This document shows positions 1-36,147 of a stretch of DNA of 36,147 nucleotides, in pieces; positions within the stretch are counted from its first letter, which is position 1; each line of letters opens with the position of its first letter. The DNA comes from Bacillota bacterium. GTDB lineage: Bacteria > Bacillota > SHA-98 > UBA4971. A model generated the notes under the pieces. It was given only the letters and a program-made list of their open reading frames with translations, ran no database searches and was not told where the DNA came from. The stretch spans positions 1 to 36,147 of the forward strand of contig DUVA01000235.1 in assembly GCA_012841305.1 (NCBI GenBank), in the 5' to 3' direction. The translations under genes and the position numbers were made by a program.

Positions 1-1
1 T

Positions 2-181
2 CTGTCTCTTGTAATAGTGCTTGAGATGACATGGGTAATTACAGCCAGGCGATGCGGAGGGCTTTCCGGAGGGGTGATCTCCCTTGCCACATGCATTGTT
101 ATGGCTACGATAACCATATATATTTTTTTAATTTCAATTATCGCGGTAAGGGTTATGGGGCCGTTATTCTACCAATTATGA
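2..181 (+). CDS. C-terminal end of a membrane protein (partial, runs in from the left)
   Basis: An open frame enters from the left edge and ends with TGA at 179-181, giving about 59 residues without a start codon. The translated tail has a long hydrophobic stretch rich in I, V, A and T (roughly residues 25-50), ending VMGPLFYQL, as expected for the last transmembrane helix of an integral membrane protein. The family is not recognised. It lies on the same strand as the downstream ligase gene, 72 bp before it, so both could belong to one transcription unit. The reading is supported only by frame openness and hydrophobicity; chance openness over 180 bp is possible. Confidence 0.4.
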   Translation: MSLVIVLEMTWVITARRCGGLSGGVISLATCIVMATITIYIFLISIIAVRVMGPLFYQL

Positions 182-253
182 TTCCATACATGTCAAGAAA
201 GGAGCACAGGCAATACCAGGCAGTTCTCGCGCCGGTTTGCCGAGACCGACACT

Positions 254-1192
254 ATGAAAAAGAGAGTTGCGCTAATTTACGGTGGAAAATCTCAAGAGAG
301 AGAAATATCGTTGCTCACGGGGCGGCAAGTAAGTTCTGCACTGGTGGAGAAGGGTTTTCATGTCACAGGACTAGATCTGGATGATAACGTCGTGACCGCG
401 CTTGCGGAAGCCAGGCCTGACGTAGTCTTCATCGCCCTGCACGGGAAGTATGGGGAAGACGGGTGTCTTCAGGGGCTTCTGGACATACTGGGACTTCCGT
501 ACGTAGGATCCGGGGTTCTTGCCAGCGCCTTGGCGATGAACAAAGCAATCTCGAAGAAGCTGTTTAGCCTTGAAGGCCTCCTCTGCCCTAAGGATGTCTT
601 GCTCAGCAGTTGTGCGCTGCGTAAAGCAGGTCTTGAGGGTATGATAGCACAGATTGCAAGAGACATGGCTTATCCGCTGGTGGTAAAACCTAATAAGCAA
701 GGTTCAACCATAGGATTGACTGTAGTCAGGGCTTCTGAGGATCTGGAGAGCTCGATCCTGAACGCATTCAAGTATGATGATGAGGTCTTAGTCGAGGAAT
801 ATATATCCGGCACAGAGATTACCGTCGGCGTATTAGGTAATGATCAACCTCAAGCGCTACCGGTAATTGAAATCCGCTCTGTCACAGGCTTGTATGACTA
901 CGAAGCCAAGTACACTCCTGGCATGAGTGAGCATGTCATTCCTGCTGAAATAGAGGACCATGTCTATAGGACAGTCCAAGAAGGGGCGCTGAAGGCTCAC
1001 AGGGCTCTGGGGTGTCGAGGCATCTCGCGATCCGATTTTATTGTTACACCGGGGAATGAGGCTTATATACTGGAGGTGAATACAATTCCCGGAATGACCC
1101 GAACCAGCCTAATCCCTGATGCTGCAAAGGCTGCAGGAATTGAGTTTCCCGACCTTATTGCTTTCCTTGTGGAACTCGCTCTGGATAATTAG
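254..1192 (+). CDS. ddl: D-alanine--D-alanine ligase
   Basis: This ATP-grasp enzyme joins two D-alanines to make the dipeptide terminus of the peptidoglycan precursor in the cytoplasm. At 312 residues it has the usual Ddl length. The N-terminal signature GGKSQEREISL (residues 10-20) is the family P-loop-like motif. KPNKQGSTIGL (about 145-155) is the ATP-grasp lysine and glycine-rich loop. LEVNTIPGMT (about 271-280) carries the metal- and substrate-binding Glu and Asn, and is followed by the Ser-Leu-Ile-Pro segment typical of the C-terminus. The ATG at 254 gives the conserved MKKRVALIYGG start; the ribosome binding site is weak (GAGA). A separate transcription unit with a sigma-54 activator follows. 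Function is confident from motifs. Confidence 0.95.
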   Translation: MKKRVALIYGGKSQEREISLLTGRQVSSALVEKGFHVTGLDLDDNVVTALAEARPDVVFIALHGKYGEDGCLQGLLDILGLPYVGSGVLASALAMNKAISKKLFSLEGLLCPKDVLLSSCALRKAGLEGMIAQIARDMAYPLVVKPNKQGSTIGLTVVRASEDLESSILNAFKYDDEVLVEEYISGTEITVGVLGNDQPQALPVIEIRSVTGLYDYEAKYTPGMSEHVIPAEIEDHVYRTVQEGALKAHRALGCRGISRSDFIVTPGNEAYILEVNTIPGMTRTSLIPDAAKAAGIEFPDLIAFLVELALDN

Positions 1193-1323
1193 CCGCAGCT
1201 CATCCCATTCCGTTTTGCCGTAGCCGAAAACTTGATAACCCGTTGAAGGAAACTCGGGATCCATCCAGAAAATTAGAGGTAGGACGCCCAAAGATCAGCG
1301 GTCTTGCCCGAGGAGTGATGGTC

Positions 1324-2805
1324 ATGGATGTAATGGGCCCGAGAACTCTCAATTCAAACCTGGACAGCGACTCCGTTCAGCTGCTTCAGAACTTCCATTT
1401 GATTCTTGATTCCATAGATGAAGGAATTCAAGTTGTGGACAGGAACGGAGTAACGGTTTTCTATAACAGAGCGGCAGCGAATCTGGATAATTTGAAGCCT
1501 GAAGAAGTCGTTGGCAAACACGTACTGGAAGTATTCCCTTCGCTATGCCGAGAAACGAGCACGTTGCTTCAGGTGCTCAAAACTGGGCAACCTGTGTCTA
1601 ACAGGGAGCAAACCTTTATGAATTACAAGGGAGATACGATAACTACAGTAAACTCCACCCTGCCTGTAACAGTCGGCGGTAGGCTTATCGGGGCTGTGGA
1701 GGTCTCTCGTGACATCACACTCATACAGGAGATGGCCCACCGTATTGTCGATCTTCAAATGGAGTTGTTCGCGAAGCGCGAAGGCAGGCGAGATATCGGT
1801 TCAGATCGTGCCCATTACACTTTCAAGGACATAATCGGTGAGAGTGAATGTATACTGGATCTGAAACGAAAAGCTGCAAGAGCTGCAGGAAGCACATCAG
1901 CTGTCCTTGTTCACGGTGAAACCGGAACAGGAAAAGAGCTGTTTGTACAGGCTATTCACAACGCCGGCCCCAGGGGGGCGGGGCCGTTTATTGCGCAGAA
2001 TTGTGCAGCGTTTCCCGAAGGACTGCTTGAAGGGATACTGTTCGGAACGACCAAAGGTGGATTTACAGGCGCTTATGACCGGCCCGGCCTTTTTGAGCTG
2101 GCTGACTCAGGCACGATTTTTCTTGATGAGATTGATTCAATGCCTTCCAGCTTACAAGGGAAATTACTGCGTGTCCTTTCAGAGAAGCGCTTGCGTCGTG
2201 TAGGTGACATAAAGGAACGCATGGTAGATGTACGAGTTGTAGCTGCCATGACACGACTGCCCGAGGAAGCGGTTACCATGGGTTTGCTAAGGAATGACCT
2301 GTATTACAGGTTAAACGTCATTTGCCTGGAAATTCCACCGCTTCGAGAAAGGCGCGAGGACATACCCCTCTTGATAGACCACTTTGTTGGGAAGTTCAAT
2401 AATCAGCTAATGATGAATGTAAAAGGTGTCTCAGACGAAGTTTTTCAATTGTTTCTGTCCTATGGTTGGCCGGGCAATGTCCGCGAATTGGAACATGCGA
2501 TTGAAGGCGCCATGCATATGCTGGACGGGGATATGATTCTCTGTGAGCATCTGCCTGATCATATTGGAAAGTCAAGACTTCGACCGAAAGACTCGCCACA
2601 GCCTTTTGATGATATTGTTCAAGATCTGGAATCAGGCGGTGACTTTCGTGAGACTGTCCGAGATTTGGAAAATACTCTTATCCGACGGGCTTTTGCCAAG
2701 GCGGAAGGCAATGTGTCTCAAACTGCCCGCATCCTGGGAATACCTCGCCAAACCCTTCAGTACCGCCTAAGGAGACTCGGTCTACAAGAAGAGAATTACC
2801 GGTAA
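1324..2805 (+). CDS. sigma-54-dependent transcriptional activator with PAS sensor (RocR-like)
   Basis: The protein has an N-terminal PAS domain (about residues 15-125: ILDSIDEGIQVVDRNG and onward) that probably senses a small molecule. A central AAA+ domain drives open-complex formation by sigma-54 RNA polymerase: Walker A GETGTGKE (about 198-205), Walker B TIFLDEID (about 265-272), and the arginine-rich segment LYYRLNV. A Fis-type helix-turn-helix lies at the C-terminus (about 453-490). The sigma-54 contact loop reads GGFTGA (245-250) instead of the canonical GAFTGA. The frame is open from a TTG at 1243, but ATG 1324 is preferred because GAGGAG sits 8 nt upstream. No receiver domain is present, so control is likely by ligand rather than by phosphorylation. 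The next gene pair is a candidate target but no -24/-12 promoter was seen there. Confidence 0.88.
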   Translation: MDVMGPRTLNSNLDSDSVQLLQNFHLILDSIDEGIQVVDRNGVTVFYNRAAANLDNLKPEEVVGKHVLEVFPSLCRETSTLLQVLKTGQPVSNREQTFMNYKGDTITTVNSTLPVTVGGRLIGAVEVSRDITLIQEMAHRIVDLQMELFAKREGRRDIGSDRAHYTFKDIIGESECILDLKRKAARAAGSTSAVLVHGETGTGKELFVQAIHNAGPRGAGPFIAQNCAAFPEGLLEGILFGTTKGGFTGAYDRPGLFELADSGTIFLDEIDSMPSSLQGKLLRVLSEKRLRRVGDIKERMVDVRVVAAMTRLPEEAVTMGLLRNDLYYRLNVICLEIPPLRERREDIPLLIDHFVGKFNNQLMMNVKGVSDEVFQLFLSYGWPGNVRELEHAIEGAMHMLDGDMILCEHLPDHIGKSRLRPKDSPQPFDDIVQDLESGGDFRETVRDLENTLIRRAFAKAEGNVSQTARILGIPRQTLQYRLRRLGLQEENYR

Positions 2806-2854
2806 ATCAGTTACATCTTTGGGAAATGAGGGCACTTGTTTCGCGGTATGCGCC

Positions 2855-2875
2855 TATTATGGCAAGGCCATAATA
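2855..2875. promoter_or_regulatory. perfect 9-3-9 dyad upstream of the AAA+/VWA pair
   Basis: Arms TATTATGGC and GCCATAATA flank the centre AAG with no mismatch. The dyad lies in the 117-bp gap between the activator gene and the preferred start of the AAA+ gene. It could be an operator or activator site for the neighbouring regulator, or a hairpin in the leader RNA. There is no T-tract, so it is not a normal terminator. Confidence 0.5.
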
Positions 2876-2922
2876 TCAATAGCTGCCCACCGATGCCGCG
2901 TTACACTATGGAGGTGCCCATA

Positions 2923-4344
2923 TTGAAAAGATATCGAGACCTTGTGGTACATGAAGGCAATCAATCATTGGTTGATGCCTTGGAAATGTCTGTCTTATCC
3001 CTCATCGCAGGCAGGCCCATTCACGTTCACGTGGAAGGCCTTCGTGGTACAGGCAAAACAACAGTTGTCCGGGCTATGAAGAGTATCCTTCCTTCGATAG
3101 AGCGAATTGCGGGGTGTGCTTACAACTGCGAACCTACTAATCCCCACTGTCCGATTCACAGGAACATGGAATCCGGAGACCTTTCTGTCTTAGGCACAGA
3201 GTATGTCTCTATTCCGTTTCTTGAGATATCTCATGCTGCGAAACTTGGGACTGTTGTCGGCAGCATAGACCTGGCGAGAGTAGTAGACCCGAATCAGCCT
3301 GAAGTAGCTCTATTACCGGGAGCAATACCCAGGGCATATCGGGGCATTATCTTCGTTGATGAGATAAACAGACTCGCAGATACCTCCCCTGAACTTACCG
3401 ACGTCCTTCTTGATGTCATGGGGACAAAACCCGGGCGCCTCCAGGTAGAAGAGACAGGCCTGCCCACGTTTACGCTGCCTGTCATGTGTTGTGTTTGGGC
3501 TGCCAGTAATCCTGATGAAGAGCCGGGCGCGCTTGAAGATATCAGAAGACAATTATCAGATAGGTTCGATTTTGTGGTAAACATGGGACGACCGCAGAAT
3601 CACGATGCAGTAAAGAGGATTTTGTCCGGCTACACCAAAGAGGAGGAATCTATTTGGCTTCAGCACGAAGGTTCTGTCCCTCAGAAGGCAGATGTATTGC
3701 AGAGGATTTCCTTACCGGATGACTTGTCATCACTTCTGGCGGAGCTGTATGTCGGTTTCGGCATAGAAAGCCTGAGAGCTGTAGAAGCGATTTCTCTCGG
3801 CGCAAGGGCCAGGGCTGCAATGAACCTTAGAACCAAAGTGTTACTTGATGATATCAGGGGAGTGCTGGCTATTACCCTTCGCCATCGTGTTGACGGGGCA
3901 ACACTGATGAATATCAGCAAGTTTCTTGATGAGTACGAATCCAGGCGTGGCCGGAATAGGGATCAAGACAGGACTCCTGATGGTTCAGGAGATAACGTAC
4001 ACGATGGACAAACCTGCGAGCAAGATTCGAGAGATTTGGCAGGAAGCGGTGACACTCCTATGAAGCCTGAATCCCTATGGGACAGGCTTATGAAAGGTAT
4101 GGGACTGATTCGCCCTGATTTATCAAGGAGACATCCCGGTATGCAAGGAACCGGGTTTTCGCCCGGTACAGGCGCGTCGCGAGGCCAAGCAGGGCATGGA
4201 CGGCGGTATGCAGCCGGAGGCGGGACAAGTATAGCAGATCCCAGAGATGTGGACGTGTGCGCGCCGCCTGGCAAGGCTAAATCCCTTTTCCACCTTGCAG
4301 GCGGGGATATTCTGTTTACCGAGGAGGACCTCAGGATACGATGA
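2923..4344 (+). CDS. AAA+ ATPase of the magnesium-chelatase subunit I (ChlI/BchI-like, MoxR-related) type
   Basis: The sequence shows Walker A GLRGTGKT (residues 39-46), a cysteine cluster C65-x3-C69-x6-C76-x2-H79 just after it, and Walker B IIFVDEIN (about 142-149). Sensor-type segments follow, including WAASNPDEEPG and LSDRFDF, as in ChlI/BchI ATPases. The last 120 residues or so are polar and glycine-rich, probably a flexible tail. The frame is open from TTG 2836; TTG 2923 is preferred because GGAGG lies 8 nt upstream, which gives about 473 residues. The stop overlaps the next gene's ATG by 4 bp (ATGA), so the two are translationally coupled. In the family such ATPases remodel or insert metal into a target with a VWA partner. 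No porphyrin-binding H subunit or tetrapyrrole gene is nearby, so the substrate is unknown. Confidence 0.8.
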   Translation: MKRYRDLVVHEGNQSLVDALEMSVLSLIAGRPIHVHVEGLRGTGKTTVVRAMKSILPSIERIAGCAYNCEPTNPHCPIHRNMESGDLSVLGTEYVSIPFLEISHAAKLGTVVGSIDLARVVDPNQPEVALLPGAIPRAYRGIIFVDEINRLADTSPELTDVLLDVMGTKPGRLQVEETGLPTFTLPVMCCVWAASNPDEEPGALEDIRRQLSDRFDFVVNMGRPQNHDAVKRILSGYTKEEESIWLQHEGSVPQKADVLQRISLPDDLSSLLAELYVGFGIESLRAVEAISLGARARAAMNLRTKVLLDDIRGVLAITLRHRVDGATLMNISKFLDEYESRRGRNRDQDRTPDGSGDNVHDGQTCEQDSRDLAGSGDTPMKPESLWDRLMKGMGLIRPDLSRRHPGMQGTGFSPGTGASRGQAGHGRRYAAGGGTSIADPRDVDVCAPPGKAKSLFHLAGGDILFTEEDLRIR

Positions 4345-6113
4345 ATGATTTCCGCCACTTGGCCTTCTTGCGATATGACAGTCACCGCCTGGTCAAGTCT
4401 ATGCTGACTGAGTTTCGGATGGGACGAGGCCTTAGGATTGGTGAGACTACTGTAATCAGCCGGAGAGTGCATGTAATCTATCCACAAGAACCTGAGGAAG
4501 TCAAGATTATCATTAATCAGGATGCAGGGTGTGCCTTCTACTCGAGGCTGAAGAAGAACGAAATATTGCACGTTGATACCTTCCACGAAATCGGTGAGAT
4601 TGATCATAGAAAAATTGCAGAAGCAATTAAACAGGCTGTACATGAGTATTTCCGAAATCCTATGCTCCATCATGGCAGAGGGCTCCTATTCCCTACAGCA
4701 GGAGAACTCCTGGATCTCATTGATATGCAGACAGGGAGCGGCGGGGGTAGAGTCAGCGGCTCTCTGAATTATGGTAGAAAATATTCTTTGAGAAAAGCCC
4801 ACTATAATCATGTGCACCTGGCTGCTATGTTACCTGATAACTGCCTGGCAGTCGTGTTCTATATTGTCAGTGCCATAGAAGAAGAGCTTACGAATCAGGG
4901 AATTGAGATCCGCAAAGTGGAGCGCATATTTCACTTGGAAGGGAAGGGAAAGGCTGACCTTTCTCCGTATTCCAGCATTTTTGACTCACACCTGAATGAG
5001 ACAGGGAGGAGGCCGGCTGACCGAGATTGGAAGTCTCTGAATCAGGAATCCCGTGTGGACGCCGTAGCATCCATGGCAGAAGAGTTCGGCGGAAGGGTCA
5101 ACATGGCAAAACTCCTTGAAAGCCTTACATCGTCAGGTAGTATTCCTCCGGATATTCGCTCAGATGTGGGAGATCTGGATGAGGTTATAGAAAGGCTTAC
5201 CTTCTTGCAACTCATAGGACGCGAGATGGGCAAGTTTGCGCTGACTCCGAAAGGCACGGAAGTACAGAGCATCCTGACTTCATATGCTTCAGAGATTGAA
5301 GCTGCAATCAGGCGACTTATAAGGAAAATGCCGATTGTAAGAAGGTTTCCTCAACATGAAGAAGGCCGGTTCCGCAAGAAAGCCCAGGGAGACGCGCCGA
5401 GAATTGCAAAGACTGCGAGGCGCCTCAGAGAAGGCGAGTGGTGTGACACTATAGCTATTCCGGAGACAGTTGTCACTTCTTTGGTAAGACGCAAGACGCT
5501 GGAGGGCACTCCGCCCGGATTTCTACGTGAAGACATACAGGTTTACCGGCGTCGTCCCCTAAGCCCGCCGGAAATCTGCCTTTTGATAGATGCCAGCGCG
5601 AGTATGGTAGGGAGACGGATTCGAGCTGCAAAGTATCTGATACGCCACTTGACTATGGCGTGTAGGGTAAAAATCAGCGTATTAACGTTTCAAGAGCGCG
5701 ACGTGAAGATCCACATTGCGTCTACCAGATCGAAAAAAGCAATTGAAGAAGGAGTGAAGAGAATCCAACCCCAAGGCCTGACTCCACTTGCGGCAGGTAT
5801 AGCCGATACATTGGAGTTCATCAAGGCAAGAAAACTAAAAGACGTCCTTCTTATCCTGATAACAGACGGTATTCCCACTATGAATCGCTGGACTGCGGAT
5901 CCTGCAAGAGACGCTCTCACAGCTGCAAAATCCATAGCTGACAAAAAGATCACGTTCATGTGCGTAGGCCTTCAGCCGAACCGCGACTTTCTTTCTCGCC
6001 TCGTCGACGTGGCTCATGGTAAACTCTATATAGTGGACGAATTTGACAAGGATATTCTAGTGAACCTGGTAAGAGCCGGAAGACGAGAAAGCGCCAAGGG
6101 CGGTCATCGCTGA
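4341..6113 (+). CDS. VWA-domain protein, partner of the upstream AAA+ ATPase (ChlD-like C-terminus)
   Basis: The protein has 590 residues. The C-terminal third is a von Willebrand A domain with a complete MIDAS: DASAS (417-421), T481 in GLTPLA, and D509 in ITDG. The N-terminal 400 residues have no AAA module, unlike true ChlD, and are not recognised. They include a segment resembling a winged helix (about 290-325: FLQLIGREMGKFALTPKG). The gene starts inside the stop of the AAA+ gene (ATGA), a strong sign of equimolar production and a physical complex. By family analogy the VWA protein links the ATPase to its client through a metal-bridged contact. Cytoplasmic location is inferred from the lack of signal or membrane segments. 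The client is unknown. Confidence 0.75.
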   Translation: MNDFRHLAFLRYDSHRLVKSMLTEFRMGRGLRIGETTVISRRVHVIYPQEPEEVKIIINQDAGCAFYSRLKKNEILHVDTFHEIGEIDHRKIAEAIKQAVHEYFRNPMLHHGRGLLFPTAGELLDLIDMQTGSGGGRVSGSLNYGRKYSLRKAHYNHVHLAAMLPDNCLAVVFYIVSAIEEELTNQGIEIRKVERIFHLEGKGKADLSPYSSIFDSHLNETGRRPADRDWKSLNQESRVDAVASMAEEFGGRVNMAKLLESLTSSGSIPPDIRSDVGDLDEVIERLTFLQLIGREMGKFALTPKGTEVQSILTSYASEIEAAIRRLIRKMPIVRRFPQHEEGRFRKKAQGDAPRIAKTARRLREGEWCDTIAIPETVVTSLVRRKTLEGTPPGFLREDIQVYRRRPLSPPEICLLIDASASMVGRRIRAAKYLIRHLTMACRVKISVLTFQERDVKIHIASTRSKKAIEEGVKRIQPQGLTPLAAGIADTLEFIKARKLKDVLLILITDGIPTMNRWTADPARDALTAAKSIADKKITFMCVGLQPNRDFLSRLVDVAHGKLYIVDEFDKDILVNLVRAGRRESAKGGHR

Positions 6114-6134
6114 AGGCAGGATTTCCTCGGTTAC

Positions 6135-6161
6135 TTGACGAATATCCCCAAAACATATATT
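6135..6161 (+). promoter_or_regulatory. possible sigma-A promoter before the LapA-like gene
   Basis: TTGACG (6135-6140) and TATATT (6156-6161) are separated by 15 bp, shorter than the usual 17. Alternative spacing gives a poorer -10. It lies in the 79-bp gap after the VWA gene. Weak evidence. Confidence 0.25.
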
Positions 6162-6192
6162 CGGCCACCCTCATACTTTTTCAAGTTAGGAG

Positions 6193-6642
6193 ATGATATC
6201 GTTGCTTGCCGTAGCCATATTGGCGTTGGCATTTGCCGTTCTTGTGGCAATGTTCGCCATTCAAAACTCTACTCTGGTATCCATCTCATTTTTTAAGTGG
6301 CAGCTTGTAGATATTTCCTTAGCAGTAGTAATCTTGGGCTCTGCAGCAGCAGGCGCGCTTGCCGTAGGCTTGTTTACTTTCGTCAGAGAAATCGGACTCA
6401 GGCTTTCACTTAGGTCATGTAACGCCAGATTAGATGCGGTTGCCAAGGAACTGGATGAAACGCGAGAAGACAGTGTCCGCTTAGGCAAAGAGGTTGAAAG
6501 GCTGAAAGAGGGGATTCATGCCAAGACCAAGGAGCTTGAGACTGAACAAAGGCGCGTATCAGCTCTTCAGGTTGAATTGGAAGCCACGCAAGCCATGGAG
6601 ATCCTTCCTGAACCCCAAGGCGGTGAGAGCGAGAAGATGTAA
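6193..6642 (+). CDS. LapA-domain (DUF1049) small membrane protein with coiled-coil tail
   Basis: This is a protein of about 149 residues. Two hydrophobic segments (about 2-22 and 40-65) flank the AIQNSTLVSISFFKWQL motif typical of the LapA/DUF1049 family. From about residue 75 a charged heptad-like region (ELDETRED to EVERLKEG) predicts a cytoplasmic coiled coil. The family is membrane-anchored; in Gram-negatives LapA works with LapB in LPS control, a role that cannot apply in a Gram-positive cell envelope, so function here is unknown. GGAG directly abuts ATG 6193, so TTG 6202, nine bases beyond, may be the real start. A terminator-like repeat follows the gene. Confidence 0.7.
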   Translation: MISLLAVAILALAFAVLVAMFAIQNSTLVSISFFKWQLVDISLAVVILGSAAAGALAVGLFTFVREIGLRLSLRSCNARLDAVAKELDETREDSVRLGKEVERLKEGIHAKTKELETEQRRVSALQVELEATQAMEILPEPQGGESEKM

Positions 6643-6719
6643 AGCATGTCACCCAAGTAGATCACAACAAGTAATCGCCGGTTTCGGAAAGTAAACGTAC
6701 CGTTCAGGGTTGCCTTGAC

Positions 6720-6752
6720 AAAATCCGGCCTGTAGGCTAGTGGCCGAATTTT
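6720..6752 (+). terminator. inverted repeat with T-tract, likely terminator of the preceding unit
   Basis: Arms AAAATCCGGCC and GGCCGAATTTT pair at 10 of 11 positions around an 11-nt loop. The A-rich left and T-rich right ends make it usable as a bidirectional intrinsic terminator. It lies 78 bp after the LapA-like gene and about 100 bp before recJ. Confidence 0.55.
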
Positions 6753-6858
6753 GACACCCCTCGTTGCAATCACCGACAACCTGAGACCTCAGAAAACGAG
6801 CGAAGACTAATGAAGTTATACTTAGGTGGATAGGATGAAGTAGTTGGGGAGTGAGAGA

Positions 6859-8598
6859 TTGACTAGTTGTGTGTGGAAGCTATCAGAAATGCCTGAAGAA
6901 GCCCGGGCAAGAAGTAAGATTATCAGTGGTGCTCTGGGTATTCCATCACTTGTGGCGGATTTGATGGTACAGAGAGGAATCGAGAACACAAGTGATGCTG
7001 AGGCGTTTCTGAGGGCGGATCTTATGGATCTTGAAGACCCGAACCTTCTCAAGGATATGGAGAAGGCGGTAGAAAGAATAATTCGCGGGATGGAAGAGGG
7101 CGAGAAAATCGTAGTGTACGGTGACTATGATGTGGACGGCATTACGTCCATATGCGTCCTCGTGGATGTTCTCGCAAGTCTTGGAGCAAACATCGACTAT
7201 TATATACCTGACCGTGTTGACGAAGGATACGGAATGAATTCTGAGGCAGTCAGGAGTATAGCAAAAGACGGCGCATCCCTGTTGATTACAGTGGATTGCG
7301 GTATTACGGCATTCCTTGAGGTTCAGCTTGCACAGAGTCTTGGTATGGACGTGATTGTTACAGACCATCATGAACCCCATGGAGAGATCCCGTCGGCAGT
7401 TGCAGTGATTAACCCTAAGCGCCATGATGAGCTCTACCCTTTTCGAGATCTTGCAGGGGTAGGTGTGGCGTATAAACTGGCTCAGGCCCTTCTGATGGCT
7501 GTCAAAGGCACACCGGAGGCGTCGACCCCGGCTGACTGTCTTCTCGATCTTGTCGCCCTGGGAACTATTGCTGATGTGTCTCCCCTTGTCGGGGAAAACA
7601 GGGTATTCGCAAAGCAAGGCCTGGCAAAGATTAACCGAACTGAGAATTTGGGGCTGCAATCTCTGATCCAAGTCTGTGGCCTTAGAGACCGCATGATTAC
7701 TGCAGGAACCGTAGGGTTTGTACTTGCCCCGCGCCTTAACGCCGCAGGCAGAATTGGCGATGCTTCGCTTTGCGTAGAACTCTTGTTGACTGATTCACCG
7801 GAAAGAGCTATGGCTATCGCTGAGTTCCTGGACAAGGTCAACTCAGAGAGACAAGAGATGGAAATGAAGATATTCAAGGAAGCTTCGTCCATGGTGGAAA
7901 CCTGTGGCGGCCAGCCTATTGACAGTGTCCTTGTCCTCGCGAATGAAGGATGGCATCCGGGAGTAATCGGTATTGTCGCGTCCAGGCTTGTAGAGGAATT
8001 CAATCGTCCTACGATCTTGATATCTCTTGACGGTGATGAAGGAAGAGGTTCCGGGAGGAGCATCCCTGAATTCGACTTATATAAAGCGCTTTCTCTTTGC
8101 TCCGACACGCTCCTGCGTTTCGGAGGGCATAAATATGCCGCGGGAATCGCTGTATCCCGCCATGCGATAGATGGATTCCGTGAGGAAATAAACGAAGTGG
8201 GACGGAGCGTTCTTTCGGAAGATGATTTTCTGCCCAAGGTCTTTTGCCATCAGGAGCTGGCCTTAGATGAAATCGACTTAGAAGTCGCAAAGGGTATTGC
8301 TATGTTGGCGCCTTTTGGAGTTGCCAACCCGACACCTGTGTTTCTTTCAACCGAAGTCATGCTCAAGGAGTACCGGGGCGTTGGGGCAGGCGGGAGGCAT
8401 TTGAAGTTAAGGCTTTCCCAAGTAGGCAGAGAACATGACGGTATAGGATTCGACTTAGGCCATCTGACATCACAAATGTATTCGCACCGCGTAACGGCAA
8501 TTGACATAATCTACACAATTGAGGTTAACGAATGGAATGGAATAATCCGGCCGCAACTTAACGTAAAAGGTTTGAGAGTCGCTGAAAATCACGACTAA
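6859..8598 (+). CDS. recJ: single-stranded-DNA-specific 5'-3' exonuclease RecJ
   Basis: RecJ degrades single-stranded DNA 5' to 3' during recombinational and mismatch repair. The DHH phosphoesterase core is complete: DYDVDG (89-94), DCG beginning D146, DHH (169-171), and the linker motifs LAGVGVAYKLAQAL and LVALGTIADV. LAPRLNAAGRI precedes the DHHA1 domain, whose GGHKYAAGI lies at about 422-430. The C-terminal OB-like region (about 470-579) is present, so this is a full-length short RecJ. The frame is open from TTG 6844, but TTG 6859 is preferred because GGGGAG lies 7 nt upstream. Rel follows 95 bp downstream, the usual recJ-relA order of Firmicutes. Confidence 0.93.
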   Translation: MTSCVWKLSEMPEEARARSKIISGALGIPSLVADLMVQRGIENTSDAEAFLRADLMDLEDPNLLKDMEKAVERIIRGMEEGEKIVVYGDYDVDGITSICVLVDVLASLGANIDYYIPDRVDEGYGMNSEAVRSIAKDGASLLITVDCGITAFLEVQLAQSLGMDVIVTDHHEPHGEIPSAVAVINPKRHDELYPFRDLAGVGVAYKLAQALLMAVKGTPEASTPADCLLDLVALGTIADVSPLVGENRVFAKQGLAKINRTENLGLQSLIQVCGLRDRMITAGTVGFVLAPRLNAAGRIGDASLCVELLLTDSPERAMAIAEFLDKVNSERQEMEMKIFKEASSMVETCGGQPIDSVLVLANEGWHPGVIGIVASRLVEEFNRPTILISLDGDEGRGSGRSIPEFDLYKALSLCSDTLLRFGGHKYAAGIAVSRHAIDGFREEINEVGRSVLSEDDFLPKVFCHQELALDEIDLEVAKGIAMLAPFGVANPTPVFLSTEVMLKEYRGVGAGGRHLKLRLSQVGREHDGIGFDLGHLTSQMYSHRVTAIDIIYTIEVNEWNGIIRPQLNVKGLRVAENHD

Positions 8599-8610
8599 TT
8601 GATGTATAAT
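8582..8610 (+). promoter_or_regulatory. candidate promoter for rel
   Basis: A consensus TATAAT (8605-8610) is preceded after 17 bp by CTGAAA (8582-8587), a 4/6 match to the -35 box. It overlaps the end of recJ and would give a leader of about 75 nt for rel. Confidence 0.4.
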
Positions 8611-8651
8611 TGATAAAAGGTATACAAGCCGGAAGATGGCTGAATAAGTCG

Positions 8652-8678
8652 CTCGGCCAAAGGAACATCCGGGCCGAG
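8652..8678 (+). promoter_or_regulatory. leader hairpin before the rel ribosome binding site
   Basis: CTCGGCC (8652-8658) and GGCCGAG (8672-8678) form a perfect 7-bp GC-rich stem with a 13-nt loop, ending 4 nt before the AGGTGG ribosome binding site. There is no T-tract, so it may modulate translation or mRNA stability rather than terminate. Confidence 0.4.
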
Positions 8679-8693
8679 GCATAGGTGGTATCT

Positions 8694-10880
8694 ATGGGAG
8701 TAACCATCGAGGATGTGCTTGACAAGGTAAAGCAATACGCTCCTAATGCCTCTTGTGACATTGTAACACGGGCCTATGACTTTGCTTCACGGGCACATGC
8801 AGGGCAACGCCGTGACTCAGGGGATTGGTATATTTTTCATCCTCTTGAGGTTGCGCTTATCCTTGCCGAACTTGAAATGGACGTTACTACAATTGCCTCC
8901 GGGCTACTCCACGATGTAATTGAAGACACTGACATAACCCTTGCTGAGATTAAGGCTACGTTCGGAGACGAAATCGGCCTATTGGTTGACGGGGTTACAA
9001 AACTCGGCAGGGTCCCTCTGATGTCCAGAGAAGAGCAGCAAGCTGAGAACCTCAGGAAGATGTTCCTTGCAATGGCCCAGGATATTCGCGTAGTCCTCAT
9101 TAAGTTAGCTGACAGACTCCACAATATGCGAACCTTAGGCCATCTCCCCTGGGATCGCCAGGCAAGGATAGCCAAGGAGACTCTGGAGATCTATGCGCCC
9201 CTTGCCCACAGGCTTGGAATGTGGAGAATCAAGTGGGAGCTTGAGGATCTTGCTTTGAGGTACCTGGAGCCGGGTGAATACTACAAGCTTGTGGAGAAGG
9301 TCGCAAGGAAACGCAAAGAACGAGAAGGCCTCATCGAAGAAGCCAAAGCCATACTCAGGAAGAGCCTTGACGACGGCAATATCCCTTGCGAATTGCAGGG
9401 GCGGGCTAAGCACTTTTACAGCATTTATGAGAAAATGAGACTGAGGGACAGGACGTTTGACGAGATTTATGACTTAATCGCAGTCCGAATCATCGTCAGT
9501 AACGTGAGAGATTGCTACGCAGCTCTTGGTGCTGTTCATTCCCTTTGGAAGCCAATACCCGGCAGATTCAAAGACTATATAGCAATGCCTAAGTCGAACA
9601 TGTACCAATCACTCCATACTACGGTAATAGGTCCCAAGGGGGAGCCTTTGGAGATCCAGATTCGAACTTGGGAAATGCATCGGACAGCCGAATATGGTAT
9701 AGCAGCTCACTGGAGGTACAAAGAAGGCACTCAAGCCACTAACGAGTTTGAGGAGAAGCTTTCATGGCTCAGGCAGCTCTTGGAATGGCAAAGGGACATG
9801 AAAGACGTCCATGACTTCATGGAGACCTTGAAAATCGATCTCTTCAAAGATGAAGTCTTTGTATTTACCCCAAAAGGTGATGTGAAAAGCTTACCTGCAG
9901 GGTCCACGCCTGTGGATTTTGCTTATAGCGTGCACACAGACATAGGACATAGATGTGTAGGTGCAAGAATTAACGGAAAGATGACGCCTTTGGATTATCA
10001 ACTTACCAACGGCGATATTGTGGAAATAGTCACATCAAAAGGTCAAACCGGCCCGAGCTGGGACTGGTTGGCTTTTGTCAAGACATCAAAAGCAAGAAGC
10101 AAGATACGTCAATGGGTCAGGGAAGAGCGGCGCAGCGAATCCGTACCTAGAGGCCGTGACCTCTTAGAGAAGGAATTACGGCGTCAAGGTATGGAGATCC
10201 ATGAAAACCTCAAGGAAGAAAAACTGCAAGTTGCTGCAAATCGTCTGGGATTTCAAGATGCTGACGATCTCCTGGCTTCAATAGGAGACAGCAAGATCTC
10301 AGCTGCCCTCGTAGTCGGGCGACTTGCACCTGAGAAAGCTGAGAAGGCAAGAGAAGACAAGGAACCGACTCAGCTCACCCAGAGGAGAAGGCCTGAAGAC
10401 GTCCAAGGAATCAAGGTTAAGGGAGCGGATAACGTGCTCGCCAGGATGGCCAGGTGCTGCAATCCTGTCCCCGGAGATGAAGTCATAGGTTATATTACCA
10501 GGGGTAAGGGGATTTCAGTGCATAGGCGGGATTGTCCGAACATTGCCTGGTTAAAGACATCACCTGAACGGTGTATAGAAGTCGAGTGGGTATTCGGCCA
10601 GGAAAACTCATATCCTGTGGAGCTTGAAATTGAGGCTATGGACAGAGTCGCGCTCCTGACCAATATCATGAATGCCGTTACAGGGCTCCGCGCAAACATA
10701 AGCGCTGTGAACGCCAAGACCGGTAAGGATCACATAGCCATTGTTAACATGGTTGTGGAGATAACCGGCGCCGACCATTTGAATTCGGTCATAGAGAGGG
10801 TCGGACGCGTCAAAGGAGTAACAGCTGTACGGAGAGTACAGCAGATAGGCTTGCATCCTGGGAAGTCAGTGTCGGTTTAG
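8694..10880 (+). CDS. rel: bifunctional (p)ppGpp synthetase/hydrolase Rel
   Basis: Rel makes and degrades the stringent-response alarmone (p)ppGpp on and off the ribosome. At about 728 residues it has full family length. The HD hydrolase domain is intact (HDVIED at 73-78). The synthetase domain has GRAKHFYSIYEKM, EIYDLIAVRI, KDYIAMPKSNMYQSLHT and EIQIRTWEMHRTAEYG. The RFKD motif (291-294) is the RXKD class found in bifunctional enzymes rather than the EXDD of RelA. TGS (about 385-445), a cysteine-containing zinc-finger region (ARCCNPVPGDEVIGYI) and a C-terminal ACT domain follow. ATG 8694 is chosen over the in-frame GTG 8685 because AGGTGG sits 5 nt upstream. dtd follows closely, as in many Firmicutes. 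Confidence 0.95.
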   Translation: MGVTIEDVLDKVKQYAPNASCDIVTRAYDFASRAHAGQRRDSGDWYIFHPLEVALILAELEMDVTTIASGLLHDVIEDTDITLAEIKATFGDEIGLLVDGVTKLGRVPLMSREEQQAENLRKMFLAMAQDIRVVLIKLADRLHNMRTLGHLPWDRQARIAKETLEIYAPLAHRLGMWRIKWELEDLALRYLEPGEYYKLVEKVARKRKEREGLIEEAKAILRKSLDDGNIPCELQGRAKHFYSIYEKMRLRDRTFDEIYDLIAVRIIVSNVRDCYAALGAVHSLWKPIPGRFKDYIAMPKSNMYQSLHTTVIGPKGEPLEIQIRTWEMHRTAEYGIAAHWRYKEGTQATNEFEEKLSWLRQLLEWQRDMKDVHDFMETLKIDLFKDEVFVFTPKGDVKSLPAGSTPVDFAYSVHTDIGHRCVGARINGKMTPLDYQLTNGDIVEIVTSKGQTGPSWDWLAFVKTSKARSKIRQWVREERRSESVPRGRDLLEKELRRQGMEIHENLKEEKLQVAANRLGFQDADDLLASIGDSKISAALVVGRLAPEKAEKAREDKEPTQLTQRRRPEDVQGIKVKGADNVLARMARCCNPVPGDEVIGYITRGKGISVHRRDCPNIAWLKTSPERCIEVEWVFGQENSYPVELEIEAMDRVALLTNIMNAVTGLRANISAVNAKTGKDHIAIVNMVVEITGADHLNSVIERVGRVKGVTAVRRVQQIGLHPGKSVSV

Positions 10881-10913
10881 ACTGCGTCCGTATTGACAGA
10901 GAGTGGGGTATTG

Positions 10914-11363
10914 ATGAGAGCCGTAGTTCAGAGAGTGAAGTCTGCCAGAGTTACAGTGGAGGATGAGGTAGTCGGTGAGATCGGTCCCGGGCTTGTGGTT
11001 TTCCTCGGGGTCGGGGAAGACGATACTTGTGATGATGTGAGCTACCTCGTGGATAAGGTGGCTAACCTTAGGATCTTCGAAGACGATGACGGGAAGATGA
11101 ACCTTTCCGCCTTGCAACTCGGCCTGCAAGTACTTGTTGTCTCCCAATTCACCTTGTGGGGCGACTGTCGCAGAGGCAGACGACCCAGCTTCAGCCATGC
11201 TGCACCGCCGGAGAAAGCAGTGGCAATGTATGAAGAATACGTCAGAAGACTTCAGGGAGCCGGCCTCTCAGTAGAAACCGGAAGATTCCAGGCAATGATG
11301 ACTGTATCTGTAGAGAACGACGGTCCGGTTACCATACTTCTTGACAGTGATAGACTATTCTAA
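10914..11363 (+). CDS. dtd: D-aminoacyl-tRNA deacylase
   Basis: This enzyme hydrolyses D-amino acids from mischarged tRNA, a chirality proofreading step. It has 149 residues, the family's standard size, beginning with the conserved [15 protein letters not shown]. The catalytic SQFTLWGD motif (about 77-84), [10 protein letters not shown] and the C-terminal [11 protein letters not shown] (cis-Gly-Pro motif) are all present. The frame is open from 10893, but ATG 10914 matches family N-termini and follows GAGTGGGG. It lies 33 bp after rel, probably in the same transcript. Confidence 0.94.
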
Positions 11364-11507
11364 AATGAATTCATGCTTAGATCACATGTCCGGATATCGC
11401 TCTCATCATAAAGGCTGTTAACAGTGGTACCCATAGGTGACTCGCCTCATTGGGAAGTCGCTTATGTGGCAAGTACGGAAAGTTTGGGAAAAGGGGCTAC
11501 TGCATTC

Positions 11508-12134
11508 ATGATACTGAAGACCATACGTGTAGGACCTTTCGGGACTAATTGCTATATCGTGGGGTGTGAAACATCAAAGGAGGCTATAGTTATCGATCCG
11601 GGAGACGAGGCAGATCTAATTCTGGAGGAATTGAAGGCAGCAGGCTTAATGTGCAGGATAATAGTGAACACCCATGGACACGTGGATCACATAACCGCAA
11701 ACAAGGCATTGGCAGAAGCTACAGGAGCGGTTATTGCCATAGGGGCTGAAGATGCGCCTTCACTTCTTGACCCTACTCTGAGTCTTTCACGGGCTTTAGG
11801 CAATATAGCTAAAGGCAAGACAAGTCCTCCTGCAGATGTGCTCCTTGCTGAAGGTGACACGGTGTACGCAGGCAATGTTTGTCTTGAAATACTACATACT
11901 CCAGGCCACACCCGGGGTAGCATCTCTCTGCTTGGGGAAGGGGTAGTTTTCTCAGGAGATACGATTTTTGCGTCAGGGGGGATCGGACGCACCGATTTCC
12001 CAGGCGGTTCCTATGATGAGCTTGTCGAATCCATTGAAGAGAAGCTCCTTGTCCTTCCTGATGAAACACGTGTCTATCCAGGGCATGGCCCTTCCACCAC
12101 TATCGGCAGAGAGCGTATGCGCCTCGGTCGTTGA
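11508..12134 (+). CDS. MBL-fold metallo-hydrolase (glyoxalase II-like, YqgX/BaeB family)
   Basis: The metallo-beta-lactamase signature THGHVDH (55-61) provides two-zinc ligands. Later ligands lie in HTPGHTRGS, FSGDTIF and the C-terminal YPGHGPSTT. The length of 208 residues from ATG 11508 fits the short glyoxalase II-like hydrolases that sit next to dtd and hisS in Firmicutes. The family typically starts with a K-I-x-V-GPFGTNCY segment, which begins here at residue 5, so the upstream in-frame start at 11424 is judged wrong. Likely a thioester hydrolase; the natural substrate is not defined by sequence. No HAGH-type C-terminal domain is present. Confidence 0.85.
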   Translation: MILKTIRVGPFGTNCYIVGCETSKEAIVIDPGDEADLILEELKAAGLMCRIIVNTHGHVDHITANKALAEATGAVIAIGAEDAPSLLDPTLSLSRALGNIAKGKTSPPADVLLAEGDTVYAGNVCLEILHTPGHTRGSISLLGEGVVFSGDTIFASGGIGRTDFPGGSYDELVESIEEKLLVLPDETRVYPGHGPSTTIGRERMRLGR

Positions 12135-12194
12135 CAACCGGGTGGACTGTGAGATAGACTCACAACATAGCGTTGAAGATTGGGGGAGATGCCC

Positions 12195-13331
12195 TTGTTC
12201 AGGGGCTTTCGTGGAAAAAAAGGTGCCAGACTTACTAGGATTTTGGTTATCGTGTTAGCCATTGCCTTCGTAGGAGGGTTGCTATATACAGGCTCAGTAA
12301 TGGTGAGAGAGCCTTCTCAAGATGGCTACGGGGTTATCGCTACCGTCAACGGGAGATCCGTAACAAGAGAAGCTTTTGAACAAGGGTATAGAAATGCAAT
12401 TCTTGCTGAGTACCAATATACCGGAAGGGTGCTTCCTGAGACTATCGGATCTATCCGCGCCTCTTTGCTTGATCAGTTCATTAATACTGCCTTGATCACA
12501 GAGGCTGCACAGAAAGAGAAGATTCGTGTTTCATCAAAAGAGATTAACGAGGAGTTCAAGTTACAGGAAGAGGCCTTTCCCAGCAAGGAAGATTTCCGTG
12601 ACGCTCTCGCTGCGAATAACATCACAGAAACTCAGTTTAAGAACTTAATTAAGGATCGTTTGACGATCCAGAAGTTGTTTGCCCAGGTCCAAGCAGGAGT
12701 CACGATATCTGAAGACGATGTCAAGAAGGCTTACACAGATGAAACAGGGAATCCTGCTGAAGGAGAAGAGTTTGACGAGACGCGGTCCGAAATCGAGACA
12801 AGGCTAAGAATGGAAGCACAAGAAGACGCATTGTCCAAGTGGCTTGAAGGGCTTCGTAATGAAGCCGACATTAAACTACTGGACCCTGAGTTGAGAGCCT
12901 TGGTGAAGCTCCAGGAAAGAGACTACGAGGAAGCTATTGCAGAATATGACTCAGCCATAGCCTTGGATGCGGACAACGCGTATTTGCATGTAGGTGTCGC
13001 CCAGGCCCATATGAGCAATGATGACCTTGGAAACGCCACTCTAGCTCTGGAGAAGGCTGTTGACTTACGGCCGGAAGACCCATATATAAGACTCCTCTTA
13101 GGGTTAGCATACAGAGACAAAGGTTCCAACGAGCTTGCCGCAGATGAGTTTAAGGCAGCTGCCGAATACGGTGGGCTTGACATTCTGCTTCATGTCCGTC
13201 TCGAGTCTCTTCTGAAGACAGTGGGCACTGATGGCGATGTCAAGAAACAGCAAGCTAAGGTTGAAGAAATTCGGGCGCTCTTGGAGGAGAGAGACAAAGC
13301 TTTCGAATCCCAAGAGCAGGCTGATGACTAG
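12195..13331 (+). CDS. membrane-anchored SurA-N-like chaperone with TPR repeats, no PPIase domain
   Basis: A basic N-terminus is followed by one hydrophobic helix (roughly residues 13-35), so most of the protein should lie outside the membrane. Next comes a SurA/PrsA N-terminal chaperone-like region (VNGRSVTREAFEQGY, LLDQFINTALITEAAQKEKI, VSSKEINEEF; about 50-215). The parvulin isomerase domain that normally follows is missing. Its place is taken by TPR-like repeats (about 230-345: DYEEAIAEYDSAIALDADNAYLHVGVAQAH). GGGGGAG lies 6 nt before TTG 12195; ATG 12189 directly abuts it and TTG 12180 is also in frame. It sits between an MBL hydrolase and hisS. Probable role in envelope protein folding is inference. 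Confidence 0.7.
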   Translation: MFRGFRGKKGARLTRILVIVLAIAFVGGLLYTGSVMVREPSQDGYGVIATVNGRSVTREAFEQGYRNAILAEYQYTGRVLPETIGSIRASLLDQFINTALITEAAQKEKIRVSSKEINEEFKLQEEAFPSKEDFRDALAANNITETQFKNLIKDRLTIQKLFAQVQAGVTISEDDVKKAYTDETGNPAEGEEFDETRSEIETRLRMEAQEDALSKWLEGLRNEADIKLLDPELRALVKLQERDYEEAIAEYDSAIALDADNAYLHVGVAQAHMSNDDLGNATLALEKAVDLRPEDPYIRLLLGLAYRDKGSNELAADEFKAAAEYGGLDILLHVRLESLLKTVGTDGDVKKQQAKVEEIRALLEERDKAFESQEQADD

Positions 13332-13343
13332 GGGGGCAATTCC

Positions 13344-14603
13344 ATGACACGCATCAGGGCGCCCAGGGGAACGATGGACGTATTTCCTGAAACACCCGGC
13401 ATATGGAGACTACTGGAGGCGACTGTAAGGTCGGTATGCCGTAATGCCGGATATACTGAAATTAGGACCCCGATTTTTGAGCATACTGAGCTCTTTCAAA
13501 GAGGCGTCGGAGAAAGCACTGATATTGTAGAGAAGGAAATGTACACCTTTCTTGATAAGGGGCAGCGCAGCATCACGTTGCGTCCTGAAGGCACAGCGCC
13601 GGTTGTCAGGTCTTATCTTGAGCACAAGATGTGGGCAGGCCCTCAGCCTGTCAAGGTCTACTACATCGGGCCTATGTTTAGATATGAGCGTCCTCAATTA
13701 GGACGCCTGAGGCAACATACCCAGTTTGGAGTTGAAGCACTGGGAGCCTCTTCACCTGCTTTGGATGCAGAGGTTATCTCTTTGCTTATCAGTGTCTATC
13801 AATCTCTGGGACTTGAGGGGTTTGTTGTTCGCTTGAACAGTATCGGATGCTCCAAATGCAGGCATCATTACAAAGAAAGCCTCATTAGCCTCCTTTCCAA
13901 GCATGTGGACGAGCTTTGCGGTGATTGCAAGAGGAGGCTTATGCGTAATCCTCTGAGAGTACTGGATTGCAAAAACGAACGATGCGCCAGGCTTGCTAAA
14001 GAGCTTCCTCCGATATTTGAGTATCTTTGTGAGGATTGCAGTCAGCATTTTGACGGAGTTACACAATGCTTGAAAGCGCTGGACCTCGTCTATGAACTGG
14101 ATCCGACGATTGTCAGGGGGCTTGACTACTACACCAAGACTGTTTTTGAGGTGGTTCATTCCGGCCTCGGGGCACAGGACGCGCTTGGGGGCGGTGGAAG
14201 ATATGATGGCTTGGCGGAAGAGCTGGGCGGCACTCCGACTCCGGCTGTAGGTTTCGCTGCAGGCATAGAGCGGGCTGTCCAGGTGCTGCAAGAGGCAGCA
14301 GGCGAAGGGGCGGGGCGTGATACCTTCGGGGTCAATGTATTTATCGCTGCAATGGGCGATGAGGCTAAGCTTCAGGCCTTTCGCATGACTCATACTCTAC
14401 GCAAGCACGGTATATCCGCGGATATTGACTATTTGGACAGAAGCCTAAGGTCCCAGATGAAGTACGCTGATAAGCTGGGAGTCAAGAAAGTCGTGATCAT
14501 AGGTGAGGATGAACTTAGAGGAGACTACGCAATAGTCAGAGATATGGCAACCGGGGAGCAAACTCAGGTTCCCTTTGGTGATCTCGTAAAAGTCTTAACA
14601 TAG
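13344..14603 (+). CDS. hisS: histidyl-tRNA synthetase
   Basis: This class II synthetase charges tRNA-His. It has 419 residues, normal for bacterial HisRS. The N-terminal RAPRGTMDVFPE is conserved. Motif 1 surrounds RTPIFEHTELFQRGVGESTDIV, motif 2 is FRYERPQLGRLRQHTQFGVEALG, the histidine-binding loop is GLDYYTKTVFEV, and motif 3 includes GGGGRYDGL. The C-terminal anticodon-binding domain occupies about 325-419. A cluster of cysteine pairs (CSKC, CGDC, CEDC) in the insertion domain suggests a structural zinc site. GGGGGG precedes the ATG by 7 nt. aspS follows after 48 bp, the classical hisS-aspS pair. Confidence 0.96.
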   Translation: MTRIRAPRGTMDVFPETPGIWRLLEATVRSVCRNAGYTEIRTPIFEHTELFQRGVGESTDIVEKEMYTFLDKGQRSITLRPEGTAPVVRSYLEHKMWAGPQPVKVYYIGPMFRYERPQLGRLRQHTQFGVEALGASSPALDAEVISLLISVYQSLGLEGFVVRLNSIGCSKCRHHYKESLISLLSKHVDELCGDCKRRLMRNPLRVLDCKNERCARLAKELPPIFEYLCEDCSQHFDGVTQCLKALDLVYELDPTIVRGLDYYTKTVFEVVHSGLGAQDALGGGGRYDGLAEELGGTPTPAVGFAAGIERAVQVLQEAAGEGAGRDTFGVNVFIAAMGDEAKLQAFRMTHTLRKHGISADIDYLDRSLRSQMKYADKLGVKKVVIIGEDELRGDYAIVRDMATGEQTQVPFGDLVKVLT

Positions 14604-14651
14604 AACACAACCCTTTTGATAGAGTCGAAGTTACGAAGAGAGAAGTGAGCT

Positions 14652-16475
14652 ATGATGCAAAAGAAGAGAACTCATATGGTAGGGGAGCTTGCAGATGAAG
14701 CTCTGATAGGGAAGACGGTTGTTCTAGCAGGTTGGGTGGGAAGAAGAAGAGACCTCGGAGGGCTTGTATTCATCGACCTTCGAGATCGCTCAGGCATTGT
14801 CCAGGTGGTTTTCAATCCTGAGACTTCTCCTTTAGCCCATTCAGTAGCTGAGAAGCTTGGGTCAGAGGACGTAGTATGCGTATCCGGGGTTGTTGTCGGG
14901 CGGCCTCCCGGCGCCATGAATCCCACAATCCCTACAGGGAAGATTGATGTGGCAGCTGAGTCCCTGGAAGTACTGTCGAAATCCAAGACTCCGCCTTTTT
15001 ATATTACTGAAAATCTTGACGTTGACGAGGTCCTCAGGCTCAAGTACAGATATCTTGACCTCCGCAGGCCTGACATGCAGAGAAACATAATCTTTCGGCA
15101 CCGTTTAACCATGGCTGTAAGGAACTTCCTGGATGCTCAAGGTTTTATTGAAGTGGAAACGCCTATGTTCATCAAAAGCACACCGGAAGGGGCTAGAGAC
15201 TATGTTGTTCCCAGCCGCGTGAATCCTGGGCGGTTCTTTGCATTACCGCAGTCTCCCCAGCTTTTCAAGCAACTCTTGATGGTATCAGGCTTTGACAGAT
15301 ATTTTCAGCTTGCCCGTTGCTTCAGAGATGAAGACTTACGTGCTGACAGGCAACCTGAGTTTACACAAATCGATATTGAAATGTCTTTCGTTGAAAGAGA
15401 TGATGTGCTTACCCTTATAGAGGCAATGATGACTGATTGCATGGAAAAGACTCTGGGGATATCAGCGGATGCGCCTTTCCCAAGAATGTCATACGCTGAA
15501 GCCATGGAACGATATGGTTCAGATAAGCCGGACATAAGGTTCGGCATGAAGATCGTTGACATAGGCAATACTGTGAAGAATTGCGGTTTTCGCGTTTTCC
15601 GTGGCGCTATTGAAGCCGGTGGCAAAGTATGTGCCATAGTAGCACCGGGTTGCAGTGACTTCTCCAGGCAACAAATCAAGGACCTCGAAGACGTCGTGAA
15701 AAGCTTTGGAGCAGCAGGACTTATGTCAGTTGCAGTTTCTTGCAGTGGGGAAGGGAAGCAGACTCTCAGCTCTCAGCTTTCCAAGTTCCTCACCGAAGAT
15801 GAACTGCGAGGGATCGTAAAGGTCACAGCTGCAGAGAACGGGGATCTCATTTTGATTGTGGCAGGCGCGAAAAACGTGGTCCTGGAGTCTCTCGGTAGAT
15901 TGAGATTGCACCTGGGCGACAAATTGGATCTGATTCCCCAAGATCAAATGGCATTTCTCTGGGTTACTGAGTTTCCTCTGTTTGAGTTCAGCCAGGAAGA
16001 ACAGAGGATAGTCGCTGTCCATCATCCGTTTACATCTCCTCTGGAAGAGGATATTGACTTGATGGAGAAGGATCCTCTGAGTGTCAGAGCCAACATCTAC
16101 GATCTGGTTCTAAACGGCGTAGAGCTAGGCAGCGGAAGCATAAGAATACACAGACGTGATGTGCAAGAGAGGGTGTTTACAGCCTTAGGACTCAGCGAAG
16201 AGGAGGCCAGGGAGAAATTCGGGTTCCTTCTTGAAGCCTTTGAGTATGGCGCTCCGCCTCATGGAGGGATTGCCATAGGCTTTGACAGGCTGGCTATGCT
16301 CTTTGCAGGAAGAAAGACTATCCGTGACGTAATCGCGTTTCCGAAAACTCAGAAAGCAGTCTGCCCCTTAACGGGAGCTCCGGGAGTAATTAGCGAGGAG
16401 CAACTAAACGAGCTGCATATACAGGTAGTCGGCATGGGTAAAATAGGCACAAGCGGTGATACAGAGCTGCCTTGA
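14652..16475 (+). CDS. aspS: aspartyl-tRNA synthetase, bacterial type
   Basis: The protein has 607 residues with the bacterial architecture: OB-fold anticodon-binding domain (about 1-110, LAGWVGRRRDLGGLVFIDLRD), class II core and a GAD insertion (about 290-420). Motif 2 is FRDEDLRADRQPEFTQIDIE; motif 3 is GIAIGFDRLAMLFAG followed by the ending FPKTQKAVCPLTGAP. Whether it also charges tRNA-Asn cannot be decided here. ATG 14652 is followed at once by a second ATG (14655); either may be used, with GAGAAG upstream. The next feature is a 6S-like RNA, the same neighbour as in Bacillus subtilis (aspS-bsrA). Confidence 0.96.
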   Translation: MMQKKRTHMVGELADEALIGKTVVLAGWVGRRRDLGGLVFIDLRDRSGIVQVVFNPETSPLAHSVAEKLGSEDVVCVSGVVVGRPPGAMNPTIPTGKIDVAAESLEVLSKSKTPPFYITENLDVDEVLRLKYRYLDLRRPDMQRNIIFRHRLTMAVRNFLDAQGFIEVETPMFIKSTPEGARDYVVPSRVNPGRFFALPQSPQLFKQLLMVSGFDRYFQLARCFRDEDLRADRQPEFTQIDIEMSFVERDDVLTLIEAMMTDCMEKTLGISADAPFPRMSYAEAMERYGSDKPDIRFGMKIVDIGNTVKNCGFRVFRGAIEAGGKVCAIVAPGCSDFSRQQIKDLEDVVKSFGAAGLMSVAVSCSGEGKQTLSSQLSKFLTEDELRGIVKVTAAENGDLILIVAGAKNVVLESLGRLRLHLGDKLDLIPQDQMAFLWVTEFPLFEFSQEEQRIVAVHHPFTSPLEEDIDLMEKDPLSVRANIYDLVLNGVELGSGSIRIHRRDVQERVFTALGLSEEEAREKFGFLLEAFEYGAPPHGGIAIGFDRLAMLFAGRKTIRDVIAFPKTQKAVCPLTGAPGVISEEQLNELHIQVVGMGKIGTSGDTELP

Positions 16476-16501
16476 AATCCTGAAAGGCTTATGATATCAT
16501 T
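16473..16501 (+). promoter_or_regulatory. sigma-A promoter of the 6S-like RNA
   Basis: TTGAAA, at the very end of aspS (about 16473-16478), and TATCAT (about 16496-16501) are 17 bp apart, each a 5/6 match. The predicted start lies near 16508-16510, just ahead of the structured RNA. Confidence 0.55.
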
Positions 16502-16509
16502 CACTTGCA

Positions 16510-16717
16510 AGCGAAGAAGACACAAAAAGGACCCTACCGTGTGCGATTTGACATCGGTAACTTTTGTTCCAACACCATTTGAAAGGGGCCTCAGCTCCGA
16601 GTGCAGCGCGAGTGCCGCCGGCGTGCGGAGTCGTAAAACACTCGGGAGGGCACCCACCTGCAGGGCGCAGGGATAGAAATGTTACCGGCCAAGCGGCATG
16701 GTGGGGTCACGTTTTTT
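16510..16717 (+). ncRNA. ssrS: 6S RNA (SsrS-like regulator of RNA polymerase)
   Basis: A GC-rich, non-coding stretch of about 200 nt folds as one long interrupted rod. The closing stem is GACCCTACC (16530-16538) with GGTGGGGTC (16700-16708), 9 pairs including one G-U. Next is CGGTAAC (16555-16561) with GTTACCG (16681-16687), then a wide internal region, then CTCCGAGTG (16595-16603) with CACTCGGGAG (16639-16648) under a GC-rich apical part. A six-T tract (16712-16717) follows the closing stem and would end transcription. Rod shape, size, own promoter and the position between aspS and rarA match 6S-1 RNA of Bacillus. 6S RNA binds sigma-A holoenzyme as an open-promoter mimic. The identification rests on fold and synteny, not on a covariance-model search. 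Confidence 0.7.
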
Positions 16718-16765
16718 GTTTAGAGTTCATTCCTTCCCGTATTCTTCCACTTCCCGCATTAAGTA

Positions 16766-16774
16766 TGTTATGAT
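16766..16774 (+). promoter_or_regulatory. candidate extended -10 promoter for rarA
   Basis: TGTTATGAT is a TGn extended -10 element with TATGAT (5/6), about 30 bp before the rarA start. No good -35 box is seen. Confidence 0.35.
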
Positions 16775-16804
16775 CCAGGCGAAACATAATCGGAGCGTGA
16801 TATC

Positions 16805-18133
16805 ATGGACTTGTTCAGCCGCCAAGGCGACCGGATCTTGAGACGCCAGGCGCCGCTTGCCCGTAGAATGCGTCCTGCAACGCTAGACGAGTTCGTCGGG
16901 CAAGAACACATCTTAGGCCGAGGCAAACTACTTAGGCGGGCTATTGAAGGGGACAGGCTTTCTTCTGTTGTTTTTTACGGACCTCCCGGCACGGGCAAGA
17001 CTGCGCTGGCCAATATCATAGCCGGTATAACCCAATCCCACTTCCAATCGTTGAATGCAGTGACATCAGGTATAGCCGACATAAGGCGGGTCATGGAAGA
17101 TGCCTCAGACAGACTGGGATTGCACGAAACCAGGACAATTCTTTTCATAGATGAAGTGCATAGGTTCAACAAGACGCAACAAGATGCGTTATTGCCTGCG
17201 GTGGAAGACGGAACAGTGATATTCATCAGCGCGACAACGGAGAACCCGTTCTTTGAGGTTAGCAGACCACTCCTGTCACGCTCACGGGTATTCAGGTTTG
17301 AGCCCTTGGATGACGAACATGTCTCCCGCATCCTTCGTAGAGCGCTTGAAGATAAGGAGCGAGGCCTTGGAGAATATGAAGTGCTATTTGACGAAGATGC
17401 CTTCTCTCATCTTGTTAAAACCGCAAACGGTGACGCAAGATCAGCCTTAAACGCGTTGGAGCTTGCAGTATTGACCACCGAGCCTGGCGAGCGTGGTGTC
17501 AGACATATCACACTTGAGATAGCTGAGGAATCAATTCAAGAGAGAGCATTAGGGTACGACAAGAGCGGAGACGCTCACTACGATGTAGCTTCCGCATTTA
17601 TAAAGAGCATGCGGGGAAGTGACCCTGATGCTACCGCTTACTGGCTGGCGAGAATGATTGCGTCAGGAGAGAAGCCTGAATTCATAGCAAGGAGAATCCT
17701 AATCCAGGCAGCGGAGGACGTAGGTTTGGCTGATCCCCATGCTCTTTTGGTGGCTGAAGCTGCAGCACGGGCAGTTGCCTTTGTGGGCTGGCCGGAAGCC
17801 GGACTTATTCTTACTGAGGCAGCCATGTATATAGCCACTGCTCCAAAGAGCAACTCATGTTACCTGGCACTAAGAAAAGCTACAGCCGACCTTGAGACCG
17901 AACGTACAGGCGAAGTCCCTCCTCATCTTCGTGACGCATCATACAAAGGAGCATCTGCCTTAGGACACGGCAAAGGCTACAAGTATCCCCATGACTATCC
18001 TGGTAACTACATATTTCAGCAGTATTTGCCCTACCTTTTGGCGGGAAAAACATACTATGAGCCTTCAGGAAACGGTTATGAGAGAACAATCAAAGAGAGG
18101 CTTGGCGTGTGGAAGAAGGGCCGGCCTAAGTAA
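16805..18133 (+). CDS. rarA: replication-associated recombination ATPase RarA (MgsA)
   Basis: This AAA+ clamp-loader-like ATPase acts at stalled replication forks. It has 442 residues, the family norm. The N-terminus PLARRMRPATLDEFVGQEHILG is characteristic. Walker A GPPGTGKTALAN lies at about 59-70, Walker B with sensor FIDEVHRFNKTQQDALLPAVEDG at about 115-137, and the arginine finger region SRPLLSRSRVF follows. The C-terminal MgsA tetramerisation domain includes KSMRGSDPDATAYWLARM and the PHDYPGNY ending region. GGAG lies 9 nt before the ATG. A long gene-free region follows, then the iscR unit, the same gene order as rarA-cymR in Bacillus. Confidence 0.95.
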   Translation: MDLFSRQGDRILRRQAPLARRMRPATLDEFVGQEHILGRGKLLRRAIEGDRLSSVVFYGPPGTGKTALANIIAGITQSHFQSLNAVTSGIADIRRVMEDASDRLGLHETRTILFIDEVHRFNKTQQDALLPAVEDGTVIFISATTENPFFEVSRPLLSRSRVFRFEPLDDEHVSRILRRALEDKERGLGEYEVLFDEDAFSHLVKTANGDARSALNALELAVLTTEPGERGVRHITLEIAEESIQERALGYDKSGDAHYDVASAFIKSMRGSDPDATAYWLARMIASGEKPEFIARRILIQAAEDVGLADPHALLVAEAAARAVAFVGWPEAGLILTEAAMYIATAPKSNSCYLALRKATADLETERTGEVPPHLRDASYKGASALGHGKGYKYPHDYPGNYIFQQYLPYLLAGKTYYEPSGNGYERTIKERLGVWKKGRPK

Positions 18134-18192
18134 CAGGTAACAGGCAACATGCGGACGTGTTCGCTTCTCGATCATGTTTGCTGATATGAGTA

Positions 18193-18687
18193 TGGTCGAT
18201 TTTCAACCACTCTTTTCAAGACGTTGCTCCAATTTCGACCACCTTTTTGGATGTTCGCAGCAAAAGGCAGATAATTGGTCGGTTTTCGACCACCCCCAAC
18301 GGCAAAGGTGTATGTTTTTCCACCACTGTTTTGGGCTGAAGAGGGATTTTGATAGCTCTTTGAGGCTCAGGTGGAAGGTTTTCTACCACTTTGTGGGAAA
18401 AGGTGGTATATTTTCGCTCACCTTTTTGAAAAATGTGGTCGATTTTGTGCCCACAATCCTCATGCGGGGGGATTCTCCGTGATGAGGTGTCCTATATTCT
18501 ACCCCCTTAAGGTGCGATCGTGGTCGATAATCAACCAGTAAGAAGCCTCTCGGTGGTCGGTTTTCAACCATTCAGGCAATTGCGCTGAAAAAGGTGGTTG
18601 AGAATCAACCACCAAATAGCCTCACGGTGGTTGTTTTTCGACCACGCGAAGTATTGCCTCGAAAAAGCCGTGGTAGAAAATCATACA
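18193..18687. repeat. array of about 13 helically phased 17-bp dyads
   Basis: The gene-free stretch between rarA and iscR carries repeated dyads with consensus TGGTCGRTTTTCRACCA, often flanked by GG and CC. Clear copies start at 18193, 18276, 18372, 18404, 18436, 18521, 18554, 18595, 18628 and 18671; degenerate ones at 18225, 18309 and 18488. Centre-to-centre distances are 32, 51, 33, 63, 32, 32, 52, 33, 33, 41, 33 and 43 bp, close to 3, 5, 3, 6, 3, 3, 5, 3, 3, 4, 3 and 4 turns of DNA. Copies therefore face the same side of the helix, as for cooperative protein binding or intrinsic curvature from the central T/A tracts. The best arms (18595: TGGTTGA, GAA, TCAACCA) are perfect. No coding potential was seen here. 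Confidence 0.8.
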
Positions 18688-18725
18688 GCAGAGTGGTGAC
18701 TATTCAGCGCTTACGGCAATACAGC

Positions 18726-18773
18726 CCTAAATCAGGCAGACAGCATAGACCTAAATAAAGCAGACGGCGCAAG
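18726..18773 (+). repeat. two tandem 24-bp direct repeats
   Basis: Two adjacent units (18726-18749 and 18750-18773) share the start CCTAAAT and the core GCAGAC and agree at roughly 17 of 24 positions. They lie about 50-100 bp upstream of the iscR promoter. Function unknown; a regulator site is possible. Confidence 0.5.
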
Positions 18774-18782
18774 CCTGAGTCT

Positions 18783-18819
18783 TTGGAAGAAAGCCTCTGG
18801 AAGAAAACTCTGGAAGAAA
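18783..18819 (+). repeat. three 10-bp direct repeats upstream of the iscR -35 box
   Basis: The decamer CTGGAAGAAA occurs at 18797-18806 and 18810-18819, with TTGGAAGAAA at 18783-18792, a spacing of 13-14 bp. The last copy ends 4 bp before the -35 hexamer, a position suited to an activator or UP-like element. Confidence 0.55.
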
Positions 18820-18823
18820 ATGA

Positions 18824-18852
18824 TTGACATCGGTAAGGGCCGGTGGTATATT
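18824..18852 (+). promoter_or_regulatory. sigma-A promoter of the isc operon
   Basis: TTGACA (18824-18829) and TATATT (18847-18852) are exactly 17 bp apart. The -10 box lies inside a 13-bp segment, GGTGGTATATTTT (18842-18854), identical to part of an upstream dyad (18402-18414). Transcription would begin near 18859, leaving a leader of about 60 nt. Confidence 0.8.
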
Positions 18853-18861
18853 TTTTATGCA

Positions 18862-18890
18862 GGAATCCCGATTAATTCACTTGGGATTCC
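18862..18890 (+). promoter_or_regulatory. inverted repeat just downstream of the isc promoter
   Basis: GGAATCCC (18862-18869) and GGGATTCC (18883-18890) are perfect 8-bp arms 13 bp apart, at about +4 to +32 of the predicted transcript. It could be an operator (autoregulation by the Rrf2 protein is usual) or a 5' hairpin. No T-tract follows. Confidence 0.5.
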
Positions 18891-18917
18891 CCTCGTGCTG
18901 CAAGGAAGAAGGTGAAC

Positions 18918-19403
18918 ATGGTGAAACTATCTACTCGCGGCAGGTATGGACTCCGAGCTATGTACGACTTAGCTCTCCGTTACGGTGAAGGCCCTATCCC
19001 TCTCAATTCCATAGCTGACAGACAAATGGTCTCCTTGCCTTACCTTGAGCAGCTCATGGCAAAATTACGTAGAGCAGGGCTAGTCTCCAGTTCAAGAGGC
19101 GCACAGGGTGGTTATGAACTCGCAAAGCCCCCTGAGGAAATCACGGTAGGAGACATCGTCAGGGTATTGGAGGGATCCTTTGACCCAGTGCAATGCCTTT
19201 CCGGAGACTTTGACCATGAAGACTGCGAACAGCTTGAAGACTGCGTTGTGCGCTTTGTGTGGAAGAGATTACGGGATTGCACCAACAGAGTCCTTGATTC
19301 TATCAACCTTAGAGACTTATGTGATGGAACCGTTGACTCAACGAAGACGTCATGTGGGGCTTGTGCCTCTGATTCCCAGCAGGCAAAGGGGACTTGTCAG
19401 TGA
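18918..19403 (+). CDS. iscR: Rrf2-family transcriptional regulator, IscR type with Fe-S ligands
   Basis: The N-terminal winged helix is a standard Rrf2 domain (STRGRYGLRAMYDLALRYG; YLEQLMAKLRRAGLVSSSRGAQGGYELA). Three cysteines at C93, C103 and C109 occupy the cluster region used by IscR for a [2Fe-2S] centre, with the last two spaced as in E. coli IscR. CymR, the Rrf2 protein at this locus in Bacillus, lacks them. About 161 residues from ATG 18918, with GAAGAAGG upstream; the in-frame GTG 18912 is less likely. It leads an operon with iscS, iscU and mnmA and probably represses it when its cluster is loaded. The cysteine-rich C-terminal tail (TSCGACASDS) is variable in the family. Confidence 0.88.
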   Translation: MVKLSTRGRYGLRAMYDLALRYGEGPIPLNSIADRQMVSLPYLEQLMAKLRRAGLVSSSRGAQGGYELAKPPEEITVGDIVRVLEGSFDPVQCLSGDFDHEDCEQLEDCVVRFVWKRLRDCTNRVLDSINLRDLCDGTVDSTKTSCGACASDSQQAKGTCQ

Positions 19404-19451
19404 GTCAACAATCGTCTCTATAGCCACACTACTGTCAGGAGATGATTAAAA

Positions 19452-20678
19452 ATGAAGCTTGTGTACCTGGATAATGCAGCTACGACAAAACCACGACAGG
19501 AAGTGGTGGAAGCAATGTTGCCTTTCCTGGGGGAAAGGTACGGCAACCCGTCGAGCATCTACAGTATGGCCAGAGACGCCAAAGCTGCCCTGGACGAAGC
19601 CAGAGGCAAAGTGGCAAAGGCGCTTTGCGCCCGTCCGGAGGAGATCATATTTACCGGCTCAGGGACTGAAGCAGATAACATGGCAATCAAAGGTGTTGCT
19701 TACGCCAATTCCCGCCGCGGTAAACACATTATTACTTCTGCAATAGAACACCATGCAGTACTCGACAGCGTCAAACGCCTTGAAAAGCGCGGGTTTCAAG
19801 CGACATTCCTGCCTGTGGATTCTTGCGGGATGGTTGACCCAAAAGATGTAGAGGCTGCAATCACCGACGATACGGTACTCATCTCAATAATGCATGCCAA
19901 TAATGAGGTAGGAACGATTCAACCTATTGAAACTATCGCTCATATTGCCAAGAATCACGGTGTGCTGTTCCATACGGACGCAGTACAAACCACAGGACAC
20001 ATTCCTATAGATGTAAAGCAGCTGGGCGTAGACTTGCTTTCCCTTTCAGGGCACAAGTTCAAAGGCCCTAAGGGCGTAGGGGCTCTCTGGGTCAAGAAGG
20101 GCGTGAAGGTGGAAAGGTATATTGACGGAGGAGGCCAGGAAGGCAACAAGCGGGCCGGAACCGAAAATGTTGCGGGAATAGTGGGACTTGCAGTTGCCCT
20201 TGAACTGTCTGTAGGAGAACTGGAACAAGAGACGGCACGTCTTACGCAGCTACGAGACTACCTGATAAAGGGAGTCCGAGAGCGCATTCCCCATGTCAGA
20301 TTGAACGGGCATCCTACTAAGAGACTGCCGGGCAATACAAGTTTTTGCTTTGAGTTCATAGAAGGGGAATCACTCCTTCTTAGCCTGGATAAGGTGGGCA
20401 TATGCGGATCCAGCGGTTCTGCCTGCACATCAGGATCCCTGGAACCGTCCCATGTGCTTTTGGCTATGGGGCTTCCTCATGAAATCGCCCACGGCTCACT
20501 CAGATTGTCACTTGGACATGAGACTACCCCTCAGGATATTGACTACGTCTTGGAAATGCTGCCTGGAATAGTCAGTAGACTTAGGGCTATGTCTCCATTT
20601 GGTGAGGAAGTCTCATCTGACAGTGCTTGCCCGTGTGCACAGGAAGAGCATAGCCTTGTCAAGAGTCATCAATTTTAG
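19452..20678 (+). CDS. iscS: cysteine desulfurase (IscS/NifS group I)
   Basis: This PLP enzyme takes sulfur from cysteine for Fe-S clusters and tRNA thiolation. The N-terminus LDNAATTKPRQEV and the segment ERYGNPSS are family hallmarks. The PLP lysine is K202 in SGHKFKGPKG and the persulfide cysteine is C325 in the loop SSGSACTSGSLEPSHVL, the long flexible loop of group I enzymes. The protein has 408 residues, normal size. AGGAG sits 10 nt before the ATG. With iscU directly downstream and mnmA after it, this enzyme probably feeds both pathways. Confidence 0.95.
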   Translation: MKLVYLDNAATTKPRQEVVEAMLPFLGERYGNPSSIYSMARDAKAALDEARGKVAKALCARPEEIIFTGSGTEADNMAIKGVAYANSRRGKHIITSAIEHHAVLDSVKRLEKRGFQATFLPVDSCGMVDPKDVEAAITDDTVLISIMHANNEVGTIQPIETIAHIAKNHGVLFHTDAVQTTGHIPIDVKQLGVDLLSLSGHKFKGPKGVGALWVKKGVKVERYIDGGGQEGNKRAGTENVAGIVGLAVALELSVGELEQETARLTQLRDYLIKGVRERIPHVRLNGHPTKRLPGNTSFCFEFIEGESLLLSLDKVGICGSSGSACTSGSLEPSHVLLAMGLPHEIAHGSLRLSLGHETTPQDIDYVLEMLPGIVSRLRAMSPFGEEVSSDSACPCAQEEHSLVKSHQF

Positions 20679-20721
20679 TGGCACCGGCTTCTTAGCAGTT
20701 ACAGGGGAGGGGAAATAGACT

Positions 20722-21141
20722 ATGTATACAGATAAAGTAATGGATCATTTCACTAATCCGAGAAACGTCGGGGAAATACAGGACGCAGACGGCGTAGGGC
20801 TCGTAGGCAATCCGATTTGCGGAGATGTCATGAAGATAACGATAAAGGTCGAGGGGGGCCGGATCAAGGATGCCAAGTTCAAGACCTTTGGCTGCGGTGC
20901 AGCAATAGCAGTCAGCAGCATGGTTACGGAACTGGTCTTAGGGAAAACATTGGAGGAAGCACTTGAAATCTCCAACAAAGCGGTGGCAGATGCTTTGGGA
21001 GGCCTTCCGCCCAAGAAAATGCATTGCTCAAATCTTGGTGCGGACGCTCTCAGGAAAGCCATTGAGGATTACCTTGAGAAGCAGGGAAAGGGCTTGCCTG
21101 AAAGTCGGCCCGACAGCGAAGAGGGCGGAGAAGACTCATAG
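20722..21141 (+). CDS. iscU: Fe-S cluster assembly scaffold IscU/NifU N-terminal type
   Basis: This is a scaffold of 139 residues on which [2Fe-2S]/[4Fe-4S] clusters are built before transfer. The three ligand cysteines are C33 (GNPICGD), C58 (TFGCGAAIAVSS) and C102 (KKMHCSNL), with the conserved Asp after C33. It lacks the central ferredoxin and C-terminal domains of full NifU. The C-terminal twenty residues are acidic and polar. AGGGGAGGGG lies upstream of ATG 20722. It is the third gene of the iscR operon and mnmA starts 3 bp after its stop. Confidence 0.94.
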   Translation: MYTDKVMDHFTNPRNVGEIQDADGVGLVGNPICGDVMKITIKVEGGRIKDAKFKTFGCGAAIAVSSMVTELVLGKTLEEALEISNKAVADALGGLPPKKMHCSNLGADALRKAIEDYLEKQGKGLPESRPDSEEGGEDS

Positions 21142-21144
21142 GCC

Positions 21145-22218
21145 ATGTACCATTCTACTGATGTGCCGGATATAGAACGCATAAGTCGGGGAACGCGGAT
21201 ACTTGTGGCTATAAGCGGGGGAGTGGACAGTTCTGTCGCTGCTCTAATCCTGAAATCCAAAGGGTTCCATGTAATCGGGGTTACCTTGAAAATATGGGAA
21301 GCTTTCCCCTCAAGAGACGCGAAGGCGGTTGCGGACTCGCTGGATATCCCACATCATGTGTTTGATGTTACCGTGCCTTTCCGGAGTGAAATCGTTGAGT
21401 ATTTCGCATCCGAGTATTTTCAGGGACGGACTCCGAATCCGTGTGTCCTCTGCAATGCCAAGATCAAGTTCCGCTATCTCCTTGCTCTCAGAGCTGAGCT
21501 TGGGGCTGAGTATGTCGCTACAGGCCATTATGCCAGGATATCTTTTGACCCTGCTAAAAGCAGGTTCTTGCTGAGAAAAGGGAGAGATGCGACTAAAGAT
21601 CAGTCATATGTACTCCACCGCTTAACCCAACATGACCTTTCTTCTACGCTTTTTCCGTTAGGCAATCTTACCAAAGAGCAGGTTCGAGAGGCCGCATCCA
21701 AAGCCGGTATTCCAGTGGCAGGCAAAAGTGATAGCCAAGAAATATGTTTCTTGGCAGGAACTGATTATCGAGATTTTCTTAGCAGATATGAAAATCAGGT
21801 GCTTGAGCCGGGGCCGATCCTTGACACCACCGGCGGTCTCATCGGTAAACATAAAGGATTGCCTTTCTACACTGTCGGCCAAAGGAAAGGCCTTGGGATT
21901 CCAGGGGGTAAGAGGCTGTACGTAACGAAGATTGACGTATCCCGGAACGCAATCATTGTAGGGGAAGAGGAAGATCTGTTATCCGAGGGACTTGAAGCCC
22001 GTGACGTGAATTGGATCGCTTTTTCTGATCCTCCTGATAGAATGCGTTTAGACATCAAGATTCGCTACAATGCAAAAGAAGTCCCTGGTTTAGTCTTACC
22101 CAAGAGTCAAAATATGGCTGAAGTCACATTTGATATGCCTCAGAGAGCGGTAACACCGGGACAATCCGCTGTATTTTACGACAACGATGTTGTCGTAGGA
22201 GGCGGAATCATCGTCTAA
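21145..22218 (+). CDS. mnmA: tRNA-specific 2-thiouridylase MnmA (TrmU)
   Basis: This enzyme adds sulfur to wobble U34 of tRNA-Glu, -Gln and -Lys. The PP-loop SGGVDSSVAAL lies at about 23-33. The catalytic pair is C100 (NPCVLCN) and C201 (SQEICFL). TGHYARI, KDQSYVL and the C-terminal beta-barrel (QRKGLGIPGG, VTPGQSAVFYD) complete the enzyme. At 357 residues it is of normal length, although the region after LKIWE is short and lacks the CCS segment of many homologues. It starts 3 bp after iscU, so it is probably translationally coupled to the sulfur donor genes. Confidence 0.94.
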   Translation: MYHSTDVPDIERISRGTRILVAISGGVDSSVAALILKSKGFHVIGVTLKIWEAFPSRDAKAVADSLDIPHHVFDVTVPFRSEIVEYFASEYFQGRTPNPCVLCNAKIKFRYLLALRAELGAEYVATGHYARISFDPAKSRFLLRKGRDATKDQSYVLHRLTQHDLSSTLFPLGNLTKEQVREAASKAGIPVAGKSDSQEICFLAGTDYRDFLSRYENQVLEPGPILDTTGGLIGKHKGLPFYTVGQRKGLGIPGGKRLYVTKIDVSRNAIIVGEEEDLLSEGLEARDVNWIAFSDPPDRMRLDIKIRYNAKEVPGLVLPKSQNMAEVTFDMPQRAVTPGQSAVFYDNDVVVGGGIIV

Positions 22219-22280
22219 TTTCCTGCCATACGGCAATACTAAGTATACTTTTAGACGTGATTGTTCCGGAGGTGACTCTT

Positions 22281-22541
22281 GTGAATAGATTCTGGAAGAC
22301 CGTAATTACCGGGACTGCAGCAGGAGCTCTAATAGGCTTCTATCTGTATACCAGATCCCAGAGGGAGCTTAGGAGCCTCATGATGGATAGTTCCAGAGCT
22401 GAAAGAATGGCAGGCAAGATGACGCATAGGATCATGAGGACGACCAATCGATTTGCCAGAGATATCGGGAAAGAGGTAATGCGTGCAGGCCGGACCATGC
22501 AGGCATTGGGGAATCGTCTTAGCATGGGAGGAGTCGACTAG
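22281..22541 (+). CDS. small single-span membrane protein (YtxH-like)
   Basis: About 86 residues start at GTG 22281 behind a strong GGAGGTGA. An N-terminal hydrophobic helix (about 7-24: VITGTAAGALIGFYLY) is followed by a basic, amphipathic helical tail with many Arg, Lys and Met residues. This resembles YtxH-type general stress or membrane proteins, but no diagnostic motif is present. The frame is open from GTG 22257 without a good ribosome site. Its end lies directly before the AI-2E permease, whose conserved N-terminus begins around here. Function unknown. Confidence 0.65.
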   Translation: MNRFWKTVITGTAAGALIGFYLYTRSQRELRSLMMDSSRAERMAGKMTHRIMRTTNRFARDIGKEVMRAGRTMQALGNRLSMGGVD

Positions 22542-22630
22542 TTGTAGGCGAGCATCCGGGAGAAAAATCCCCTTACCGCCCAGGACGTTCCTGGCTTTTC
22601 ACTGTCTTTCTGGCAGCAGCAGGCCTGCTC

Positions 22631-23593
22631 TTGCTTTACAGAGTGAGGGGAATACTTACCCCGTTCCTCCTGGCTTTTGCCTTATCTTATCTAATGAATC
22701 CCGTTGTCACATATCTTGAGAAACGCGGCGCGCCACGCGGGCTGGGGACCCTCGTTATCTACGTGGGGTTCACTCTTTTTGTGACTCTCTTTGCTCTGTA
22801 CTTGGTGCCAAGATTCTTAGTCCAGCTGGAGCGGCTTGCTGAAGTCCTCCCTCAACAAGCAGGGAGCATACAGTCTCGCCTTGCCGGATTTTATCTAAGG
22901 TTTTCAAGGTTCAATATTCCGGAACCCGTAAAGGGGGCAATCGACAATGGAATAGAGAGGGCGGAAGAAGCTCTCGCAGGCTTTGTTGAGCGAGCACTGG
23001 GTTCAGTCCCCGGACTTCTTCCAAGACTGGGCTTGCTTATACTCGTTCCTGTGCTGGCATTCTACCTCACCATGGATTTCCCTGAACTCAAAATGTGGCT
23101 TCTGTCATGGATACCTGATAGGTGGCGCAGTGACATAGTAGGACTCATGATTGAAATGGACAACAGCCTCGGATCTTTCATTCGCGGACAATTACTGATC
23201 TCAGCAATTGTCGGAATTCTGATTGCAGTAGGCTTATCCATCATGGGCGTGGATTTTGCTCTGATAATCGGACTGATCGCAGGAATCTTCAACATAGTGC
23301 CTTACTTCGGGCCTATAATAGGAGCTGTTCCGGCAGTTGTCTTTGCCCTTCTCAAATCCCCGTTGACCGCTGTCTATGTTGTGCTCCTTTTCGCTGTTGT
23401 TAATCAGGTGGAAAGCAGTATCATCAGTCCCAATATCCTCGGTGAGCACGTAGGACTGCATCCTGTGACCGTGATTTTCTCAATAATTTCAGGGGGTTAT
23501 CTCTTTGGAATCCTAGGAGTAATCCTGGCTGTACCGGTTACTTCCATTGTCAAAGTTACCTTAAGGTACGTCCATAACAAACTCTTGCAGTAG
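22631..23593 (+). CDS. AI-2E/PerM family transporter (start uncertain)
   Basis: This is a multi-spanning membrane protein of the AI-2E exporter superfamily (YrrI-like in Bacillus at this locus). Family features include LTPFLLAFALSYLMNPVVTYLEKRG near the N-terminus, the central LLPRLGLLILVPVLAFYLTMDF, and the C-terminal NIVPYFGPIIGAVPAV and GEHVGLHPVTVIFSIISGGYLFGILGVILAVP. About eight hydrophobic segments are expected. The first canonical start in frame is TTG 22631, but the frame stays open back to 22523 and encodes the rest of the first helix (SWLFTVFLAAAGLLLLYR). No ATG, GTG or TTG exists in that stretch, so a non-standard start or a sequence error is likely. Substrate unknown. Confidence 0.8.
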   Translation: MLYRVRGILTPFLLAFALSYLMNPVVTYLEKRGAPRGLGTLVIYVGFTLFVTLFALYLVPRFLVQLERLAEVLPQQAGSIQSRLAGFYLRFSRFNIPEPVKGAIDNGIERAEEALAGFVERALGSVPGLLPRLGLLILVPVLAFYLTMDFPELKMWLLSWIPDRWRSDIVGLMIEMDNSLGSFIRGQLLISAIVGILIAVGLSIMGVDFALIIGLIAGIFNIVPYFGPIIGAVPAVVFALLKSPLTAVYVVLLFAVVNQVESSIISPNILGEHVGLHPVTVIFSIISGGYLFGILGVILAVPVTSIVKVTLRYVHNKLLQ

Positions 23594-23632
23594 AATTGCC
23601 CCGTGGAAAGACCGAACGCCTCGGGTTTCTCG

Positions 23633-23661
23633 TTGACACCCATTAGGGTACACGCTATGAT
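23633..23661 (+). promoter_or_regulatory. sigma-A promoter of alaS
   Basis: TTGACA (23633-23638) and TATGAT (23656-23661) are 17 bp apart, a near-consensus promoter. The predicted leader is about 180 nt long before the alaS GTG. Confidence 0.75.
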
Positions 23662-23804
23662 ATTAGTATCTTGTGGCAAACAGCAATGCAAAGCACGTTG
23701 CCGTCAATAGTCGTCACTTTCCGGCATGAGGTTTGGTCAGGTCAAAAACCTTGCCGCGATTTCCATTAAGAAAGTAGCGTCACCTAACGGCATTATGCTT
23801 TAGC

Positions 23805-23833
23805 AGCTTAGTAGCTTTCGGAAACTACCAGCT
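23805..23833 (+). promoter_or_regulatory. leader hairpin directly before the alaS ribosome binding site
   Basis: AGCT, GTAG and TTT on the left pair with AAA, CTAC and AGCT on the right around a CGG loop, with small bulges. The stem ends one base before GGGAGG (23835-23840), so it may influence ribosome access. No T-box consensus was found in the rest of the leader. Confidence 0.4.
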
Positions 23834-23849
23834 TGGGAGGCAATAGTCG

Positions 23850-25622
23850 GTGCAAGAAGGTTTAGGCGTACGTGCATTTACCACACGTGAACTCAGAGAC
23901 ATGTTCAGAGACTTCTTTGTCAGCAAGGATCATGTTCCTCTCCCGTCTGCTTCTTTGGTTCCCAGAAATGACCCAACGCTTTTGCTCACAGGGGCAGGTA
24001 TGGTTCCTTTCAAGCCGTACTATATCGGTACTGCTAAGCCCGAATACCTTCGTGCGACTACCTGTCAGAAATGCATAAGGACATTGGATATTGAAAATGT
24101 GGGTATGACCTCGCGACACCTCACATGCTTTGAAATGCTCGGGAACTTCTCTTTCGGAGACTATTTCAAGAAAGACGCGATTATCTGGGCGTGGGAGTTT
24201 GTCACAACTCATTTGGGCTTGCCTGAAGATAAGTTGTGGATCACCATATACCTTGATGATGACGAGGCTTTTGATATCTGGAACAGAATAATCGGAGTTC
24301 CATCTGAGCGCATAGTACGGTTGGGAAAACCGGACAACTTCTGGGAGATCGGAGTCGGTCCTTGTGGGCCATGCTCAGAAATTCATGTAGACCGCGGAGA
24401 ATCTTTCGGATGCGGACAACCTGACTGCAGAGTCGGTTGCGATTGTGACAGGTTTATGGAAATCTGGAACCTTGTCTTTATTCAATTCTACTGTAATGAA
24501 AAAGGAGAATACAAGCTCCTTGAGAGAAAAGGGATCGATACAGGGATGGGCCTCGAACGGGTTGCGGCAGTTATGCAAGGCGCGTCTACCGTGTTTGACA
24601 CTGATGCTTTCCGACCCGTCACACAAGCGATTCTGGACGCTGCCGGACTCAGAGGAGACCCGAACCCTAAACAGATGACGTCCCTGAGAATAGTAGCTGA
24701 CCATGCTCGTGCTGTCACGTTTCTCATAGCTGACGGTGTTCTCCCTGCCAATGAGGGCAGAGGATATGTGTTGCGTAGATTGATTCGCAGAGCAGTTCGC
24801 CATGGAAAACTCCTTGGAATTCAGAAGCCGTTCATGGTCGACATGGCTGATGTGGTCTCATCAGTGTTTTCTCATACCTATCCTGAGCTTGTCATGAGAA
24901 AGGATCATATTCATAAGGTCATAGGGTCTGAAGAACAACGGTTCTTAGAACGCCTCGATCAAGGCACGACGATGCTCCAAGACATCGTTATGGAGCTGGA
25001 GAACAAAGGGTCATTGACAGTCCCAGGATCCTGGGCGTTTAAGCTTTATGATACTTACGGATTCCCGCTTGAGCTAACAAGGGAAATTGCAGGGGAAAGC
25101 GGGATGACCGTGGACGAAGAAGGCTTTCTGGAAGCCATGGAAGAACAAAGGGAGCGTGCCAGAGCTTCCAGGCATGCCCTGGGGTATATGGGCGGCCTGT
25201 CTACTGCAAAAGCAGAAGCCCTGTCCGGTCTTGACGTTGAGTTTATCGGATATGATACTTTGACCGGCGAGTCCAAGATAACCGCCATATTTGCTGAAGG
25301 TGAACCTGTAGGGCACATATCGTCAGGCCAAGACGGGGAGGTCGTCCTTGATAGAACTCCGTTCTATGCTGAAGCCGGGGGACAAGTCGGTGATTCCGGA
25401 GATATCGTCGGAGAAGGCTTTCGTGCAAGAGTCAACAATACGGTCAGGCTTTCCGATTCTGTAATTGCACATAACGTTACAGTCGTTGAAGGAGATCTCA
25501 GCGTAGGAGATGTAGCCAACGCAAGAGTGGATGAGGGCATGAGGAGTTCTACAGCCAGGAACCATACAGCTACCCACCTGCTCCAGGCAGCGCTTAGGGC
25601 AGTCCTCGGTGACCATGTCTAG
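23850..25622 (+). CDS. alaS: alanyl-tRNA synthetase, N-terminal part (ends at in-frame TAG)
   Basis: This part holds the class II aminoacylation core (FTTRELRDMFRDFF, PLLLTGAGMVPFKPYYIG region, NVGMTSRHLTCFEMLGNFSFGDYFKK), the tRNA-recognition domain and the first half of the editing domain. The editing motif HxxxH is at H572-H576 (HTATH). The frame stops at TAG 25620-25622 (codon 591) in the conserved segment GDHV-stop-QAGS, where homologues usually have Lys, Asn or Ser. The same frame continues immediately with normal AlaS sequence. GTG 23850 is preceded by GGGAGG at 9 nt. Aminoacylation could survive in a 590-residue fragment, but editing would not. Confidence 0.92.
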   Translation: MQEGLGVRAFTTRELRDMFRDFFVSKDHVPLPSASLVPRNDPTLLLTGAGMVPFKPYYIGTAKPEYLRATTCQKCIRTLDIENVGMTSRHLTCFEMLGNFSFGDYFKKDAIIWAWEFVTTHLGLPEDKLWITIYLDDDEAFDIWNRIIGVPSERIVRLGKPDNFWEIGVGPCGPCSEIHVDRGESFGCGQPDCRVGCDCDRFMEIWNLVFIQFYCNEKGEYKLLERKGIDTGMGLERVAAVMQGASTVFDTDAFRPVTQAILDAAGLRGDPNPKQMTSLRIVADHARAVTFLIADGVLPANEGRGYVLRRLIRRAVRHGKLLGIQKPFMVDMADVVSSVFSHTYPELVMRKDHIHKVIGSEEQRFLERLDQGTTMLQDIVMELENKGSLTVPGSWAFKLYDTYGFPLELTREIAGESGMTVDEEGFLEAMEEQRERARASRHALGYMGGLSTAKAEALSGLDVEFIGYDTLTGESKITAIFAEGEPVGHISSGQDGEVVLDRTPFYAEAGGQVGDSGDIVGEGFRARVNNTVRLSDSVIAHNVTVVEGDLSVGDVANARVDEGMRSSTARNHTATHLLQAALRAVLGDHV

Positions 25623-25637
25623 CAGGCAGGTTCATAT

Positions 25638-26525
25638 GTGTCAGGTGACAGACTGAGGTTTGACTTCTCACACCCTTCACCTGTAAGTGACAGTGAACTG
25701 CGCAAGGTAGAAGACATGGTTACAAAGTGGATTCTTGATAATTTCCGTGTTAAAGCTGAAGTAATGCCAATCGCAGAAGCGGAGGAAATTGGCGCGATAG
25801 CCTTATTCGGAGAGAAGTACGGCAACGATGTAAGAGTAGTCCGGATCGGTGATGTCAGCGCTGAGTTTTGCGGTGGCACACACATAGATCGTACAGGACA
25901 AATCGGTCTTTTGAAGATTATCTCAGAAAGCCCGGTTGCAGCAGGTATTCGCCGTATTGAAGCTGTGAGTGGCTACTCTGTGCTCGATTACATGAGGTCT
26001 AATCAAGAGATACTTGACAATACCGCCAAGGCACTCAAGTGCCTTCCTGAGGAGATTCCGGACAGAGTACTAAAGCTGCAACGAGACGCGAAGGATCTGG
26101 AGAAGGAGCTTGAAAGCCTGACAATAAAAGCAGCTCTGCCCAAAGTCCGTCATCTGATTGATCAGGCTGTCGAAGTCAATGGCGCCAAAGTAGTGGTGGA
26201 CGCAGTGGACGGCCTGGACGGACATGCCATTCGAGAGCTTGCTGACAGGATCAGGGATGAAATACGCCGAGGCGTGGTGGTATTGGGCTCTCGTGTCGAT
26301 GAGAGAGTTCTGTTTGTGGCTGTGGTCACGAAGGATTTGATCGAACGAGGGATCCGTGCAGGAGATATTGTGAGGGTTGCCGCAACGATTACCGGCGGGG
26401 GAGGCGGGGGAAGGCCTGATATGGCACAAGCAGGAGGGAAAGATGTATCAAGGCTGGATGAAGCCCTCGGGAAAACCAGGTCTTTCATAGAGAGCCGGCT
26501 GGCATTAGATAAAGAGGATCGCTAG
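25638..26525 (+). CDS. alaS: alanyl-tRNA synthetase, C-terminal part (editing half and C-Ala domain)
   Basis: This is the direct continuation of the AlaS frame after the TAG. It carries the second half of the editing-site zinc motif, CGGTH (C674-H678 in full-length numbering), the FDFSHPSPVSDSELRKVED segment, RIEAVSG, a coiled-coil linker and the glycine-rich C-Ala (DHHA1-like) domain with GGGGGGRPDMAQAGG. The first in-frame start is GTG 25638, 15 nt after the stop, with an AGG 7 nt upstream, so reinitiation is conceivable. Read as one gene, 23850-26525 gives about 891 codons, close to the usual AlaRS length. The part itself ends in TAG. Whether it is made by readthrough, reinitiation or not at all cannot be told from sequence. 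Confidence 0.85.
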   Translation: MSGDRLRFDFSHPSPVSDSELRKVEDMVTKWILDNFRVKAEVMPIAEAEEIGAIALFGEKYGNDVRVVRIGDVSAEFCGGTHIDRTGQIGLLKIISESPVAAGIRRIEAVSGYSVLDYMRSNQEILDNTAKALKCLPEEIPDRVLKLQRDAKDLEKELESLTIKAALPKVRHLIDQAVEVNGAKVVVDAVDGLDGHAIRELADRIRDEIRRGVVVLGSRVDERVLFVAVVTKDLIERGIRAGDIVRVAATITGGGGGGRPDMAQAGGKDVSRLDEALGKTRSFIESRLALDKEDR

Positions 26526-26575
26526 TCTTGTGCGAAGATCTCTGGTAAACTTAGCGTCGGGAGCGTGAGGACGTT

Positions 26576-26830
26576 ATGAATGGCTCTTTTGATGAAACCC
26601 GGACGTTCCGCATTGTTCCGGAGGATAAGGTTAGCATTAGGGATGTTCTCCTTGAGGTGAGTCACGCGCTAAAGGAGAAAGGGTACAATCCTGTGAACCA
26701 ACTCGTAGGGTACCTGATGTCAGGGGATCCTACATACGTAACCAGTCATAAAGGTGCCCGTAACCTCATACGGAAGCTTGAGCGCGACGAGATCCTGGAA
26801 GAGCTTATCAGGCACTATCTGGGTATATGA
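26576..26830 (+). CDS. ireB: IreB family regulatory phosphoprotein (UPF0297, YrzL)
   Basis: The protein has 84 residues and spans the whole UPF0297 family. The N-terminal segment [20 protein letters not shown], the centre [41 protein letters not shown] and the end ELIRHYL are all family-typical. In Enterococcus faecalis IreB is a substrate of the Ser/Thr kinase IreK and negatively affects cephalosporin resistance; the phosphorylated threonines there lie near the N-terminus, where Thr8 and Thr10 are candidates here. Its stop overlaps the next ATG (ATGA). The position after alaS and near ruvX is the standard Firmicutes arrangement. Confidence 0.93.
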
Positions 26831-27786
26831 ATCACTCTGTTGAAATGAGGTTGCTAGGGAGGACGAATATCGCAGTATCGAGGTTATGCTTCGGGACTTT
26901 GACAATCGGGCCTCTTCAAGCAAATCTTTCTGTTCATGAAGGTGCTTCTCTGATTCGTTCCGCTGTTCGACGAGGGATAAACTTCATCGATACAGCAGAG
27001 ATATATGGCACATATCCGTATATTCGTGAAGCAATCTCAGGGATATGCCGTAGCGATGTGGTAATTGCGTCTCGATCTTACGATTATACATACGAGAACA
27101 TGCAGAAATCGGTGGCTTCTGCTCTTGATGCTATGAATGTCGACTACCTTGACCTGTTCCTATTACACGAACAGGAATCAGCCCTGACATTGAAAGGCCA
27201 TAGAGAGGCTATTCGTTACTTGGAAGACGCCCGAGAGGCAGGAACGGTTAGGGCAATCGGGGTGTCGACTCACTATGTTCAGTGTGTAAAAGCAGCTGCC
27301 TTTATACCTGAAATCGATGTTATTCACCCACTACTGAACTACTCGGGGATAGGAATTGCCGATGGTACGGTCCTGGACATGCTTCAGGCAATTGAATTAG
27401 CCCACTTGCAAGGGAAAGGCATATACTCCATGAAAGCTATCGGAGGCGGGGCCTTGCTCCGCGATGTAGAGGGAGCACTGAAATTTGCGATTAAGCAGCC
27501 ATATGTGGATTCAATTGCAGTAGGCATTAAGACCCTGGATGAGCTTGAGATGGATTTAGCCATATTCGAAGGGCGCGAACCTGATGAGTCCCTTCGCGAA
27601 AGGACCTGTCTTGATAAGACTCTGATAATTGAACCATGGTGTGTCGGCTGCGGCAAGTGTGTCGAGAGATGCAGTCATGGGGCTCTTAACATTGTTCACG
27701 GGCGCGCTGAAGTTGACGAGACAAGATGCGTGCTTTGCGGTTATTGCCAGGCAGTCTGTCCTGAGGTATGCATGAAGGTGGTCTGA
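26827..27786 (+). CDS. aldo/keto reductase fused to a 2x[4Fe-4S] ferredoxin domain
   Basis: The N-terminal 260 residues form an AKR barrel ([54 protein letters not shown]). The C-terminus has two ferredoxin motifs, C272-C275-C278-C282 and C301-C304-C307-C311, each CxxCxxCxxxC. The enzyme is therefore likely to pass electrons between ferredoxin-type carriers and a carbonyl substrate in an anaerobe. In the AKR tetrad Asp, Tyr and His can be placed, but the strand that normally bears the catalytic Lys reads [10 protein letters not shown] with no Lys at the expected spot. It overlaps ireB by 4 bp. Substrate not identified. Confidence 0.88.
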
Positions 27787-27791
27787 CACGT

Positions 27792-28307
27792 ATGAGAATA
27801 ATGGGCCTTGACGTTGGCTCAAAAACCATAGGAATCGCCCTTTCTGATCCTGATCGTATTGTCAGCCAACCTTTTTCAGTAATCAGGAGAACCGGAAAGA
27901 AGCACGACATCAGGGGACTGTGTCAGGTGGTAAAGGACAAGGAAGTGTCTCTCATAGTCGTTGGCTTGCCGAAGAATACCGATGGGTCACTGGGTAAAAG
28001 CGCTATGCAAGTCATGGAATTTACCGAAGCGTTGAAGATGAGTGTTTCTGTGCCTGTGGTTACCTGGGACGAAAGGTTTTCTACAACAGCCGCGGAGCGA
28101 GCCCTGATTTCTGCTGATGTGTCTCGACAGAAACGAAAAGGTGTGATAGACTCAGTTGCCGCTGCGATAATCCTCGATGGTTATTTGGATTATCTCAGGC
28201 AGCGGTCTGACATTTCTTCGGGCTGCGAATCAAAGGACTTGTCTATGGAAAACATAGCGAGGAATAGAATAGCAGGAAAAGAACATAAACCGGGAGAATA
28301 CGACTAG
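27792..28307 (+). CDS. ruvX: Holliday junction resolvase-like RuvX (YqgF)
   Basis: This RNase H-fold nuclease family includes a member needed for 16S rRNA 5'-end processing in E. coli. Family motifs are GLDVGSKTIGIALSD (about 4-18), VGLPKNTDGSLGKSA, WDERFSTTAAERAL and the final DSVAAAIILDGYLD. The preferred ATG 27792 gives the conserved MRIMGLDVG start, about 171 residues, with GAAGGTGG upstream; an in-frame ATG at 27768 would overlap the AKR gene. The 35-residue tail after the last motif is polar and non-conserved. Confidence 0.92.
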   Translation: MRIMGLDVGSKTIGIALSDPDRIVSQPFSVIRRTGKKHDIRGLCQVVKDKEVSLIVVGLPKNTDGSLGKSAMQVMEFTEALKMSVSVPVVTWDERFSTTAAERALISADVSRQKRKGVIDSVAAAIILDGYLDYLRQRSDISSGCESKDLSMENIARNRIAGKEHKPGEYD

Positions 28308-28330
28308 TGCCATGATGAACTGAAAGTGGG

Positions 28331-28702
28331 GTGCTTGAAATGCCCGAGTTGGACGAGATTGTTACATTGATTTACGATGACGGAGAACAGGAGACCTTTA
28401 CTGTCGAAGAAATCCTTGAAGTAGACGGAAAGACTTATGTAGTGCTTGTGCCTGAAGAAATAGACACTGAAGCCGCTGATGACATGGAAGTCGATGCCTT
28501 CATCTTCAAAGTGGAGGAGAAGGAAGATGGAGAAGAAATCCTTGTCGAACTCGATGATGACGAATACGAGAAGATAACTGAAGTCCTCTGCGAAGAAGAC
28601 GAGGACGATGAAGATTTCGATGAAGATTTTGACGATGACGAGGACGATGACGATTTCGACTTTGACGAAGATTTTAATGAGGATATCGACGACGAGGAAT
28701 AG
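28331..28702 (+). CDS. DUF1292 protein with long acidic tail (YrzB-like)
   Basis: The N-terminal part (about 1-85) matches the DUF1292 family found after ruvX in Firmicutes: EIVTLIYDDGEQETFTVEEILEVDGKTYVVL and a later EEDGEEILVELDDDEY-like segment. From about residue 88 the tail is almost only Asp and Glu with interspersed Phe, about 35 residues with strongly biased codons (GAC/GAT/GAA). ATG 28340 is a possible alternative start to GTG 28331, with GTGGGG upstream. Function of the family is unknown; the acidic tail could bind basic proteins or metal ions. It sits between ruvX and mltG. Confidence 0.82.
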   Translation: MLEMPELDEIVTLIYDDGEQETFTVEEILEVDGKTYVVLVPEEIDTEAADDMEVDAFIFKVEEKEDGEEILVELDDDEYEKITEVLCEEDEDDEDFDEDFDDDEDDDDFDFDEDFNEDIDDEE

Positions 28703-28708
28703 ATACCG

Positions 28709-29758
28709 GTGTCAGGTGAGCTTGGTTCCAACAGATCTCAGCAAAGCATCATAACATGGCGGGGCCTTGAAGCGAAAATCCTATTGGGTGTTGTCATATT
28801 TCTTATGATTTGCCTTGGTTTTCTGTTGCTTCCCTATGGCCCCGCACATGAGACCGTGGTCTCGATAGACCCGGGCATGACCTCGAAGGAAATTGCAGGC
28901 CTCTTGAGTGAGGCAGATCTCCTTCAATCGCCTATCCTTTTCCGCATAGTCACTAAGCTGACACGAGTCGACAATAAGCTTAAAGCGGGTACATACAGAC
29001 TCAACTCCCGAATGGGGACTGTCGGTATTGTACGGGCGTTAGCCCGAGGCGATGTAGAACTCGTACGGTTCACAATTCCGGAAGGGGTCTCTATGAAGGA
29101 TATGGCTGACTTGCTTGAAGCCAAAGGCCTTGCATCAAAAGAGCGTTTTCTTTACCTCGCCGGCGGCCAAGACGCTGACTTCAAAGTAAGCGAAGGCGAC
29201 ATGGAGTTCTCGGGCAATCTCGAAGGCTACCTGTTCCCAGACACATATACAGTGGAAATCGGTATCACAGAGGAAGAGATTATCACCGTGATGGTAAGAA
29301 GGTTTGCCCAGGCCGTGCTGCCCGAGTGGTCTCGGGAGAATGTAGATGAGAATGCAAAAAAGCTTGGCCTTCACGGAGTTATTACCCTTGCGTCCATAAT
29401 AGAGAAGGAAGCGAAACTTTCTGAAGAAAGGCCATTGGTGGCCTCCGTGTTTTACAATAGGCTAAGGCTGAATATGCCTCTGCAATCTTGTGCTACGGTT
29501 CAGTTTGCCCTTGGCTCGTGGAAAACACGACTCACTCTCAATGACCTCGAGACAGACTCTCCTTACAATACTTACATTACCCTTGGACTTCCCCCGGGTC
29601 CCATTGCCTCTCCTGGATTGTCTTCAGTGCGTGCAGCGCTTGAACCTGCAGCTTCAGATTATCTTTACTTTACTGCAGATCAAAAAGGCGGGCACGTATT
29701 TACCAGGACATTTAGAGAGCATCAAAAAGCTGCCGCGCAAGTACAAACACGCGATTAG
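28709..29758 (+). CDS. mltG: endolytic murein transglycosylase MltG
   Basis: This membrane-anchored enzyme cleaves nascent glycan strands. One N-terminal membrane helix (about 24-47) is followed by a LysM-like subdomain (VVSIDPGMTSKEIAGLLSEADLL) and the catalytic YceG fold: LEGYLFPDTY, ASIIEKEAKLSEERPLVASVFYNRL (catalytic Glu about 233), LQSCATVQFALG and SPYNTYITLGLPPGPIASPG. Length of 349 residues is typical. The GTG start lies 6 bp after the DUF1292 stop, so the two are likely co-translated. It precedes a penicillin-binding protein, consistent with a shared role in wall synthesis or sporulation. Confidence 0.93.
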   Translation: MSGELGSNRSQQSIITWRGLEAKILLGVVIFLMICLGFLLLPYGPAHETVVSIDPGMTSKEIAGLLSEADLLQSPILFRIVTKLTRVDNKLKAGTYRLNSRMGTVGIVRALARGDVELVRFTIPEGVSMKDMADLLEAKGLASKERFLYLAGGQDADFKVSEGDMEFSGNLEGYLFPDTYTVEIGITEEEIITVMVRRFAQAVLPEWSRENVDENAKKLGLHGVITLASIIEKEAKLSEERPLVASVFYNRLRLNMPLQSCATVQFALGSWKTRLTLNDLETDSPYNTYITLGLPPGPIASPGLSSVRAALEPAASDYLYFTADQKGGHVFTRTFREHQKAAAQVQTRD

Positions 29759-29819
29759 ACTCCTAGATTTCGAGGAAGGCTACGGTTGTGTATTACAGTG
29801 ACTGTGGAGGGCTGTCTCT

Positions 29820-31463
29820 GTGTCATGGCGTAGCAAGCCCGGCAAAATCCGTGCCGAAAGTATCATATACGGTCTTCTTGCCATTTTCCTCTTTCTCATC
29901 TCTGAACTCACATGGCTTCAACTCGTCCGCGGTGAGACTCTTGCTAAGCGAGCACGGGATCAACGTATGGAAGTGCTCTCTAGAACCCCACTTCGAGGAA
30001 CAATCTATGACAGAAACATGCAAGTCCTGGCCGGGACCTTCTATGAGCCTGCAATAATCATTTTTCCTGAACTCGTGTCAGACAGGGATAGCGTGGAAGA
30101 GTTTCTGTCATTCTTTCAACTACCTGCTCAAACCTGTCTGTATCTTGATGCAAGCAAAGTCTCTCTTGACAGTCTAAATTCAAAGATACCGGACGACCCG
30201 GGCGTTGCTGTCATCAGGCAACCTGTTCGATACGATTCTACCGGGTTGGCTGCCCACGTCATAGGTTACCTTGACAACGAGAGCGTCACGGGAATATCGG
30301 GAATCGAGAAAACCTTTGACACCTACCTCCGTAGTGGGGATACGGGTCTTGTGGTATCTTTTGTCGATGCCAGACGTGTGCCTTATAAGGGCTTAGGAAT
30401 TAGGTGGCTTCACAACGCAGAAGCTGCGGCTGAACTAGTCCTTACCATTGACCGCAAGATACAGAAAATCGTTGAGGACGTAATGGACGAAAGGATCCCC
30501 AAGGGCGCTGTGGTCGTCATGGAGCCTGAAACCGGGCAAGTGCTGGCTATGGCCAGCAGACCTTCTTTTTCCCCTAACAAGGTGGGAAGTGCCGTCAAAG
30601 CTCCTCTATCTCCAATGATAAACAGGGCAATCACGCCTTATCCGGCAGGCTCAATATTGAAGATAGCGGTAGCCGCATGTGGCCTGGAGAAAAACGTTGT
30701 TTCCCTTTCAGACAGGTTTTACGACCCTGGATTCATAGACGTAGGCTCAAAAAGATTCAGGTGTTACCTGCATGAAAACGAAGGCCACGGCTGGATTTCG
30801 TTCCTGGACGCTATGGCTTATTCATGTAATCCGGTATTCATTGAAACTGCGCTGCGAATCGGCGGAAGAACCCTTGTAGATTTCTGTGAGAATCTGGGAT
30901 TTGGAGCTACTACAGGGATCAGCCTGCCTCATGAGCACCCCGGTCAACTCCCAGGCACCCACTACATGTCTCCGCAGGATACTGCCAATCTTGCAATAGG
31001 GCAAGGTGAAGCGCTGGTAACTCCAATCCAAATCGGGGTGCTGCTTTCTGTGATAGCCAATGGTGGCAGACTTGTCTCACCAAAGCTGGTCCTGGAAATC
31101 AAACCAAAAGGAGGGGGGACAATCACGGCCTTCAAATCAGATGCGCCACGGAGAGTGTTGTCGCAAGACACATGCAGGCAGCTTACATTCATGTTGGAGT
31201 CAGTCACCAGATGGGGGACGGCAAAGTCAGGTTGGGTCGATGAGTTCGGGTCCTGTGGCAAAACCGGAACCGCCGAAACAGGACGGCTGGACTCTGACGG
31301 ACGTCCCATATGTCATGCTTGGTTTGCAGGATTTGCTCCACTCAGGGATCCGCGCTTCGTAATAGTGGTTCTTGTTGAAGAAGGAGGGTCCGGCGGCGAA
31401 GTAGCCGCCCCCGTTTTCCAAGAGATTGCCGGTAAACTTCTCTTCGAATCCCCCCGCAACTAA
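29820..31463 (+). CDS. class B penicillin-binding protein (FtsI/SpoVD-like transpeptidase)
   Basis: The protein has an N-terminal anchor (about 14-36), a PBP dimer domain with TPLRGTIYDRNMQVLA, and a transpeptidase domain with S278-x-x-K281 (PAGSILK), S335-x-N337 (YSCN) and K481-T-G (CGKTGTAE). All three catalytic motifs are intact, so it should cross-link peptidoglycan. At 547 residues it lacks the long C-terminal PASTA domains of SpoVD/PBP2x. GTG 29820 follows GGAGGG by 8 nt. Placement between mltG and sigK suggests a role in elongation or in spore cortex, but which one is unresolved. Confidence 0.88.
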   Translation: MSWRSKPGKIRAESIIYGLLAIFLFLISELTWLQLVRGETLAKRARDQRMEVLSRTPLRGTIYDRNMQVLAGTFYEPAIIIFPELVSDRDSVEEFLSFFQLPAQTCLYLDASKVSLDSLNSKIPDDPGVAVIRQPVRYDSTGLAAHVIGYLDNESVTGISGIEKTFDTYLRSGDTGLVVSFVDARRVPYKGLGIRWLHNAEAAAELVLTIDRKIQKIVEDVMDERIPKGAVVVMEPETGQVLAMASRPSFSPNKVGSAVKAPLSPMINRAITPYPAGSILKIAVAACGLEKNVVSLSDRFYDPGFIDVGSKRFRCYLHENEGHGWISFLDAMAYSCNPVFIETALRIGGRTLVDFCENLGFGATTGISLPHEHPGQLPGTHYMSPQDTANLAIGQGEALVTPIQIGVLLSVIANGGRLVSPKLVLEIKPKGGGTITAFKSDAPRRVLSQDTCRQLTFMLESVTRWGTAKSGWVDEFGSCGKTGTAETGRLDSDGRPICHAWFAGFAPLRDPRFVIVVLVEEGGSGGEVAAPVFQEIAGKLLFESPRN

Positions 31464-31578
31464 AGTCATTAGTACGCAGTCCGCATATCATCGAAAAACA
31501 ACCCCAACGGAACATGCACTTTTCCCTGAGTAGATCATATCTATACTAATGAATCTTTTTACGGGGGTGGCTGATTTT

Positions 31579-32283
31579 ATGCTGGATCTCTTGATAGGTT
31601 CGGCTCTGCTTCTTCGTGGGCTGTGGCACCTCATATCCTACGTTTCGTCTGGAAATGTATTTCCACCCCCTCTGTCTGAGGAGGAAGAGGCCAAGGTCCT
31701 GATGGAAAAGGAACAAGGAAGCGAAGAGGCCAGGAAAACCTTGATTGAACGGAATCTCAGGTTGGTTGCACACATAGTTAAGAAATTTGACGGAGCTTTG
31801 GAAGATCAAAACGATTTGATCTCCATAGGCACTATAGGCCTGATAAAAGCGGTGGACACGTATAATCAACACCGTAAAACCAGATTAGCTACATATGCTG
31901 CCCGGTGTATAGAAAATGAGATCCTCATGCACCTTAGAGCGACAAGAAGAAACCGGGCAGAGCTTCTTCTGCATGACCCTATCGGATCGGATAAGGAAGG
32001 AAACGAAATCACCCTCATCGATGTGTTGGGAAGTGAAGCTGACGAAGTGGCGCTTGCAGTGGAAGGAAGACTGGAAGAGAAGAAGCTGGCGGAAAAGGTA
32101 GATACGCTGACTTGCCGTGAAAAGAAGGTCATTGAAATGCGGTACGGACTCAAAGACGGTATACGCAGGACTCAACGAGAAATCTCCAGGTATCTGGGAA
32201 TCTCCCGTTCGTACGTCTCAAGGATTGAAAAACGTGCGCTGATGAAACTTCAAAAGGAAATGGTAGCCAACGGGTACCATTGA
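31579..32283 (+). CDS. sigK: sporulation sigma factor, pro-sigma-K type
   Basis: The mature part matches sigma-K closely: FPPPLSEEEE, LIERNLRLVAHIVKKF, LISIGTIGLIKAVDTY, ATYAARCIENEILMHLRA, HDPIGSDKEGNEI, and the region 4 helix-turn-helix TQREISRYLGISRSYVSRIEKRALMKL. A hydrophobic N-terminal pro-sequence (LLIGSALLLRGLWHLISYV) implies activation by membrane proteolysis (SpoIVFB-type). The gene is uninterrupted, so no skin-like element splits it here. ATG 31579 is favoured because ACGGGGGTGG lies 10 nt upstream; ATG 31549 is also in frame. A SigE/SigK-like -10 (CATATCTATA, 31536-31545) is suggested just before it. It implies an endospore former. Confidence 0.88.
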   Translation: MLDLLIGSALLLRGLWHLISYVSSGNVFPPPLSEEEEAKVLMEKEQGSEEARKTLIERNLRLVAHIVKKFDGALEDQNDLISIGTIGLIKAVDTYNQHRKTRLATYAARCIENEILMHLRATRRNRAELLLHDPIGSDKEGNEITLIDVLGSEADEVALAVEGRLEEKKLAEKVDTLTCREKKVIEMRYGLKDGIRRTQREISRYLGISRSYVSRIEKRALMKLQKEMVANGYH

Positions 32284-32299
32284 TAATCCGTGAAAGTCC

Positions 32300-33163
32300 T
32301 TAGCCTTTTATCGTTGAATGTAGGCCTTCTGTGCTGATAAAATACTTGGACATGGTAAAGAACAAGATGAACATGGGAAGGCTTGCCATAGCTGCAACAG
32401 CCATCATGATTCCTTCATCACTATGTGTCTCTGCCATGAACTTGGTAATGTACAGGGGTATGGTCTTCATCTCATCGCTCTGAACCACCAATAAAGGCCA
32501 TAATAGGTTATCCCATTGTGAGCGGAAAGTCAGAATTGCCAAGGTAGCAATTGCAGGGCCGCTGTTAGGTAGCACTATATGGGAAAAAATTCTGGGTTCA
32601 CTTGCGCCGTCAATGCGGGCAGCGTCCAGGACTTCGTCGGGGAAAGTGAGCAGAAACTGGCGCATCAGGAATACGCCAAAAGCGTTCGTAAGAAAAGGTA
32701 CAATGAGTCCTGCATAGGAATCCTGCAATCCCATCTTCATGCTCACCATGTACAGAGGAATCATTATGGTCTCAAAGGGAATCATCATTGTTGCCATGAT
32801 CAGCATGAACACTGCATTGCGTCCTTTGAATCTGAACTTGGCCAGTCCATACCCGCATAATGAAGACAACACCACTGTAGTTGCGGTAACCGCAAGAGCC
32901 ACAATGAGGGAATTTAGGGTATTGCGGAGGAATATGAAGGATCCGTCAGGCCCTCTCAAACCGTTCCAGTAGTTCTGCCAGTGTACATGATCACTGACCC
33001 ACGGATACGGTAACTTCATAATATCGATTGCAGGCATAAAAGATGCACTGAACATGAAGAGGAGTGGCGTAACAACGAACACGCATGCCATAATCAAGAA
33101 TAGCCAAATCAAGATGTTTGCTGATTTCCCAAGAAATGAAGCCTTTGCTTTGGTAACATTCAT
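32300..33163 (-). CDS. sugar ABC transporter permease, MalG-like (CUT1)
   Basis: An integral membrane subunit of 287 residues with about six hydrophobic segments. The cytoplasmic EAA loop is DAARIDGASEPRIFSHIVLPNSGPA, which contacts the ATPase. The N-terminal F-M-x-S-AS-FMP region and the C-terminal MSKYFISTEGLHSTIKG end are typical of MalG-type subunits. ATG at 33163 has GGGGGAG 6 nt upstream on the minus strand. It is the last gene of a three-gene unit and its stop lies only 16 bp from that of convergent sigK, with no clear terminator between. No ATP-binding gene is visible; a shared MsmX-like ATPase encoded elsewhere may serve it. Confidence 0.9.
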   Translation of the reverse strand: MNVTKAKASFLGKSANILIWLFLIMACVFVVTPLLFMFSASFMPAIDIMKLPYPWVSDHVHWQNYWNGLRGPDGSFIFLRNTLNSLIVALAVTATTVVLSSLCGYGLAKFRFKGRNAVFMLIMATMMIPFETIMIPLYMVSMKMGLQDSYAGLIVPFLTNAFGVFLMRQFLLTFPDEVLDAARIDGASEPRIFSHIVLPNSGPAIATLAILTFRSQWDNLLWPLLVVQSDEMKTIPLYITKFMAETHSDEGIMMAVAAMASLPMFILFFTMSKYFISTEGLHSTIKG

Positions 33164-33217
33164 ACAAATCTCCCCCTGATCCTAAGGCCATAGGTTCCGT
33201 GCCCTATTTCGAAAGGG

Positions 33218-34129
33218 CTAGTTGTAGGTAACGTCTTCAGTCTTGGCAATCCTCAACTGTAACCAAGTAAGGATCAGCATGACGAGAAAAAGAAGGACAC
33301 TCATGGCACTTGCCCTTCCAATATTATGATCCTTTATGGCTGTATTGTAGATATTAAGGGTAATGACATCAATAGGCCGGGTCGGCGCACCGGATGTGGA
33401 GAAAAGATACTGAGTGCTAAAGGTCTTGAGACATTGGATCATCACCATCACTGACACCAGAAGTGTAGTAGGTTTCAACAGCGGAAACGTTATGTGCCAA
33501 AAATCCTTCCATGAGTCTGCCCCGTCAATCAGCGCTGCTTCGTGTAGGTAATCAGGGATACCTCCGATGCCTGCGACAAAGACAACTGTGAAATAGCCCA
33601 CGTATTTCCAGAAGTATACGACGATGGTGGACAGTCGTAGCATACTGGAGCTGGAGAGCCAGTGGTAGTTGACACCGGAAGTCTGCATGAGGGTATTCAA
33701 AGTCTGGTTTGCCAAGCCTCTGGGATCAAAAATCAGCAACCAAATGAGAGCTGCGACAACTGATGAAAGCGCAGCCGGTGAGTATAGCGCCATTTGAAAG
33801 AACTTCTGAAACCTACGTCTTGACACAATGAAAGCAGCTAACATGAGACTGAAAGCAACTAATGGGATGAAAGTCCCGATGGTGAAAATAGCTGTGTTAG
33901 ATACAGACTGCCAGAACGTCTTTGAGTGAGACAGGTATACATAATTGCCCCACCCGACAAATTCAGGAGGTTTAAGCGACAGCAGATTCTTCTTGAAAAA
34001 GCTCATGTAAATTGCGTTAAAAATCGGATAGAAGCTAAAGACGAGAAAGAACAGCAAAGACGGCGCAACAAATATCCATCCCCATCTGGCTTTCTTTTGC
34101 TCCATGCTGAATCTCTTGTTATGTTGCAT
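33218..34129 (-). CDS. sugar ABC transporter permease, MalF-like (CUT1)
   Basis: An inner-membrane subunit of 303 residues with about six hydrophobic segments. The first is FVAPSLLFFLVFSFYPIFNAIYMSFF, a typical MalF/UgpA start. The EAA loop is EAALIDGADSWKDFWHITFPLLKPT. GAGGGG lies 7 nt before the ATG at 34129. It follows the binding-protein gene after an 80-bp gap containing a strong hairpin, and precedes the second permease by 54 bp. It would form the channel together with that partner; the sugar is not evident from sequence. Confidence 0.9.
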   Translation of the reverse strand: MQHNKRFSMEQKKARWGWIFVAPSLLFFLVFSFYPIFNAIYMSFFKKNLLSLKPPEFVGWGNYVYLSHSKTFWQSVSNTAIFTIGTFIPLVAFSLMLAAFIVSRRRFQKFFQMALYSPAALSSVVAALIWLLIFDPRGLANQTLNTLMQTSGVNYHWLSSSSMLRLSTIVVYFWKYVGYFTVVFVAGIGGIPDYLHEAALIDGADSWKDFWHITFPLLKPTTLLVSVMVMIQCLKTFSTQYLFSTSGAPTRPIDVITLNIYNTAIKDHNIGRASAMSVLLFLVMLILTWLQLRIAKTEDVTYN

Positions 34130-34164
34130 CGAAGCACCCCTCTTGCGAGATGATGAAAGGAGAA

Positions 34165-34191
34165 GTCCGGGCTCAAAGAAAGAACCCGGAC
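34165..34191 (-). terminator. intercistronic hairpin between binding protein and permease genes
   Basis: GTCCGGG (34165-34171) and CCCGGAC (34185-34191) form a perfect 7-bp GC-rich stem. On the minus strand it is followed by TTCTCCTTTC, only weakly T-rich. Such partial terminators or mRNA-protecting hairpins after binding-protein genes make the binding protein more abundant than the permeases. Confidence 0.5.
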
Positions 34192-34209
34192 CTTCATCTA
34201 CTTCAGCCT

Positions 34210-35511
34210 CTACAGTTCAGAGTCGAGGACTTCTTGTATACGCTCGCGCAAGGTATCCAGTGCCTCTTGAGGCTGAACTCCTGATAGCATTACGCTCTCC
34301 ACGGCTTCTTTGATGAACCGTTCGAATTGGTACCCGTTTTCGTGAAGGAAGACTATATGTGCTCTCTCCATATCTCCCATGAAAACATCCATGTAAGGAA
34401 GCGCCTTGAAGTCCTTGGATTCCAGAAGGTCTCTACGCGGCTGTATGATGTTTACCTTCTCAAGGTACTCCATGGGATGATCCAGCATGTAAGCAATGAA
34501 CTTCCATGCCATTTCCTGTTTCTCCAAAGATGTCTGCGCATTGACCATCATGTAGTGGCCATAGTACGAACATGCTACATCGTTCACTGCGCCCTTGAAC
34601 ACCGGGAACGGAATGACCATCCATTCCTTGCTGTCATAGAATTCGGGATTATCAAGTCTCAGTCTACCTTGCTGGTAGAACCCGCTGACGCACATAGCCA
34701 TATCATTATTGTCTTTGTTCCAGATCTTTCTTGGGGCGGTGTAAGTAGGGCTACCGAGGTTGCGCCCGTGGGGGCCCCAGTCCCTCATGTATTCCAGGAC
34801 CTTAAGCCATGCCTGGTCATTGACGATTGCCTTCTTGCCGTCATCACTGAGCAACTTTCCGCCTAGCTGCTCAATCATAGGCAGGACTGATACCAAGTAA
34901 TAGGGATATCGGAAGTCAAACCCGCGTCTCACAATGATGTCGCCTTCACGAATGACGATCTTGTCAGAGACATCCGCTATTTCTTCCCAGGTTTTTGGGT
35001 AATCCTTCTCAGGATCAAGACCTGCGTCCCGGAAGATCTTCTTGTTAACATAGATGCACCAGTTGGTAAGTTCGAGAGGAAGGCCGTATATTTCACCGTC
35101 CATGGTTACTGCGTCGAAAGTGCCGTCAAGGTATTGGGCTCTTAGGTCATTAGCGTCCTTGTATCCCGCAGCCTTGTAATCAACAGGAGCCACACGGTAG
35201 TGTTGCACGTAAGCATATTGCTGCTCAATGGGTAGGTTGAAGATATCAGGGGCATTCTGAGCCGAGAAAGCAGTGAGGACAAGATCACCCATTTTGCTGC
35301 CTTCATTTACTACTCTCTTGATTTTTACATTCGGATACAATTTAGTAAACTCAGCTATGTACCTGTCTTCAATTTCAGTCCTGTTGTCATCGGTGTGGGT
35401 CCAATAAGTCAATTCAATGGTGTTTGCTGCGCTTACTCCAAGAGAAAGGAATACAATGAGACAGAGAGACATGACAAGACCCACCGTAAACCACCGGGAA
35501 AACCTTCTCAT
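34210..35511 (-). CDS. extracellular sugar-binding protein (family 1 solute-binding protein)
   Basis: The protein has 433 residues. A Sec signal peptide (basic MRRFSR, hydrophobic core to about residue 25, cleavage near VSA-AN) is followed by a family 1 binding-protein fold: IELTYWTHTDD, FTKLYPNVKIKRV, APDIFNLP, YGLPLELTNWCIYVNKKIFRDAGLDPEKDYPKTWEEI. No canonical lipobox (L-x-x-C) is seen at the signal end, which is unusual for a Gram-positive SBP and suggests another anchor or secretion. AGGAGG precedes ATG 35511. It leads the minus-strand transporter operon. Confidence 0.9.
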   Translation of the reverse strand: MRRFSRWFTVGLVMSLCLIVFLSLGVSAANTIELTYWTHTDDNRTEIEDRYIAEFTKLYPNVKIKRVVNEGSKMGDLVLTAFSAQNAPDIFNLPIEQQYAYVQHYRVAPVDYKAAGYKDANDLRAQYLDGTFDAVTMDGEIYGLPLELTNWCIYVNKKIFRDAGLDPEKDYPKTWEEIADVSDKIVIREGDIIVRRGFDFRYPYYLVSVLPMIEQLGGKLLSDDGKKAIVNDQAWLKVLEYMRDWGPHGRNLGSPTYTAPRKIWNKDNNDMAMCVSGFYQQGRLRLDNPEFYDSKEWMVIPFPVFKGAVNDVACSYYGHYMMVNAQTSLEKQEMAWKFIAYMLDHPMEYLEKVNIIQPRRDLLESKDFKALPYMDVFMGDMERAHIVFLHENGYQFERFIKEAVESVMLSGVQPQEALDTLRERIQEVLDSEL

Positions 35512-35612
35512 TAAGAAACTCCTCCTTTAGCATCTGTGTCGGGCAGCCAACCCAAGTTGTCAGTGCGTAGGCCACCTCCCTAGCAGGCTATAATCGGAAA
35601 TTCCATCACGGC

Positions 35613-35632
35613 GTTGTTTTCAGTTGTTTTCA
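35613..35632. repeat. perfect tandem 10-bp direct repeat upstream of the sugar ABC operon
   Basis: GTTGTTTTCA occurs twice with no gap (35613-35622, 35623-35632), one helical turn apart, about 100 bp upstream of the binding-protein start and divergent to the relic. On the minus strand a -10-like GATTATA lies about 20 bp downstream. A regulator site is plausible. Confidence 0.45.
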
Positions 35633-35755
35633 CCGGAAATACCACTTTACAAAATTCGCCATCATGCCGGCAAAGTCCTGCCTCAACTCGTTCCAATCTA
35701 TGCAGTGTTGCATCTCTCGAATAGCAGCATCTATAGCAGATTTGGCGCGGAATAC

Positions 35756-36043
35756 AGTCTCTTTGGAGAAAGCGACAAAGTCGTTTTTGTCAAGAAAATG
35801 GGAGTTGCGAACAGCGAGGCTTTTAGGCTTTCAGGGATCACCAGGAATACACCGGATCCTGAGGGAGGACGTATTCACCGAGATCCGGCTACAGGCGAGC
35901 CTACCGGCCAATCATTTGGCGATTCTGAGAACATAACGGTGGACGAAGCCCTTCGTGCCTATACAACAGTAGGGGCTTACGCAGGTTGTACGGTGTCCAA
36001 GTCTACGCTGGATAATGTCTGTGTAATTCAGATTGTCATCTGA
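35756..36043 (+). pseudogene. remnant of a YtcJ-like amidohydrolase (amidohydrolase family 3)
   Basis: A short frame encodes the segment KVVFVKKMGVANSEAFRLSGITRNTPDPEGGRIHRDPATGEPTGQ, which resembles the central part of YtcJ-like amidohydrolases (their NSKALELAGITRDTPDPPGG... region). After about eight residues it jumps to ITVDEALRAYTTVGAYAG, which resembles the C-terminal region of the same family, then the frame loses similarity and ends at 36043. A whole enzyme has over 500 residues, so the middle and the N-terminal metal-binding part are gone. The frame is open from 35624 but the sequence before about 35756 is unrecognised. Judged a decayed gene, not a functional small protein. Confidence 0.6.
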
Positions 36044-36124
36044 AAGCATATACGCCGGATGGGCACTGCTGAACTTAGAGAGAGTCAGTACCCGGCTCGG
36101 ACAAGAATGGCACTCCTATCCGGG

Positions 36125-36142
36125 CCGGTTGCACCGGTTTTT
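36125..36142 (+). terminator. intrinsic terminator at the right edge
   Basis: CCGGT and ACCGG pair around TGC and are followed by TTTTT (36138-36142). It could end a plus-strand transcript from the amidohydrolase relic. Confidence 0.55.
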
Positions 36143-36147
36143 ACAAA

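Follow-up and report, generated by a model that had tools for sequence, protein, structure and literature searches.

A pair of coupled genes, encoding a ChlI-clade AAA+ ATPase and a VWA protein, was analyzed in a 36,147-nucleotide stretch of DNA (here termed the window) from a Bacillota bacterium. Among the genomes sampled, this pair is common in spore-formers and rarely found outside them; it is preceded by a likely forespore-type promoter. On balance, we consider it slightly more probable than its negation that the pair forms a sporulation-associated, forespore-expressed AAA+/VWA machine for protein remodelling or metal insertion. Reading of the pair as a machine is based on sequence: the ATPase core and the MIDAS are both intact, pairing is strict, the ATPase forms a separate clade and there is no H subunit. 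The basis for the sporulation link is statistical and consists of the distribution among spore-formers and the promoter-like site. No description of the pair was found among open-licence papers. The features of the locus were as follows.

2846 to 2875, forward strand: putative SigF/SigG (forespore) promoter, GTATG (2846 to 2850), N18, CATAATA (2869 to 2875), from conservation in the class and consensus enrichment
2910 to 2916, forward strand: Shine-Dalgarno sequence, GGAGGTG in the window, with GAGGTG kept in 7/7 congeners
2923 to 4344, forward strand: ChlI-clade AAA+ ATPase gene, 473 amino acids, TTG start, from profile search, PDB search and tree
3037 to 3060, forward strand: Walker A, GLRGTGKT, read from the sequence and conserved in 69 relatives
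3115 to 3159, forward strand: C-x3-C-x6-C-x2-H cluster in the region after Walker A, present in 69/69 pair ATPases
3346 to 3363, forward strand: Walker B, IIFVDE (in GIIFVDE), read from the sequence and invariant in congeners
4341 to 6113, forward strand: VWA protein gene, 590 amino acids, from the open reading frame, Pfam and pairing
4341 to 5030, forward strand: N-terminal domain with no fold match, from a 34-sequence alignment
5058 to 5315, forward strand: probable winged-helix domain, residues ~240 to 325, from HTH_45 and Sso10a matches
5553 to 6095, forward strand: VWA domain with complete MIDAS (D417-x-S-x-S, T481, D509), PF13519 at 38.7 bits (cut-off 27)
31549 to 32283, forward strand: sigK, a sporulation sigma factor (context), TIGR02846 at 328.8 bits (cut-off 298.65)

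The source genome is 2.48 Mb in 278 contigs and is 89% complete; its near relatives are Bacillota MAGs. The TTG start codon of the ATPase gene was conserved in 7/7 congeners, while the codon aligned with an alternative ATG at 2908 was CAG in one of them. A sequence-only reading of this DNA had proposed that the ATPase gene was coupled by an ATGA to a gene for a 590-residue VWA protein, and this overlap was confirmed at 4341 to 4344. Identity among congeners was 78 to 93% for the VWA frame (n = 6) and 69 to 92% for the AAA frame (n = 5 aligned). The full-length VWA protein, including its N-terminal region, recurred across the phylum, indicating that the pair is not due to chance. Elsewhere in the window, an in-frame TAG (25620 to 25622) splits alaS into open reading frames at 23850 to 25622 and 25638 to 26525; this gene was uninterrupted in the five class relatives with a match, indicative of either an error in the MAG sequence or a real lesion. 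A 6S RNA was detected at 16528 to 16711 (66.2 bits; gathering score, 46.4), between aspS and the gene for an MgsA-type ATPase.

All of the motifs ascribed to the ATPase by the sequence-only reading, a ChlI-like protein with a C-x3-C-x6-C-x2-H cluster after Walker A, were found. The lid matched PF17863, and the ATPase core is intact and active-looking. The best match in the PDB was ChlI (2e-23). Scores against the NCBIfam models for cobaltochelatase (Cob-chelat-sub, TIGR02442) and BchI-ChlI (TIGR02030) were 142.3 and 108.8 bits, relative to equivalog cut-offs of 779.45 and 466.95, respectively. In a tree, 24 pair ATPases were located opposite 22 chelatase I and D domains across a branch with 100/100 support, which places the pair ATPases in their own clade, apart from the CobN-linked chelatase subunits. 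A score of 21.6 bits was obtained with the MoxR-type AAA_3 model (cut-off, 27), and neither CbbQ nor RavA was represented in the profile matches; these AAA model matches set the protein apart from MoxR proper, RavA, CbbQ and NorQ. Profile and PDB matches, together with location of the AAA gene immediately upstream of the VWA gene at 72/77 loci, assign the protein to the helix-2-insert (MoxR/chelatase) AAA+ ATPases that are coupled to a VWA partner. The motor is descended from that of the metal chelatases.

The cysteine cluster is not a new motif. In genomes with CobN, the AAA domains of the chelatase I and D subunits had a C-x3-C-x8(9)-C-x2-C cluster at the same position in 22/22 cases, indicating that an equivalent cluster is a feature of the chelatase branch. 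The cluster of the pair is a homologous variant in which the last Cys is replaced by His and the loop is shorter. Solved ChlI proteins contain the cluster region without a complete set of cysteines.

Pfam searches of the VWA protein detected only VWA domains (residues ~401 to 570), with PF00092 also exceeding its cut-off. The MIDAS residues (DxSxS, T, D) were invariant in 34 diverse members. No AAA domain was detected in this protein by Pfam or profile search; the AAA half of ChlD is, as had been proposed, lacking, and the protein does not have the ChlD architecture of an N-terminal AAA half, an acidic linker and a C-terminal VWA domain. The alignment of the 34 sequences, with a mean column identity of 26%, contained a series of invariant or nearly invariant residues in the N-terminal region (H44, D61-A62-G63, H77-x-D79-x-F81-H82, H157-V-H159 and E180; 32 to 34 sequences). 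Conserved His and Asp residues of this kind could form a metal or catalytic site.

The sequence-only reading had described 400 unrecognised residues at the N-terminus of the VWA protein. No known family covers these residues, and residues 1 to 230 had no match to any family or solved structure in family and PDB searches, so that the homology to a defined family that would have spoken against that reading was not encountered; the description was too broad for residues ~240 to 325, where a winged helix is weakly supported. HTH_45 was matched in 14/34 members (best value, 9e-5) and Sso10a was matched at 7e-4 over profile positions 240 to 324. A winged helix (window positions 5058 to 5315) within a VWA co-chaperone would be an unusual combination of domains. 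AlphaFold2 models generated with seven close sequences had pLDDT values of 34 for the whole VWA protein and 38 for the N-terminus and were not used for fold searches. A weak lead to a fold was obtained from the AdoMet decarboxylase SpeD, which was selected for comparison after a sub-threshold Pfam match (E value of 0.075 in 2/32 members). The resemblance to N-terminal residues ~29 to 101 was colinear and, with an hhalign P value of 0.025 as the lowest of 32 comparisons, was not significant. The E-S-H at which SpeD is auto-cleaved was not conserved (a D-A-G is present nearby); hence, the protein is not a decarboxylase.

The VWA gene of the pair was detected in 17/17 genomes of the class and in 117/398 sampled genomes of the phylum (29%). 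Three of the five exceptions to pairing were at contig ends; in the other two (L093 and L096, both of family f134), a VWA gene was present but the surrounding region retrieved contained no ATPase gene. Four loci of another family (f13) had two or three tandem VWA genes behind one ATPase gene; these are possibly alternative adaptors for one motor. In the largest neighbourhood group the pair was located between secDF and recJ-(apt)-relA-dtd, while other groups had gerM-murI-rph, rapZ-yvcK-whiA, coaX-dus-birA-nadBC or mnmG, several of these names having been assigned from sequence by eye. No neighbour was constant across the groups and, hence, genomic context does not indicate a client; neighbouring genes were rejected as clients as the groups adjoin different housekeeping genes. 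A gene from a protein cluster with a GerMN domain (PF10646, sporulation/germination) followed the VWA gene at seven loci, the assignment having been tested at one of these. The pair is immediately preceded in the window by a gene (1243 to 2805) for a PAS/sigma-54 activator, which is PrdR-like but below the equivalog cut-off and was found at this position in the genus and most of the sister genus.

SpoIIR was present in 114/117 genomes with the pair and 218/281 genomes without it (odds ratio, 11; P = 9e-8, kinship ignored), and Spo0A was present in 115/117 genomes with the pair (intersection determined by hand). The marker exceptions (G179, G249 and G290) were MAGs below full completeness whose relatives carry the marker. 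The window itself contains sigK, and genes for SASPs and SpoIIR are present in the genome. As 218 genomes with SpoIIR lacked the pair, its contribution to sporulation can be accessory at most.

The promoter-like site, GTATG-N18-CATAATA, was invariant in the 13 class genomes, from three genera, that exhibited it; a variant, GAATG-N18-CATACTA, was found in family f3. The B. subtilis SigG consensus is GYATR-N17/18-CATNHTA. The window site matches this consensus exactly. The exact GYATR-N18-CATNHTA pattern had seven matches in the 2.48-Mb genome, including the window site. Selected clostridial sporulation promoters have been reported to fit the B. subtilis consensus well (PMC3789829).

Enrichment of sites upstream of the ATPase gene was determined relative to dinucleotide shuffles for 34 de-replicated groups. 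The combined Z was 5.8 for the SigF consensus (5.0 outside the class) and 4.1 for the SigG consensus (1.6 outside the class), values to be read in light of the relatedness of the sequences and of the choice of consensus after the class motif had been seen. No enrichment was observed in these groups for SigA (Z of −1.3), SigE, SigK or SigH sites. Consensus scores of at least 14/15 were obtained for 24/68 ATPase upstream regions and 2 to 3 of 387 control upstream regions. With 20 fresh genomes the SigF Z was 2.5, weaker than in the first set. SASP genes are standard targets of SigG, and those of the class mostly carried [GA]CATA-N17-nAnACTA. A matrix trained on the SASP promoters of the class ranked the out-of-class ATPase upstream regions above the 387 controls (P = 5e-8, uncorrected for relatedness) and gave the window site 6.9 bits, below the 90th percentile of the controls (8.1). 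SpoIIR promoters were uninformative as a yardstick for SigF because spoIIR of the class is located directly behind a sporulation sigma gene. In lineages with the pair before gerM, no such promoter was evident. An inverted repeat over the −10 element (TTATGGC-AAG-GCCATAA) was rejected as a conserved element since its left arm decays in two relatives (L006 and L008) that keep the promoter boxes. These data are consistent with a predicted promoter of the forespore type, dependent on SigF or SigG, likely being present upstream of the ATPase gene.

The sequence-only reading had proposed a metal-insertion or remodelling machine; this is still the best class of explanation, while the cysteine cluster that it noted is not special to the pair. 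It had overlooked the most informative features, namely, the near-restriction to spore-formers and the forespore-type promoter-like site. Other AAA+/VWA pairs to which this one is related act in protein remodelling or metal insertion (PMC7159879, PMC13036017), and in NorQD the motor remodels the linker of the VWA protein, allowing insertion of metal into the client (PMC13036017). We propose that the pair would constitute a two-gene operon of endospore-forming Bacillota, the products of which, an AAA+ motor derived from ChlI and a VWA protein serving as its dedicated co-chaperone, are presumably made in the forespore. By analogy with NorQ and NorD, a hexamer of the ATPase would dock on the VWA protein in a MIDAS-dependent manner and thereby pull or twist it. 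Force could then pass through a linker at residues ~330 to 400 to the His/Asp domain and the winged helix, which may hold a client for remodelling or metal loading during spore development. A narrower version, in which the new His/Asp-rich N-terminal domain of the VWA adaptor binds a metal and the domain then either places this metal in a spore-specific client or unfolds that client, as part of an undescribed forespore machine, is only tentatively put forward and is probably incorrect in at least one part.

A less likely alternative is that the pair functions in vegetative cells in the maturation of a metalloenzyme of redox or anaerobic metabolism, in the manner of MoxR or NorQD, with the distribution among spore-formers reflecting shared ancestry. 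The closest functional analogues work in this way (PMC13036017, PMC7159879), and the commonest neighbours (secDF, recJ, apt, relA and dtd) are housekeeping genes. However, no metalloenzyme gene was consistently linked in the neighbourhood groups, enrichment was confined to SigF/SigG rather than SigA types of site, and nearly all carriers have SpoIIR. Action on DNA-bound or nucleoid proteins during forespore chromosome remodelling, with targeting by the winged helix, is improbable. The probable winged helix and the forespore-type site would both fit such a role, but support for the former is weak and the binding partner of many such domains is protein rather than DNA; furthermore, no DNA-related gene was consistently linked, adjacency to recJ being a property of one lineage group.

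The nearness of the ATPase to ChlI and cobaltochelatase subunits in profile and PDB searches could indicate a true tetrapyrrole metal chelatase with CobN/ChlH encoded elsewhere. The sequence-only reading had noted the lack of an H-subunit gene nearby, and in fact no CobN/ChlH gene (PF02514) was found in the window or in the 89%-complete genome. PF02514 was also not found in 15/16 class genomes searched; the exception, G016, encodes its own distinct chelatase I and D genes besides the pair, and other genomes with CobN likewise have separate chelatase I and D genes. Over the 398 phylum genomes, the pair and CobN were independent (13 genomes with both; odds ratio, 0.94; P = 1), contrary to any consistent pairing at a distance. 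Together with the distinct clade of the pair ATPases, these results largely refute the chelatase reading, for which we retain very little credence; the pair is not a chelatase. MoxR-VWA cores are also found in ternary systems of defence or conflict (PMC7159879), but a system of this type is similarly improbable given that there was no PADLOC match, no effector genes were seen, no relative was found in viral contigs and conservation was vertical (17/17 class genomes).

The usual route to assigning an AAA+/VWA pair is the operon in which its client is encoded, and the common pair described here has no linked client; annotation of the pair as chelatase-like is misleading. A forespore role predicts control by SigF or SigG and, if true, would mean that spore development involves a further motor in lineages for which B. 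subtilis may not be representative.

The nearest known systems are the I and D subunits of cobaltochelatase and Mg-chelatase (TIGR02442, ChlI/BchI and ChlD), which resemble the pair in AAA+ clade, cysteine cluster and a VWA partner with a MIDAS. The pair differs from these in scoring below all equivalog cut-offs, in forming a separate clade across the 100/100 branch, in having His for the last Cys, in a VWA protein with a different N-terminus and no AAA half, and in lacking an H subunit. NorQ/NorD, MoxR/VWA and RavA/ViaA share with the pair an AAA+ motor and a VWA protein that are encoded together and the logic of metal insertion or remodelling, whereas profile and PDB searches place the ATPase of the pair in the ChlI branch, the N-terminal domain of its VWA protein matches no known family, and the pair is linked statistically to sporulation rather than to a metabolic operon. 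CoxE-like VWA proteins (PF05762) exhibited a weak likeness to the VWA domain in 29/34 members, with the window protein scoring 21.0 against a cut-off of 26.4 and having a different N-terminus.
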